Positions 1-64,000 of a stretch of DNA of 64,000 nt are shown piece after piece. Source of the stretch: Deltaproteobacteria bacterium (GTDB lineage Bacteria > Desulfobacterota > DSM-4660 > Desulfatiglandales > HGW-15); assembly GCA_016931115.1 (NCBI GenBank), contig JAFGFM010000038.1, positions 21,800 to 85,799 on the forward strand, written 5' to 3'. The notes beneath the pieces are model-generated. The model did not search any database and was not told the DNA's origin. It was given only the letters and a program-made list of their open reading frames with translations. Position 1 is the stretch's first letter, and each line of letters starts with the position of its first letter. Made by a program: the position numbers and the translations under genes.

Positions 1-26
1 TTTTGCGCAGGAGAAATATAGAAACA

Positions 27-257
27 ATGGAACAGATTATTAATATTCATGTGGAGAAATTACCTGAAGGGGTTTTTCTTGCTACTTCAGACGATGTACC
101 TGGCCTGGTAGCTCAAGGCAGAACTGCTACAGAGGCAATTGAGATTGCGCGCGATGTCGCAAGAAAACTCATGGAAGCACGGGCTGAAAGAAAAGGTGAC
201 TTAAATCTTACAGAGATCAAGGATTCTTTCGATTACCCTCTGATAGTGAGTGCATAA
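27..257 (+). CDS. HicB-like antitoxin (type II TA)
   Basis: Small HicB-like fold: 'IHVEKLPEGVFLATSDDVPGLVAQGRTATEAIEIARDVARKL'; directly upstream of a HicA-like ORF. ATG at 27 preferred over the ORF-track start at 3. Confidence 0.8.
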   Translation: MEQIINIHVEKLPEGVFLATSDDVPGLVAQGRTATEAIEIARDVARKLMEARAERKGDLNLTEIKDSFDYPLIVSA

Positions 258-258
258 T

Positions 259-486
259 ATGGGAAGATTGGCAGGTTTTCGCTATCGAGAAATAACCAAA
301 AGGCTCAAAGAACTCGGATTTGCTTTTGACAGACAAGCGGCAGGCAGCCATGAGATTTGGTACAACGAAATCGTTGATCGGTATACAACTATCCCCAATC
401 ATCCAGGTGATATACCTGAAGGAACACTTCGTGCTATCCTTAAACAAGCAGGCATTGCTCCTGATATATTCCTGAAAAATAAATAA
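259..486 (+). CDS. HicA-like mRNA interferase toxin
   Basis: 'MGRLAGFRYREITKRLKELGFAFDRQAAGSHEIWYN...TTIPNHPGDIPEGTLRAILKQAGI' with the G-S-H motif and 'IPNHPG..I..GTLR.ILKQAGI' typical of HicA. Confidence 0.85.
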   Translation: MGRLAGFRYREITKRLKELGFAFDRQAAGSHEIWYNEIVDRYTTIPNHPGDIPEGTLRAILKQAGIAPDIFLKNK

Positions 487-542
487 AGAGAAAAAACCTT
501 CAATCCCAGTGCCCTCTGTGGTGAAATAAAAGATAGGTTCTG

Positions 543-1073
543 CTATCTCTTCCCAAACCCATTAAAATGAACCCTCTCATATTTAAGGCTCTCCTTTTTA
601 TGGGGCGCCAATTTTTCTGCCGGGTAACCTATTGCAATTATTGACAGCACTGCCATTTCATCAGGCAGGTTGAGGATTGATGCCACATACTCTTCTGATG
701 TAATCTCTTCAGAATAATTTCTTTTTCTTAACTGTATCCAGCAGGCACCTAACCCCAGTGCCTCTGCCGCAAGGTAAATATGTGTTGAGGCAATGGAGGT
801 ATCCTCTATCCAGACATCGCTCTTCGTATTATCCGCACACACTACAATACCAATGGCAGCGCCCTTTAAAAATGCAGAGCCATGCTGTTTTACCTTTGAG
901 AGTTTTTCTAGCAGCGTTTTGTCATTTATAACAATAAACTCCCAGGGGTCTCTTCCCATTGAGGATGGCGACCTTAATGCTGCCTCTATTATTGTATCAA
1001 CCTTTTCCTCTTCAACAGGCATCTCCTCAAACTTTCGTATGCTCCTTCTTTTGATTATTTCCGGCATTACCAT
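543..1073 (-). CDS. Nitroreductase family protein
   Basis: 'RRSIRKFEEMPVEEEKVDTIIEAALRSPSSMGRDPWEFIVI...ALGLGACWIQLR...IIAIGYPAE' typical nitroreductase. Confidence 0.9.
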   Translation of the reverse strand: MVMPEIIKRRSIRKFEEMPVEEEKVDTIIEAALRSPSSMGRDPWEFIVINDKTLLEKLSKVKQHGSAFLKGAAIGIVVCADNTKSDVWIEDTSIASTHIYLAAEALGLGACWIQLRKRNYSEEITSEEYVASILNLPDEMAVLSIIAIGYPAEKLAPHKKESLKYERVHFNGFGKR

Positions 1074-1130
1074 TGTTTATTTCTCCTTTGTTATCATGCT
1101 GGTTAAATTAACAGAGTTGCGGTCAGGTGT

Positions 1131-1469
1131 CTATTCACCAAGTATTTTTTTTAGTTCTTTTACAAGGAGGGGCAGGTCTACTTCTATTGTATCCCAGAGG
1201 ATATCAATATCCAATTGATCATATCCATGAATAAGCCTGTTACGCATTCCAACTACTTGAGTCAATGGGATAGTGGGGTACTTTTCATAGTCTTCGTCCC
1301 TGATCTTCGCTGCCGCTTCACCGATAACTTCGACCAGCCGTATTAATGCCAACTCAAGCATTCTTTCATGTTTCAAGCTTGTTCGAGATTTTCCTTTTAT
1401 TAAAGATATTGCCTCCTCAGCATTATCAAGCATATGCCGCAATCGATAATGCAAATCATAATGCGGCAT
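1131..1469 (-). CDS. HepT-like ribonuclease toxin (DUF86)
   Basis: 'RNRLIHGY' matches the RX4HXY HEPN motif; overlaps an upstream MNT-type nucleotidyltransferase. Confidence 0.88.
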   Translation of the reverse strand: MPHYDLHYRLRHMLDNAEEAISLIKGKSRTSLKHERMLELALIRLVEVIGEAAAKIRDEDYEKYPTIPLTQVVGMRNRLIHGYDQLDIDILWDTIEVDLPLLVKELKKILGE

Positions 1470-1764
1470 ATTGAACCTCTGATTCAGCTAATACTTTGTC
1501 ACGAAAATACTTGCTGATAAAACCCGGAGTATTGAGGTCAACCTTCCGGCCAATTATTTCTGACAATTCATTCTCTATTGAGGTCAGTTTCATAAGACCA
1601 ACCCGTGCTTCGGGATCAAATTCAACCAGTATATCCACATCGCTTTCAGGGCCAAAATCGGTACGTATAGATGAGCCAAACAAGGATAACTTAATGATCT
1701 TATTTTTTCTGCAAAAATCAGCTATCCTGTCATTGTTTATTTTCAGTTTTAATTCCTCATTCAT
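1456..1764 (-). CDS. MntA-like minimal nucleotidyltransferase antitoxin
   Basis: 'LFGSSIRTDFGPESDVDILVEF' matches GSX10DXD; overlaps the HepT ORF. Confidence 0.9.
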   Translation of the reverse strand: MNEELKLKINNDRIADFCRKNKIIKLSLFGSSIRTDFGPESDVDILVEFDPEARVGLMKLTSIENELSEIIGRKVDLNTPGFISKYFRDKVLAESEVQYAAL

Positions 1765-1940
1765 TGTAACCCTCGTAAAGTTTTATGGCGTATAAGTATA
1801 AGGACATCAGCATTATAAAAAAAAGGATAAAGACCGGTCAAGCTTTATAAGGCACCATGCCAGAGCCTGTTTATATATTGGTTGACATAACTTCATTAAG
1901 TGACTAGTCTGACTAGTGCAAAATAAGTTGGAGGGCTCAA

Positions 1941-2192
1941 ATGGAAACATTATGGAAATTGCAGGAGGCCAAGGCAAAATTCAGCAAAATCGTTGAAGAC
2001 GCCTTGAAGATTGGGCCACAATTTGTAACCCGCAGGGGGCAAAAGGCGGTTGTTGTGGTGTCGGTCGATGATTATGAGGAATTGGTATCAAAAAGGCCAA
2101 GCCTTAAGGATTTTTTACTCTCCTGCCCAAAGGTAGATGTAGACTTTGAAAAAGAGCGGGGGAAAGAGCTGCCAAGGAGTGTAGAACTGTGA
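1941..2192 (+). CDS. Phd/YefM family antitoxin
   Basis: 'LWKLQEAKAKFSKIVEDALKIGPQFVTRRGQKAVVVVSVDDYEEL'. Confidence 0.92.
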   Translation: METLWKLQEAKAKFSKIVEDALKIGPQFVTRRGQKAVVVVSVDDYEELVSKRPSLKDFLLSCPKVDVDFEKERGKELPRSVEL

Positions 2193-2614
2193 ATTACCTG
2201 CTGGATACCTGTGTCATATCAGAACTTGTAAAAAAATCGCCTGATAAAAATGTCATGGATTGGCTTGAAAGCACCCCTTCAGAAAGACTGTATTTATCGG
2301 TTATTACAATTGGCGAAATCCGAAAGGGCCTTTCCAAGCTTCCTGAATCAAAACGAAAAGATTCACTCACCAATTGGCTAAACGCTCTTCTTAAGGATTA
2401 TCAAAACAGGATTTTAACTATTGATCTTACTGTTGCCGAGAACTGGGGAAATATCCTTGGGAAAGCGGAAAAAGAAGGTAACCCCATGCTTGCGATAGAT
2501 AGCCTGATTGCCGCAATAGCTTACACACATAATCTTGTTCTGGTAACAAGAAATGTCAGTGATTTTGAACCAACAGGTATTCCAATAAAAACCCCCTGGA
2601 CAGCAGGCGTATAA
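2189..2614 (+). CDS. PIN-domain VapC-like toxin
   Basis: 'NYLLDTCVISELVKKSPDKNVMDWLE...MLAIDSLIAAIAYTHNLVLVTRNVSDF'; 4-bp overlap with the antitoxin. Confidence 0.93.
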   Translation: MNYLLDTCVISELVKKSPDKNVMDWLESTPSERLYLSVITIGEIRKGLSKLPESKRKDSLTNWLNALLKDYQNRILTIDLTVAENWGNILGKAEKEGNPMLAIDSLIAAIAYTHNLVLVTRNVSDFEPTGIPIKTPWTAGV

Positions 2615-2621
2615 TAGGAAT

Positions 2622-3674
2622 ATGGAAAAAGATATACAGGATAAAATGAAGACTGATTTAAATTCCCTGTCTAAAGAGGAGACCATCGAATGGGTCAAGG
2701 GGCTTGGCATAGAACCATACAGGGCAGGCCAGATAAGGCAGTGGCTTTTTCAAAAGATGGCGACCTCCTTTGATGAGATGACAAATATCTCTGTCACAGT
2801 CCGCGAAAAGCTAAAGGAAAAGGCGTTTATCACATCCATCGAAAAGGTCAAAACACTCGTATCAGAGGATACCACAGAGAAATATCTCTTCAGGCTCCAC
2901 GATGGTAACCTGATAGAGTCTGTGCTCATACCGGAAAAGGATCACTTCACCATCTGTATCTCATCACAGGCAGGGTGTGCCATGGGATGCACCTTCTGTC
3001 ATACTGCCCGGCAGGGGTTTAAGAGAAACCTCACTGCTGGGGAGATCATTGAACAGGTAATCGAGACGCAAAGAGGCATGACTGACCCTGATAAACTCTC
3101 AAACATTGTGCTTATGGGTATGGGTGAACCGCTCGCAAATTATGATGCAGTTATTACTGCGATAAATAACCTGATAGATCAAAATACCATCAGCTTTTCA
3201 CACAGAAAGATAACGCTATCCACATGCGGCCTTGTCCCCAATATAATAAGGCTTGGAAAGGACTCGCCTGTCAACCTTGCAGTATCCCTTAATGCAGGAG
3301 ATGATGAGACCAGAAACCGCATCATGCCCATAAATAAGACATACAACCTTAAAAGCCTGATCTCCGCATGTAAAGAGTTTCCCCTCCCAAGCAGGAAGAT
3401 GATCACCTTTGAGTATATCCTTATTAAGGGGGTTAATGACAGCCCGGCTGATGCCCTTAAGGTGGCTAAGCTCTTAAGGGGCGTAAGGGCCAAGATCAAC
3501 CTTATTCCACTTAATCCCGGCCCTGACCCCACCATGTGCGCGCCATCATGGGATGAGATGGTCAGTTTTCAGGAGATCCTTGCTGAAAATCAGTACACCG
3601 TGATCATAAGAAAGAGCAAGGGGCAGGATATACTTGCAGCTTGCGGCCAGCTGAGCGGAAGAGAACTAACCTAA
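2622..3674 (+). CDS. rlmN: 23S rRNA (adenine2503-C2)-methyltransferase RlmN
   Basis: Radical SAM 'CAMGCTFCHTARQGFKRNLTAGEIIEQ', 'NIVLMGMGEPLANYD', 'ITLSTCGLVPNI'. Confidence 0.95.
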   Translation: MEKDIQDKMKTDLNSLSKEETIEWVKGLGIEPYRAGQIRQWLFQKMATSFDEMTNISVTVREKLKEKAFITSIEKVKTLVSEDTTEKYLFRLHDGNLIESVLIPEKDHFTICISSQAGCAMGCTFCHTARQGFKRNLTAGEIIEQVIETQRGMTDPDKLSNIVLMGMGEPLANYDAVITAINNLIDQNTISFSHRKITLSTCGLVPNIIRLGKDSPVNLAVSLNAGDDETRNRIMPINKTYNLKSLISACKEFPLPSRKMITFEYILIKGVNDSPADALKVAKLLRGVRAKINLIPLNPGPDPTMCAPSWDEMVSFQEILAENQYTVIIRKSKGQDILAACGQLSGRELT

Positions 3675-3762
3675 TTTTAACTTGCTTTTAAATTTCAATA
3701 TGTTAAGGTACGCAGCCTGCTATCGGGCAGGATACAATTTGCTATAGAAGGAAAATAAAAAG

Positions 3763-4146
3763 ATGATTAAACTTGATTTTACAAAGGGAAGCGGATTGCT
3801 TCCGGCCATTGCACAGGACTACAAAACCGGAAAGGTGCTTATGCTTGCCTATATTAATGAGGAGTCCTGGCGAAAGAGTCTTGAGACAGGCGAGGTGCAT
3901 TACTGGAGCAGGTCAAGGAGCGAGCTCTGGCACAAGGGCGGTACATCCGGTAATGTCCAGAAGATAAAAGAGATATATGCAGACTGTGATAATGACACGG
4001 TTCTGTTTGTGGTGGATCAGATCGGCCAGGCAGCATGCCATACAGGCCGTGAGAGCTGCTTTTATCAGAAGATAGATAATAGCGGCGAGGTAACCATTGT
4101 TGGTGATATAATATTTGACCCTGAAAAGGTTTATGGGAAGAAATGA
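3763..4146 (+). CDS. hisI: Phosphoribosyl-AMP cyclohydrolase
   Basis: 'GKVLMLAYINEESWRKSLETGEVHYWSRSRSELWHKGGTSGNVQKI...DCDNDTVLFVVDQIGQAACHTGRESCFY'. Confidence 0.96.
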   Translation: MIKLDFTKGSGLLPAIAQDYKTGKVLMLAYINEESWRKSLETGEVHYWSRSRSELWHKGGTSGNVQKIKEIYADCDNDTVLFVVDQIGQAACHTGRESCFYQKIDNSGEVTIVGDIIFDPEKVYGKK

Positions 4147-4155
4147 TTAAAGCTC

Positions 4156-4211
4156 AAAGCTCAAAGGTGAAAGCTCAAAGGTGAAAGCTCAAAGGTGAAA
4201 GCTCAAAGGTG
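4156..4211. repeat. 14-bp tandem repeat (AAAGCTCAAAGGTG) x4
   Basis: Four exact consecutive copies read directly, with partial copies on both sides, between hisI and hisG. Confidence 0.95.
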
Positions 4212-4255
4212 AAAGGTGGAAGCATGTGGTATAAAATATTACGAGGTAAATAAAG

Positions 4256-5128
4256 ATGAAAAAATTAAAACTGGGTATCCCAAAGGGGAGCCTTCAAAAT
4301 TCAACGCTTAACCTGTTTGAAAAATCAGGCTGGAAGATAAACGTGGATGGCAGGAGCTATTTCCCTGCAATCAATGATGATACAATAGAATGCACCATCT
4401 GCCGCGCCCAGGAGATGTCCCGGTATGTGGAGAGCGGGGCTATTGATGCAGGGCTTACAGGCCTTGACTGGACAATGGAGAATGAATCGGACGTGGTGGT
4501 TGTAGATGACCTTGTATACAGCAAGGTAAGCCAGAACCCTGCAAGGTGGGTGCTTGCAGTGCCGAATGACTCAAGCATAAAGGAGTTAAAGGAGCTTCAG
4601 GGCAAAAAGATCTCTACTGAACTGGTAAATTTTACAAAAAAATATTTCAGGGAAAGAGACATAGATGTACATGTCGAATTTTCATGGGGCGCCACAGAGG
4701 CAAAGGTGGTATCAGGGCTTGCAGATGCCATTGTAGAGGTAACAGAGACCGGTAGCACCATCAAGGCACATGGCCTTAAGATCATTCATGAGCTGATGAG
4801 GTCAAATACACAGCTTATCGCCAATAAAGAGTCCTACAAGGATGAATGGAAAAAGGAAAAGATTGGCCAGATAATACTCCTCCTTAAAGGTGCATTAAGG
4901 GCGGAAAAGCTGGTGGGGCTCAAGATGAATGTATCGGAAGAAAAGCTTGAGAGCGTTATAGGCCTGCTTCCCAGCCTGAATGCACCCACAGTGGCGCATC
5001 TCTATAAATCCACATGGACATCTGTTGAGACAGTTGTGGATTCAAAGGTGGTGCGGGATCTTATTCCAAGGCTGATCAAGGCCGGTGCAGAGGGTATCAT
5101 AGAGTATCCACTGAACAAGGTTATTTAG
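4256..5128 (+). CDS. hisG: ATP phosphoribosyltransferase (long form)
   Basis: '[22 protein letters not shown]', '[13 protein letters not shown]', '[21 protein letters not shown]', plus a C-terminal regulatory domain. Confidence 0.95.
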
Positions 5129-5145
5129 ATATAAGCAGGCCCGCC

Positions 5146-6291
5146 ATGACTAAAGTTTCAGGCCGTTCTCAGAATATATCTTCATTTATCGTCATGGACG
5201 TGCTTGAACGTGCCCATGAACTTGAACAAGAGGGTAAAAACATCATCCACCTTGAGGTCGGGGAGCCCGATTTTGCAACGCCTCCCCCCATCTCTGAGGC
5301 GGCAATAGATGCAATACGCCGGGAAGAGACCCACTACACCCACAGCTTAGGCCTTATTGAACTGAGAAAGGCCATCTGTGACCATTATCACAAAAAATAT
5401 GGCGTGGAGGTTGACCCCGGAAGGGTAGTGGTGAGTTCAGGCACCTCCCCGGCCCTATTCATGATCTATTCCGCGCTCCTTGATCAGGGGGATGAGATAA
5501 TCATCTCAAACCCCCATTACCCCTGCTACCCCAATTTTGCCATTTTTCTTAAGGCGATTCCCTCTTTTGTGGATGTATTTGAAGAGGATGGGTTTCAGTA
5601 CAGGCCATCCGAGATAAAACAAAGGATAACAGCGAAGACAAAGGCCATATTGATTAACAGCCCCTCAAACCCCACTGGCACACTCCTGTCACCTGAAAGG
5701 ATGAAAGAGATTGCAGGTTTGGGGCCAATTATAATATCGGATGAGATATATCACGGGCTTGTATATGGCGAAACAGAGCACAGCATCTTAGAGTATACAG
5801 ACAGGGCCTTTGTGGTAAACGGATTTTCAAAGCTCCATGCCATGACAGGGTGGCGTTTGGGCTATGCTATTGTACCCCCTGAATTTGTGCGGCCCATCCA
5901 GAAGATACAGCAGAATTTTTATATATCCGCAAGCAGTATTGCCCAGTGGGCAGGGATTGCAGCCCTTACAAAGGCAGATAAAGAGATAGAGCAGATGAAG
6001 TCGATCTATAATGAGAGACGGGTTTATATGATAGAGAGGCTCAGAAAAATGGGTTTTAAGATCCAGGTTGAGCCAAGGGGGGCATTCTATGTGTTTGTGA
6101 ATGCAAGACATATATCAGACAACTCATACAGGCTCGCCTTTGATATACTTGAAAAGGCAGGGGTAGGTGTAACGCCTGGTATTGATTTTGGTAAAAATGG
6201 TGAAGGCTATCTCAGGTTTTCCTATGCCAACTCGATTGAAAACATAACCGCTGGCCTTGACCGGCTGGAAAAATACCTTGAGGAAATTTAG
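5146..6291 (+). CDS. Class I/II PLP-dependent aminotransferase
   Basis: 'HLEVGEPDFATPPPISEAA', 'NSPSNPTGTLLSPERMKEI', 'ISDEIYHGLVYG', 'VNGFSKLHAMTGWRLGY'. Confidence 0.95.
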   Translation: MTKVSGRSQNISSFIVMDVLERAHELEQEGKNIIHLEVGEPDFATPPPISEAAIDAIRREETHYTHSLGLIELRKAICDHYHKKYGVEVDPGRVVVSSGTSPALFMIYSALLDQGDEIIISNPHYPCYPNFAIFLKAIPSFVDVFEEDGFQYRPSEIKQRITAKTKAILINSPSNPTGTLLSPERMKEIAGLGPIIISDEIYHGLVYGETEHSILEYTDRAFVVNGFSKLHAMTGWRLGYAIVPPEFVRPIQKIQQNFYISASSIAQWAGIAALTKADKEIEQMKSIYNERRVYMIERLRKMGFKIQVEPRGAFYVFVNARHISDNSYRLAFDILEKAGVGVTPGIDFGKNGEGYLRFSYANSIENITAGLDRLEKYLEEI

Positions 6292-6882
6292 ATGGATGTA
6301 GAATTTTTAAAAAGCGCCTTTGAAAAGGGCCATTATCCACCCCCTGAACGGCCTGAGATTGCCTTTGCCGGAAAATCCAATGTGGGGAAATCATCTCTTA
6401 TAAATGTCCTTGTAAACAAGAATAAATTGGCAAGGACAAGCTCTACACCGGGAAGGACGCAGGCACTTAATTTTTTCAATATAGGCACAAACCTCTGTTT
6501 TGTTGACCTGCCCGGGTATGGCTTTGCAAAGGTGCCCCTTAGTATAAAGGCTACATGGGGAAAGATGGTTGAAACATACCTTAAGAGCCGCGAAAACCTT
6601 AAGGCAGTTATCGTGATCATGGATATAAGGCGCGACATATCAGTGGATGATATCAACCTCATAAACTGGCTCAATGAATATAAAAAAGGTGTAATCCCGG
6701 TTTTGACCAAGGTGGATAAGCTGAACCGCAAAGAGAGGGATACAAGGACAAGAATCCTTCAAGGTGCCCTCGAAAATATGAATATTGATAAACCCATCCT
6801 CTTTTCTGCCCAGACACGAGAGGGTAAGGATGAGATATGGAAAAGAATAGAGGGTATTTTAACCGCGAATGAACGCGAATGA
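6292..6882 (+). CDS. engB: Ribosome biogenesis GTP-binding protein EngB/YsxC
   Basis: 'EIAFAGKSNVGKSSLINVLVNKNKLARTSSTPGRTQALNFFNI...FVDLPGYGFAKVP...VLTKVDKL'. Confidence 0.95.
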   Translation: MDVEFLKSAFEKGHYPPPERPEIAFAGKSNVGKSSLINVLVNKNKLARTSSTPGRTQALNFFNIGTNLCFVDLPGYGFAKVPLSIKATWGKMVETYLKSRENLKAVIVIMDIRRDISVDDINLINWLNEYKKGVIPVLTKVDKLNRKERDTRTRILQGALENMNIDKPILFSAQTREGKDEIWKRIEGILTANERE

Positions 6883-6945
6883 ACGCGAAATTTTTAAAAC
6901 CAGATCTAAAATTCTATAAGTGTTAAATATCGTTCATTAGCGGTT
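6861..6945. repeat. Interspersed repeat with (GAACGCGAAT)n left arm and GTTCATTAGCGGTT right arm, copy 1
   Basis: 'aaccgcgaatgaacgcgaatgaacgcgaaattttt ... cgttcattagcggtt'; same architecture as 8777..8871. Confidence 0.8.
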
Positions 6946-7124
6946 ACCTTCTCTTCTTACAGATTTCTTCCCATTCTCTTGCTGCATCATCACAAAGCAT
7001 CAATGTAGGATAAATTTTCCTTTTCTACCCCTCTTTACCCGGAAGAACATTCCCTGAAAATTCTCCATCAGAAACTTTTCATATCTATATGTAAATCATA
7101 TCAAAGGGTTAACCCCGCATAAAT

Positions 7125-7913
7125 ATGTGGCATGTTTTTAGCATAATTCTTTTACCTGAAGTACCTTTAAAACTAAATGTCATTTATCAGGAGAAAGAGT
7201 TGAATTTTTTTGGAGAGAGCCTTTCATTTTCTGAGTATAAACCGGCTGATGAAGCAGATATGAGCCCTGAGTCCCCTGGTGGCGCAGGTATATTCCATAT
7301 CAAAGAGATTAAAAACAATTCACACTGGTCTGTTCCATGGTCTGACCTAATGATGACCATGTTTATTCTCTTCTGTATGCTTTACGCATATCCTGCTGCC
7401 AAAACAAAGGCGGCCCATACGACTCAAAAAGATGAGCTGTCCAGATTTTATGAAACGAGCAAAGAGACCCTAAAATTAAAAAATTATAATGATATTACAT
7501 CTGTGGAGCTTACAAAGGACAGGACAGTAAAAATAATTCTTCCCGGTGATATTTTTTTTGATATTGGGGATGCCGAGATAAAAACATCTGCATCGGGTTC
7601 TCTGGCGGCTGTGGGTGAACTTATCAAAGAGAGGGGTTATGCAATAACTGTGGCCGGCCATACAGATAATGTGCCTATTAATTCTGCGAAATTCCCTTCC
7701 AACTGGGAGCTGTCAACAGCAAGGGCATGTGAGGCTGCAAAATTTTTAATAGAAAAAATGGATATTACCCCTGATCGTCTTCAGGTAATAGGTTATGCTG
7801 AATACAGACCTGTAGCATCCAATGAGACCCCTGAAGGACGCCGGGCCAACAGGCGGGTTGAGGTTATTGTCTCAAAAGAGTCAATGCCGGAAAAACAAAA
7901 CACCTTTTTATAA
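7125..7913 (+). CDS. motB: MotB-like flagellar stator / OmpA-family protein
   Basis: Single TM 'WSDLMMTMFILFCMLYAY' and C-terminal OmpA domain 'VAGHTDNVPINSAKFPSNWELSTARACEAAKFLIE...GRRANRRVEVIV'. Start uncertain. Confidence 0.85.
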   Translation: MWHVFSIILLPEVPLKLNVIYQEKELNFFGESLSFSEYKPADEADMSPESPGGAGIFHIKEIKNNSHWSVPWSDLMMTMFILFCMLYAYPAAKTKAAHTTQKDELSRFYETSKETLKLKNYNDITSVELTKDRTVKIILPGDIFFDIGDAEIKTSASGSLAAVGELIKERGYAITVAGHTDNVPINSAKFPSNWELSTARACEAAKFLIEKMDITPDRLQVIGYAEYRPVASNETPEGRRANRRVEVIVSKESMPEKQNTFL

Positions 7914-7922
7914 GAGATAAAA

Positions 7923-8756
7923 ATGAAAAGAAAAAAGATCATAGGACTGGTTTGCTGTGTTGCCTTAATATTTCTTGGCTTTATATTTCAGGGCAACCTG
8001 AGTCTCTATTTTAATCTAGCCGCTCTGTTTATAGTAATTGGAGGCACTGCTGGCGCCACACTTATAAGCTTTAAAATGGAAAGCCTTCATAATCTATACC
8101 TGGTTCTGAAACGATCCTATCGCACCTCAATCAAAGAACCCGATGAGATAGTAGGGATAATGATAGATATATCTGTAAAAAGCCGGGCAAAGGGTTTTCT
8201 TTCACTTCAGAAAGAGGAAGAAGAGACCTCAATTCTTTTTTTAAGACGCGCACTGGGGTTTATTGTTGACGGGTATCCTGCAAAAGAGATAGCGGATATT
8301 TTAAACACGGAGATGTCATTCTTCAAAATACGCAGGGAAGAATCTGAAAGGATCTTGAGAACAATAGCCGAAATGTGTCCCTCATTTGGCCTTATAGGCA
8401 GTATAGTCGGTTTAGTCGGCCTGATCGCTGGCATAGGAGACCCTTCCATTATCATAAAAACAGTCCCTATTGCCCTTGTATCCACTCTATATGGCATAAT
8501 ATTTTCGAATTTCTTTTTACTTCCATTTGCCGCGAATCTCAGGGAGAGGACCAATCATGAACTCCTGCTTCAAAGAATGATCCTGTCAGGTATCCTGGGT
8601 ATTGAGGGCAAAATGCATCCGAGGATGCTGGAGGTAAAACTCAAGTCCTTCCTTACCCCGTCTCTAAGGAACAACAAGCTTGTATCGATTGACAGGATTC
8701 GGAATAAACTTAAAATGGATGATGACTCAGAAAAGTCCTGTATGAGCAACTTCTGA
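7923..8756 (+). CDS. motA: MotA-like stator protein
   Basis: 'LYFNLAALFIVIGGTAGATLISFKMESL', 'CPSFGLIGSIVGLVGLIAG', 'PIALVSTLYGIIFSNFFLLPFAANLRER'. Confidence 0.88.
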   Translation: MKRKKIIGLVCCVALIFLGFIFQGNLSLYFNLAALFIVIGGTAGATLISFKMESLHNLYLVLKRSYRTSIKEPDEIVGIMIDISVKSRAKGFLSLQKEEEETSILFLRRALGFIVDGYPAKEIADILNTEMSFFKIRREESERILRTIAEMCPSFGLIGSIVGLVGLIAGIGDPSIIIKTVPIALVSTLYGIIFSNFFLLPFAANLRERTNHELLLQRMILSGILGIEGKMHPRMLEVKLKSFLTPSLRNNKLVSIDRIRNKLKMDDDSEKSCMSNF

Positions 8757-8776
8757 TTAGCAAAGACTTTTTGTTT

Positions 8777-8871
8777 AACCGCGAATGGACGCGAACAAAC
8801 GCGAAATTTTTAATGCTAAAGCTAAGATTTTATTAGCGTTCATTAGCGTTCATTAGCGTTTATTAGCGGTT
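8777..8871. repeat. Interspersed repeat, copy 2 (related to 6861..6945)
   Basis: 'aaccgcgaatggacgcgaacaaacgcgaaatttttaatgc...attagcgttcattagcgttcattagcgtttattagcggtt'; arms are imperfect inverted complements. Confidence 0.85.
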
Positions 8872-9596
8872 CCTTTCAAGAGATACTTAGTCTTTACATT
8901 CTGAAGGGCATGGAATATATTGCCCTTTATCTTTCTGTTGCTCCTGTAAAGGGTGGTAAGCATATTTTTTATCTCTTCACGCTTTGATCTGCCTGATGTG
9001 GGGCAGCAGGTCTCAATATCAGGAAACTCCATATCTTTTGCATATCTCTTAATCAAGTTTTCATCAGCCATAAAGAGGGGCCTTATTATTCTTATCTTTC
9101 CATCAAAGAAATCCTGCACAGGGAGCATGGTGCTTATAGAACCACCATAGAACATGTTTATAAAGAGGGTTTCTATTATGTCATCCTTATGATGACCAAG
9201 TGCGATTTTGTTGCACCCCAGTTCTGCGGCGAGTTTAAACACATGCTTTCTTCTCTGCCTGGCGCAGAAAAAGCATGGGTTTTCAAGGTTCTCAGGGCTG
9301 TGTGCCCTTGGCCCGAAGTCCCCTGTGATTATCCTGTAGCTGAAGCCATGCTCCTCAAAATATGCCTCTATCTTACGGGCGTTATCCCCGCCAAATCCAG
9401 GGTCAACATGAACTGCTAATATCTCATATTTTATGGGAAGCCTCGCAAGTCTTTCATTCATCAGCCACAAAAGGGACATGCTGTCTTTCCCGCCTGACAC
9501 AGAAACAAGTATCTTATCACCCTCTTCGGTCATGCTGTATTTATGGATGGCTTTACCCATAAGCCTCTTCATCTCCTTATGGGCAAACCCACTCAT
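8853..9596 (-). CDS. TtcA/TilS-like PP-loop tRNA thiolation ATPase
   Basis: PP-loop 'ILVSVSGGKDSMSLLWL'; 'CFFCARQRRKHVFKLAAELGCNKIALGHHKDDIIETLFINMFYGG'. Confidence 0.88.
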   Translation of the reverse strand: MSGFAHKEMKRLMGKAIHKYSMTEEGDKILVSVSGGKDSMSLLWLMNERLARLPIKYEILAVHVDPGFGGDNARKIEAYFEEHGFSYRIITGDFGPRAHSPENLENPCFFCARQRRKHVFKLAAELGCNKIALGHHKDDIIETLFINMFYGGSISTMLPVQDFFDGKIRIIRPLFMADENLIKRYAKDMEFPDIETCCPTSGRSKREEIKNMLTTLYRSNRKIKGNIFHALQNVKTKYLLKGTANKR

Positions 9597-10252
9597 TTGT
9601 AATCCCGCGCACCGAAAAGCCTTGTGCCTATCCTTACAAGGTTTGCTCCCTCCTCTATTGCAATTTTGTAAGAGTCTGACATTCCCATGGAAAGGTACTT
9701 CATCTCTGCCCCTTCCAGGTTTTCATCTTTTATATGGTCAAATATCTCTCTTGTTTTTCTGAAGCAGGGCCTGAGCGCTTCAGGGTCTGTAGTGAGCGGC
9801 CCCATTGTCATGAGCCCCATAACACGGATATTTGAGAGGGTAGCGATCTCCTTTATGAGAGTTATGGCGCTATCAGGCATAACGCCTGCCTTCTGATCCT
9901 CCTCTCCGCTGTTTATCTCTATGAGCACTGGCATGGTCTTGCCCATCTCTTTACATGCCCTGTCTACAAGGGTACAGAGCTTCATGGAGTCTATGGTCTC
10001 TATCATGTCAAAGATGGTTACAGCCTTTTTAACCTTGTTCTTCTGCAGGTGGCCGATCATGTGCCATTTAACTCTATTTCCTATTTTATTAAATGCTTGC
10101 TCTGCCTCCTGCACATAGTTTTCACCCACTATCGTGAGCCCTGCATCAATGGCCTCCATGATTTCGGAAGGCGTTCTTGTCTTGGCAGCTCCCACAAGGG
10201 TTACCCCCTGAGGCAGCCCTGCAAGTATCATTTTTACCTCTTCCCTTATCAT
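9593..10252 (-). CDS. YggS/PROSC family PLP homeostasis protein
   Basis: 'LVGAAKTRTPSEIMEAIDAGLTIVGENYVQEA', 'WHMIGHLQKNKVKKA', 'LSMGMSDSYKIAIEEGANLVRIGTRLFGAR'. Internal ATG at 10252 chosen; the longer ORF overlaps the upstream gene. Confidence 0.93.
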   Translation of the reverse strand: MIREEVKMILAGLPQGVTLVGAAKTRTPSEIMEAIDAGLTIVGENYVQEAEQAFNKIGNRVKWHMIGHLQKNKVKKAVTIFDMIETIDSMKLCTLVDRACKEMGKTMPVLIEINSGEEDQKAGVMPDSAITLIKEIATLSNIRVMGLMTMGPLTTDPEALRPCFRKTREIFDHIKDENLEGAEMKYLSMGMSDSYKIAIEEGANLVRIGTRLFGARDYK

Positions 10253-10271
10253 CCCTTTCTCCAGCTGCCCC

Positions 10272-11318
10272 TTACTGTAAATCTTTCCAGAAATCCCTGT
10301 GAACTTCAAGAACAGGCCTAAGGGCAGAATCAACTATTGTATTATTTGCCTTTTGCAGCATGGCTTCAGGATTGGTTTTGCTGATGTCAGCAAGTTCTTC
10401 AAGTACCGACTTTACAGAATTTCTCTGCCCCCTGATATCATATCCGCCCTCAAGGGTAATTACCATTCTGCCATTACAGCAGGTATCAGCAATATCCATC
10501 AGAACCCTGGTAAGGCCGGCAAAACCCTGTGGAGTAACACTCATATTGCTCAAGGGATCATGCACATGTATATCAAACCCGGCAGAGACAAGTATCAGAT
10601 CAGGCATGAACTTTAACGCAACTGGTTTGAGTACCCTGTTATAGATGGATACAAAATCGCCGTCACCAAACCCTGTGGATAGAGGAACATTTACCGTGTA
10701 ACCAGCCCCTTTGCCTGAGCCAACTTCACCATAGGAACCGGTGCCAGGATAATAAGGATACTGGTGGGTGGAAAAATAGAGTATGGTATCATCCCTCTCA
10801 AAGGAGTGCTGGGTGCCGTTTCCATGATGAACATCCCAGTCCACAATAAGCACCCGGTTCAGCTTCAGGGTTTTTCTTGCATACATGGCGGCAACAGCAA
10901 TATTATTGAATAGACAGAATCCCATTGCAGCAGAACGCTCTGCATGGTGTCCGGGAGGTCTTACAAGGGCAAATGCATTGTCCAGTTCACCGGAGTTCAC
11001 CATCCTTACGGCCTCGCAAAGTCCCCCTGCTGCCAGCAGGGCGGCCCTGTATGAACCTTTGGATGTCTGGGTGTCCGGATCAAGATACACTGTGTCGAGC
11101 CCGTCGGTTGCTGCGATTTTGTCAATGTAATCTGGGGTGTGAATATTTAGCAGCTCATCCCTCAAGGCCTCCCTTACCGGTACATTGATAAACATATCCT
11201 TCATCTCGCTGTCAAGCATCCGGTATATTGCCTCAAGGCGTTCAGGGCTCTCAGGATGGCCCTCTCCCATGTTGTGTTCCAGATACCTGTTATCACGAAC
11301 TATCCCGGTCTTTCTCAT
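10272..11318 (-). CDS. Histone deacetylase-like / acetoin utilisation family deacetylase
   Basis: 'GHPESPERLEAIY', 'VRPPGHHAERSAAMGFCLFNNIAVAA', 'VLIVDWDVHHGNGTQHSFERDDTILYFSTHQYPYYPGTG', 'VSAGFDIHVHDPL'. Confidence 0.95.
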   Translation of the reverse strand: MRKTGIVRDNRYLEHNMGEGHPESPERLEAIYRMLDSEMKDMFINVPVREALRDELLNIHTPDYIDKIAATDGLDTVYLDPDTQTSKGSYRAALLAAGGLCEAVRMVNSGELDNAFALVRPPGHHAERSAAMGFCLFNNIAVAAMYARKTLKLNRVLIVDWDVHHGNGTQHSFERDDTILYFSTHQYPYYPGTGSYGEVGSGKGAGYTVNVPLSTGFGDGDFVSIYNRVLKPVALKFMPDLILVSAGFDIHVHDPLSNMSVTPQGFAGLTRVLMDIADTCCNGRMVITLEGGYDIRGQRNSVKSVLEELADISKTNPEAMLQKANNTIVDSALRPVLEVHRDFWKDLQ

Positions 11319-11493
11319 TTCAAGCCTCCATATCAAAGATTATTTGAATAGGGTACTGCCCCCATGAGTTCAAATAGAGCATGCAATGGGGTATACACCT
11401 GAATTAAGCATATGCAAAACTCGAACTTGATTATAGGCAACAGGTTCTGATACCATAACCGGCACAAAACCTTAATAAAAAAGGTGTATTTTT

Positions 11494-11802
11494 ATGTTTT
11501 TTTTTATCGGGGGCATTCAGCCCAAAATTGCCTTTGTTGATAAAGAGCCTGTGTTATGCCCTTCGTGCGGTCTTTTAAAGGCCAGATATAAAAGGGTCGA
11601 TCAGTATATATCCTTGTTTTTTATCCCTATTTTTCCAATAAAAAGAGGCGACCCTTTCCTTTTCTGTGACAGATGCGGTTTGCAGACCCTGGGAGTGGTA
11701 ACAGGGAATCTTTACGAATATGACCAGCCTCTCTGCAAAAACTGCGGCAGCAAAATCAAAAAAGATTTTATCTATTGTCCTTTTTGCGGGAAATCATTAT
11801 AA
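11494..11802 (+). CDS. Zinc-ribbon protein
   Basis: Paired CxxC motifs: 'LCPSCG', 'FCDRCG', 'LCKNCG', 'YCPFCG'. Confidence 0.7.
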   Translation: MFFFIGGIQPKIAFVDKEPVLCPSCGLLKARYKRVDQYISLFFIPIFPIKRGDPFLFCDRCGLQTLGVVTGNLYEYDQPLCKNCGSKIKKDFIYCPFCGKSL

Positions 11803-11828
11803 AGGTGAATAATAAAACAGAGTAATAA

Positions 11829-12137
11829 ATGAAAAAAAAGCAGAGCGAACAAAATGAAGAGATACTGAGCCAGATAGAGGAGCTTGCAAAAAACCTCGGC
11901 ATAACGGTCAGGTATGAAAAGATAATGAGAGAAAGCGCGTTTTTCCCCGGGGGGTTTTGCAGGGTCAAGGATAAAAATCTTATAATAATAAACTCAAAGG
12001 CATCCCTGGATGACAAGATAGAGATTATGGGAAGGGCGCTCCTTCCCTTTGACCTGAGCCAGATATATGTGCTCCCGGCTATCCGGGAGCTGATAGACAG
12101 TTTTGGTGAGAGCCAGCAGGCCAGCCAGCCGGATTAA
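11829..12137 (+). CDS. Conserved hypothetical protein
   Basis: 102-aa ORF in intergenic space with bacterial-like composition. Confidence 0.6.
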   Translation: MKKKQSEQNEEILSQIEELAKNLGITVRYEKIMRESAFFPGGFCRVKDKNLIIINSKASLDDKIEIMGRALLPFDLSQIYVLPAIRELIDSFGESQQASQPD

Positions 12138-13969
12138 GCGCCCTTTTTCCCCTTTTGTCTGCTGGTCCTTTTATAGAGTTCAAGATACCTGGTAAGGGCA
12201 AGCTTCATCTCCTTTCTTTCACATATCTCCTGAATACCCCTGATCTCATGATAGTAATTGAGATTATGGTAGATATCCCCTGATATCCTGTGCAGGGCCT
12301 GCGACCTTACGAGGTTTTCATCCACAGGAAAACCCCTTGACTCCATCACCCTGGGGCCGGTAAAGATCACCAGCGCCCCCGGTTCAGCGATTGTTATATC
12401 ACCCAGTGCGGCATAGCTTGCTATTGCCCCACCTGTGGCCGGGTCTGCAAGGATAGAGATATACGGGAGCCCGGTTTTCTTTAGTCTTTCTACTGACTCT
12501 ATGGTTTTTACCATCTGCATGAGGGCTGATATGCCCTCATAAAGCCTTGCCCCCCCTGAGCAGCATACACTTATAAAGGGCAGGTTCTCCTGTATGGCAT
12601 AATCTACAGCCCTTCGGAATTTCTCGCCAAATACAACGCCCATTGAACCGCCGCAGTAGTAGAATTCACTTATTGCCATAACTGCCTGAAAGTGGTTTAT
12701 CCTTGCGTTGCCAGTGACAAGTGACTCCTTGAACCTTGACCTCCCCTCCTGCCTTTTAAGAAAATCCCTGTAATAACCTGTGAGTGAATCGCTTTCAAGG
12801 AGGTCCTCAACTGTGAGATTCCGGTAGAGTTCATGAAAGGTGCCCTCATCGCTAAGGCATCTTATCCAGTCCTCTGCACCCAGGGTATAGGAGTATCCGC
12901 ATTTCGGGCATACATAAAAATTCTTTTGAAAATCATTGAGTGCAATAAGCTCCCCGCACCCTTCTGTACGGCTTTCCTTTCCAGGCACCCCTCCGCACTC
13001 TATGAATTCCTGCCCCTTGTTTATCTCCTGGGACCAGCCATAATCGTCACCCACCTCCACATTACTGGAAAAATTTACAATCTTGATATTGGGAGGCACC
13101 TTCCTGAAAAAATGCTTTATGGGTGTTTCTATGTAACGCTTGATATCATGCAGGGTTCCGCTCCCCTTTAAAAGCCCGAATTCCCTTGCCCTCTCTGCCC
13201 TTTTTTTCAGGAGCTTTTTTATTTTCTGCTTTGAAAGGTCTTTAATGGCCTTTGTAAGAAACTCATTTACATATCCTGCCATCTCCTCCCCGTTTGTAAC
13301 ATTCTGGGCTGAAGGGACAATGCGTTCAATAACCCCAAGTTTTTTGAGCTCCTTTGCAGTGGGTTTCAGGATAGTAAGTGCATCATTGATCTTTTCCGCA
13401 TCCCTGAAAAGTATAGATGCCGTGCTTTCGGGAGGGGCAGTAGCATAAAGTGCATCATCCATCTGCCCCCTTATATCTGTATACTGTATTGCAAGGGCGC
13501 CGCCGCTCCCCCCTTCTCCTATCACAAGGGATATTGTCCTTACTGGTATGGTCAAAAATTCCCTTATAAGGTGCGCTATAAAAAAGGCCTGAAAATGCCT
13601 TGCTGATTCCATGGAGATATCTGCGCCGTAAGTGTCTACCATGCAGAAGATATATGTCTTTTCAAGGTCTGATGCACGTACCTTTTTAAGAATATTCAAA
13701 ATTGTGGAGTGATCCCCTGATGTGAGCATTCCGTAATTGAGCTTATTAAGGTCAGCCTGACTCTTGAGGTCATTTATCTTTGGTTTCTGCTGTCCTATGA
13801 CATAGAGATCCTTTTCCATAAAGGAGCAAGTCCCGGCAACAAGGGAACCATCACCTGTATCCATCTTTTTGAAGCCCGGAAATAGCCTCTCAATAAAATC
13901 CGAACTCCTCGGACGCATCGGGTGCCTGGTACGCTTTTTAAAAATATCTACAAGATCCATCTTTGCCAT
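12134..13969 (-). CDS. Fused acetyl-CoA carboxylase carboxyltransferase (AccA-like then AccD-like)
   Basis: N-half AccA-like 'FFIAHLIREFLTIPVRTISLVIGEGGSGGALAI...ATAPPESTASILFRDAEKINDALTILKPTAKELKKLGVI'; C-half AccD-like 'FYVCPKCGYSYTLGAEDWIRCLSDEGTFHEL...FGEKFRRAVDYAIQENLPFISVCCSGGARLYEG...VSILADPATGGAIASYAALGDITIAEPGALVIFTGPRV'. Confidence 0.9.
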   Translation of the reverse strand: MAKMDLVDIFKKRTRHPMRPRSSDFIERLFPGFKKMDTGDGSLVAGTCSFMEKDLYVIGQQKPKINDLKSQADLNKLNYGMLTSGDHSTILNILKKVRASDLEKTYIFCMVDTYGADISMESARHFQAFFIAHLIREFLTIPVRTISLVIGEGGSGGALAIQYTDIRGQMDDALYATAPPESTASILFRDAEKINDALTILKPTAKELKKLGVIERIVPSAQNVTNGEEMAGYVNEFLTKAIKDLSKQKIKKLLKKRAERAREFGLLKGSGTLHDIKRYIETPIKHFFRKVPPNIKIVNFSSNVEVGDDYGWSQEINKGQEFIECGGVPGKESRTEGCGELIALNDFQKNFYVCPKCGYSYTLGAEDWIRCLSDEGTFHELYRNLTVEDLLESDSLTGYYRDFLKRQEGRSRFKESLVTGNARINHFQAVMAISEFYYCGGSMGVVFGEKFRRAVDYAIQENLPFISVCCSGGARLYEGISALMQMVKTIESVERLKKTGLPYISILADPATGGAIASYAALGDITIAEPGALVIFTGPRVMESRGFPVDENLVRSQALHRISGDIYHNLNYYHEIRGIQEICERKEMKLALTRYLELYKRTSRQKGKKGA

Positions 13970-14149
13970 TATAGATGTCCTTTCAAACTAAAAATATGTG
14001 AACAGTGACAAGGCCACTGTCTAAACAGTCTGTTCTTTTTACCACATTCCCTGCCTGATATATAGCCAGAAAAAAAGGAGGGTTTAACATGCTTTTTAAA
14101 CCGGATCAAGCCTATATTGACTGGCTATATCTCTTTATTTATCAGCAGG

Positions 14150-17100
14150 TTAAGGATCTGGTGCATCTTTACTCCCCCCATCTTCTGCATTTTCAGGGGC
14201 GGTTTTTGAGCTCCCCTTTGCCGCATTACCGATATTTTCAATAATCCTTATGGGGGTAAGAAGCGCCCTTTTGAATACCCCCAGTAGACCCTTGAGGTTT
14301 TCTGTCGGGACAATAACCATCTTAGGTTTACTCCATGGGCCGGTAACATCATAACCAACTGTGAATAATGTCTCGTTATCTTCTACCAGTATACGACCTA
14401 CAATAGGTATATGGCTCAGAATAAAATCAAGATTCCCCAAAGGCTGAACAAGGAGCCTTATATTGTGAGTCTTAAGATCGAGGTTCTCCTCCCCTGAGCC
14501 TACTGCATTGAAGGCCGGGCTCTTCATGACAAACTCCTCTGTTTCAAGCACACCCTTTTCTATCAGGCCTGTTCCCTGCAGGCTGTGAAAATAAAAGCCA
14601 TTTTCATCCTTCATCCCCTCAGGCCGCTCCATAAACTTGTCAGGGAAATTCAGTGACTCAAGTATCCTGGGAAAGATCATTGAGTGTTTTAAAAGCCCCT
14701 GAGTGATGGTGAGGTCATCAATCTTGCCATATAGGTTGGTTGCCACATGATTTTTTTTAGCACCTTTTATATTTAAGGATGTGTTAATTGTCAGGGTGCC
14801 TTTTATGCCTGTGTCATTAAACCCTGCCTCAGAAATGAGCTTATCGATTGGCTGGTTTTCAAGGGTAACTCTGCCGGTTATATCAATATTGCCAGACTCA
14901 GCCCTGTCAATCAGGCCATTGAGCGAGAGCTTACCCTTCTCAAGATCAGCAGAAAGCTGCTTAATGGAGATATCATGATCCGAGATGTCGATTTCCGTGT
15001 TCAGGTTCCTGAATGCAAGTTTTCGCCAGATACCTTCTGAGGCATTCAGCTTAAGATGGATATCAGGTGTGTCAAACCTCTTGCTGCTCTTCCCTTGATT
15101 GGTCTCCCCGCTGCCCATGACTATCCCGGTAAGATCCATATATTCGGATGTGATCAGAAGCTCGGCCATTACCCTGTCCCACCCGTGCAGCATTCCCTTC
15201 ATGCTCAGGGGGTGACCGTCCAGCTTCATATCACACCTGTTTATAAATCCCTTTTCCCCGGCAAGATCCATGTGGAATGAGAGGTCACCAATTGAAAGGG
15301 GAAACAGCTCCTTTTCAAGAAAGATGTGATCTCCTGCGACGTTTCCGGTAATCTGCATCCCATTTATCCCCTTTTCAGGGAAAGAGAGGTCAAGGTTGCA
15401 GCCAACCTGGCCTGTTAACTCTTTTTTCTTTCCACCTCTCTTTATCTCGATATCCTGAAGAGACAGATCATTGCCCATGACCCTGAGGCGGTTGAGCCTT
15501 TTGTCCTTAAGGCTGTATTCTCCTGACAGGTTAATAAGGGATTTCCCGATCCTCATCTCTACTGTGTCAAGTAAAAGCATTCCTTTATCAGGCTGGGTAA
15601 GGTCAAATGATATGCGGTTACCCCTGCCCACCCCATTGATAAGCATCATATCTGTTTCCATTACGAGGTTTCTGGTATCAACCTCTCCTGAGTACCTGTA
15701 TGACCCATTATCCCCTGTAACCGTGACATTTACCGGAAAGGTTCTTCTGAAAACAAATGGAAAATTGCCTGGGGCCAGGCCTGATTTTACAAGCCTGTTT
15801 ATGTCTGCCTGCCCCTTTATTTCAGCACGGGTAAACTTTAGTTCGTTCCCTGTTATCAGGATTGGACCGGCCACATCAAAGGGCATATCCCCGAAAAGGC
15901 CGCTACCATCAAAGCTGCCGGTTTTATCTTCAGGGAAATGAAATGTTATCCGGCTGAATTTTAACGGGAGATCTAAAGGCCTTTTGTTGTAAAGGGTCTC
16001 TGTGAAGGTGAAATCCCCTGTAAGTATCCTTGGCCCTTTCCAGTCTTTCCTGTAACCAATAACAGTTTTTGCAGAAAGCCTGCCTGTAAGCTCGCTGTAT
16101 GCATCAATCTTCTCACGGGCGGTTTCAGGTATAAACTCAAGGTGGCGGTGAGTTAAGAGCTCCTGTATATCAAAATCACCCTCAACTGATATAGTAAAAA
16201 CCGGGGGGTGGGCGGTTATACCTTTAACATGAACAGATGCCTCATTCACCCTTGATTGGCCGAACAGACCTGAAAGCCCCTTTACAGCAAGGTTGCCATC
16301 CCTGATATCAACAGTGGCAGAGACCCCTGAGACAGGCATTTGTATGCCCATGTTTGCCAGGGTGAATGACTCGCATGTGAGTGTCAGCCCAATAACAGAG
16401 CTGTTCTTTTCATCTGAAATATGCCTGAACTGATCAGCCCTTCCTTTAATCAAAATCTCATCCATCCTCACCCGCCCCTGTTCAAACAGGGGGAAAAGGC
16501 TATCCTTTAACCAGGGTGAGGTTATTTGAAATGGGAAGTAGCGGCTGAAGAGCTCTATGGGCATAAAGGGGCCTTTTGCCCTGAGCCTGAAATAGGGATT
16601 GTCTCTATTTCTCAGGTCTATGGTCGAATCAAGATCAAAATCAAGCTCTCTGTTTTTCATTTTAAGAGAGGTAACCTCAATGGTTTTATCCTTTATTGAG
16701 GCATTAAGAGTGCAGTTAAGAGAGGCGATCTCAAAGGACTTTGACCTCTTCTTATTGATAAGTGTGAATAAAACAGCCCTTGTGTCTATTTTACCCTCAA
16801 TGGTGATACCCTTTGCCATGCCGCCTGAAATATTCAGGGTGCTCTCTATGACCCCTTTTTTCATTGTTACATATTTTTTTGGCCAGGGTATCCATTCAAG
16901 GGGGGCTCCCTCTGTTTTCATTGTTACCTGCAGGGTGCTTTCAGAGATATCATCAGGATCAATTTCAGTTATCCCCTGCATATTAAAACCGCTCTTTTTC
17001 CCCCTGTATCCTATCTTTCCACTGATAGATATCTGCAGGGAGTTTGATGCGATGTTAGTACGCTCAACCCTGATATGGATCTTTTCTGCCCCCATGGCTG

Positions 17101-17578
17101 AAGGCCCATGCACCAGGATTTCAACATCCTCCATCTCAAGAAGCCTGAACCTCCCTGTAAAAAGCGAGGATATGTTAAATGAGCCCTTTTTCTCTTTCCT
17201 GATAAAGGCCATTATGTCTGTTTCATCGAGCCTGATTACAGGATGTCTTATGTCAACGCTGACCGGCATAAAGTCGCCTGACAGAAGCCGCAATTTACTG
17301 AACCGGAAGTTAAGGCTCATTGCCTCTATACTGTGACCAGTGCCCCTGAATTGTATTTTCACTCCCTTTAAATTTACCCCGGCAACGCCAAGGATATCAA
17401 GCCCCATCGCTTCTGCCTCAATATCCATGCCGAGTCTGTTACAGATATCCTTGATAATGTAGTGCTGGACATCGGCTCTCTTAAGGAGATGATTGATAAA
17501 AGCAAGACCGGAAAAGAGTATCAGCAGTAACAGCCCGGACAGGATGATATATTTGCGGATATTTCTGCCGGGCTTCAT
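14150..17578 (-). CDS. AsmA-like / YhdP-like large membrane-anchored protein
   Basis: 1142 aa, N-terminal TM, repetitive beta-rich sequence, C-terminal 'LLVQPLGNLDFILSHIPIVGRILVEDNETLFTVGYDVTGPWSKPKM' typical of AsmA-C/DUF3971 proteins. Confidence 0.75.
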   Translation of the reverse strand: MKPGRNIRKYIILSGLLLLILFSGLAFINHLLKRADVQHYIIKDICNRLGMDIEAEAMGLDILGVAGVNLKGVKIQFRGTGHSIEAMSLNFRFSKLRLLSGDFMPVSVDIRHPVIRLDETDIMAFIRKEKKGSFNISSLFTGRFRLLEMEDVEILVHGPSAMGAEKIHIRVERTNIASNSLQISISGKIGYRGKKSGFNMQGITEIDPDDISESTLQVTMKTEGAPLEWIPWPKKYVTMKKGVIESTLNISGGMAKGITIEGKIDTRAVLFTLINKKRSKSFEIASLNCTLNASIKDKTIEVTSLKMKNRELDFDLDSTIDLRNRDNPYFRLRAKGPFMPIELFSRYFPFQITSPWLKDSLFPLFEQGRVRMDEILIKGRADQFRHISDEKNSSVIGLTLTCESFTLANMGIQMPVSGVSATVDIRDGNLAVKGLSGLFGQSRVNEASVHVKGITAHPPVFTISVEGDFDIQELLTHRHLEFIPETAREKIDAYSELTGRLSAKTVIGYRKDWKGPRILTGDFTFTETLYNKRPLDLPLKFSRITFHFPEDKTGSFDGSGLFGDMPFDVAGPILITGNELKFTRAEIKGQADINRLVKSGLAPGNFPFVFRRTFPVNVTVTGDNGSYRYSGEVDTRNLVMETDMMLINGVGRGNRISFDLTQPDKGMLLLDTVEMRIGKSLINLSGEYSLKDKRLNRLRVMGNDLSLQDIEIKRGGKKKELTGQVGCNLDLSFPEKGINGMQITGNVAGDHIFLEKELFPLSIGDLSFHMDLAGEKGFINRCDMKLDGHPLSMKGMLHGWDRVMAELLITSEYMDLTGIVMGSGETNQGKSSKRFDTPDIHLKLNASEGIWRKLAFRNLNTEIDISDHDISIKQLSADLEKGKLSLNGLIDRAESGNIDITGRVTLENQPIDKLISEAGFNDTGIKGTLTINTSLNIKGAKKNHVATNLYGKIDDLTITQGLLKHSMIFPRILESLNFPDKFMERPEGMKDENGFYFHSLQGTGLIEKGVLETEEFVMKSPAFNAVGSGEENLDLKTHNIRLLVQPLGNLDFILSHIPIVGRILVEDNETLFTVGYDVTGPWSKPKMVIVPTENLKGLLGVFKRALLTPIRIIENIGNAAKGSSKTAPENAEDGGSKDAPDP

Positions 17579-17583
17579 TGTGA

Positions 17584-18048
17584 TTACTTTGGCTTGCAGG
17601 GTTTTTCAGGATGTGCCATGAAGGCAAAATAATCCATGCATATCCTTCTATGGTCAAATGCCATTGTCTCGGGCAGGGTTTCAGCCGTAAATACCCTGGC
17701 AGAAAGTGCATCATCAGCGGCTATTGGCATGCCCTCTGCCTCTGCTATAAAGACCACTGATATGGTATGGTGCCTGGGGTCTCTTTCAGGGTCAGAATAG
17801 GCGCCAAGCTGGTATACAAGCCTTACATCAAGGGAGGTCTCCTCTTTTGCCTCCCGCACCGCTGCTGTTTCAAGGCTCTCACCATAGTCTACAAAACCGC
17901 CAGGTATGGCCCAGCCATAGGGCGGATTTTTTCTTTCAATCAGGACTATGCCCCCCCTTACCCTTATGATGATGTCCACGGTCGGGAAGGGGTTTTTATA
18001 CCTGAACAGGGCCTTTCCACATTCAGGGCAGATAAAGGTCTCTTTCAT
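17584..18048 (-). CDS. NUDIX hydrolase
   Basis: Nudix box '[26 protein letters not shown]'; N-terminal '[14 protein letters not shown]'. Confidence 0.94.
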
Positions 18049-18062
18049 TATTGATTACCAGG

Positions 18063-19556
18063 CTAAAGGTTGTACTGGGATATCAGCCTTGATAGATATG
18101 TCCTCTGTATATCCATGACCTTGGCTGCCTTGCTTCTGTTACCGCCCGTATGATCCAGGTTTATCTTTACAAACTCCTTCTTGAATTTATCAAGGGCGTC
18201 TTTGAGTGTCAGGCCAAATTCAAGACCGGGCTGCTCCATTTCATGGGCGCCTATGGGCAGGTCTTCAGGCATTATCTCATGCCTGTTTCCCATAACCACT
18301 GCCCTCTCAATGGCATTTCTTAGTTCTCTTACATTACCAGGCCAGTTATATTTCATCATCTTGTCCATGGCATCCTTTGATATGACCAGGTTCGGAAGGC
18401 CGGTCTCTACCTTGAACATATCCAGAAAATATTTAGCAAGAAGAGGTATATCCTCCCTGCGATCACGCAGGGGAGGCATCTGAAGCTGAACAACATTCAG
18501 CCTGTAAAAAAGGTCCTCCCTGAATTTCTCCTTTGCTATCTCCTTTGGGAGATCGCGGTTTGTCGCGGCAATAATCCTGACATCCACGGTAATAGGCTCT
18601 GTTCCCCCGATCCTGTAAAATACCCCTTCCTGTAGCACCCTCAGTAATTTGGCCTGCATGCCTGGAGACATCTCTGCTATTTCATCAAGAAAGATGGTGC
18701 CATCATCAGCCAGCTCGAATTTGCCCACCTTTTTACCGATAGCCCCGGTATATGACCCTTTTTCATGGCCGAAAAGCTCGTCCTCAAGAAGGGTTTCAGG
18801 GAGGGCCGCACAGTTCAAGACAATAAGTGGCATGGTCTTTCTGTGGCCGGACTGGTGTATGAGCCTTGCCAGCAGCTCCTTTCCTGTGCCGCTTTCGCCC
18901 AAAATAAGTGTTGTGGTCTTTGAATTGGCCACCTTGAGGGCATCAAAGATAACAGTCTGGATACTCTTTGAATCACCAACGATCTTGTACTTGCTGGAGA
19001 GCTCCTCCTTGAGGTCTTTGTTCTCACGTTTAAAGTGGTCTATCTCTCTTGCATTGTGTATTGCCCTGGATGCGAGGTCCGCTATGGAGAGGAGCATCTT
19101 AATGTCCTCCTGTGTGAAGGAGGTGCCATTTTCCTTGTCTATCAGCTCAACCACCCCTATCACCCTGTCATCCACCTTCATGGGGACACAGGCAATAGAC
19201 CTTGTCTTAAAACCTGTATGTTCACTGATCCTTTTATCCCACCTGGGGTCAAGGCTGACATCAGGTATCAGAAGGGGTTCCCCTGTCTGGGCGACATATC
19301 CAACAATGCCTTCCCCCACATTGATCTGGAACTGCCTTACTGCGCTCCCCTTTTCGCCTGTGGCAACCTTGAAAAAGAGTTTATTACTCTTTTCATCCAA
19401 AAGGAGCAGGGAGCTTGCCTTTGCAGCCATCATCCTGGTGGCGCTGTTAATGATAAGCTCAAGCAGCTCGTCCTGCTTAAGGATGGAGGATTGTAGCCAT
19501 GTTGATATTTCCCTGAAATAGGAGATCGGAAGACCATGAGCAGTTTTTGCATCCAT
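18063..19556 (-). CDS. Sigma-54-dependent transcriptional regulator (GAF-AAA+-Fis)
   Basis: GAF domain, Walker A 'GESGTGKE', sigma-54 contact loop 'GSYTGA', 'LDEIAEMSPGMQAKLLRVLQEG', C-terminal HTH 'GNRSKAAKVMDIQRTYLSRLI'. Confidence 0.94.
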   Translation of the reverse strand: MDAKTAHGLPISYFREISTWLQSSILKQDELLELIINSATRMMAAKASSLLLLDEKSNKLFFKVATGEKGSAVRQFQINVGEGIVGYVAQTGEPLLIPDVSLDPRWDKRISEHTGFKTRSIACVPMKVDDRVIGVVELIDKENGTSFTQEDIKMLLSIADLASRAIHNAREIDHFKRENKDLKEELSSKYKIVGDSKSIQTVIFDALKVANSKTTTLILGESGTGKELLARLIHQSGHRKTMPLIVLNCAALPETLLEDELFGHEKGSYTGAIGKKVGKFELADDGTIFLDEIAEMSPGMQAKLLRVLQEGVFYRIGGTEPITVDVRIIAATNRDLPKEIAKEKFREDLFYRLNVVQLQMPPLRDRREDIPLLAKYFLDMFKVETGLPNLVISKDAMDKMMKYNWPGNVRELRNAIERAVVMGNRHEIMPEDLPIGAHEMEQPGLEFGLTLKDALDKFKKEFVKINLDHTGGNRSKAAKVMDIQRTYLSRLISQYNL

Positions 19557-19905
19557 GTTAATGCCCTCATTTGCCTGTTATAGATTAAATAAATCATACC
19601 CTTGGTAACAGTTAAGGATGATAATATCATTTTTTTATGCACAGCGTATACTTTTATTTACAAGAATGCAACAAAAATACAATATGTATTTCAAATGTAT
19701 ACTATTTTGTATTTAGGTCTTCTCCTTTCCACAACCTGTAGACAGGATGGGTGTAGAGATGTTTTCTTTTAGTTCAGGGGGAGATAGAGAGGATGTCTAT
19801 CAATATTAAAAAAACTGCATCCCTCCATTTCAGGAGATCACTGTTTTTACCGATATAATTATGATAATAAATTGAAAAAGCGTTATTAATTAGAGGAAAG
19901 AGAAA

Positions 19906-22182
19906 ATGGTCATGCATATCAGGCGTTTAACCAATTATTTACTTATTGTGGCATTGCTTTTGGTTTTAATGCCAGGGGCGCTCCAAAGTGCTCCAGTATC
20001 AATTAACAGGGCAGAGGTAGTTGCAAAGGGTTTTTTGGGCCATATCAATGCATCCCACACCATTAATTCCATCAAGGAGATAACCTTCAACAATAAACCG
20101 GTCGCGTGGTTAATAAATCTTGACCCTGCCGGGTATATCCTTGTCGCCTATGATGATATAAGGGTGCCAGTTAAGGGCTATTCACTTTCATCAGGTTTTT
20201 TAGACCTTCCCAAAGGATACAGGGAGATACTGCTCCAGGAGCTTGAGCTCCCCCCTGTTTTGACCATTAACTCATCTTCAACCGGACCTGAAGAGACAAA
20301 CAACAGTTTCTGGGCATTTTTGCAGGCCCCTCCTGATAAAAGTGCAGCCATACAGGCATATACCCCTGACACATTTCTGCTTACTACCAGCTGGGGGCAG
20401 GCTTACCCCTACAACAGCATGAATCCGCAGATAAACGGGAATTACACCCTGGCAGGCTGTGTGCAGACAGCCATTGCACAGCTTATGAGGTACCATGAGC
20501 ATCCAGAGAAGGGTAGCGGTGTTTTTAGCTACACATGGAACAGTCAGACCTTAAAGGCAGTTATGAACCGACCGTTTAACTGGGATATTATGCCTGACAT
20601 AGCAAATGGCAGTGTCTCCAAGTACCAGAGGGATGAGGTTGCGGCCCTCATGCGAGATATCGGGATATTAAACCTGGCAGATTTCGGGGTAAGCAGCACC
20701 AGCACCAGCTTCAGGACAAATGAATTTGCCAGGGCATTCGGTTATGCACCCATATACACAATGGAGATCAGTAATTCTGCCTTTTTCAGCACAATAAAAA
20801 ATGAGATAGACAATATGAGGCCCCTCCTGTTAAGCATGCCCGGCCATCTGGTAGTTGCTGATGGTTATGCATCTGATGGAGCAGGCAAGAAGATACATCT
20901 TAACCTGGGCTGGGACGGCGCATATGACAACTATTACTATCTTGACCAGACAAATGTTATTGGGCCTTACTCTTTTGAGCCGAATCATATGATCTATTAT
21001 AATCTGCGCCCCTGTGCGGGGAGTGAATGTTCGCCATACACCCCCTCTTCAGCAGGCGCCCCGCCGATAATAGCAAGCCAGCTTCCTGACACTATAATGG
21101 ATGCTGCCGGCACGACCATTTATATAGATGCCTATGACCCTAATGGTAATGATGTAACCCTTTCAGTTTTATCAAGCAGTGATGATATTGAGGCAGTGCT
21201 TGATTCAAATCTCCTGACCCTCACACCAATTGAGACAGAGAGTTTCTGTGAGGTAAAGGTACAGGCACAATCCGCAGGTGGAACCGCTGTAAAGACATTC
21301 AGTACCTTAAGCCTCGATTATATGATCTACCTGGGCGCAGAAACAGAGCTTGGTGGGGACTGGGCAAATAACACAGAAACAGATGAGTTTTATGTTTATC
21401 TATCAGGGTCTACCACCATTTCAGGGACAAGGGGGTACGATAATCAGGCGTTTTACATATGGGTGGAGATGGAAAACGGGGCAACAGTTGTCGCAGGGCC
21501 TTATGAACAGACCTTTACATATAGTTTTACACCGGGTATATACCGGATAAATGCCTCTGTGAGATATGGTTATTCCTCCTATAAATTGGATGACAAAAAC
21601 AGCTATATTATCAATGTTACCTTAAATAGTCTTGACTACACAGTCTCCGACATGGCAGAAGATCTTGGTATTGTGCTTCAGGATTTTTCAGATGGAGATC
21701 TTGTGCTTTCACAGGGCAGTAACCTTGTTTCCCTGAATAAAGCACCTTTAGATACCTCTATCTCATCTGTTTTGTCAGCTGTATCAGGAAAGGTGAAGAG
21801 TGTATGGGCCTTTAACGGGACATGGCAGGTCTATGACCCATTAAAACCTGAGTTAAGCGATCTTTATGAAATGGCACCTGGAAAGGGTTACTGGATTGAT
21901 ATGAACAGCTCCGCATATCTGAATGTCACAGGCAATTCCCCTTCTGGCACAATAGACCTTTCACCCGGCTGGAATCTGGTTGGATATAATTCAGACACTC
22001 CCAGTACACCCGGGGCAACGTTTTCAACTATTACCGGTAAATATCACTCTGTATGGTCATTTATAAATGGTGAATGGAGGTATTATAATCCGTCAGACAC
22101 AGGCTCAAGCACCCTCTCTGAGATAAAACCAGGGGGAGGGTACTGGATCAATATGAAAGAATCCTCTATATGGGTGCAATAG
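19906..22182 (+). CDS. Secreted C10 (streptopain-like) cysteine peptidase with two C-terminal GWNLVGY-type repeats
   Basis: Signal peptide; propeptide-like 'YILVAYDDIRVPVKGYS'; 'TTSWGQAYPYNSMNPQINGNYTLAGCVQTAIAQLMRYHEHP' (Cys) and 'HLVVADGYASDGAGKKIHLNLGWDG' (His). Confidence 0.88.
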   Translation: MVMHIRRLTNYLLIVALLLVLMPGALQSAPVSINRAEVVAKGFLGHINASHTINSIKEITFNNKPVAWLINLDPAGYILVAYDDIRVPVKGYSLSSGFLDLPKGYREILLQELELPPVLTINSSSTGPEETNNSFWAFLQAPPDKSAAIQAYTPDTFLLTTSWGQAYPYNSMNPQINGNYTLAGCVQTAIAQLMRYHEHPEKGSGVFSYTWNSQTLKAVMNRPFNWDIMPDIANGSVSKYQRDEVAALMRDIGILNLADFGVSSTSTSFRTNEFARAFGYAPIYTMEISNSAFFSTIKNEIDNMRPLLLSMPGHLVVADGYASDGAGKKIHLNLGWDGAYDNYYYLDQTNVIGPYSFEPNHMIYYNLRPCAGSECSPYTPSSAGAPPIIASQLPDTIMDAAGTTIYIDAYDPNGNDVTLSVLSSSDDIEAVLDSNLLTLTPIETESFCEVKVQAQSAGGTAVKTFSTLSLDYMIYLGAETELGGDWANNTETDEFYVYLSGSTTISGTRGYDNQAFYIWVEMENGATVVAGPYEQTFTYSFTPGIYRINASVRYGYSSYKLDDKNSYIINVTLNSLDYTVSDMAEDLGIVLQDFSDGDLVLSQGSNLVSLNKAPLDTSISSVLSAVSGKVKSVWAFNGTWQVYDPLKPELSDLYEMAPGKGYWIDMNSSAYLNVTGNSPSGTIDLSPGWNLVGYNSDTPSTPGATFSTITGKYHSVWSFINGEWRYYNPSDTGSSTLSEIKPGGGYWINMKESSIWVQ

Positions 22183-22388
22183 ATTTAAGATTGCAAATAG
22201 TAAATAGCAAATAGTATTTAGAATATAGTAGACAGCAGTAATTTACTGGATTGACAAACTATCATTATTATAAGGTATAATAACATTTGTTTTACACAGG
22301 CATATTGTTTGCATCCCTTGGTTATAGTGTTTGCGCTGGGAAATGCTTTATTAATATTTATCCGGATAAATGGGTAAAATATAAATCA

Positions 22389-23216
22389 ATGAAAAAAAAT
22401 CGATATATATCCTTTATTACTCTGTGTACAGTATTGTTATCCTGTTCATTTTCAATGCAATTGCATGCCTCACCCGGCAGGAGAGCGGATACATACACCT
22501 TCCGTTTTGATAACTGTACAATATCTGAGGCGTTAAGAGAGATATCCCAAAAAAGCGGGGTAACAATAATACTTAAGAGTGATATCAACAAGACTATCCA
22601 GGGCAAATCATATACCAACCGGACACTGGACAGGATAATAAACGATCTCATGAGGGGTGAAAACTGCGCGGTGGTCTGGAACTACAGTAAAGGCATACTT
22701 GCCTCTATTGGCCTTTATACATTTGAAAAGGATAGTAAGTTAGTGAGCAGGAGATTCATTCCAGACATACCTCCTCCTGTGCGTGAACCAGAACCAGAAA
22801 TAGAAAGAAACATTGAAGAGCCTCCGATTATCCATGACACGGAGGGTGTAAGTGCTGATGAAGAGAGGGAAATCGAGGTAAGGCGTGCCCTGATGGCAAG
22901 AGAGGTGATGAGAAGAAGGGATATAGAAAATGACAGTGACTTGCCACCCCCCGGTTTTCCGGGTATAAACAGGCCAGTGAGGAGGGTTAATGGGGATGAA
23001 GATGCTGTGCCGGGTTTAGCAGATGATCCAGATGCACTAAACGCACCGGGTACAGATGAAACAGCAGAGGCAGGGACAGGAGAAGAGGCAAATGCCGAGA
23101 TACTGGAGATACCTCCAGGTATGGCTGATGAAAACACTTTACCTCCTTCACCCGAAGTGCCTGATCCAAATAACTTTAACGGGCTTGAGCCGCCGCCAAT
23201 GCCCCCGGGATTTTAA
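22389..23216 (+). CDS. Exported protein with an STN/secretin-N0-like domain and acidic Pro-rich tail
   Basis: Signal peptide from ATG 22389; 'TFRFDNCTISEALREISQKSGVTIILKSDINKTIQGKSYTNRTLDRIINDLMRGENCAVVWN' resembles STN; no barrel follows. Confidence 0.65.
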   Translation: MKKNRYISFITLCTVLLSCSFSMQLHASPGRRADTYTFRFDNCTISEALREISQKSGVTIILKSDINKTIQGKSYTNRTLDRIINDLMRGENCAVVWNYSKGILASIGLYTFEKDSKLVSRRFIPDIPPPVREPEPEIERNIEEPPIIHDTEGVSADEEREIEVRRALMAREVMRRRDIENDSDLPPPGFPGINRPVRRVNGDEDAVPGLADDPDALNAPGTDETAEAGTGEEANAEILEIPPGMADENTLPPSPEVPDPNNFNGLEPPPMPPGF

Positions 23217-23240
23217 ACCTATTTAAATGGATGAAGTGCT

Positions 23241-23702
23241 ATGAAAAAGATATCTCTAATAATTTCATTGTTGATTGTTCTCATATTTATCCCATCTATA
23301 TCCAGTGCTGTCCCCCCTCAGCCGGCAAGGATAGGCGGTGCAGTAACGGTTAATGGCAGGCTTCTTACCCAATCATCAGATAGCAGGCTTGTGATAAAAG
23401 TGACAAAACTTAACGGGACAGTGCTTGTACCTGCAGCAGAGGACACTGACGGACTCTCTGCAAATGGTTTCTATATCATAGACATACCCATATATGATGC
23501 AACAGACCAACCAGGCGGGGTTACTCCTGGCACAACAGTAGTGATACATGTGTACATGGGGACAAAAGAGCTTACACTCCTTTCCCCTGTTAGTGGACAG
23601 ATAACTGTTGGGGCTTCAGGAAGTACGCCAACAGTAGTAAACATCAGTGCCGAGGGGGCAATCGGGTCTGTTGCGCCAATATTGAATCTGCTACTGGATT
23701 AG
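23241..23702 (+). CDS. Exported hypothetical protein
   Basis: Signal peptide 'MKKISLIISLLIVLIFIPSISSA' and a beta-rich mature region. Confidence 0.65.
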   Translation: MKKISLIISLLIVLIFIPSISSAVPPQPARIGGAVTVNGRLLTQSSDSRLVIKVTKLNGTVLVPAAEDTDGLSANGFYIIDIPIYDATDQPGGVTPGTTVVIHVYMGTKELTLLSPVSGQITVGASGSTPTVVNISAEGAIGSVAPILNLLLD

Positions 23703-23706
23703 TTAC

Positions 23707-24135
23707 TTAATTGCCTTTGTTTTTCTCATGGCTATCCTCATGTTTTTGAGGATACAGCTCCTTAATAATAACCTCTTTGTTTTTAGTTACCAGTATTATT
23801 TTTGCCACCTTATTCCCGTCTACATGGTAATCAAGGATATATTCATCTCCATTATCTGAAAAGTGTACAGCAGCCACTGCAAGCCCGTCAACCACTTCAA
23901 GGGCATTGGCAAGGAATTCAAATTTTAATGTGAGCCCCCCTATCTTTACCAGGCCTGTCTCCGGGTCTGTCTGTTCCTTTATCTTGTCAAGGATAACCAT
24001 TTCAACATTCGGATTATACATGTTGAAAGAGCCCTCTATCGCATCATATGAGGACGCATAAAGGGCGCCTGCATAAAAAAAGACAACTAATAACAGAATT
24101 ATTCTTTTCATATAGTTCTCCATAAATATTTTCAC
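23707..24135 (-). CDS. Exported hypothetical protein
   Basis: Signal-peptide-like N-terminus 'MKRIILLLVVFFYAGALYASS'; true start probably an internal Met. Confidence 0.6.
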   Translation of the reverse strand: MKIFMENYMKRIILLLVVFFYAGALYASSYDAIEGSFNMYNPNVEMVILDKIKEQTDPETGLVKIGGLTLKFEFLANALEVVDGLAVAAVHFSDNGDEYILDYHVDGNKVAKIILVTKNKEVIIKELYPQKHEDSHEKNKGN

Positions 24136-24312
24136 TAAAATAGGCAGGTTTCATGAAATGTCAATCAAGCCCTGGATAAAGGTATCTCTTAAGAAACCTT
24201 GACAAAGCGCAGTAGCCAAAATAGTATGCGGCGCATTAATGAGTCATCTCTTTAATGTTCAGCACACCCCCGGTAAAGGGAGTTCATATCATAAATAAAT
24301 TATGGAGGATTT

Positions 24313-26028
24313 ATGACCAGATTAATGAGAAAAATATCTATTTTGTCCTGCTCTGTTTTCATGTGCGCACTTCTCATTGGCAATAGCGCCTTTGCAGCCG
24401 AAGAAAAAGCGCCAGCTGGAGAGGCAAAGGAACAGCCCAACCCCTTTGCCTATACACCGCCATCCCGTGAATGCACAAGGGCCATGCTAATAAAGGCAAC
24501 CGAGAGTTATATCGCAGCGCAGGAGGCAGGAAAGCCTTCAAAGATGTCACTAGCCAGGGATGTAAAATTTAAAGAGGATATGCTGGACATCTCAAAGGAT
24601 AAGAGCCTTATTAATACTGCCCTGCCAGTTGCCTTTCACAGGAGCATTTATGACAGCGCGCGATGCAAGACCTTCACCGAGGTGATAGTTACAGAAGGTG
24701 CTGAAAAATATGTTATCGGAACACGGCTTACTGTTGACAAGGGTAAGATCACAGAGGTTGACAGCCTTATTACAGATAAATCAGACTGGTTGTTTAATGC
24801 AGATGACTACCTCAAATATTCAAAGGCAGAGGAGTGGAAGGTCCTTCCCCTTGATGCCCGCGTCAGCAGGCAGGAGCTTATAAATTCGGCAAACAACTAT
24901 TTTGATTTTATCTTTCTTGATAAGGGTGTAAGAGCGCCCTGGGGGTCACCATGTGCAAGGCTTGAAGGTGGCGCATACACCAATGCCAATAATGAAGACA
25001 AGGACACCTGCCAGATACCTGGCCCGCTGGGTGAGATGTTTGTATCAAACCGCACATTCCTGGTTGATGAGGAGCTGGGCGCTGTAAATATCTACTGCCT
25101 CTTTGAGGACAACGGGGCAGGCATGCCTGATTCACATACATTCAGGCTTGAAAATGGAAAATACCGCTTCATTCATACCCTGAGCGTTAACAGAAATGAT
25201 AAGCCGGTAGAGGTCCCGGAATACAAACCGGCACCGGATCCTGAATGCGATCGTAATATGCTCAAGGCGATGGCAGCCAGCTATATACTTGCCCAGGAGG
25301 CAGGTGACCTTTCAAAGATGGCCCTTGCTGATAAGGTGAAATACCTGGAAAACATGTCAGAAACCACAAAGGAAAAGGGCATGTGGAATACCCCCCTGAA
25401 GATAGCATTTCACAGGAGCATCTATGATACAGTCCGGTGCAAGACCTTTACAGAGGTCATAGTGACCGAAGGCCCTGAAAAATATGTCCTTGGGACACGC
25501 CTTGCAGTTGATAAAGGAAGGGTAAAAGAGATAGACAGCCTGGTTACAAGTAAGAAGGACTGGCTCTTTAATGCAGATGATTTCCTTAAATATTCAAGCT
25601 CAGAAGACTGGGATATCCTTCCCCCTGATGACCGCATAAGCAGGCAGGCGCTGATCGATGCAGGTAACCAGTATTTTGACTATGTATTCATGGATAAAGG
25701 GATCAGGCCTCCCTTTGGACATATCCCTTGCGCAAGGCTTGAGGGCGGTGCATACACCAACCCAAAGGGTGAGGAAAAGGATACCTGCTGGATACCCGGG
25801 CCCCTTGGAGAGCTGCCAATTGTGGGCAGGACATTTGTGGTTGACGAAGATATGGGGACTATAAATGTCTTCTGCAGGTTCGGCGCATATAAAAATGGTA
25901 TGCCTGATTCACACACATTCAGGCTTGTCAGGGGAAAGTACAAATGGATCCACACATTGAGCGTTAACCTTACAGATCAGCCATTGGCTGTTCCTGATAA
26001 TGCGCCAGGTGTGCCGGAATCACATTAA
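24313..26028 (+). CDS. Exported protein with a tandem-duplicated ~270-aa domain (possibly DUF8021/SnoaL-like)
   Basis: Signal peptide; both halves share 'AFHRSIYD..RCKTFTEVIVTEG.EKYV.GTRL.VDKG', 'DWLFNADD.LKYS..E.W..LP.D.R.SRQ.LI', 'PCARLEGGAYTN...KDTC.IPGPLGE', 'GMPDSHTFRL'. Confidence 0.8.
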   Translation: MTRLMRKISILSCSVFMCALLIGNSAFAAEEKAPAGEAKEQPNPFAYTPPSRECTRAMLIKATESYIAAQEAGKPSKMSLARDVKFKEDMLDISKDKSLINTALPVAFHRSIYDSARCKTFTEVIVTEGAEKYVIGTRLTVDKGKITEVDSLITDKSDWLFNADDYLKYSKAEEWKVLPLDARVSRQELINSANNYFDFIFLDKGVRAPWGSPCARLEGGAYTNANNEDKDTCQIPGPLGEMFVSNRTFLVDEELGAVNIYCLFEDNGAGMPDSHTFRLENGKYRFIHTLSVNRNDKPVEVPEYKPAPDPECDRNMLKAMAASYILAQEAGDLSKMALADKVKYLENMSETTKEKGMWNTPLKIAFHRSIYDTVRCKTFTEVIVTEGPEKYVLGTRLAVDKGRVKEIDSLVTSKKDWLFNADDFLKYSSSEDWDILPPDDRISRQALIDAGNQYFDYVFMDKGIRPPFGHIPCARLEGGAYTNPKGEEKDTCWIPGPLGELPIVGRTFVVDEDMGTINVFCRFGAYKNGMPDSHTFRLVRGKYKWIHTLSVNLTDQPLAVPDNAPGVPESH

Positions 26029-26073
26029 TCGGAAACTTTGCCTGACCCTGTTGTTTTTTGTAAAAGTACACCT

Positions 26074-26101
26074 GTAGAGACAAGGCATGCCTTGTCTCTA
26101 C
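26074..26101. repeat. Perfect 28-bp palindrome GTAGAGACAAGGCATGCCTTGTCTCTAC
   Basis: Exact self-complementarity read directly; intergenic. Confidence 0.95.
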
Positions 26102-26160
26102 ATTTTTATAACGCTAAAGATAAATATAGATAATTCACTTTTATTACAGGAGGATTACCC

Positions 26161-27030
26161 ATGGACAAAGAATTTACCAGAAGAGAGATAATCGGCGCAG
26201 GGCTGGGGGTTGCTGCTGTTGCACTGGCAGGTGCAGCCATTTCTACAACAGCCGCTGCTCAGGAGGCCCCCGCCTCCAAGGCCGGGGCAAATACAGCAGC
26301 CGGTTTAAGCGAATTCAATAAATATGGTGAGGAGCTTGAAAATGGGCTGCTCTTAAGGACATCACCCATAGCAGTAAAGATGATCGAAAAGGAGGAGGAT
26401 ATACCCAAAGGGGCATTCAGGCCGAAAAGAGACGGGGGCATCCATATTGCCCAGTGTCAGGCATTCGGCATGTCACGGCGTCAGGGCAAGACCGTTGCCA
26501 TGCTTAAGGAGGATCACTGGTGCCCCACAGCGCTTATGGCCTATGGAATGGTTCCAAAGCAATCCGGAGGGTTTTTCGGCGAGGCCTATATGACCTTTGA
26601 TACAGGGAAATATATAGGAATTGTCACCGCACCGCTAAAGAGCGCGACATTCATGCCGGATGTGGTTATGATTTATATGAATCCTGCCCAGCTCAGGGGG
26701 GCTCTTCTTCCCATGAATTTTAGCGGGGCTGATCAGGTAAAGACAGAGTTGTTTCTCCCCTCATGCGGTCATGCAGTTGTAGATCCTATGAAAACCGGTA
26801 AATATGTGGTGGTGCTCCCTGACCCCGGAGAATACCAGAGGGGGCTTGCAACAGAGGATGAGATGATACTCTCTGTCCCTCAGGCAAAGATGCAGCCTTT
26901 TATGGCAAGTCTTAAGCAGAGGGGCAAGATGTATTCCCACAGGGATCAATATATGGATATGAAACCTGACTTTGAACAGCCGCAGTTCTATAAGGATATG
27001 TTCAAGCAATGGGGGCTTGGCCAGGAATAG
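26161..27030 (+). CDS. DUF169 family protein with a Tat-type signal
   Basis: 'FTRREIIGAGLGVAAVALAGAAIS' twin-arginine leader; DUF169-like 'AVKMIEKEEDIPKGAFRPKRDGGIHIAQCQAFGMSRRQGKTVAMLKEDHWC'. Confidence 0.85.
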   Translation: MDKEFTRREIIGAGLGVAAVALAGAAISTTAAAQEAPASKAGANTAAGLSEFNKYGEELENGLLLRTSPIAVKMIEKEEDIPKGAFRPKRDGGIHIAQCQAFGMSRRQGKTVAMLKEDHWCPTALMAYGMVPKQSGGFFGEAYMTFDTGKYIGIVTAPLKSATFMPDVVMIYMNPAQLRGALLPMNFSGADQVKTELFLPSCGHAVVDPMKTGKYVVVLPDPGEYQRGLATEDEMILSVPQAKMQPFMASLKQRGKMYSHRDQYMDMKPDFEQPQFYKDMFKQWGLGQE

Positions 27031-27134
27031 ACAATTATTCCTTGACAAACTGGATTCATTTTTATAAATGATTCCACAAAAATGACAGAGTGAAAAAATA
27101 TTCTGTCAGTCGATATTAAAATTTAATAACCATT

Positions 27135-27186
27135 AAAGCCTAGAAGGCCGAACCGGTACGAATACCGGACTAACCTTCCAGGCTTT
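27135..27186 (+). ncRNA. Structured intergenic RNA element or terminator with two coaxial stems and an asymmetric-sequence internal loop
   Basis: Outer stem AAAGCCTaGAAGG/CCTTCcAGGCTTT (one mismatch), internal loop CCGAA/ACTAA, inner stem CCGGTA-CGAA-TACCGG, followed by a T-tract; lies just upstream of the TonB receptor RBS. Confidence 0.6.
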
Positions 27187-27206
27187 TTTATTTTAAGGAG
27201 GAAGAG

Positions 27207-29171
27207 ATGAGAATAAAGAAGAAGATAGTCTTATACATGTCAATAATCACCCTGTTTTTCATAAGCCCTTTCATACCTGCTGATGATAAGACAGAAGAAA
27301 AAGAGGAAGAAAAAAAGGTTTATGTACTTGATGATATAGTGGTTACTGCACCGGCTATAATAAGCGAAAATGAGGTGAACAGGCTTGGAAGCCAGGTCAC
27401 CCATGTTTCAAAGGAACAGATCGAGGACCTCAATGCAATGGACCTCACTTCAGCCCTGCGCAGGGTGCCGGGTGTTGTAATATCAAGGCACAACCAGGTG
27501 GGGAGTTTCGGAGGCGGTGAAGGAGGGGCCATATTCATCAGGGGAAAGGGCAGCTCGCGCCCTGGCGCAGAGATCCAGATGCTGATAGACGGTATACCAA
27601 AATTTGTGAGCGTATGGACACACCCCATAATGGATGTCCTCAATGTGGATATTGTTGATACAATAGATATCTATAAAGGTGCGCAGCCTGTGCTTTTCGG
27701 AAACATGGCCTTTGGGGCAGTTGACATCCAGACAAAACGGATGAAAGATACCGGCTTTTATACAGGCATAAAATCAGGCTACGGCTCAAACAAGACACAT
27801 ATGGCTTCAGTGGAACACGGGGGCAAAACAGAGAGATTTGATTACTACCTGCTAGGCGGATACCGCAGTTCAGATGGTCACAGGAGAAATGCAGATGGCG
27901 AACTCCAGGATCTCTTCCTTCATATGGGGTATGATTTTACAGCAGAGTGGGATATGGATCTGACCATGATCTATACAGATAACTGGGCTGATGACCCTGG
28001 CCCTGTTGACCTCTCTTATCCTTCGGATGGCAGATTTAACAACGATGACCTTTTCGCGGTTGTCACCATATCCGGTAACTATGAGAGGGCAAAGGGTTAT
28101 GTTAAATTCTACAGCGACAAGGGGGATATAGACTGGGTAAACCAGGAGGGAACCCCTGGCTATGACACCCTGACAGATTATAAGAACTATGGGATAAGGG
28201 CGCGTGAGACCATAACCCCGTGGCAGAAAGGGGAGTTAATGGTGGGCATTGACCTTGATTACATCAGCGGAAAGGCCCGGTTCCTTCACCCTGTAGATGG
28301 CAACAGCGCATTCCCTGAAGAGACATTCCGAATCTTTTCTCCATATGCCTCTTTGAGCCATACCTTTGGAAGCATGGAAGGCATCTATTTTATACCCTCC
28401 ATTGGAGTCAGACACCTGAACCACACTGAATTTGATAGTGAAACAGCCCCGCAGGCAGGGATCATCCTGGGGATAAAAGAAACCAGGCTTCATGCCTCAT
28501 ATGGCAAAGGTATTAATTACCCGGGCATCTATGCAAAGGTCCAGGATAACCTGTGGATGCCCGGAGACAACAGGTGGTCTGAGCTTGAAGCAGAAAACCT
28601 TGATCACTTTGAGGCAGGGGTTGAGCACCGGTTCAGCAGTAAACTCATAGTTGATTTAACATGGTTTTATGACAGGGGAGAGGAGAGGATTGTAACATCA
28701 CCCCCTCCACCCTTTCCCCCCATCCTTACCAATATAGGGGAATATAAAAACAGGGGTATTGAAGGGAGTATCACGGCTGTTCCGATATCAGGCCTGTCAC
28801 TCTTTGGAGGTTTTACATATCTTGACTCTGCGCCCGATGACCTGCCCTATGCCCCGGAGTGGACATTCAGCACCGGGATCAATTACAGCCCTGTTGACAA
28901 TTTCCAGATCAGCATAGATACTCAATATGTTGATGATCAGTATGTCACCTCAAGGGCGCGCATGAGGAATACTGTTAATACGGATGAGGTGGATTCATAT
29001 TTTCTTGTAAACGGGAAAATCAGCTATGATTTCAGATTATCCGGTTGTGATGCTGACTGGCAGGTATTTCTGGCAGCAGAAAATATTACAGATACCGACT
29101 ATGAACAGAAAAAAGGTTACCCTATGCCGGACCTGGGTTTTATGATAGGGTTTAAGGCGGATTTTAACTAA
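27207..29171 (+). CDS. TonB-dependent outer-membrane receptor
   Basis: Signal peptide, TonB-box-like 'VYVLDDIVVTA', plug 'ALRRVPGVVIS...IFIRGKGSSRPGAEIQMLIDGIPKF...DTIDIYKGAQPVLFGNMAFGAVDIQTKR', terminal 'AENITDTDYEQKKGYPMPDLGFMIGFKADFN'. Confidence 0.94.
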   Translation: MRIKKKIVLYMSIITLFFISPFIPADDKTEEKEEEKKVYVLDDIVVTAPAIISENEVNRLGSQVTHVSKEQIEDLNAMDLTSALRRVPGVVISRHNQVGSFGGGEGGAIFIRGKGSSRPGAEIQMLIDGIPKFVSVWTHPIMDVLNVDIVDTIDIYKGAQPVLFGNMAFGAVDIQTKRMKDTGFYTGIKSGYGSNKTHMASVEHGGKTERFDYYLLGGYRSSDGHRRNADGELQDLFLHMGYDFTAEWDMDLTMIYTDNWADDPGPVDLSYPSDGRFNNDDLFAVVTISGNYERAKGYVKFYSDKGDIDWVNQEGTPGYDTLTDYKNYGIRARETITPWQKGELMVGIDLDYISGKARFLHPVDGNSAFPEETFRIFSPYASLSHTFGSMEGIYFIPSIGVRHLNHTEFDSETAPQAGIILGIKETRLHASYGKGINYPGIYAKVQDNLWMPGDNRWSELEAENLDHFEAGVEHRFSSKLIVDLTWFYDRGEERIVTSPPPPFPPILTNIGEYKNRGIEGSITAVPISGLSLFGGFTYLDSAPDDLPYAPEWTFSTGINYSPVDNFQISIDTQYVDDQYVTSRARMRNTVNTDEVDSYFLVNGKISYDFRLSGCDADWQVFLAAENITDTDYEQKKGYPMPDLGFMIGFKADFN

Positions 29172-29175
29172 GTAT

Positions 29176-30675
29176 ATGAGGGCGGTTATGTACAGATTCA
29201 GTTTCAAGGCATTTTTGTTCATTCTTTTTCTTCAAATACAGGTCTTTGCTCATGATGTGGCGCTCCCTGTAATTGTCGATACGGATATGGCGCTTGATGA
29301 CATCAGGGCAATCACCATGCTTTTAAACAGCGAGGTTGCTAACGTGCCCCTTTTTATTGTATCAGATGGTGTAAGGGCGCCTGAGGAGGGGATAAAAAAC
29401 CTGAAGGCCCTGCTTAACTACTTTGAAATGGGCGAGATTAGCGTAGTAAAAGGAAAGGAACTCGGCCTGACTGTACCTCCGGTAAGGCGGTATATAAAAA
29501 GCATAAATGTGCCTGGCAGTGAAAAGATCTCTGGAGTGGGGGCAGAGAAAAGCCCTGCGCCTGATGCAATTGTGAGTGTGCTGAAAGGTATGGATGAACC
29601 AGTGATCTATCTTTGTCTTGGCCCCCTTACAAGCCTGTCGGCTGCCCTTGAGATTGATCCTGCAACAGTGAGGAAAATATCCAGAATAGTTTATTACGGC
29701 TGCGCCCCTGACTCAGAAGACCCCGGCTGGAATACCCTTCGTGACCCAGAGGCCGCGCGAAAGGTATTTTCATCAGGAATAAAGATACAATCCATCTCCC
29801 TTCCTGAAAAAAGGCTGCTGCCATTTAATAATGCGCTCTATAAAAAGGCAATTACACAGGGGACAAGGGCATCAGGCCTCATAGAAATGGTGCATGAAAC
29901 AGAGACCATTAAGAAGATGCTCGGTGAAGGCCATTTTTATGTTTGGGATGAGATGACAGTCATCTATTTTAATGACCCATCTCTTTTCAGCTTTGAGCCA
30001 TCTCAGGCTAATAAAGATGTGATGGTTTTAAGGGATATCAACAGGAAGGGGCTTGAGTCAGCATACCTGAAGGCACTTGGACTCCCTGGCGATTTTCATC
30101 TGGAAACCAGAGAGGCTGTTGTATTTACCGGGATCCCGCAAGACCCCTCCATGTTTCAGGAGGATGTGCGTCCTGCTGTAAATCAGCTTATCAATATGTA
30201 TGGTATTGAGGAATGGAAGGCATGCCTGCTCACAAATGAATTCCACAGGCACCTGGGTATATATTCCATTGCAGGCGCCAAGATGGGTGTGAGGGCAAGG
30301 GAGATACTTGAGGCGCCCTTTGACTCACTGGAGGTAATTTCAAATGCAGGAAATAACCCGCCCTTAAGCTGCATGAATGACGGGCTCCAGGTCTCAACAG
30401 GCGCAAGCCTCGGGAGGGGCGCTATCAGGGTAACCGAAGGCAATACCCCTTCTGCACAGTTTTTATATAAGGATCTAAAACTCACCCTTACCCTTAAAAA
30501 AGAGGTCTGGGGAAAGATAAAAAATGATATAGGGATGCTTGTTTCAAAATACGGAGGGACAACACCTGAATACTTCAAAAAGGTGAGGGAACTCTCTATA
30601 GTCTACTGGAAGGACCTTGACCGGGCATTGATCTTTGACGAAAAGATGGAAAAGAGATTGACGGGAGTCGAATAA
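29176..30675 (+). CDS. Exported fusion: inosine/uridine nucleoside-hydrolase-like domain + FmdE-like domain
   Basis: Signal peptide; 'LPVIVDTDMALDDIRAI' (DxDxxxDD of IUNH); C-terminal 'HRHLGIYSIAGAKMGVRAREIL...LSCMNDGLQVSTGASLGRGAIRV' resembles FmdE. Confidence 0.8.
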   Translation: MRAVMYRFSFKAFLFILFLQIQVFAHDVALPVIVDTDMALDDIRAITMLLNSEVANVPLFIVSDGVRAPEEGIKNLKALLNYFEMGEISVVKGKELGLTVPPVRRYIKSINVPGSEKISGVGAEKSPAPDAIVSVLKGMDEPVIYLCLGPLTSLSAALEIDPATVRKISRIVYYGCAPDSEDPGWNTLRDPEAARKVFSSGIKIQSISLPEKRLLPFNNALYKKAITQGTRASGLIEMVHETETIKKMLGEGHFYVWDEMTVIYFNDPSLFSFEPSQANKDVMVLRDINRKGLESAYLKALGLPGDFHLETREAVVFTGIPQDPSMFQEDVRPAVNQLINMYGIEEWKACLLTNEFHRHLGIYSIAGAKMGVRAREILEAPFDSLEVISNAGNNPPLSCMNDGLQVSTGASLGRGAIRVTEGNTPSAQFLYKDLKLTLTLKKEVWGKIKNDIGMLVSKYGGTTPEYFKKVRELSIVYWKDLDRALIFDEKMEKRLTGVE

Positions 30676-30811
30676 ACAAAAACCCCAGGACCATAAGTGG
30701 TATGACAAAAAAATTATTTATTGCAGGGGCTTAAAAAGTTTTCACCCCTGCATATTTTATGTGCGGTATAAAAACCCGGAAGATAAAAGTAAAAAGAGCG
30801 CCTTATTTGTT

Positions 30812-32263
30812 TTACTGCTCCTGTTCCCATCCGCCTCCAAGGGCCTTGTAGAGACGTATGAGGCCCAGTGTAATTGTCCCGCTGCTGCTGGCCCTTGACT
30901 CTTCAAAGGAGAGCAGCGCGCGCTGGGCATCAAGGACATCCAGAAAATCAACCAGCCCGGAACTGAACCGTTCATCAGCTATCTCCAGTGCCAGTTTGGC
31001 AGCAGTGGCCCCCTTTTCCAGCATCCTGTATCGTTTCTGTTCCTCGCCATAGGCCATGATAGCATCCCTAACCTCTTTGATAGCATTGACCACAGTGGTT
31101 TCATATTCAATAAATGTACGCTCCTGAATAGCGTTCTGGATCTCGATCTGGTCCCTGATCCTGTTGCGGTTGAACAGGGGAATGCTTATAAATGGCGAGA
31201 TGTTAAGGACAGCGTTCTCATCGGAAAAAAAATTGTCAAGGGAAGATGCAGTAAGCCCCAGTGACCCGGTCAGCCTTAAAGATGGGTAAAGATCAGCCGT
31301 GGCCGCACCAACCCTTGCGGTCTGGGCCGCGAGTGCCCTTTCCGCCCTGCGTATATCGGGCCTGCGGCGCAGTATATCAGATGGAATACCAATAACAATT
31401 TCAACCTCCGGCACAGGTATGGGGGCAGGAGATAACAGCTCATCATGCAGCTCTCCAGGCATTTCACCCAGCAGAATGGCCAGGGAGTTCATGGTTTCTT
31501 CAATGCTGACCCTGTAGCCCGGTATGCGGGCGCGGGTGTTTTCAATATTATATCTTGACTGCTGAACCTGAAGTGAGCCGATCAATCCTGCTGCGGCCTT
31601 GTCTTCCAGAATGGAGAGTACATTTTCCTGAATTTCAAGATTGCGGTTGACAATTTCAAGCTGTTTCTGAAGTGTTCTGAGTCTCACGTAACTGCTCACA
31701 GTCTCAGAAATCATGCTGATCAGAATACTGTGGTACCCCTCCCCTGATGACTCAAGTTCGGCGGCTGCCGCCTCTATATTCCGGTGTCTTTTACCAAAGA
31801 GATCTATCTCCCAGGATGCATCAAAACCTGCGTTATAGTAATCACTACCAATAGAGAAGGCTGAAGGATCAGGATCATCAGCGGTTGGCATTCCTGACTG
31901 TGTTCTGCGATATGTTGCCGACCCTGTGACAGATGGATGGAGTTGCTTGCCCGCCTCTCCCAGCACTGCCCTGGCCTGTCTGATGCGTGTAAGGGCGATC
32001 TTAATATCCCTGTTTCCTGCCAGCGCCCTTTTTACAAGATCACTCAGGGCAGGATCATCAAGGGTTGTCCACCACCTCGCAAGTCTATCCGCCTCAGCGC
32101 TCTGCAAAGCGGAATCTCCTTCCATTTCAGCAGAAGGCCATTCAGCCGGGACATTCATGCTGACAGGCCTGTAGTCCGGGCCTACATGGCATGCACTGCA
32201 AAGGGCACACAGAAGCAGTGTAACTATAAATATCTTCCTGTTATTTTTATTTTTACTGTTCAT
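30812..32263 (-). CDS. RND efflux outer-membrane lipoprotein (NodT/OprM-like)
   Basis: Lipobox 'LCSACHVGPDYRPVSMNVPAEW', 'IGIPSDILRRRPDIRRAERALAAQTARVGAATADLYPSLRLTGSLG', 'AYGEEQKR'. Confidence 0.95.
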   Translation of the reverse strand: MNSKNKNNRKIFIVTLLLCALCSACHVGPDYRPVSMNVPAEWPSAEMEGDSALQSAEADRLARWWTTLDDPALSDLVKRALAGNRDIKIALTRIRQARAVLGEAGKQLHPSVTGSATYRRTQSGMPTADDPDPSAFSIGSDYYNAGFDASWEIDLFGKRHRNIEAAAAELESSGEGYHSILISMISETVSSYVRLRTLQKQLEIVNRNLEIQENVLSILEDKAAAGLIGSLQVQQSRYNIENTRARIPGYRVSIEETMNSLAILLGEMPGELHDELLSPAPIPVPEVEIVIGIPSDILRRRPDIRRAERALAAQTARVGAATADLYPSLRLTGSLGLTASSLDNFFSDENAVLNISPFISIPLFNRNRIRDQIEIQNAIQERTFIEYETTVVNAIKEVRDAIMAYGEEQKRYRMLEKGATAAKLALEIADERFSSGLVDFLDVLDAQRALLSFEESRASSSGTITLGLIRLYKALGGGWEQEQ

Positions 32264-35200
32264 TATCTTCCGGTAAACCTGAACCTTCCTTAATATTTTC
32301 TGTTTTTGTCTGTATGTGCAAAAATTTCTTTATTCTCTCACGGGCTGTCTGAAAGATGACCCATAGCGAAGGGGTAAGCACCACCCCGAAGATAACGGCA
32401 GCAACCATGCCGCCAAATACTGTTGTGCCTATGTGACGTCTCCCGACAGCGCCTGCGCCAGTGGCAAGAACCATTGGCAGTACACCGAGAACAAAGGAGA
32501 GGGCTGTCATCAGAACTGCCCTGTACCTTATCCTTGAAGCCACACCGGCGGCCTCTTCAATTGAGTGTCCGAATTCTCTCTCTGTCTTGGCAAATTCTAC
32601 AATCAGGATGGCATTTTTGCTTGCAAGGCCAACCAGAAGGATTAGCCCGAGCTGTGCATATATGCTGAGTGATATATCAGTGATAATGAGCGCAATCATA
32701 GCGCCCAGTGCCGCTACTGATATAGAGAGCATAACAGGAATAGGGACAGTCCAGCTTTCATACTGGGCGACCAGAAACAGGAAGCCGAAGATCAAAGCCA
32801 TAATTACGAGGATAATCACCTGCCCTTCATTTTGCCTTTCCTGGTAACTCATTCCGGTCCATTCGTACTGGAAACCCTCAGGTGCTGACCTTTCCATCAC
32901 CTCGCCCATGGCAGCCATCCCTTCGGTGGAGCTGAACCCAGGTGCAACATCGGCATTAACCTGGACAGATGGATACATATTGTAACGTGATATAGACTGA
33001 GGCGATAGTATGGTATGGATATCTACCAGGGTGGTTAATGGCACCATCTCCCCTTTTCTATTCTGGACATATAAATTAAGTATATCTTCCAGCTTGCTTC
33101 GATAGGGGTAATCGGCCTGGAGTTTTACCTGGTAAATTTTACTGAACAGGTTAAAATCATTAATGTAGCTTGAACCCAGGATGGCCTGGAGCGTGGTAAA
33201 AACCCTGCTGATAGGTACATCCACCGTTTCAGCCTTTTGACGATCGACATTGAGATAAAGCTGTGGAGTGCTGGGGCGATAGGTGCTGAAGGCCCTGCTT
33301 ATGCGGGGGTCCTTGTTTGCGGCATCAACCAGGAGTCTCAGTCCGTTTGCGAGTTCATCCGGGGATTGCCCCATTGCTGCCTGCAGGACAAAGTCCATCC
33401 CGCTTGAAGAACCGAGCCCCCTGATAGGCGGCTGATTAAAGGCCCTGATCTGTGCCCCCGGTATGGTTTCTGCAATCCTGCCGATGTTGGCTATGATTGC
33501 ATCAGCCTGGAGTTCAGGGGTTTTGCGCTGATCCCAGTGATCCAGGAGTAGAAAGGCCATCCCGCTGTTACCCCCGCCCCCTCCCATCTGGCCGAAACCG
33601 GCTATAGTCATTATATCCTTGACCCCCGGCATGGTACGGGCCTTTTCATAAAATTCCCTTAATACCTCAACGGTTCGGGGCTGTGTGGCATTCTCAGGGA
33701 GCTGGATATCAACCATGACCGCGCCCTGGTCTTCTGTAGGCAGGAAACTTGTGGGATGAACCGAAAACAGATACCCTGCAACCAGGGTAACAACAAGAAG
33801 AATCCCGAATGAGACCATTTTACGGCGGACAAGCCACATGGCGCAGTGCACATAAATGTTTCTGACCCTGTCCAGCCATAAGTTAAACCATTTGAAAAAA
33901 ACGAATGTCTTTTTTTTATGCGGCCTAAGGAGTATGGAACAGAGGGCCGGGCTTAGTGTCAGGGCACTTATAGTTGATATAGATACTGCTGTTGATATGG
34001 TTACAGCAAACTGCTGGTATATCCTGCCGGTAATGCCGGATATAAAGCCTATTGGTACAAAGATTGCGAGCAGAACCAGTGTTGTGGCAATAACCGCACT
34101 GGAAACCTGCTGCATTGCCTTTTTTGTCGCTTCTCTGGGAGCAAGATGCTCGGTCTCCATAAGTCTCTGGACATTTTCCACCACCACAATGGCGTCATCA
34201 ACAACAATACCTATTGCAAGAACAAGGGCAAAAAGTGTCAGCGTATTGATGCTGTATCCCAGGACCAGAAGCACTGAAAAGGTTCCGATAAGCGACACAG
34301 GGATCGTACAGGCAGGTATAAGGGTTGCCCTCCAGTCCTGCAGAAAGATAAATACAACCAACACAACCAGTGCAAAGGTCATAAGGAGTGTCAAAACGAT
34401 CTCAGAAAGGGCGGTACGAATAAATGTGGTCGGGTCATTGACGATTCTATATTCCAGGTCCTCGGGAAAATATTGGGAAAGCCTTTTCAGCTCAGCGTTC
34501 ACCCTGTCTATGGTATCAAGGGCATTTGCATCAGGAAGCTGGTTCAACCTCATGGCAATAGCGGGATTTCCATTATAGGTGGCCCCGGCAGCATAACTCT
34601 CTGCCCCAAGTTCTATCCTTGCGACATTCTTTAAGGTAAGTCTGCCTCCATCCTTATTGGTGCGAAGGATAATATTTTCAAACTCTTCAACGCTCTCCAT
34701 CCTCCCTGTTGCCCTGATGCTGTATTGAAGCTGCTGAGAACTGTAGGTGGGTTCTGTCCCGATTGCGCCGGCAGCGGCCTGGATATTCTGGCTTGCTATT
34801 GCTGCAGAGACTGTTTCTGCGCTGATGCCGTAAGCAGCCAGCTTTGCCGGGTCAATCCAGATCCTCATGCTGTATTTACTCGGGCCCATAATCCCGACCT
34901 CGCTCACACCCTCAACACGGGCAATAGCATCCTTTACCTTGTCATCCAGGTAAGTGCCTATAGTGAGCTGATCGTGTGTGCCATTTGGAGAATAAAAGGT
35001 GAAAAATCCAAGCACATCACCTGATCTTGAGAAAACGCGTACAGACTGCTGCCGCACCTCTGCAGGCAGTTTATTATAGGCCCTCTGTAAAAGGTTCTGC
35101 ACCTTGACCATGGCAATATCAATATCAACCCCTACCTCAAATGTGACAGAGAGAGAGTAGGAACCGTCGCCGGAAGAGGATGACATATAGATCATGCCTT

Positions 35201-35420
35201 CTACACCATTGACCACCTCCTCTATGGGGGCGGCCACTGCATCGGAGACCACCTGTGCGCTTGCGCCCGGATATGCGGCGCTGATACTCACTGTTGGAGG
35301 TACTACATCAGGGTACTGAAGTATGGGGAGATTGATCAAGGCAATGATCCCTGCGATCAGTATTATGACCGAAACAACCATTGCCAGACGTGGGCGTTCT
35401 ATAAAATGTGCTGAAAACAT
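32253..35420 (-). CDS. RND efflux inner-membrane transporter (AcrB/MexB-like, HAE1)
   Basis: 'FIERPRLAMVVSVIILIAGIIALINLPILQYPDVVPPTVSISAAYPGASAQVV', 'VVDDAIVVVENVQRLM', 'GLASKNAILIVEFAK'. Confidence 0.97.
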   Translation of the reverse strand: MFSAHFIERPRLAMVVSVIILIAGIIALINLPILQYPDVVPPTVSISAAYPGASAQVVSDAVAAPIEEVVNGVEGMIYMSSSSGDGSYSLSVTFEVGVDIDIAMVKVQNLLQRAYNKLPAEVRQQSVRVFSRSGDVLGFFTFYSPNGTHDQLTIGTYLDDKVKDAIARVEGVSEVGIMGPSKYSMRIWIDPAKLAAYGISAETVSAAIASQNIQAAAGAIGTEPTYSSQQLQYSIRATGRMESVEEFENIILRTNKDGGRLTLKNVARIELGAESYAAGATYNGNPAIAMRLNQLPDANALDTIDRVNAELKRLSQYFPEDLEYRIVNDPTTFIRTALSEIVLTLLMTFALVVLVVFIFLQDWRATLIPACTIPVSLIGTFSVLLVLGYSINTLTLFALVLAIGIVVDDAIVVVENVQRLMETEHLAPREATKKAMQQVSSAVIATTLVLLAIFVPIGFISGITGRIYQQFAVTISTAVSISTISALTLSPALCSILLRPHKKKTFVFFKWFNLWLDRVRNIYVHCAMWLVRRKMVSFGILLVVTLVAGYLFSVHPTSFLPTEDQGAVMVDIQLPENATQPRTVEVLREFYEKARTMPGVKDIMTIAGFGQMGGGGGNSGMAFLLLDHWDQRKTPELQADAIIANIGRIAETIPGAQIRAFNQPPIRGLGSSSGMDFVLQAAMGQSPDELANGLRLLVDAANKDPRISRAFSTYRPSTPQLYLNVDRQKAETVDVPISRVFTTLQAILGSSYINDFNLFSKIYQVKLQADYPYRSKLEDILNLYVQNRKGEMVPLTTLVDIHTILSPQSISRYNMYPSVQVNADVAPGFSSTEGMAAMGEVMERSAPEGFQYEWTGMSYQERQNEGQVIILVIMALIFGFLFLVAQYESWTVPIPVMLSISVAALGAMIALIITDISLSIYAQLGLILLVGLASKNAILIVEFAKTEREFGHSIEEAAGVASRIRYRAVLMTALSFVLGVLPMVLATGAGAVGRRHIGTTVFGGMVAAVIFGVVLTPSLWVIFQTARERIKKFLHIQTKTENIKEGSGLPEDNEQ

Positions 35421-35423
35421 TTA

Positions 35424-36626
35424 TTAATTACCGGTTTTGGGGGCAGCCTTTGCTGCACCGCCTGAGATATTTACAGCCTGTCCGGGCCGAACCTTTTGGA
35501 TACCTTTAACAATGACAACTTCACCGGCCTTAATACCATCATCAATAATCCAGTCAGTACCCAGGACCGATCTTTTTTTGATCATCCTCATGCTGGCGAT
35601 GTTTTCCTTATCTACAACAAAAACATAGCTCCCTTCTTTGCTTTCCATAACCGCAGGCTGGGGAATAAGGGGCCGCACCTCTGCCCTTACCGGGGTGAGG
35701 ATAACGGTTACATACCCTCCGGGGATAAGTATCCCTTCCGGATTTGCGAATCTGGACCGCATTGATATGGTACCGGTTGAGGGGTCTATTGAGGTATCGA
35801 TAAAATCCCATTCACCATCACCTTTATACAGGCTTCCATTGGGAAGACGCAAGGATGGCCTGAATATCTTTTCAAGAGAAGCGCCTGACCGTTCCAACAG
35901 GTTAATGTATTCTACCTCACTTATGGAGCACACTACCCTGATCGGGTCAACCCTGATAACAGTGGCGATTGTGCCGGAATTGGGGCCAACATAATCACCA
36001 ACAGAATATCGTTTCAGCGTGACACGGCCTGTAATGGGCGACCTGACAGTAGCATATGCGAGATCTATGGTAGCAAGTTCAAGGTTCGCCTTTGCAGAAA
36101 CAAGCTGGGCGCTGTAAAAGCTGACATTTTTCTGTGCTGTTTCTATATCCTTTTCCGGGACGCTCCCTGTCTTTGCAGTCTGAAGCCTCTGAAGATATTT
36201 TTCCGCATCAGCCAGATTGGCCTCTATCTGTAAGACCGAACCCCTGCGAGCCTCAATTTCAGCCTTGAAACGGGCTTTTTCTATGGTGAACATCAGGTCT
36301 CCTGCCTTAACATTCCGGCCCTCAATGAAATCAATGGTTTCCAGATACCCTGAAACCCTGGCAATCAGGTCAACTGAATCAACAGCCTCTATACGACCTA
36401 TATATTCCCTGGAACTGCTGATCTCCTTTGCGACAACCTCCTGTGCTATCACTAAAGGGGGAGCTCCCTGCATCTGTGGGCGTTGCCCCATTTCCGGAGC
36501 AAAAGGGATGTCCTTTTTATCCCGCATGAAAAACCAGGCTACCACCAGTATTATAACTATTAAAAAGGCGTACCTTATAAAACGCCTTTTTCCTGTTGTA
36601 TTGAAATAATCATTTTTAATAATCAA
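35424..36626 (-). CDS. RND efflux periplasmic adaptor subunit (MFP)
   Basis: 'IGRIEAVDSVDLIARVSGYLETIDFIEGRNVKAGDLMFTIEKARF', 'ATVRSPITGRVTLKRYSVGDYVGP'. Confidence 0.95.
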   Translation of the reverse strand: MIIKNDYFNTTGKRRFIRYAFLIVIILVVAWFFMRDKKDIPFAPEMGQRPQMQGAPPLVIAQEVVAKEISSSREYIGRIEAVDSVDLIARVSGYLETIDFIEGRNVKAGDLMFTIEKARFKAEIEARRGSVLQIEANLADAEKYLQRLQTAKTGSVPEKDIETAQKNVSFYSAQLVSAKANLELATIDLAYATVRSPITGRVTLKRYSVGDYVGPNSGTIATVIRVDPIRVVCSISEVEYINLLERSGASLEKIFRPSLRLPNGSLYKGDGEWDFIDTSIDPSTGTISMRSRFANPEGILIPGGYVTVILTPVRAEVRPLIPQPAVMESKEGSYVFVVDKENIASMRMIKKRSVLGTDWIIDDGIKAGEVVIVKGIQKVRPGQAVNISGGAAKAAPKTGN

Positions 36627-36852
36627 TCTTTTAACTCCTTAACTATCATCTTATGATAAAGCAGGACTGAGCTTAAAACAGTTAAATCCGGTCTTAATGA
36701 GATGTTGTAAAAACGCAGGTGGAGAGAGATACTGCTGGAACATGATAAATTTTTAAAACCTCGAAGTGAATATTAAACCTGCCACTATTATTTTTAAGAT
36801 CAAATTTATTTTAAATAACCCGGCTTGTCAAGGCACAATCCAATAAATCGCC

Positions 36853-37692
36853 TCAGGCAAGGCTGTAGAGCAGACTGATCTCCTCTTTCCACAAAGACTC
36901 GTCAGGGGTCTCAAGTACCATGGGGATATCGTCAAAGAGCGGGTTATTCATGATAAACCTGAATGGCTCTAAGCCCAGATGCCCCTTGCCTATACTTTCG
37001 TGCCTGTCCACCCGGCTTCCATGCGCCTTTTTGGTATCGTTAAGGTGAAGGGCCTTCAGGTATCTCATACCCACTATTTTGTCGAACTCCTCAAGGGTGT
37101 GCTCAAAAGCCTTATCAGTCTTGATATCATATCCGGCAGAATAGGTATGGCAGGTATCAAGGCAGACTCCTATGCGGCTCTTATCCTTTACATTATTTAT
37201 TATGCTGGAAAGGTGTTCAAATCTGTTACCCATGTTGGTGCCCTGGCCTGCCGTGTTTTCTATCACTGCCATAACCCCATTTGTCTGGCCAAGGGTAAGG
37301 TTGATGGATTCAGCGATCCTTTCAAGGCACTCGAAAGGATCGATCTTGCCAAGATGACTCCCCGGATGAAAATTAAGATATTTTAGCCCAAGCTGTTCGC
37401 ACCGCTGCATCTCGTCAAGGAATGCACCCCTTGATTTAATTAGTCCATCTTCATCAGGGCTACCAAGATTGATCAGGTAGCTGTCATGTGGGAGTATATA
37501 TTTGGGATCAAAACCCAGGGTCTGGCAGGCATCCTTGAATTTAACAATATTTTCAGGAGAGAAGGGTTTTGAGACCCATTGCCTCTGGTTTCTGGTAAAG
37601 AGGGCGAATGCCTTTGCCCCTATATCTGCTGCATTTTGAGGGGCCATTTCTACCCCTCCGCCTGTACTCACATGGGCGCCTATATATTTCAT
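36853..37692 (-). CDS. nfo: Endonuclease IV
   Basis: '[39 protein letters not shown]', '[12 protein letters not shown]', '[15 protein letters not shown]', '[25 protein letters not shown]'. ATG at 37692 chosen. Confidence 0.96.
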
Positions 37693-37892
37693 TTTATATT
37701 TAACCCTTTCTATTAACAAACATGACTTACTCGGGAAACAACCACCCTTTGACCAAATATAATTCGGATTAAAACTCAATCAAAGAATAAGGCTGGCGAT
37801 ATTGTTTGTCAAAATATTTAGAGCATTAATTGCTATTTACAGACCCATGACAATGGCGTACTATTTCATAAACACTGTATTATGAGGAAACA

Positions 37893-38165
37893 ATGGTAAA
37901 TCTTCAAATAAGAGGTATAGATGATGATCTCTACAGGGAGATTAAACATATGGCAGCATCAAGGAACCGATCTGTAAGTCAGCAGGTATTGATGTTAATA
38001 AAGAATTATCTGTCAAAACAACATCAGATAGAAAAGATTAAAAGTCCTGCACAGGTATTAATTGATCTCTCAGGCTCCTGGGATGACACAAGGTCAGCCG
38101 ATGATATTATCATAGATATCAAAATGAATAGAAAAAACTCAAAAAAACTTGAGATGGCGTTGTAA
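37893..38165 (+). CDS. Ribbon-helix-helix (FitA/VapB-like) antitoxin, apparently orphan
   Basis: 'VNLQIRGIDDDLYREIKHMAASRNRSVSQQVLMLIKNYL'; no intact toxin downstream. Confidence 0.8.
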   Translation: MVNLQIRGIDDDLYREIKHMAASRNRSVSQQVLMLIKNYLSKQHQIEKIKSPAQVLIDLSGSWDDTRSADDIIIDIKMNRKNSKKLEMAL

Positions 38166-38227
38166 TGTATCGGCTCTAAACTGATACTGTCATATGCAGC
38201 TTTATTCTCGATAACTGGGCTGATTAA
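38165..38227 (+). pseudogene. Remnant of a PIN/VapC toxin 5' end
   Basis: ATG overlaps the antitoxin stop; frame reads MYRL*TDTVICSFILDNWAD*, resembling a PIN start 'MYLLDTDTVIYS..' with a stop where the first catalytic Asp is expected. Confidence 0.5.
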
Positions 38228-38427
38228 AAGTATCCATGATTTCTATCCGGGTATGCAAGGGGCGGATCAGAAAAATTAAACAGATTTAGTTTTTTCACAC
38301 ATATTTCATTATTGGTTCATACTCAATTCACAGGCAGGTTTTAGGATACTGTCAAATTAAGAAAAAGGTTTAACAGGTAACTATTAATATCATCGAATAA
38401 TAGCAATACATAATATCAGGAGGGTGT

Positions 38428-41400
38428 ATGGCGGCAAATATCAGGAATCTTGTTTTATCCCTTTTGTTTTTTGGTATGGCGTTTTTATTTCCGGGGCAGC
38501 TAGTTACGGCCCAGCAGGTGCAAACCGGTCAGCCTCTTCAGATATTAAAAATAATCCCGGATGGTGAAGATATCTCTGTTTCAACCAGGATAGTGGTCCA
38601 GTTCAACAGGGCGGTTGTGCCGGTTGGTCCAATGGACAGAAAGGCATCAGAGATCCCCATAACAATAACGCCAGAAGTCAAAGGCCGCTGGCGGTGGCTC
38701 AATACATCTACCCTTGCATTTACGCTTGATGATGATTCCTCTCTTAAACCTGCAACCCGGTATGAGATAGAGGCAAGGCCCGGTATAAAGGCAGAGGATG
38801 GCGCAACCATGATTAGAGCAATAAAGCGCACCTTTATTACTGAGCGGCCAAAGGTTGTGCACAACTGGTTTAAAACATGGAGGTCCCCGACCCACCCTGT
38901 TGTAAGGGTGATCTTTAATATGCCTGTTACAAAAGATTCGGTAGAAGAACATCTTTATATGCATCAGGGGTGGCTTAAGGAGGGGAGGGTAAAGGTAAAG
39001 GCAGAGCCGGATGAGACAGAAAAGGAGTTGCCAGATATCCTGCCCCTTCCCGGTGAAGAGGGCATGGCCCTTGTCATCCATAAGGATAAAACTGAGGAAC
39101 CCCCTGAGGAGCTATCCCTGTTTGATAAGATATACAATTATATTGCTGGCCTTTTTTTAGACAGGCCGCAGAAAATAGAAAAGGAAAAAAAGCCTGAGAT
39201 AAATATCTCAGGTCCGCAGCGTGTCTGGTTGATTGCCCCTGAAAAGGAGCTGAAGGAGAACACGACTGTATATATCAGGGTGGAGCCGGGGCTTGAACCC
39301 GATTCAGGAACAGAGAAAGGTGTTGAAGATAGAGAACTGGTTTCATTTGACACATTTCCTGAGTTCACATTTAACGGCTTTGAATGCTTTGATATGAATC
39401 ACAACCGGGTATCCATTAACCCTGGTGATGTGTCTTATAAGGGTAATCTATGCAACCCTATGCAGCCTGCCATACTGAAATTTTCCTCGCCGGTCTTAAC
39501 TTCTGAGATAAAAAAGAATGTAAGGTTCAAACCTCAACTATATGATCCGGAGGCCGGGGATGAGGGGGAGGATGAATACTCCCAATTGAACAGGCCCTAC
39601 TCCAGGGATCAGCTCTATTATTCATATGTCCCAAGGCTCCTTAAGGCAGCCCAGGATTATCAGGTAAGTATCCGCCCCGATTTGCGGGATGAATTCGGAC
39701 GCACCCTGAAAAAGGAGATCACTATAAATTTCGCCACTGATCACAGGCCCCCTGACTATCAGCTTACAAACCAGATCGCCATACTTGAAAAGGATGTTGA
39801 TACAGATGTCCCGGTATATGTCACTAATATTGATAAGCTACATCTGTTTTATGACAGAATAACTTCACAGGGTGCCGACTCCGGACTCTCTAAAGAGTTG
39901 ACTCTGCCTGAAGCAAAGGACCTGTCAGTCAAGCTCCCAATGCAGGTGAGGGATATGCTTGGAAACGAGTCGGGCGTGATTGTGGGTTCTGTGGATACCA
40001 GACCATATATCCAAAAGTGGGAGGATTATAATAAATTTTTTGCCGAGGTAACCCCATTTCAGGTGCATGTTAAGAGGGGCCATTTCAATACGATTGCATG
40101 GGTAACAGACCTTGCAACAGGTAACCCGGTTGAGGATGCAGAGGTCACAATATACAGGGCAAAGGCCATGACCCTGACAGCCTCTCCAGAAATCCTTGCC
40201 CGTGGCATAACCGGGACAGATGGCGCAGCAACCCTTGAAGGTTTGGAAAAACTGGACCCTGATACAAAATATATATACGGGTATGGCAGATCATATGAGA
40301 TCTTCTTTACAAAGGTGGAAAAGGGGAGAGAGATGGCGCTTCTCCCAATGGACTACAACTTCCTCATGAATACTTACAGCGCCTCCCATGACACCGTATT
40401 CTCCTCATCAAGAGGAAAATACGGGTACATACGGACATGGGGCACAACGGCCCAGGGAGTGTACAGGGCCGGAGACGCTATCCAGTACAAGATATATGTA
40501 AGAAATCAGGATAATGAAAGATTAATTGCTGCACCGGACAATTCATATTCCCTCAAGGTAATAGACCCTATGGACAAGACTGTTCATGAACTGAAGGATA
40601 TTACCCTTTCGGAATTTGGCGCATTTGATGGTGAGTTCACAGTACCGGAAACAGGGGCGGTAGGGTGGTATCGCTTTGAACTTGCCGCATCATATACAAA
40701 GACAACCTGGGAACCAATGATGGTGCTGGTTAGTGATTTCACGCCATCGCCATTCAAGGTGACAACAGACCTGAACGGTAAGCTGTTCAGGCCGGGTGAC
40801 ATGATCGCAATTACTACCCTTGCAAAACTTCATGGAGGCGGGCCATACACGGATGCATCAGCAAGGGTTACAGCTACACTTAATAAAACGGAGTTCACAT
40901 CCAGTGATCCTTTAGCCAGGGGCTTTTACTTTGACAGCTCTAGCCCTGAAACACCTGAGGAGATTACCCTCGCCCAGAAAGAGGGCACCATTGATGACAA
41001 AGGTTCACTTTTAACGGATATCAAGCTCCCTGAAAGCACCATATATTTTGGTAAACTCACCATAGAGAGCGCTGTAAGGGATGACAGGGGGAAATATATC
41101 TCATCAAGAAGCAATGCCGATTATGCATCAAGAGAGAGGTTTGCGGGTCTGCGATCAGACACCTGGATATTAAAACAGGGTGAAGCATCCTCTGTAGAGG
41201 TAATAGTTGTTGATGCAAAAGGTAAACCCTTAAAGGGGATGCCGGTTACAGTCAGGGTTGAACACAGGGAAACAAAGGCAGCAAGGGTAAAGGGGGCAGG
41301 AAACGCATACCTGACACAGATGAACACCAGATGGGTTGAAGATGAAAAGCGGGTAGTAACATCCAATGATAAAGGGGTGGAGTTCAGTTTCACACCAGGG

Positions 41401-44358
41401 AACGCAGGCGGGTTTCGGATAATCGCTGCTGTAAAGGATTCAAAGGGAAAAGAGCATACCACCAGGCTCAAAAAATGGGTAGCAGGCAGTGGTGTGGTAC
41501 TGTGGGAGGATGATAATAAAAACGGCCTTGATATAGTCCCTGAAAAGAATGAATACAGGGTAGGTGAAAAGGCCAGGTATATGGTTAAAAACCCGTTCCC
41601 CGGTGCGAAGGCACTTATCACCATAGAAAGATATGGAACCATAAAGCACTGGGTGCAGACCCTTGAAACAGCAACACCCATTATAGAGTTTGAAATCGAA
41701 AAGGATTTTGTGCCGGGATATTATCTCTCTGTTGTTGTGGTGTCACCCAGGGTTGAGATGCCCCTGGGCGAAAACGATGTAGACCTTGGAAAACCTGCAT
41801 TCAGGATGGGATATGTACAGGGGAATGTGGCTGACCCATATAAGCAGATATCTGTAGAGGTCATCCCTGAAAAGGAGACCTGTAAACCGGGAGAGAGGGT
41901 AAAGGTAAATCTCCAGGCATCATACCGTAAAAAGGTAATTGATGAGCCGGTGGAATTTGCTGTTGCAGTACTGGATGAGGCGGTTCTGGACCTACTCATA
42001 AGAGGCGTAGACTATTTTGACCCATACAAGGGTTTTTATGAACTGGAAACCCTTGATATGCTTAACTACAGCCTGATCATGCAGCTTGTTGGCCGCCAGA
42101 AGTTTGAAAAAAAGGGGGCAGACCCGGCTGGCGACGGCGGGGGAGATCTTGGGTTAAGGAACCTGTTCAAGTTTGTAAGCTACTGGAACCCATCTATCAG
42201 GGCAGACAACAGCGGAAAGGCAAGTATAGAGTTCGAGGTGCCGGATAACCTTACAGGGTGGCGGGTTCTTGCAATGGCGGTTACACCGGGTGAAAGCATG
42301 GGGCTTGGTCAGGGCAGGTTCAATGTGAACCGGCCAATAGAGATAAGGCCTGTTATGCCGAACCAGGTTACAGAGGGTGACAGCTTTGAGGCAGGGTTCA
42401 GCATAATGAACCGGACAGACAAAGAGCGTGAACTTGATGTAAACATTTCTGCAAGGGGTGCTATTAATACCAGTGAAGAAGGACGTTATTTAAAATCCAC
42501 CCTTAAGGTAAAGGTGAAGCCATATAAACGTGTAAACGTTTTTATGCCGATAAAGAGCAGGGGTGAGGGTAAAATAAAATTTATTGCAAGGGCAGGCGAT
42601 TCAATCGATCAGGACGGGGCAATATTTGAACTTGATGTACGTAAAATGGCTAGCCTTGAGACATCAGCCAAATATGGAACCGCTGATTCTGAAACAGTCA
42701 CCGAGTCATTGAATTTCCCTGACAATATAAGAACCGATACAGGGGATCTGTTTGTAAACCTCTCGCCCACGGTTATTGGTAACCTTGAGGGGGCATTTAA
42801 GTATCTGCGAGATTATCCCTACAACTGCTGGGAGCAGAAGATTACAAAGGCAGTGATGGCCTCCCATTATATCAAACTTACAAAGTACATGGCCCCTGAC
42901 TTTGAGTGGAAGGATGCGAATGATATCCCCGATACCATGCTTGCGCTAGCAGCCAATTACCAGGCCCCTTCAGGGGGTATGTCATTTTATGTTCCGCAGG
43001 AGCAGTTTGTCTCTCCCTACTTAAGCGCATACACCGCTATCGCATTCAACTGGCTAAATGAGCGGGGATATAAAGTGCCTGAGGCTGTGGAAAAGCGCCT
43101 CTATGAGTATCTTGAAACCATGCTGAGAAAGGATGTTGCCCCTGATTTTTACTCAAGAGGTATGACCTCAACCGTGAGGGCTGTGGCCCTCGCGGCCCTT
43201 GCACAAAAGGGGAGACTAACCCTTGATGACCTGAACCGCTATTATCCCCATGTTAAAGAGATGGATATATTCGGCAAGGCCCACTTTCTTATGGCTGCAT
43301 CGTTCATAAATGGCGCTGAGGAGATGAGAAAAGATCTTTTTAATATGATCATCTCACAGTCTGACCAGACAGGGGGAAAGTTTATCATAAATGAGATATT
43401 TGATGATGGTTATGAGAGGATACTCACATCGCCCTTAAGAACAAACGCAGCGGTGCTGAGTGCAATCCTTGACTTTGAGAAGAGAGAAGAGGGTAAAACC
43501 CTCACAAAGGATATCCCCTTCAAAATGGTGAGATACATTACCCAGACCAGAAAACAGGGCGGCAGGTGGGAGAACACACAGGAGAATGTCTTCTGCATGA
43601 ATGCCCTTGTGGAATACAGCCTGGCTTATGAGGCAGTAAACCCGGATATGAGCATTACTGCATCAATAGGGGATGTTCCCTTGGGTAATGCAGTGTTTAA
43701 GGGTTTGACAGATGCCCCGGTTATCCTGAAAAGGGCCATGGAAGAGGGAGACCCTGGAAAAAGCACACAGGCCAGGATTACCAGGGATGGCACAGGCAGG
43801 TTCTATTACAGCGTGGGTATGTCATATGCCCCAAAGGAGATGAGAAAGGATAATATAGATGCCGGTATTGATATAAGAAGGGAATACAGCGTGGAGCGGG
43901 ATGGCAAATGGGTTCTTCTTAAAACCCCGATGCAAATAAAAAGAGGAGAACTTGTGAGGGTTGACCTTTACGTCTCCATCCCTGCGGCCAGGAACTTTCT
44001 TGTGGTGGATGATCATGTGCCGGGTGGTCTTGAACCTGTTAACAGGGATCTGGCCACAGCGTCGACAGTTGATGCAGGTAAGGCTAAATCAGACTATTCG
44101 GCTGACTCATGGTTTTTCCATTATGGCGACTGGTCATGGTACGGCATGTCAAGGTGGAGTTTTTACCATAAGGAGCTTAGGCACGATTCGGCAAGGTTCT
44201 ACTCTGAGTATCTTTCTCCAGGCAATTATCATTTGTCATACACAGCACAGGCAGTTGCTCCGGGTGAATTTACTGTCATGCCGGCCCATTCAGAGGAGAT
44301 GTATGACCCGGATGTGTTCGGTAAGAGTGCGCCTGCTGTTTTAAATGTGGAGAAATAA
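38428..44358 (+). CDS. Bacterial alpha-2-macroglobulin (YfhM-like)
   Basis: 1976 aa; MG domains; 'FKFVSYWNPSIRADNSGKASIEFEVPDNLTGWRVLAMAVTPGESMG'; thioester-type 'YPYNCWEQ'. Confidence 0.94.
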   Translation: MAANIRNLVLSLLFFGMAFLFPGQLVTAQQVQTGQPLQILKIIPDGEDISVSTRIVVQFNRAVVPVGPMDRKASEIPITITPEVKGRWRWLNTSTLAFTLDDDSSLKPATRYEIEARPGIKAEDGATMIRAIKRTFITERPKVVHNWFKTWRSPTHPVVRVIFNMPVTKDSVEEHLYMHQGWLKEGRVKVKAEPDETEKELPDILPLPGEEGMALVIHKDKTEEPPEELSLFDKIYNYIAGLFLDRPQKIEKEKKPEINISGPQRVWLIAPEKELKENTTVYIRVEPGLEPDSGTEKGVEDRELVSFDTFPEFTFNGFECFDMNHNRVSINPGDVSYKGNLCNPMQPAILKFSSPVLTSEIKKNVRFKPQLYDPEAGDEGEDEYSQLNRPYSRDQLYYSYVPRLLKAAQDYQVSIRPDLRDEFGRTLKKEITINFATDHRPPDYQLTNQIAILEKDVDTDVPVYVTNIDKLHLFYDRITSQGADSGLSKELTLPEAKDLSVKLPMQVRDMLGNESGVIVGSVDTRPYIQKWEDYNKFFAEVTPFQVHVKRGHFNTIAWVTDLATGNPVEDAEVTIYRAKAMTLTASPEILARGITGTDGAATLEGLEKLDPDTKYIYGYGRSYEIFFTKVEKGREMALLPMDYNFLMNTYSASHDTVFSSSRGKYGYIRTWGTTAQGVYRAGDAIQYKIYVRNQDNERLIAAPDNSYSLKVIDPMDKTVHELKDITLSEFGAFDGEFTVPETGAVGWYRFELAASYTKTTWEPMMVLVSDFTPSPFKVTTDLNGKLFRPGDMIAITTLAKLHGGGPYTDASARVTATLNKTEFTSSDPLARGFYFDSSSPETPEEITLAQKEGTIDDKGSLLTDIKLPESTIYFGKLTIESAVRDDRGKYISSRSNADYASRERFAGLRSDTWILKQGEASSVEVIVVDAKGKPLKGMPVTVRVEHRETKAARVKGAGNAYLTQMNTRWVEDEKRVVTSNDKGVEFSFTPGNAGGFRIIAAVKDSKGKEHTTRLKKWVAGSGVVLWEDDNKNGLDIVPEKNEYRVGEKARYMVKNPFPGAKALITIERYGTIKHWVQTLETATPIIEFEIEKDFVPGYYLSVVVVSPRVEMPLGENDVDLGKPAFRMGYVQGNVADPYKQISVEVIPEKETCKPGERVKVNLQASYRKKVIDEPVEFAVAVLDEAVLDLLIRGVDYFDPYKGFYELETLDMLNYSLIMQLVGRQKFEKKGADPAGDGGGDLGLRNLFKFVSYWNPSIRADNSGKASIEFEVPDNLTGWRVLAMAVTPGESMGLGQGRFNVNRPIEIRPVMPNQVTEGDSFEAGFSIMNRTDKERELDVNISARGAINTSEEGRYLKSTLKVKVKPYKRVNVFMPIKSRGEGKIKFIARAGDSIDQDGAIFELDVRKMASLETSAKYGTADSETVTESLNFPDNIRTDTGDLFVNLSPTVIGNLEGAFKYLRDYPYNCWEQKITKAVMASHYIKLTKYMAPDFEWKDANDIPDTMLALAANYQAPSGGMSFYVPQEQFVSPYLSAYTAIAFNWLNERGYKVPEAVEKRLYEYLETMLRKDVAPDFYSRGMTSTVRAVALAALAQKGRLTLDDLNRYYPHVKEMDIFGKAHFLMAASFINGAEEMRKDLFNMIISQSDQTGGKFIINEIFDDGYERILTSPLRTNAAVLSAILDFEKREEGKTLTKDIPFKMVRYITQTRKQGGRWENTQENVFCMNALVEYSLAYEAVNPDMSITASIGDVPLGNAVFKGLTDAPVILKRAMEEGDPGKSTQARITRDGTGRFYYSVGMSYAPKEMRKDNIDAGIDIRREYSVERDGKWVLLKTPMQIKRGELVRVDLYVSIPAARNFLVVDDHVPGGLEPVNRDLATASTVDAGKAKSDYSADSWFFHYGDWSWYGMSRWSFYHKELRHDSARFYSEYLSPGNYHLSYTAQAVAPGEFTVMPAHSEEMYDPDVFGKSAPAVLNVEK

Positions 44359-44364
44359 AGAGTA

Positions 44365-44439
44365 ATCGCAAAGACGCTAAGAACGCAAAGGAATCAAAAC
44401 GATTATTTTAAATAATACTTTTAACTTTGCGGGCTTTGT
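44365..44439. repeat. Cys-gene-free intergenic inverted-repeat element with 'cgcaaagacgctaagaacgcaaag' left arm and 'ctttgcgggctttgtg' right arm
   Basis: Arms read directly between the A2M and pbpC genes; imperfect complementarity. Confidence 0.55.
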
Positions 44440-44478
44440 GTTTTGAGTGAGCAAAGCGAACGGGCGGTTTAATAAAAA

Positions 44479-46716
44479 ATGATGTGGCAGGAGATACTCA
44501 TGAAATATATCCTGAAAATATTCAACGCCAGATTTTTAAGGGTTTCGGTTATCACTATCACCCTGCTTGCATTAACCTTTATATTGAAAAGCATCATCGA
44601 TATCAAACCCATACCACAAACCCTTATCCCTGATGCATCTGATATAAGAAGGGTTCGTGTGCTTGACCGGAACCATGAGCCACTTACTGTAACATATCAG
44701 AACGAATGGAATACACACGATTATGTGCCTTTGTATGAGATACCCGAATTTATACAGCAGATATTTATAATTGCCGAGGATAAAAGGTTTTTTCACCATT
44801 CAGGTATAGATCGGCTGGCGCGATTTAACGCAGCATGGCAGAATTTGAGGGCAATGGGTGGTGTGAGGGGCGCAAGCACCATAACCGAGCAGGTTATAAA
44901 GATGATCCATCCCAGGCCCAGGACAATCTGGTCAAGGTGGCTTGAGGGTATTGAGGCTGAGGTTCTAGAAAGGGGGTTTTCAAAGGCTGAGATACTGGAG
45001 TTTTACCTGAATGAAGTCCCTTATGCCTCTAACCGGAGAGGCATTGTACAGGCAGCACGATACTATTTTGACCGTGATATCGATACCCTGAGCAGGAAGG
45101 AGATGCTTGCCCTTGCTGCACTGGTGCGCGCCCCCTCCAGATTTGATATGCGGAGAGATCCAGGTAATATAAACGCGCCTGTAAAAAGGGTTGCATTGCT
45201 CGCTATAAAAAATGGCATACTAAATGAAAAGGAGGCAGCAGAGACCATCAAAGAGGAAATCAGGATTAAAGACACAGGCCTCCCTGTTGAGGCGGGCCAT
45301 TTTGTGGGGTTTATCCTTGATAACCCGGATAACCTTAATTATGTGAAAAAGGGGGAGCTCATCACAACCCTTGACTCATCTATCCAGAAGACAGCCAAGA
45401 CCATACTTGATAACCACATGGCAACCCTTTCAGATAAGGGGGTAAAGAACGGGGCTGTGCTTGTAGTGGATAATAGAACAAGGGAGATCAATGCATGGGT
45501 TGTTAATGGTACAAGATCAGCGGATGTTCAGGCCAGTTGGATAGATGCAGTAACAGCGCCCAGACAGCCAGGATCAACCCTGAAACCATTTGTCTATGCC
45601 CTTGCCCTTGAAAAGGGTTGGTCACCTGCGACTATTATTGATGATTCACCACTTTCTGAAGCAGTGGGTAACGGGCTACATGTCTACAACAATTACAGCA
45701 GGATACATTATGGCAACCTGCCTTTAAGACAGTGTCTGGGCAATTCACTTAACATCCCTGCATTAAAGACACTGATGTTTACAGGGGTAAAGAGTTTTCT
45801 TTTGTGCCTCAAAGATATTGGGATGCAGAGCCTTGAAAAGCAGCCTGATTTTTATGGTGATGGGCTTGTGCTTGGAAACGGGGAGATCACACTCTTTGAA
45901 CTGGTACAGGCATATGCAACCCTTGCATCTCAGGGGCTCTTTATGCCCCTAAAGATGATTTCGGATGAGATACCTGAAACAGGAGGGCGGGTAAGGGTAT
46001 TCTCCCCTGAAGCAGCATCCCTTATAGGAAACATTCTTTCCGATTCAAACGCGAGAAGGCTTGAGTTTGGTTCAGGTGGCGTACTTAATTTCCCTGTGCA
46101 GACAGCCGTAAAGACAGGTACCTCAAATGATTATCGTGACGCCTGGGCAGTGGGGTACACAGATGATTACACTGTTGGGGTATGGATGGGTAACCTGGAT
46201 AGAGCAGCAATGAATAAAATAACTGGGGCAAAGGGGCCGGCAATTGTGCTAAGATCTGTGTTCGCAGAACTTAACCGGAACAAAGAAACTAGGCCGCTTT
46301 ACCTGAGCCCAAAGCTTGTGCAGGCTGATGTATGCAGGGATACTGACCTGATGGATGATGGCAATTGCCTTACAGTGAGTGAATGGTTTATCCCCGGTTC
46401 AACACCTGACAAAACATCAACCTCAGAGGCTCCAAAAGAAGAGATTGTGGCGATGATCCAGCCATCACCCGGCCTCCTTTTGGCCATGGACCCGCGCATA
46501 CCTGATGATCATGAGGCATTCCTCTTCAGCCTCTCCGGGGTCAGGAATAGGTCAAAGGTTGAATGGTATGTAGATAATAATCTCACAGCAGTAACAGAAA
46601 CAGGGGATTATCTATGGCCCATGAGCCGGGGCGGGCACACTGTTTTGGCGAGGGTTATTGCTGCAGATGATAAAATTAAATCGGAAACACAGCCGGTAAC
46701 CTTTTTAGTAAAATAG
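44479..46716 (+). CDS. pbpC: Penicillin-binding protein 1C
   Basis: Transglycosylase 'IIAEDKRFFHHSGIDRLARFNAAWQNL...RGASTITEQVIKMIHPRPRT'; transpeptidase 'APRQPGSTLKPFVYALALEKG', 'VKTGTSNDYRDAWAVGYTDDYTVGVWMGN'; C-terminal BiPBP domain. Confidence 0.95.
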   Translation: MMWQEILMKYILKIFNARFLRVSVITITLLALTFILKSIIDIKPIPQTLIPDASDIRRVRVLDRNHEPLTVTYQNEWNTHDYVPLYEIPEFIQQIFIIAEDKRFFHHSGIDRLARFNAAWQNLRAMGGVRGASTITEQVIKMIHPRPRTIWSRWLEGIEAEVLERGFSKAEILEFYLNEVPYASNRRGIVQAARYYFDRDIDTLSRKEMLALAALVRAPSRFDMRRDPGNINAPVKRVALLAIKNGILNEKEAAETIKEEIRIKDTGLPVEAGHFVGFILDNPDNLNYVKKGELITTLDSSIQKTAKTILDNHMATLSDKGVKNGAVLVVDNRTREINAWVVNGTRSADVQASWIDAVTAPRQPGSTLKPFVYALALEKGWSPATIIDDSPLSEAVGNGLHVYNNYSRIHYGNLPLRQCLGNSLNIPALKTLMFTGVKSFLLCLKDIGMQSLEKQPDFYGDGLVLGNGEITLFELVQAYATLASQGLFMPLKMISDEIPETGGRVRVFSPEAASLIGNILSDSNARRLEFGSGGVLNFPVQTAVKTGTSNDYRDAWAVGYTDDYTVGVWMGNLDRAAMNKITGAKGPAIVLRSVFAELNRNKETRPLYLSPKLVQADVCRDTDLMDDGNCLTVSEWFIPGSTPDKTSTSEAPKEEIVAMIQPSPGLLLAMDPRIPDDHEAFLFSLSGVRNRSKVEWYVDNNLTAVTETGDYLWPMSRGGHTVLARVIAADDKIKSETQPVTFLVK

Positions 46717-46775
46717 ACAAATAAATAGTTATCCAGAGTGATTGAGTCGCTATAAGGTTGATGACCAATATTTCT

Positions 46776-46803
46776 GTAGGGGCAGGCCTATGTGCCTGCC
46801 CTA
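46776..46803. repeat. Palindromic repeat GTAGGGGCAGGC-CTATGT-GCCTGCCCTA
   Basis: Inverted arms read directly. Confidence 0.85.
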
Positions 46804-47012
46804 AGGTGTGGGGATATTGAGGAAATGTTTCGCAAGGACTGGGGTTGCCCTTATAAAGGTATGACCAGAGAAAAATTCTGACCCCAGGTTTATGCATGTT
46901 ACATAAGATGACATTAAAAAATTTCTCCCACGAAAATTCAGGAAAACACATGGTCAGGGTTTATCCCCGACCGAGTCATTGAATATCGATTAACATTGGG
47001 GGGTAAAACAAT

Positions 47013-47693
47013 ATGAAAAAAATCATATTAAATATTTTGATACTGTTACTATCCACTTCATTTGTATACTCAGAGGATAAAGAGGATTGTAAAATCCTAT
47101 TCGAAGAATTGTATGAATACACAAAAAAAGAGGTCATATCTGGCATTGATTTAAGCAAGTGCAGGGATGTTGTAAAGCAGTTAAAATCATTCGGTTACTA
47201 TGAGGATATAATAGTAAAAGATGATGGTTCATCTGAGGAGTATGAACTGGCATACTTATATGCAGTTATATGTGAGAAAACACAGCCTGATCTCGGTATA
47301 CCAGCCTTTATTGAGCATCTTAAGGACAGCAGTAATTCGGCATCAGAATTGCTGTCTACCTCTTTTGAAAGTTTATTCAGGCTACATCCCGAAATGGTAA
47401 TGGATGAAATACAAAAACAGGATAAAACTACACAGGATTATCTCCTGCAAAAATTATATTGGGGCTTTTTAAACAATGAAGACAGTGAAATAGTCGAAAC
47501 TATAGATGGGAAAACAGAATTAAAAAAATATATTTTGAATGCAACGAATTATGAAGATACTTTTTATAAAGTATACCCTGTGTTAAAGGAAAAACATGAT
47601 AAATATAAAAGATCCATAGAATATATCTTTGAAAACTGCAGATCATATTTTAAGTGGGCTGAAGAAAACCAAAAAGAGTCTGAGAAGAAATGA
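47013..47693 (+). CDS. Exported hypothetical protein
   Basis: Signal peptide 'MKKIILNILILLLSTSFVYS'; no family recognised. Confidence 0.65.
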   Translation: MKKIILNILILLLSTSFVYSEDKEDCKILFEELYEYTKKEVISGIDLSKCRDVVKQLKSFGYYEDIIVKDDGSSEEYELAYLYAVICEKTQPDLGIPAFIEHLKDSSNSASELLSTSFESLFRLHPEMVMDEIQKQDKTTQDYLLQKLYWGFLNNEDSEIVETIDGKTELKKYILNATNYEDTFYKVYPVLKEKHDKYKRSIEYIFENCRSYFKWAEENQKESEKK

Positions 47694-47824
47694 CGATAAT
47701 ATTTTAGACTCAATCTTTTCTGGAAAAATAAATCATTTTTCGCTGTTATTTCATTTTATATTCATAATGTTTTCATACAAGAGGATTAAAATTCTTCCAA
47801 ACACTCAATAACAGGGAGAATGAT

Positions 47825-48313
47825 ATGAAAACAATGAACGCAGTGAATGATTCCTATATCGGTCAAATTCGGGTTCAATATGGTTCTGATACGCTTATTG
47901 CCCCTGGCGTAAGGATTATAATAAGAGATCATGCCGGAAAGATCCTGCTGGTCAAAAGAACAGCAACAAATAAATGGGAAATTCCTGCTGGCTCTGTTGA
48001 GACGGATGAAAGTATACTGGAGGCAGCCAGGCATGAGGTGTTTGACATAACAGGTCTGAGTGTCGGCCAATTAAAACCCTTTGCATATTATTCCGACCCT
48101 GTATATCAACTGGAATGTGAGGGCGGGGAAAAGGTCCAGCAATATATAATGGCCTTTATCACAGAGGATTACTCAGGGGAGCTGTTAAAATCGACTGAGG
48201 GGATATCTGATATGGGCTTTTATTTTTTAAATAATTTGCCTGAGATAGCTGATGCCCATATTGAAACTATACATGATCTGTTCAGGTATCAGGGGGCGAT
48301 TATTTTGAAATAG
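47825..48313 (+). CDS. NUDIX hydrolase
   Basis: 'WEIPAGSVETDESILEAARHEVFDITGLSVG' Nudix-like; the canonical REUxEE positions are degenerate ('RHEVFDITG'). Confidence 0.8.
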   Translation: MKTMNAVNDSYIGQIRVQYGSDTLIAPGVRIIIRDHAGKILLVKRTATNKWEIPAGSVETDESILEAARHEVFDITGLSVGQLKPFAYYSDPVYQLECEGGEKVQQYIMAFITEDYSGELLKSTEGISDMGFYFLNNLPEIADAHIETIHDLFRYQGAIILK

Positions 48314-48334
48314 GGGTTCATCATAAGCGAAAAG

Positions 48335-48362
48335 GTAGGGGCGAAAAATTTTTCGCCCCTAC
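48335..48362. repeat. Perfect 28-bp palindrome GTAGGGGCGAAAAATTTTTCGCCCCTAC
   Basis: Exact self-complementarity. Confidence 0.95.
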
Positions 48363-48495
48363 AGGAGTTCCCTAAAAAAATAAACTCGTATTATGCACGA
48401 ATCATTTTTGGTTTTTAAAACCAGCACCAGAGGTGCGGAATATTAATAGAATGAAGGATATGAAATAATTATTAGCTCCAGCGAAGCGAAAAATT

Positions 48496-49230
48496 ATGAA
48501 AATAATATCAGCCATAATTGTTATTGTAGTTCTCACTACAGCGGCTCTTTTATATATGCATGGCTACTGGCATTTTAATTATCCGAGCAAAAATAAGTAT
48601 CCAGTAAGGGGTATTGATGTTTCTCATCATCAGGGTAAAATTGACTGGAAGAAGGTTAAGGAACAAGAGATACATTTTGCTTTTATAAAGGCCACAGAGG
48701 GAAGCAGCCATAAAGATACTAAATTTATTCAAAACTGGGGTGGTGCCACAAATGCAGGTTTAATAAAAGGCGCATATCACTATTTTTCATTCTGTAAACC
48801 AGGGATAGAACAGGCGCAAAATTATATAAATACTGTGCCGATAGACAGCAGTTCCTTACCCCCGGTTATCGACTTTGAATTTGTTGGCAATTGTAAGAAT
48901 AGACCTGAAAAGGATGCGATCGTTAAAGAGTTGTTATGGTTCATCAGAGAGGTGGAAGAAAAATATCATAAAACTCCTATAATATATGTCACCTATGATT
49001 CATATAATCATTTTTTAAAAGGAGAATCCCTCGATTACCCTATATGGATCAGAGATATATTTTCCCGACCCGACATGCCTGAAGGCAAAAACTGGACATT
49101 CTGGCAATATACAAATCGTGGAAGAGTAAAAGGTATAAATGGCCCCGTGGACTTAAATGTTTTTAATGATGTTAATTTATCTGATCAAATGATCGGAACA
49201 TGCTGTTCGGGGGATATTAAACACCCATAA
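48496..49230 (+). CDS. GH25-family lysozyme (muramidase)
   Basis: 'RGIDVSHHQGKIDWKKVKEQEIHFAFIKATEGSSHKDTKFIQNW...GAYHYFSF...PPVIDFEF...NWTFWQYTNRG'. Confidence 0.95.
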   Translation: MKIISAIIVIVVLTTAALLYMHGYWHFNYPSKNKYPVRGIDVSHHQGKIDWKKVKEQEIHFAFIKATEGSSHKDTKFIQNWGGATNAGLIKGAYHYFSFCKPGIEQAQNYINTVPIDSSSLPPVIDFEFVGNCKNRPEKDAIVKELLWFIREVEEKYHKTPIIYVTYDSYNHFLKGESLDYPIWIRDIFSRPDMPEGKNWTFWQYTNRGRVKGINGPVDLNVFNDVNLSDQMIGTCCSGDIKHP

Positions 49231-49425
49231 GGGTAAAGCCTTATTGCTAAACATTATCAACAAGTTCAATTGTGTGGCTTTACCTTTATTTTGAATTATC
49301 TTTTTGCATAATCTATGCAAGTCTTTTTATTGTATTAAAATTAATTTCATTTTGATAAAAAACAGAATGTAGACAGGTTGCTATTTTTACTTAAAGTCAT
49401 TTAATTTCATATTAAGGAAATAATA

Positions 49426-50049
49426 ATGAATCGATTTAAGACATTTCTTAAAAATACTATCATAGGCGGGCTTCTAGTTATGCTCCCGGCAGGGTTGCTT
49501 CTGCTTGTAATTTCCTGGATTTTCGGGCTTATACGCAGGGCCATAAGCCCTATAACTATTATTGTCATGGAAAAATCTCCTGCCCAGGGGATGGTCGCTG
49601 ATGTGCTTGTAATTGCGGTGCTTATCTTATTATGTTTCGCAGTAGGTGTTATTGTAAGGACAAAGGTCGGCAAATGGCTGCATACCTCGCTCGAGGCAAA
49701 TTTACTGGCAAAGGCCCCGGGATACAGGCTTATCAAGGAGACAATATTCCAGTTTCTGGGCAAAAAGAGGTCTCCATTTTCATCTGTTGCGCTGGTTCAA
49801 CTCTTTGACAGTGAGACCCTTGTAACAGCCTTTATTACTGATGAACATGAAGACACCGCCATCTGCACGGTATTTGTTCCCACAGGGCCTAACCCCACCT
49901 CAGGACTAATATATCATGTGCCCAAGGGTAAGGTTTATCCGGTCAAGGTATCTATTGAAGATGCCATGAGATCAATAATAAGCTGCGGGGCAGGCTCATC
50001 AACTATTGTTGCGGCCAGAAGATCATGCCTGAAAGATGATCCTCTGTAA
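49426..50049 (+). CDS. DUF502 family membrane protein
   Basis: 'KNTIIGGLLVMLPAGLLLLVISWIF', 'GKWLHTSLEANLLAKAPGYRLIKETIFQFLG', 'VFVPTGPNPTSGLIYHVPKGKVYPV'. Confidence 0.88.
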   Translation: MNRFKTFLKNTIIGGLLVMLPAGLLLLVISWIFGLIRRAISPITIIVMEKSPAQGMVADVLVIAVLILLCFAVGVIVRTKVGKWLHTSLEANLLAKAPGYRLIKETIFQFLGKKRSPFSSVALVQLFDSETLVTAFITDEHEDTAICTVFVPTGPNPTSGLIYHVPKGKVYPVKVSIEDAMRSIISCGAGSSTIVAARRSCLKDDPL

Positions 50050-50080
50050 TAAACAGACTTTTTATCACACAGGAGTTCAT

Positions 50081-51022
50081 ATGAAAGTACTATTCGGTCT
50101 AGGAAAAATATTGTTTATCGCTCTCCTTTTCATATCTTTTACAGCATCATGTGCTCATGTGGAGACAAAGGAAAATGTTGCTGATGTTAAAAAGGTAGGG
50201 TCGATCACCGAAAGTTATCTTGGTGAGGTAAGCGGAATAGCCATGTCCCTTTACAGAGAGGATGTGTTCTGGGTATTGAATGACAGCGGTAACAGCGCCT
50301 CTGTATATGCCATAAGAGAGGATGGAAAACCTGTGGGCATTGTAAATATTGAAGGGGTTACAAATAATGACTGGGAGGATATTGCCACCTTTGAGTTTGA
50401 AGGGAAGCCATATATAGTTATTGCCGATGTGGGGGATAATTTTGCCAAACGCAGCAAATGTTTTCTCTTTTTTATAGAGGAGCCTGATACAAATAAGATC
50501 AAAATGGGTGACCCTATCACCCTTAAGCCATCATGGAGCATCACCTTTACATATGAGGACGGCCCGCGTGACTGTGAATCGGTTGCAGTGGATACAGTAA
50601 CAGGTAAGATCCTGCTTTTAAGCAAAAGAGATACCCCCCCTGTGTTATATGAACTCCCACTGACAACTAAAACTGAAAAAAATTCTGTTGCAAAAAGGGT
50701 TACTGTAATAAAACCCCTGCCACAAAAGAGCCAGGGGATAAGTGATTTTTTAAGCATGTCCAATATGACGACCGCAATGGACATCTCTGCTGACGGCCTT
50801 AATGCGGTTGTTTTGACCTATGCAGGCGCTTACCTGTACCGGAAAGAAAAAGATGAAGAATGGGGCAAGGCATTTTCAGGTACCCCGGTGTATATTACCC
50901 TGCCTGTGATGCAACAGTCAGAATCCGTATGTTTTGGGAAGGATGCCTCAACCATATTTGTTACATCAGAGCAAACAGAGCAGCTCCCTTCCCCTTTGTA
51001 CAGGGTAGAGCTAAAGAAATAA
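50081..51022 (+). CDS. Lipoprotein, beta-propeller-like hypothetical
   Basis: Lipobox 'SFTASCAH'; 'EVSGIAMSLYREDVFWVLNDSGNSASVYAI...NDWEDIATFEFEGKPYIVIADVGDNFAKR'. Internal ATG at 50081 chosen. Confidence 0.75.
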   Translation: MKVLFGLGKILFIALLFISFTASCAHVETKENVADVKKVGSITESYLGEVSGIAMSLYREDVFWVLNDSGNSASVYAIREDGKPVGIVNIEGVTNNDWEDIATFEFEGKPYIVIADVGDNFAKRSKCFLFFIEEPDTNKIKMGDPITLKPSWSITFTYEDGPRDCESVAVDTVTGKILLLSKRDTPPVLYELPLTTKTEKNSVAKRVTVIKPLPQKSQGISDFLSMSNMTTAMDISADGLNAVVLTYAGAYLYRKEKDEEWGKAFSGTPVYITLPVMQQSESVCFGKDASTIFVTSEQTEQLPSPLYRVELKK

Positions 51023-51060
51023 AACTGTAGGGGCGAAAAATAATTTGCCCCTACAGTTTT
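51021..51060. repeat. 40-bp interrupted palindrome AAAACTGTAGGGGC-...-GCCCCTACAGTTTT
   Basis: 14-bp perfect arms around a 12-bp centre; immediately after the stop codon, so it may act as a terminator for convergent genes. Confidence 0.9.
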
Positions 51061-51110
51061 CACATTTCCTGTTCTTTTACAAAGTTGAGCCCTGTACCTA
51101 ACCGCTAGTG

Positions 51111-51533
51111 TTATGATGAAATTGCGCTTTCATTAATGACTATATCGGTTTTTGGGCAAACAGCATGGAGTAGTTCATTAAGTTTTTCAACACTGGGTAC
51201 TGACCGGCCTTGCTCATATCGGGCATATGAATTACGTGATTTTGTACCTAACCGGTTAGAAACCTGGGAAAGAGAAAGTCCACTTGTCTCACGCTTTCGT
51301 TGCAACAGTAAAGATATCATATATTTTGATTCAGATGACCCCACTTCAAAATTATCTTTTTCTGTTTTATATAGTTCGATATTGAAGCCCTCTTTATTAA
51401 CCATTGTTTTAAGCATATCAATGACCATCTCGTATGCCTCTTTTTTTGTTCTACCCTGTGTTATTAAATCGAGAATTGGTATTTCTGCCAGCCAATACTT
51501 ACCATTTTTATATACTTTCCCTGAAAATCTCAT
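51111..51533 (-). CDS. HicB-like antitoxin with C-terminal HTH
   Basis: 'GKVYKNGKYWLAEIPILDLITQGRTKKEAYEMVIDML' plus XRE-like 'GLSLSQVSNRLGTKSRNSYARYEQGRSVPSVEKLNELL'. Confidence 0.85.
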   Translation of the reverse strand: MRFSGKVYKNGKYWLAEIPILDLITQGRTKKEAYEMVIDMLKTMVNKEGFNIELYKTEKDNFEVGSSESKYMISLLLQRKRETSGLSLSQVSNRLGTKSRNSYARYEQGRSVPSVEKLNELLHAVCPKTDIVINESAISS

Positions 51534-51712
51534 TGTTGCACTCCCATTTTTGCTTTACGTAAAATCGAATGAGCCAATTTATCATTAATATCGTTATGTC
51601 TCGGAATGGGCTCCTGCCTGTGTCCATCTGTCCACACATCGTGGCTACCACCATGTCTAAGAAACCACCAGCCAAGCCTTTTCAGCTCATTCTCAAGTTT
51701 ATTCCTCTTCAT
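51530..51712 (-). CDS. HicA-like toxin
   Basis: 'MKRNKLENELKRLGWWFLRHGGSHDVWTDGHRQEPIPRHNDINDKLAHSILRKA'; 4-bp overlap with HicB. Confidence 0.88.
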   Translation of the reverse strand: MKRNKLENELKRLGWWFLRHGGSHDVWTDGHRQEPIPRHNDINDKLAHSILRKAKMGVQQ

Positions 51713-51813
51713 ATCGGCAACTGTACACCAATTTGTGTCCACTTTCAAGTGGACATTTCTAATTTCTTCAATACATTTATCTGCCCCAATTTACAGGCAA
51801 TCCGGGGTGTGCC

Positions 51814-52665
51814 TTATTTTATAATCCCCCATCTTTTAAACAGAAGGGTGTAGAATTTTGGTTGTTCGAAATCCGCCTGCATCAGTTTGGTTAAATGGAC
51901 ATACCCGAGCTTGATCTCATCATAGTGCCTCAACCCTTCCACCAGTATCCTGACTTTATCTTTTGTCAGCGAGAAAATAATTTTATTTTCATCAGTCAAT
52001 GCCCGCTCCTGTTCACCCGGATCAGGGATAGTAATCATATAGCTTTGTTTACCCTCAATTAGAGGAACCAGGGAATAGATACAGGAGTCTATTGGATCAA
52101 ATTCAGAGGTCACATGGACCCCTTCCTTGTATTTTATCGCCATCAGTATGTTTCTCAGCTGGGCGTTGTTTGAATAGATAAAAACCACATCCGGCTCAAA
52201 GGTGGTATTTCTCAGGGGCGCTGTGAGGCACCCGATATATTTTCCGGCTTCAAAGCATGGGAATGTCATATTCTTTGCCTGTTCAGGCTTTTCAAGAAAA
52301 TGGCCTAAGAATTTTGACCCCGTGCCGCCCAGGGCCTCCTTAATTTCCGGATCATCATCGAATTGAGGGTTATATAGGCCCCCTCTTTTGAAAAAGTCAG
52401 GCTGCTCGACCAGACCATAACCGATGACCGGGGCATAGCACCAGTGGTCTTCTTTCAGCATTGCCACAGTTCTGCCCTCGCGTCGTGTCAGCGAGAAGGC
52501 CTGACATTGAGCAATATGCTGATTGCGATCCCTTTTTGGTCTTACAGCCTCTGAAGGAATCTCTTCTTCCTTCTGGATCATTTTTACCGCAACAGTGAAA
52601 GAATCCAGCCTCAAAATATCTTCAATCTCTTTACCATAACCTCTGTATTTTTGAATTGCAGACAA
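51814..52665 (-). CDS. DUF169 family protein (no evident leader)
   Basis: 'AVKMIQKEEEIPSEAVRPKRDRNQHIAQCQAFSLTRREGRTVAMLKEDHWC', paralogous to 26161..27030. Confidence 0.85.
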   Translation of the reverse strand: MSAIQKYRGYGKEIEDILRLDSFTVAVKMIQKEEEIPSEAVRPKRDRNQHIAQCQAFSLTRREGRTVAMLKEDHWCYAPVIGYGLVEQPDFFKRGGLYNPQFDDDPEIKEALGGTGSKFLGHFLEKPEQAKNMTFPCFEAGKYIGCLTAPLRNTTFEPDVVFIYSNNAQLRNILMAIKYKEGVHVTSEFDPIDSCIYSLVPLIEGKQSYMITIPDPGEQERALTDENKIIFSLTKDKVRILVEGLRHYDEIKLGYVHLTKLMQADFEQPKFYTLLFKRWGIIK

Positions 52666-52770
52666 TTTTCAATTCTCCCTTTACTTACATGGTGGATTGA
52701 ATCCGGTTGTTCCTGGCATTGTTTTATCTTACTCATGCTGTTTTTATATATCAACTTATTTTGGCCCCAT

Positions 52771-52910
52771 GTGGGGCGAATAATTATTCGCCCCTACAGT
52801 TTTAAGGGCATCTTTCCTATAAGGTAGGAGAGGCTGTTAAGAATTTCTGCCTGATTTTACCTTCAAACACCCCATAGAAAAGGTGATAAAAAGGGGCAAC
52901 CCTCTACCAC
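52771..52910. repeat. Composite palindromic repeat (core GTGGGGCGAATAATTATTCGCCCCTAC plus tail), copy A
   Basis: Core plus tail 'tttcctataaggtaggagaggctgttaagaattt...acacccc', shared with the copies at 56216 and 59735. Confidence 0.8.
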
Positions 52911-52924
52911 CTATAATATTTCTA

Positions 52925-55849
52925 CTATTCTAAAAGCAGTGGTAACCAAGGCATACCATTTGATGGATGGGAAGATTTATCTTGGGGGTCTTTGCCTCTC
53001 CTGTATTCCGTCAGGTTATCAAATCCGTCTCCATCAGCATCAATCAATGCATCATTCAGCAATGGATTCAAACTATTTGATACTTCCCAACCATCAGGCA
53101 TTGCATCATCATCTGTATCGGCATCACAAGGATTTGTTTCACCCTCATCAACCACTCCATTATGGTTTGCATCTTCAACACCATCCAGGAGCCCATCATC
53201 ATCGGAGTCAGCATCAAGAGGATCAGTGCAGCCCAAAACCTCTATGCCGTCAGGAATCCCGTCTCCATCAGTATCAGTGTCACATGGATCGGTTTCACCG
53301 GTGTCAAATTCACCATTCTGATTGGCATCTTCAACACCATCCAGGATACCGTCGTCGTCAGAGTCGGCGTCATTTATGTCAGTGCAGTAGCCCTCTTCAA
53401 TCGTATCTGAAAGGCCGTCCTGATCAGTATCGGTGATAGTCCAGTTCAGTACTGTGCCGTCTGTTATACCATTATAACCGTCAACAGCAATCCGATAGGT
53501 CATACCAGCCGTAGCATTGAATGTTATTTGGCTTTGAGGACTTTCATAATCATTGTTTGAGGCAATAGAAGTCAGATCACTGACCACGCTGCCCGTATAG
53601 GCCGCTAATAGTGTATCGAAATCACTTCCGATTGTGTCAAAGGCAATAACGCCATCCGAAGTGGCGGTCCAGGACCACCACACTGAAACACCACCCTCTA
53701 TACCAGCGTGATTTGGTTCTCCTGTTTCAAAAGTCGCATTAACATTGCTTCCTGTTGCCTGGCCGCTTACACCGTTGATTGTGGTTGCAGACGAAAAATT
53801 GTCGTTTGACGGGGGGGTAGGGTTAGACCACACAACATGGTCTACCCAGCCACAATCTTCTCCCGATGAGCCAGAACCATCTTTGGTGTATGCCCATTTC
53901 AAAGCATGAGAGCCGGAGGTTATTGTAAAAGATTTAAAAGCCCAACTTGTTGTACCACTGATGGAATCAGCCTGTTCATCGTCTATGTAAAACCGTAAAT
54001 AGTCATACTCTTCCTCAGATGAAACCTGCCAGTAAAAACTGATTGTCCCGGGCCCGGACACGGTTGTTTCAAAATAGGTTTCCTGGCTGTCTTCAATATC
54101 GCCACTTTGAGCGGTATCTTCCCCGTCATGTGTTGTCGTTGTTTGATAAAACCACAACGCGTTACCACCACTGGACCAATCCATCGATGTGTTGTCCACG
54201 GCTTCTCCCAGTAGGATCGCATTATTATCTACCACCGGATCTGTTTCACCTGGATCAAATCGACCGTTATAATTGGTATCTTCTTCACCATCTTTTATTC
54301 CATCATTATCCGTGTCGTCATCCAGCGGATCGGTAATGGTAGTATGATCGGCATCTGTTATAAAGACGGATGTATCGGTGTCTGGACCGATATCCCCGGA
54401 GGTTACACCTAGCTCAGTACCGTCTTGAATACCATCGTCATCCGTATCTAAATCGCAGGCATTGGTCTCACCGGTATCAACTGCATAATTTTGATTCGCA
54501 TCTTCAACACCGTCCAGGATGCCGTCATTATCAGTGTCAGCGTCGTTGGGGTCTGTGCAGGTGACCTCTTCAAGCGCATCCCAAAGGCCGTCCTGATCAG
54601 TATCGGTGGGACTGATATCGGCAAGGAGGTTCAATCGCCATACCCAGTAGGGAACATCTACATATAAAGAGGTACCATTATTTCCAACCTGACCGACGCT
54701 GTTGGAACCGCACGTCCAGACTGTCCCGTCACTCTTCAGGAAGGCTGTGTTATTAACAAAAGATTCAATTTGAATAAACGGCCCTGTAATTAGAGACTCT
54801 TGAAAATTCGGTGTGGCATAAGGAAGATAGAGCAAGACATTCCCGTCCCCGAATTGCCCACGATAATTGAAGCCAACAAACCGGATCATACCCACGCCAT
54901 CCTTGATCATCGTTTGATCGCCACCAGCATCAACATCATCGATTCCGCTCAACTCGACTACCTGTGCCGGGAAATAGGATCTTTCATTCAAATACTCACC
55001 GTCGTAGCCATCCAGAACATACCCCTTGCCAAGCTGGCCATATTTATTCATGCCCCATGTCCACACCGTACCGTCGGCTTTAAGTGCGACATTATGGGCA
55101 CTGCCGGACTTAACTTTAAGGATATTTTCCATGCCTGTTGAGGTGATTTGACCTGGAGTTGTGTAGTAGCTGGAGGCGCCCCTTCCACATTGTTTTGCGG
55201 AGTTTGATCCCCAGGTCCAGACCGTACCGTCCCCCTTTCTGGCTACAACATGATCCACCCCAACGTCGATCTGCCTGATATCCTCAAACCCAGTTGATGT
55301 GGCTTGAACCGGAGAGTAACTTATTGTTATAGAGCCGTTACCGAGCTGGCCTTTGCTATTCCATCCCCACGCATAAACCGTTCCGTCCGCTTTGAGGCAG
55401 GCGGCAAATCCACCGTTAGTCCCGGCCACCTGGATGATATCGGTTAATCCTGGGATCTGAACAGGCTCATTTCTGGGTTCTGTATCGCCCAAACCGAGTT
55501 CACCATTGCCGTTAAACCCCCAGGCCCAAAGGGTGCCATCCGTTTTGATTGCATAGGTATTACTATTGCCGCCGGCAATGAACTTGACATCGGTAATATT
55601 AGCCTGTACCGGCGTAAGCACGGGATCAGCATAGTTTACACCGTTCCCCATTTGCCCCTCCGGCCCAGACCCCCAGGACCAGACGGTGCCATTGGATTTC
55701 AAAACTATGGTGTGACCATTGCCAAAAGCCACCATAGGGGTGACATCTTCAGCCGCAGCAAGGATTGGAAACATTAACCCAAGCATTAAAATTATTTGCA
55801 GTTCCAACATAAATTTCCATAGATACTTTTTCACCGCTTGTTTTCCCAT
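52925..55849 (-). CDS. Exported RCC1-repeat protein with Ca-binding thrombospondin-type-3-like repeats
   Basis: Repeated 'GTVWSWG...GQLGNG' RCC1 blades; 'DTDGDGIPDGIEVLGCTDPLDADSDDDGLLDGVEDANHNG' TSP3 repeats; signal peptide from Met at 55849. Confidence 0.9.
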   Translation of the reverse strand: MGKQAVKKYLWKFMLELQIILMLGLMFPILAAAEDVTPMVAFGNGHTIVLKSNGTVWSWGSGPEGQMGNGVNYADPVLTPVQANITDVKFIAGGNSNTYAIKTDGTLWAWGFNGNGELGLGDTEPRNEPVQIPGLTDIIQVAGTNGGFAACLKADGTVYAWGWNSKGQLGNGSITISYSPVQATSTGFEDIRQIDVGVDHVVARKGDGTVWTWGSNSAKQCGRGASSYYTTPGQITSTGMENILKVKSGSAHNVALKADGTVWTWGMNKYGQLGKGYVLDGYDGEYLNERSYFPAQVVELSGIDDVDAGGDQTMIKDGVGMIRFVGFNYRGQFGDGNVLLYLPYATPNFQESLITGPFIQIESFVNNTAFLKSDGTVWTCGSNSVGQVGNNGTSLYVDVPYWVWRLNLLADISPTDTDQDGLWDALEEVTCTDPNDADTDNDGILDGVEDANQNYAVDTGETNACDLDTDDDGIQDGTELGVTSGDIGPDTDTSVFITDADHTTITDPLDDDTDNDGIKDGEEDTNYNGRFDPGETDPVVDNNAILLGEAVDNTSMDWSSGGNALWFYQTTTTHDGEDTAQSGDIEDSQETYFETTVSGPGTISFYWQVSSEEEYDYLRFYIDDEQADSISGTTSWAFKSFTITSGSHALKWAYTKDGSGSSGEDCGWVDHVVWSNPTPPSNDNFSSATTINGVSGQATGSNVNATFETGEPNHAGIEGGVSVWWSWTATSDGVIAFDTIGSDFDTLLAAYTGSVVSDLTSIASNNDYESPQSQITFNATAGMTYRIAVDGYNGITDGTVLNWTITDTDQDGLSDTIEEGYCTDINDADSDDDGILDGVEDANQNGEFDTGETDPCDTDTDGDGIPDGIEVLGCTDPLDADSDDDGLLDGVEDANHNGVVDEGETNPCDADTDDDAMPDGWEVSNSLNPLLNDALIDADGDGFDNLTEYRRGKDPQDKSSHPSNGMPWLPLLLE

Positions 55850-56215
55850 AATGCACCTCAAAGCTATATTATTATGTGTATGAAAGATCCCCAACCCCGA
55901 CTGCGTCCAAAGTTCAAGATGAACCTCAGCAATGGGTTCCTGGAACAGAGGGCAAGATGAGGGAGGGCTACTTATTTATGCTACTTTTAAACGGTAGGAA
56001 ATATTACTATTTAGTGTCAATCCAGAAAGAGAAAAATTCTGGATGGACACTATTTAACACCATACCGTTTTTCTGAAATTAAAATAACATAGATAAAATA
56101 ATGCCGAAAAAGTCAATTAAAATTAGACTTATCAACCTCTGTTACTGGATCGTATCTGTTTGATACGAAGATAACCAGATAAGATAGTATCGGTTATTTT
56201 CTTTTCTTTACCCAT

Positions 56216-56320
56216 GCAGGGGCGAAAAATTTTTCGCCCCTACAGTTTCCCTATTGGGCAGGAAAGGCCATTAAGAATTAGATATCTGAATTTTCTTTCA
56301 TACACCCAGTAAAAAAGTAA
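56216..56320. repeat. Composite palindromic repeat, copy B
   Basis: 'GCAGGGGCGAAAAATTTTTCGCCCCTAC' plus 'agtttccctattgggcaggaaaggccattaagaatta...catacaccc'. Confidence 0.8.
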
Positions 56321-56533
56321 AACGATCAAAGATAATAACCTTTAATCGCCTCGCCAACCCCTTGGTTTACGATAAAACGCGATACAAAAATCCACTTGAC
56401 ACTCAAACATCACCCCCCTATACTTTTGAAGTTAAGAAGTAAATTTTTATGAATTCAATCGTTTTTCACTAGGAATTTCACCGCAGCAGCGTTGCCTGTT
56501 GGAAAGACATAATCTGAACATAGAGGAGAGAAT

Positions 56534-59455
56534 ATGAACGATTTTATCCAAAGAGTCTGGAGTGTGCTAAAGGTTAATAGGGCGGCTTTACTGGTCTGTC
56601 TGGTTTTCCTAGCCGTACCCTCGATCGGTCTGGCCTACGATATATACCCTATTACCGATTCAACCACCAACAACGCCAACATCGATGTGGCTGTGGATGA
56701 GGGCGGCCTCCCCCATGCTGTGTATGACCGTGGCGGCAGCGTCTACTACAAAAAGGGGATTGGCACGGAGGAACTGGTGGGGGTGGGAACAAATCCGGCC
56801 ATCGCGGTCGGCCCTGACGGTGTGCCCCAGATAGTCTATATGTCGGGAAGTGGCCAGTTCTATGTAACCAGGGACGGAGGGGCCTGGCAGACGGCGATCC
56901 AAATCTCGACCTACAACCGCGAGATAGACATTGATGTGGACAGCAGCAACCACGCTCATATCGCCTATGTAGCCCAGATCGACACTTCGTACCCCAGCGA
57001 AACCAGTGCAGGAGTAGACATCGGCTACATTAATAATATCGACGGCACGGAATCCGAGCCATTTTCCTTGCCGATCGTGGTGTATCGGGGTATATATGAA
57101 AATCTTGGCGGATCCAGTTATCAAGGGTACTACTATGACTTTCCCAGAATTAAAATTGATGGTGCGGGAAACTATCATATCATAGCTACTCACCAGTACT
57201 ATTATAGATCGAGCTATACTGACCGCTATTACTACGTCGTGTACAAAACAAATGCCGGCGGCGGTTTTTCTTCCAGCAACAGCGACAGATCCGCTGCCGC
57301 AGCTTTGACCATCAACACCTTGACCCTGGCCCCGGACGATAGCCCGAGGGTGGCCTACACCCAGAACAGCGTGGCCTATTACGCCAGCCCCTCTCCCACG
57401 TGGTCGGAGACCGCCCTGACCGGCGCCTCCATCCCATCGCTGACTTCCAACGCAACTTCCGTTGGCCTGGTATACGTGGCCGAGGGTTCCGTGTACCTGG
57501 ATCAGGACACCGGTTCGGGGTTCATCACCCCGCAGTTGATCGCCGCCGGATCGGCCCCGGCCCTAGGCCTTGCCCCGGACAGCCCTTTTGTCTACTATCT
57601 GGCCTCGGACGGTGTGAACAGCGAGGTCTTACTGCAAACCGATTTCAGTTTTGTGGCACCGCCCACGGTGACCGTGCAACCGGAAAATCTGACCGTGACC
57701 TACGGTGAGGACGCCGTGTTCACCACAGGGGCGGATGGCCTGCCCGAGCCCACGGTGCAATGGCAGGGCAGCATTGACGATGGAGCCACCTTTTCCGACC
57801 TGGACGACGCCACCGCAACCACCCTCACTTTGACCGCGGTGTCGATGGAGGACAGCGGCCTAATGGTTCGCGCTGTGTTTACCAATGACCAGGGCTCCGC
57901 CACCTCAGACAGCGCCCTCCTCACTGTGGAACCGAAAACCCTGACCCCGTCCGTGACGGTCGCCGACAAAACCTATGACGGCACCACATCGGCCACCATC
58001 GAGTCGCGGGAACTCACCGGGATCATCAACGAAGACGATGTCAGCCTTGTCGACGGCGTGGCCACGTTCAGCGACAAGGACACCGGCACCGGTAAAACGG
58101 TGACCATCACAGGGCTTTCTTTGAGCGGATCGGATGCAGCAAAGTATCAGCTGTCCGTCGACGAGGTAGCATCTACAGCCGATATCACATCGGCAGAGCT
58201 GACCCCGTCGGTCAGCGTGGCAGATAAAACCTATGACGGTACAACTGGTGCTGCGATCGTAGACCGGAGCCTCGCGGGAGTCATCGGCGATGAAGATGTC
58301 AGCCTGGTTAGTGGTACCGCCGTCTTTCTCAACCCAAACGCAGGTGTGGAAAAATCGGTGACAGTCATTGGTCTTGCCCTGGAAGGGACCGACGACGGCA
58401 ATTATACTCTAGCATCAACGAGCGTCATCGCCCATGCGGCCATAAACCCCCGCCCCATCACGGTCACTGCAGCCGCCGAGACCAAAACCTATGACGGCAC
58501 CAACACCGCGACAGGAACCCCAACCATCACCGCGGGCATTCTGGTCAACGGCGATACCGGTACCTGGGCACAATCATTCGACACCAGGCATGCAGGTACC
58601 GGCAAGACTCTAACCCCGACAGGCGAAGTGAACGACGGCAACAGCGGTGACAACTACGCAGTCACCTTCGCACCGGTGGCAACCGGAACGATCACCCCCC
58701 TGCCAATGACGGTCTCGGCCGTGACCGACAACAAGGTCTATGACGGCACAACTGCGTCAAACCTGACGCCCCAGGTCGAACCTGCCCCGGTCAGCGGCGA
58801 CACCGCCGAGTTCCAGCAGGCCTTTGAAACGCCGGATGCGGGAACCGGGAAGACCATTGTCCCGTCCGGTGCGGTCAACGACGGCAATAGCGGAAACAAC
58901 TATAATGTCAATTTTATAACCGTCAACAACGGTGCCATTTCCCAGGCCGAAGCCACAGTGACGCTCTCCGGCCTCAGTCACATCTACGACGGTACGGCCA
59001 AGGCCGCCATCGCCACCACCGAGCCGACCGGACTCGGCGTGGTCATCACCTACAACGGCGTGACCGACGCTCCGACAGCTGTCGGCAGCTATTCAGTCGT
59101 CGCCGTCATCGAAGACACCAACTACCAGGAGGGCACTGACAGCGGCACCCTGGTGATCGCCAAAGCAACGCCGACGATCACCTGGCCCAACCCGGCGGAC
59201 ATCGTCTCAGGCACCCCCCTGGGCGAGGCACAGCTCAACGCCACGGCCAACGTACCAGGCACCTTTATCTGCACCCCGGAGGCCGGCACCCTGCTCGACA
59301 TCGGCACTAACCAGATGTTGAGCGTCAGCTTCACCCCGGACGACTCCACAAACTACACCGAGGCTAATGCGCAGGTTACCATCAATGTCACTGAGGATTT
59401 CTACTGGCCCATGTTCATGCCGGCCATCCTGAAAGGACAAAACGTGACCCAGTGA
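56534..59455 (+). CDS. Large exported protein with Ig-like domain and MBG/YDG repeats
   Basis: Repeated 'VADKTYDGTTSATI', 'VADKTYDGTTGAAI', 'ETKTYDGTNTATG', 'DNKVYDGTTASNL', 'LSHIYDGTAKAAI'; signal-peptide-like N-terminus. Confidence 0.88.
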   Translation: MNDFIQRVWSVLKVNRAALLVCLVFLAVPSIGLAYDIYPITDSTTNNANIDVAVDEGGLPHAVYDRGGSVYYKKGIGTEELVGVGTNPAIAVGPDGVPQIVYMSGSGQFYVTRDGGAWQTAIQISTYNREIDIDVDSSNHAHIAYVAQIDTSYPSETSAGVDIGYINNIDGTESEPFSLPIVVYRGIYENLGGSSYQGYYYDFPRIKIDGAGNYHIIATHQYYYRSSYTDRYYYVVYKTNAGGGFSSSNSDRSAAAALTINTLTLAPDDSPRVAYTQNSVAYYASPSPTWSETALTGASIPSLTSNATSVGLVYVAEGSVYLDQDTGSGFITPQLIAAGSAPALGLAPDSPFVYYLASDGVNSEVLLQTDFSFVAPPTVTVQPENLTVTYGEDAVFTTGADGLPEPTVQWQGSIDDGATFSDLDDATATTLTLTAVSMEDSGLMVRAVFTNDQGSATSDSALLTVEPKTLTPSVTVADKTYDGTTSATIESRELTGIINEDDVSLVDGVATFSDKDTGTGKTVTITGLSLSGSDAAKYQLSVDEVASTADITSAELTPSVSVADKTYDGTTGAAIVDRSLAGVIGDEDVSLVSGTAVFLNPNAGVEKSVTVIGLALEGTDDGNYTLASTSVIAHAAINPRPITVTAAAETKTYDGTNTATGTPTITAGILVNGDTGTWAQSFDTRHAGTGKTLTPTGEVNDGNSGDNYAVTFAPVATGTITPLPMTVSAVTDNKVYDGTTASNLTPQVEPAPVSGDTAEFQQAFETPDAGTGKTIVPSGAVNDGNSGNNYNVNFITVNNGAISQAEATVTLSGLSHIYDGTAKAAIATTEPTGLGVVITYNGVTDAPTAVGSYSVVAVIEDTNYQEGTDSGTLVIAKATPTITWPNPADIVSGTPLGEAQLNATANVPGTFICTPEAGTLLDIGTNQMLSVSFTPDDSTNYTEANAQVTINVTEDFYWPMFMPAILKGQNVTQ

Positions 59456-59590
59456 TCCCCAGCATTGAACAGGGTTATCCGATCCGGTCAGAGAGGTGTG
59501 CGGGCCTGCCCGCCACCCTGACCTGGATCACCCGAGGTACCCAATCATCCCCATACAATGGCCGATACGGACAATCCACATTACTTTGAA

Positions 59591-60214
59591 TTATTTTCGG
59601 TAGCTACAGTAACAGAGAAAATTCTGCTTCCAAGCAAAATAGGGATACAACTTCTGTTTTACGAGATCCATTTGATAAAAGAGAAGTGGACTGGTGCGAA
59701 AAAAAACACAGAAATTAAAACTTTGCCCCTTTTTGCAGGGGTGAAAAAATTTTTGCCCCTGCATCTTTCCTATAAGGTAGGAGAGGCCATTTGAGTGCAT
59801 GTCAAGGTATGGGTGGTCTATCTGGAATATGTCCCCGGGCAAATACCCTATATCCTTGTTGCTTAATGGTACAACAGGCCTGGCCAGAAACATCTGCCTG
59901 TAATAGCGGTGGTTTTCAAGCCCTGCGGCCAGGGCAAGAAGTGTCTTCCCAGTGCCCGCCTTCCCTGAAATGGTAACAAGCTTGATATCCCGGTTTAACA
60001 GGGCTTCAAGGGCAAAGATCTGTTCTGCATTCCTTGGTGTAATACCATACACAGTGTGCTTGTCAACACGACGAATCTTATTGGTGGTACTGTCATACAC
60101 GCCAAGGGCAGACTTTCTACCGTTCTTTAAAATAAGAAACTGATTGGGTAAAAGGGCTGCTGATAGATTCAATATGGTATCCACCGGTTTCAAGGCAATA
60201 GAACCATTAAGCAT
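59591..60214 (-). pseudogene. Truncated PhoH-type ATPase (fragment of a PIN-PhoH/YlaK-like protein)
   Basis: 'LLPNQFLILKNGRKSALGVYDSTTNKIRRV...GITPRNAEQIFALEALLNRDIKLVTISGKAGTGKTLLALAAGLE...FLARPVVPLSNKDIGYLPGD', then sequence encoded by a palindromic repeat; PIN domain and C-terminal half absent. Confidence 0.8.
59735..59791. repeat. Composite palindromic repeat, copy C
   Basis: 'GCAGGGGTGAAAAAATTTTTGCCCCTGC' plus 'atctttcctataaggtaggagaggccatt'. Confidence 0.85.
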
Positions 60215-60326
60215 TATTTTTTATAGATGTCTGTTGGAATAACCCTTACTGGTTGCATTTTGTGTCATAAAAATGTGGCATATACAATAAGTTGAGAAAT
60301 ATCATTAGTAAATGATATCCGATTGG

Positions 60327-62600
60327 TTATGCCCCGATTCTTGCACCGGGGTTACCGTTTTTCACAGTAAGATCATTTGCCAGTTTTATAGTAATTTTAT
60401 TTGCATAACCGAGTCTTGTTGCCAGCACGCTGAAGAGATGTTTTGAGACCTCTGGATATTTCTCAATAATCTCCAGGAGTTTATCACCTGGAAAACGTTT
60501 TACCACTGATCTCCCCTTTGAAATAATGGAGGCAGACCTGAGTTCACCTGATATTGCAGCCATCTCCCCGAAATACTCACCGGGTTCAGTGATCTCTGCA
60601 ATCTTTTTACCCTGTTTTGATACTATTAATGAGCCCTGGACGAGCTTGAAAAAGTCTTTATCCTTGTTGCCTTCATGGATAATAATATCCCCATCCTCAT
60701 AACTTTCTATATCAGGATTAATAAGGTAGGCAGGCAGCGCCTCCTTGGTGATTACTGTATTCTTTAAAACCTCAATTACAGAGGTCCTTCCTTCCCGTAT
60801 CTTCTCAAGACCTGACTCCCTTAATGTCTTCATCCCCTCCTGGCAGGCTATCTTTCTCAGCTGGTCTTCAGGGACGTTGGCATTTATGGCCTTTGAGACC
60901 TCGTCTGTGACCTCCATAAGTTCATAGAGACCAACCCTTCCTTTATACCCGGCATTACATTCCGGGCACCCTTTTGGGCCGTATATCTGGAGGGTAGGTA
61001 TCTCCTCCTTTGAGAAACCCATTTTTTCAAGCTCTTCAGGATCATAATGCGTCTCAAGGGTTTTACATTTCGGGCAGAGTTTTCTAACCAGCCGCTGTGA
61101 GAGGACCATTGTAACAGCGGATGCCAGCATATAGGGCGGGATGCCAATATCCCTTAAACGCCCGATTGTTGAAGGACAGTCGTTGGTATGAAGGGTACTG
61201 AAAACAAGGTGGCCGGTCATAGCGGCCTTTATGGCTATCTCTGCTGTCTCCATATCCCTTATTTCACCGACCATGATTATTTCAGGGTCCTGGCGAAGGA
61301 ATGCCTTTAATGCCGCGGCAAAGGTCATTCCCACTTCATTTCTTACATTAACCTGATTAATGCCTTTAAAGTTGAACTCTACCGGGTCTTCTGCGGTAAG
61401 GATCTTTGTGTCTTCTGTATTCAATGCATTAAGAACAGAATAGAGTGTGGTGGTTTTACCGGACCCTGTCGGCCCTGTTACAAGGAGAAGGCCATAAGGC
61501 CTGTCAATACACCGTTTAAGCGCCTCAAATGTATCAGATTCAAAACCCAGTTTTGTGAGGTCAACATTAAGGGCACCCTTATCGAGGATACGCATTACAA
61601 CACTTTCACCAAAAAGGCATGGGAGTGTTGAAACACGAAAATCCACCGCAGAATGTTTTCCCATGCGCATCTTGATCCTGCCGTCCTGGGGTACCCTTCT
61701 TTCAGAGATATCAAGCCCTGCAAGGATCTTTATCCTGGATATAAGGCCGTTTTTAATGGTTAAAGGGAGGTTCATGGATTTATAGAGTGACCCGTCCAGC
61801 CTGTACCTGACCTGGAGCGCCTTTTCAAAGGGCTCAATATGGATATCACTTACGCCATCGGTAACAGCCTTTACAAGTATACCGTTTACCAGCTTTATAA
61901 TGGGGGCATCACCTGCAGAGAACTCATCCTGTATCTGGTCATCCATGGGGCCTTCAAGCTCCATATCGCCCACAGCCTCTGAAACCAGTGAACCAAAGTC
62001 ATCTACCCTGGTAATGGGGAGGTCACCATCATCCCTTTCTTCGACCTTTGCGAAAAAACTTTTATACTCCTCATCGCTGATATTATAGAATTTTTTATAG
62101 GCCTCTATTATCGCCTTTTCAGATGCCACATGAACCTTTACCCCCATCCTGACCTCGGTCTGGATCGCCTCTACCGCGGCGGTGTCAGTCGGTTCGGTCA
62201 TGGCAATATCAAGGGTGCGCTCTCTTTTTGCCATGGGAAAGGCCATGTTCTGTTTGGCGGTCTCATAGCTTAATAGTCTTAAGACATCCGGGCTGGGATT
62301 AAAATCACTGCTTGCTGCAGAGGGGTAATTATGGATACGGCTCAATACATTGACGATTGTCTCTTCTTCTATATAACCAAGCCTGAGCAGGATGCTCCCA
62401 AGGCGGCTTTTGCTTTTTTTCTGGACATTCAGGGCCTCCTGAAGCTGGCTGCTGGTGATATGACCTTCTTTGCAGAGGATCTCGCCGATCCTTGCCTTGC
62501 CTGCGCCTGACTGGTCTTTTATTGTAGCCTTGAGACTCAACTTATTCTGAGGCTGTACCGGTTTTAAATGGGATGGTTTATTTACTTGAGGAATTGCCAT
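60327..62600 (-). CDS. GspE/PilB-type secretion/pilus ATPase with C-terminal cyclic-nucleotide-binding-like domain
   Basis: Walker A 'GPTGSGKTTTLYSVL', 'EDPVEFNFKGINQVNV', 'LRQDPEIIMVGEIRDMETAEIAIKAAMTGHLVFSTLHTND', zinc 'CPKC...CPEC'; C-terminal 'GDIIIHEGNKDKDFFKLVQGSLIV...PGEYFGEMAAISGELRSASIIS'. Confidence 0.93.
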   Translation of the reverse strand: MAIPQVNKPSHLKPVQPQNKLSLKATIKDQSGAGKARIGEILCKEGHITSSQLQEALNVQKKSKSRLGSILLRLGYIEEETIVNVLSRIHNYPSAASSDFNPSPDVLRLLSYETAKQNMAFPMAKRERTLDIAMTEPTDTAAVEAIQTEVRMGVKVHVASEKAIIEAYKKFYNISDEEYKSFFAKVEERDDGDLPITRVDDFGSLVSEAVGDMELEGPMDDQIQDEFSAGDAPIIKLVNGILVKAVTDGVSDIHIEPFEKALQVRYRLDGSLYKSMNLPLTIKNGLISRIKILAGLDISERRVPQDGRIKMRMGKHSAVDFRVSTLPCLFGESVVMRILDKGALNVDLTKLGFESDTFEALKRCIDRPYGLLLVTGPTGSGKTTTLYSVLNALNTEDTKILTAEDPVEFNFKGINQVNVRNEVGMTFAAALKAFLRQDPEIIMVGEIRDMETAEIAIKAAMTGHLVFSTLHTNDCPSTIGRLRDIGIPPYMLASAVTMVLSQRLVRKLCPKCKTLETHYDPEELEKMGFSKEEIPTLQIYGPKGCPECNAGYKGRVGLYELMEVTDEVSKAINANVPEDQLRKIACQEGMKTLRESGLEKIREGRTSVIEVLKNTVITKEALPAYLINPDIESYEDGDIIIHEGNKDKDFFKLVQGSLIVSKQGKKIAEITEPGEYFGEMAAISGELRSASIISKGRSVVKRFPGDKLLEIIEKYPEVSKHLFSVLATRLGYANKITIKLANDLTVKNGNPGARIGA

Positions 62601-62819
62601 TTTGCCTTGTCTGGTTAAAACCTTTCCTTTATTCCTGCCTTTTTGCAGGCATAATAAAAAGTAAAATAAAAATTAATATCAAATAGTTAGCATCATTTTT
62701 TTGAGCAAGGGAGATATAATAAACTCATACAAGTACAATACTCAAACCTTATATCGGTAGACTCTGTAAAAATCTTGAGATGAAAGATCATCATCTCTCA
62801 AATAAAGTTAACTGCATGA

Positions 62820-63809
62820 TTATAAAACTAAAATATCGGGTTTAATTAATTCTGCAAGGGCAATGACTTTGCCTGAAAACATGCTTAACAGGGCATCATT
62901 TTTTATCAAGTCAATTTTCATGTAAAGGACACATATATGGATATGGGGAGCTTTCTTATCTGCGCAATACCGGTCCTCATAACCGGCAAAGAGATCAGTA
63001 ATATCTGAGGGGTTATCCCCTGGTTTCAATGATGAAAAGATAGCCCTTATCTTATCCAGGGTATCAGACTTATCCTTTTGCACCTGTATAAGAGGAATTT
63101 TACATGAAGTAATTACTGGCAACTGCAACCCCTTATCCATGCACAGGTTTTTATATTCGTCGCAAAGGAAGGTGAAAACAGAGCGGTTCAGAACAAGGAA
63201 CAGCTCCCCCTCGTTTGTGTATTCCCCAAAAAGAGCATGCCATGCCCTTAAGAGCTGCCTGAGATTTCCTTCATTTATAAAGGCCTCTGCATCCATACCC
63301 GCAAGGGTCTCAAGCGGGTAGATATCGTTATCGCCAAGGTCTGCATTATTTAAAAGGGGTGACTGCCTTTTTCTGAGGGCCTCAATCATCCGCTCTGCCT
63401 CATTTCTCTCTTTTTTAAACCTGTCCGCCAGGTGCAGGAGCATATGCCATCTGATTATCTGCTCCTTTTCATTGGTCGTCCCTGTGGAAGATTTGCCCAT
63501 GAGGGCAGCCTTTATATTTTTAATGGATTCATCGGATAAAGGGGCTGAGTTGGCTCTCTTAATGATCTCATTACGACTTTTTTCCCCCAGCTCCCGTGCG
63601 AGGCTGTAGTATTCATCCAGCATGCTATTTATATCCAAACCTGGTTTTAACCATTCAGGGGGGTATGAAAAGATTATTTCACCATCATCCTTATAATCAG
63701 GGCGATGAGCCCCCCATGGGAGATATACCCGGAGAGGTGAGAAACAACGCATTATTTCTCCTGGGATGGCAAGGTCGGAAGAGGTAAAGGATAATAGGTG
63801 TGTTTTCAT
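62820..63809 (-). CDS. Hypothetical protein
   Basis: 329-aa ORF in intergenic space; no recognised domain. Confidence 0.65.
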   Translation of the reverse strand: MKTHLLSFTSSDLAIPGEIMRCFSPLRVYLPWGAHRPDYKDDGEIIFSYPPEWLKPGLDINSMLDEYYSLARELGEKSRNEIIKRANSAPLSDESIKNIKAALMGKSSTGTTNEKEQIIRWHMLLHLADRFKKERNEAERMIEALRKRQSPLLNNADLGDNDIYPLETLAGMDAEAFINEGNLRQLLRAWHALFGEYTNEGELFLVLNRSVFTFLCDEYKNLCMDKGLQLPVITSCKIPLIQVQKDKSDTLDKIRAIFSSLKPGDNPSDITDLFAGYEDRYCADKKAPHIHICVLYMKIDLIKNDALLSMFSGKVIALAELIKPDILVL

Positions 63810-63917
63810 TTGAACCGGGTTAATAATTTTAATTTAAATTTTTGTTTACCTGGCTTCATGAGTACCAGAACAGGGTATGCTATTTCAATTAAAAAAAGAT
63901 AAGAGAGATATTGACCA

Positions 63918-64000
63918 ATGCATAGAAATCCTATAAAAAGCCCCCCCATGACTAAAGAGAAACTTATAGAAATCCTTAAAGGGATATTAAATACAGATAT
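63918..64000 (+). CDS. 5' end of an unidentified ORF cut by the window edge
   Basis: Open frame ATG 63918 (or 63951): 'MHRNPIKSPPMTKEKLIEILKGILNTD...'. Confidence 0.4.
   Translation, partial: MHRNPIKSPPMTKEKLIEILKGILNTD

Follow-up and report, generated by a model that had tools for sequence, protein, structure and literature searches.

A nucleoside-hydrolase–FmdE fusion protein encoded in nickel-uptake gene contexts and its proposed role in nickel acquisition

The fusion gene and its family

The window, i.e. the whole stretch of 64,000 nucleotides analysed here, contains an uninterrupted ORF that starts 4 bp past a TonB-receptor gene and encodes a nucleoside-hydrolase (NH) domain joined to an FmdE domain. 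The TonB-receptor gene and a DUF169 gene were the only informative neighbours at this locus, the features of which are as follows:

26161–27030, + strand: DUF169 protein with a Tat-like N-terminus (Pfam DUF169, E = 8.8e-35)
27082–27192, + strand: leader RNA of two hairpins, the upstream one followed by a terminator (fold z = -5.4, conservation in L036)
27135–27190, + strand: terminator hairpin AAAGCCTAGAAGGCC...CCAGGCTTTTTT, ending just before the ribosome-binding site of the TonB gene
27207–29171, + strand: TonB-dependent outer-membrane receptor (Pfam Plug, E = 1.8e-18)
29176–30675, + strand: nucleoside-hydrolase–FmdE fusion ORF, 499 aa (ORF list, Pfam IU_nuc_hydro and FmdE, homologues)
29176–29250, + strand: putative signal peptide, residues 1–25 (by eye)
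29269–30012, + strand: nucleoside-hydrolase domain, residues 32–279 (Pfam, RihA/YbeK profile, Foldseek match to 1yoe)
29278–29301, + strand: DTDMALDD motif, residues 35–42
29944–29949, + strand: W257–D258 of the NH domain
30241–30498, + strand: FmdE core, residues 356–441 (Pfam, 2gvi alignment, Foldseek of the FmdE half, ligands from PMC2954224)
30244–30252, + strand: putative metal ligands His357 and His359
30370–30372, + strand: putative metal ligand Cys399

The initial annotation had proposed a fusion of these two domains with an export signal, and both proposals were borne out. In the HMM search each half scored above its curated Pfam cut-off (IU_nuc_hydro, residues 32–279, E = 5.8e-26, 92.3 bits, cut-off 34.2; FmdE, residues 356–441, E = 1.6e-10, 41.6 bits, cut-off 22.9), and the predicted folds agree with this assignment. 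The N-terminus, read by eye, resembles a signal peptide (...QVFA|HDV) with a predicted mature start at His26, suggesting that the protein is exported to the periplasm. Nearly all homologues of the Desulfobacterota type and some from Bacteroidota have an AH junction; His26 was nevertheless rejected as a universal N-terminal metal ligand, as it is kept in Desulfobacterota-type members and absent from many Bacteroidota. The gene order at the DUF169 gene is the same in L036, from the same genus, and its conservation was seen within the genus only. Upstream of these genes (24313–26028), the window codes for a 571-aa exported protein with two similar halves and without a Pfam or NCBIfam match.

Searching 198 related genomes for the same fusion yielded about 10 full-length homologues (43–87% identity). 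Relatives at 42–87% identity carry the fusion at full length, and both halves and their motifs are conserved together in the alignment. When one genome per prokaryote species was scanned, 70 further fusion ORFs longer than 400 aa came to light. Overall, there are about 70 full-length homologues in as many genomes (28–87% identity), carried by Desulfobacterota-type, Bacteroidota, Acidobacteria, Zixibacteria, Aminicenantes, Delongbacteria and Verrucomicrobia records, and both Pfam families were matched in all 52 scanned members, i.e. those of the structural alignment. A frameshift or assembly artefact joining two genes, considered from the outset as a way in which the fusion could prove spurious, was rejected, given that the ORF is intact and conserved at full length across many independent genomes. 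Both halves are under purifying selection, with dN/dS values relative to the same-genus homologue of about 0.10 (NH half) and 0.085 (FmdE half). The fusion gene of one relative (L017/L035, G018:C14) contains frameshifts or stops and is likely a pseudogene or an assembly error. No paper joining NH and FmdE domains, and none linking FmdE to TonB, was found in the open-access literature; the FmdE fusions described in 2010 involve molybdopterin-binding and UPF0066 domains only (PMC2954224).

Folds and conserved site residues

The AlphaFold model of the mature fusion, built with 52 sequences, had a mean pLDDT of 91 and a pTM of 0.64; because of this pTM value, the relative placement of the two halves is uncertain. 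Nucleoside hydrolases were the top Foldseek matches of the model (best 1yoe, E = 6.8e-15), and the NH half matched the PDB profile of RihA/YbeK (E = 1.9e-27). The FmdE half modelled alone reached a pLDDT of 87, and its four top Foldseek matches were 2gvi, 2glz (two chains) and 3d00, such that structure prediction with Foldseek confirms both folds.

With nucleoside hydrolases (PF01156; RihA/YbeK 1yoe and 3g5i, IAG-NH 1hoz and 4i71) the fusion shares not only the fold but also the DxDxxxDD, Asn and Asp metal/ribose residues. The metal motif DTDMALDD, recognized in the initial annotation, occupies residues 35–42 and its Asp positions are conserved: D35, D37, D41 and D42, together with N186 and D258, are kept in 69–71 of 71 sequences across phyla, and by alignment they correspond to Asp10/14/15, Asn168 and Asp242 in the classical enzymes. 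In contrast to these enzymes, the fusion is exported, joined to FmdE and linked to nickel genes; moreover, most fusion members carry Trp or Cys where the leaving-group His would be, and the segment contacting the 5'-OH, which classically ends in E-F-N, is shortened and ends in G-W-N. Since this His and the residues in contact with the 5'-OH are missing, classical nucleosidase activity is doubtful. Purine-specific IAG enzymes are likewise not known to have a leaving-group His. The hydrolase half keeps its residues for Ca2+ and the ribose diol, and its likely target, to be bound or cleaved, is a ribosylated metal ligand.

In the FmdE half, the motifs HRHLG (residues 357–361) and CMNDGLQVSTGASLGRG (residues 399–415) contain the putative metal site. 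Profile alignment to 2gvi placed H357, H359 and C399 at the ligands His16, His18 and Cys61, and Gly361 at Cys20; all four residues are invariant (71/71). The fusion thus shares with the FmdE family (PF02663; 2gvi, 2glz, 3d00; PMC2954224) the fold as well as the His, His and Cys of the Zn/Ni site, and the FmdE half probably holds a metal via His357, His359 and Cys399. The metal site of the FmdE homologue B8FYU2_DESHY contained mixed Zn and Ni (PMC2954224). Unlike other members of PF02663, the fusion is joined to an NH domain, shows no C-terminal zinc finger and has the invariant Gly361 at the fourth ligand, the cysteine of HxHxC (Cys19/Cys20 in solved FmdE structures), whereas the equivalent of Cys55/Cys61 is retained as Cys399. 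The initial annotation had remarked on a different substitution, that of the usual second Cys (GCT of TGCT) by A-S; that Cys is no metal ligand in the solved FmdE structures. Formylmethanofuran dehydrogenase genes were not noticed in any of the fusion neighbourhoods. FmdE (PF02663) structures have been solved since 2006 and we know of no agreed function for the family.

Nickel-uptake genes, NikR boxes and a leader RNA at fusion loci

Neighbouring genes were counted within six genes of the fusion at 70 loci, many of which are short contigs; a NicO-labelled membrane protein was left out of the nickel counts because its match was weak. NikR was present at 17 of the 70 loci, NikR or a nickel ECF gene (CbiM/NikM, NikN, CbiQ, NikK, NikL) at 34, a TonB receptor at 37 and any of NikR, ECF, NikK, NikL or TonB at 47, while 23 loci had none of these neighbours, some of them despite long flanks. 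The identity of neighbouring NikR (NCBIfam NF003381, 158 bits, cut-off 105) and NikL (NF058648, 157 bits, cut-off 100) was confirmed. The flanks of the fusion at Desulfobacterota-type loci comprise a TonB receptor, an exported tetrapyrrole-methylase-like protein, DUF4198 (NikK type), an amino-acid permease and a small NikL-like protein, and ExbB/ExbD/TonB lie at a greater distance. Bacteroidota have the fusion in gene runs such as NikR–TonB–fusion–CbiM–NikN–CbiQ–ATPase (for example L093) or NikR–CbiM–NikN–CbiQ–ATPase–fusion. The exported tetrapyrrole-methylase family proteins from these operons (PF00590; L038:6057-6965, L056, L057, L059, L063, L067, L071) probably represent a repurposed binding fold because SAM is unexpected in the periplasm. 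In Bacteroidota, small exported DUF6702 proteins, one or two per locus, directly adjoin the fusion (L077, L079, L083, L085, L088, L097, L099, L102; identity confirmed by Pfam in L079 only).

PMC545781 gives GTGTTAC-N13/14-GTAACAC as the NikR box consensus of delta-proteobacteria. With at most one mismatch, 11 NikR boxes were found in the fusion loci, compared with 0–1 for each of 12 permuted half-sites, and most are located 28–42 bp upstream of NikR or TonB genes. NikR-like sites of the fusion gene itself (L075 and L089) have two mismatches and lie 35–39 bp upstream. Exported FmdE halves without NH adjoin CbiM/CbiQ in L104 (with NikR), L124 and L127, and a Verrucomicrobia MAG (L100:9857-12124) encodes NH–FmdE–CbiM–PDGLE as a single ORF, in which CbiM is without its first 47 profile positions and which, coming from one MAG, may reflect an assembly or deletion event. 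The stand-alone exported FmdE proteins (n = 5) and the four-part ORF suggest that FmdE is the constant nickel-linked part and NH the addition. A correlation of NH presence with that of a TonB receptor was set aside, five stand-alone proteins being too few for the comparison.

The initial annotation had regarded the physical linkage of FmdE to a ribohydrolase as a functional clue. As a clue the linkage holds, but NikR, NikR boxes, NikMNQO/NikKL and TonB point to nickel acquisition and not to nucleoside metabolism. The fusion shares the neighbourhood, the NikR boxes and exported accessory proteins with an AH mature end with the NikKLMNQO ECF systems and the NikR regulon (PMC545781, PMC11247825). 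No FmdE-type or NH-type component is described in the parts of these papers that were consulted, and neither NikK nor NikL is a homologue of the fusion.

NikR was not detected in the genome of the window, and the window contains no NikR box within two mismatches. The genome does contain a single CbiM gene, behind which lie those of NikL (171 bits, cut-off 100) and of a DUF4198 protein. The leader RNA of the window is kept in L036 with a compensatory change. Of 86 genomes examined from the order, 39 contain the pattern AAGCCNNGAAGGN{15,44}GGCTTTT, with about 58 matches in all versus 3 for the reversed control, and its single match in the window's 5.18-Mb genome is at the TonB–fusion operon. An ANGAA-pentaloop hairpin with a stem of at least 5 bp is located upstream at 29 of 45 distinct sites (5 of 980 shuffles), and the variable base in AAGCCANGAAGG and its partner in the terminator covary. 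Genes behind the leader (window, L054, L059, L061, L063, L067–L069, L105, L161–L190) code for TonB receptors, CbiM, FecCD, SBP_bac_5, DUF4198, DUF3450, DUF3842 and three FmdE proteins. ANTAR antiterminators consist of two hairpins with hexaloops carrying A1 and G4, the second overlapping the terminator; the layout of the leader resembles this at the 29 sites, with two hairpins and the second overlapping a terminator, but its loop is the ANGAA pentaloop and the first hairpin of the window copy is non-canonical. Rfam gave no convincing match to the leader (sub-threshold only, best E = 0.15), and a cobalamin or other known riboswitch was discarded as no Rfam family, tRNA aside, exceeded the threshold in ten loci and the window. 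On the basis of these sequence patterns, the ANGAA hairpin and the AAGCCANGAAGG...GGCUUUU terminator are a candidate for a new attenuator or antiterminator RNA.

A proposed role in nickel uptake

The nickel-uptake context of the fusion family is well supported, and from these gene surroundings in many bacteria we infer a role in nickel acquisition. We consider it fairly probable that the fusion is exported to the periplasm and belongs to a TonB-linked system for the uptake of nickel, possibly of cobalt too, including metal capture, ligand handling and hand-over. A TonB receptor would carry a metal complex over the outer membrane and the FmdE half would capture the metal with His357, His359 and Cys399, the Gly at the fourth classical ligand leaving the site open for exchange. 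The hydrolase half would bind, and probably cleave, a ribosylated ligand or chelator through its Ca2+/cis-diol pocket, freeing nickel that could then be handed to an inner-membrane ECF transporter of the NikM/CbiM type. The periplasmic location, metal binding by the fusion, catalysis, the ligand's identity and hand-over are the predicted elements of this scheme. Weighing against it are the 23 loci with none of the nickel or TonB neighbours, the absence of a detected NikR from the genome and of a NikR box from the window, the window locus with TonB and DUF169 as its only informative neighbours, and the doubtful nucleosidase activity of the NH half.

The scheme could hold for nickel uptake without catalysis, the pocket of the hydrolase half binding a metal complex or docking partners while FmdE does the work. 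The replacement of the leaving-group His by Trp or Cys, the loss of the 5'-OH contacts and the stand-alone FmdE proteins in the same kind of locus make this quite conceivable, if somewhat short of probable; the metal-motif Asp residues, N186 and D258, conserved in 69–71 of 71 sequences across phyla, and a dN/dS of about 0.10 fit a used active site instead. That the fusion serves the uptake of cobalt or of corrinoids/tetrapyrroles rather than nickel appears rather unlikely, as NikR and its boxes specify nickel, NikL and NikK are neighbours and a cobalamin riboswitch was found neither in ten loci nor in the window, even though the names CbiM and CbiQ, the exported tetrapyrrole-methylase-like proteins of many Desulfobacterota-type loci and the leader element shared with FecCD and SBP genes would suit such a role. 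Membership of the NH family is clear from sequence and fold and would be expected if the protein were an exported hydrolase for nucleoside salvage, with FmdE as an accessory domain and nickel genes nearby only by chance. This explanation is disfavoured and seems very improbable, since NikR/ECF neighbours recur across phyla, NikR boxes are present and no nucleoside-metabolism family is prominent among the recurrent neighbour clusters.

Within the favoured nickel-uptake role, a tentative and more far-reaching proposal, less likely than not, is that of an undescribed metal-release enzyme, in which a periplasmic N-ribohydrolase with an FmdE trap would destroy a nucleoside-like nickel ligand, such as the nickel-pincer nucleoside or another ribosylated chelator, FmdE domains in general being nickel/cobalt modules that are placed under a new attenuator RNA class in NikR-less relatives. 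Periplasmic esterases that free siderophore metal provide an analogy for the destruction of a nickel ligand. An active hydrolase half would mean that bacteria release nickel through cleavage of a ribosylated ligand; no such route was found in the searched literature. The NikR boxes over the fusion, the exported FmdE beside CbiM and the FmdE proteins behind the metal-transporter leader make nickel/cobalt handling a testable role for FmdE.

The search for nickel users in the genome of the window covered NiFe hydrogenase, CODH and LarA/LarB/LarC. Hydrogenase and CODH were rejected as nickel consumers because none was found over the cut-off in this genome. A LarA-type nickel-dependent enzyme is encoded together with LarB and LarC (nickel-pincer genes); salvage of the nickel-pincer cofactor by a host unable to make it was likewise dismissed as unneeded, given LarB and LarC, and the presence of LarA, LarB and LarC makes a nickel-pincer enzyme a likely user of nickel.
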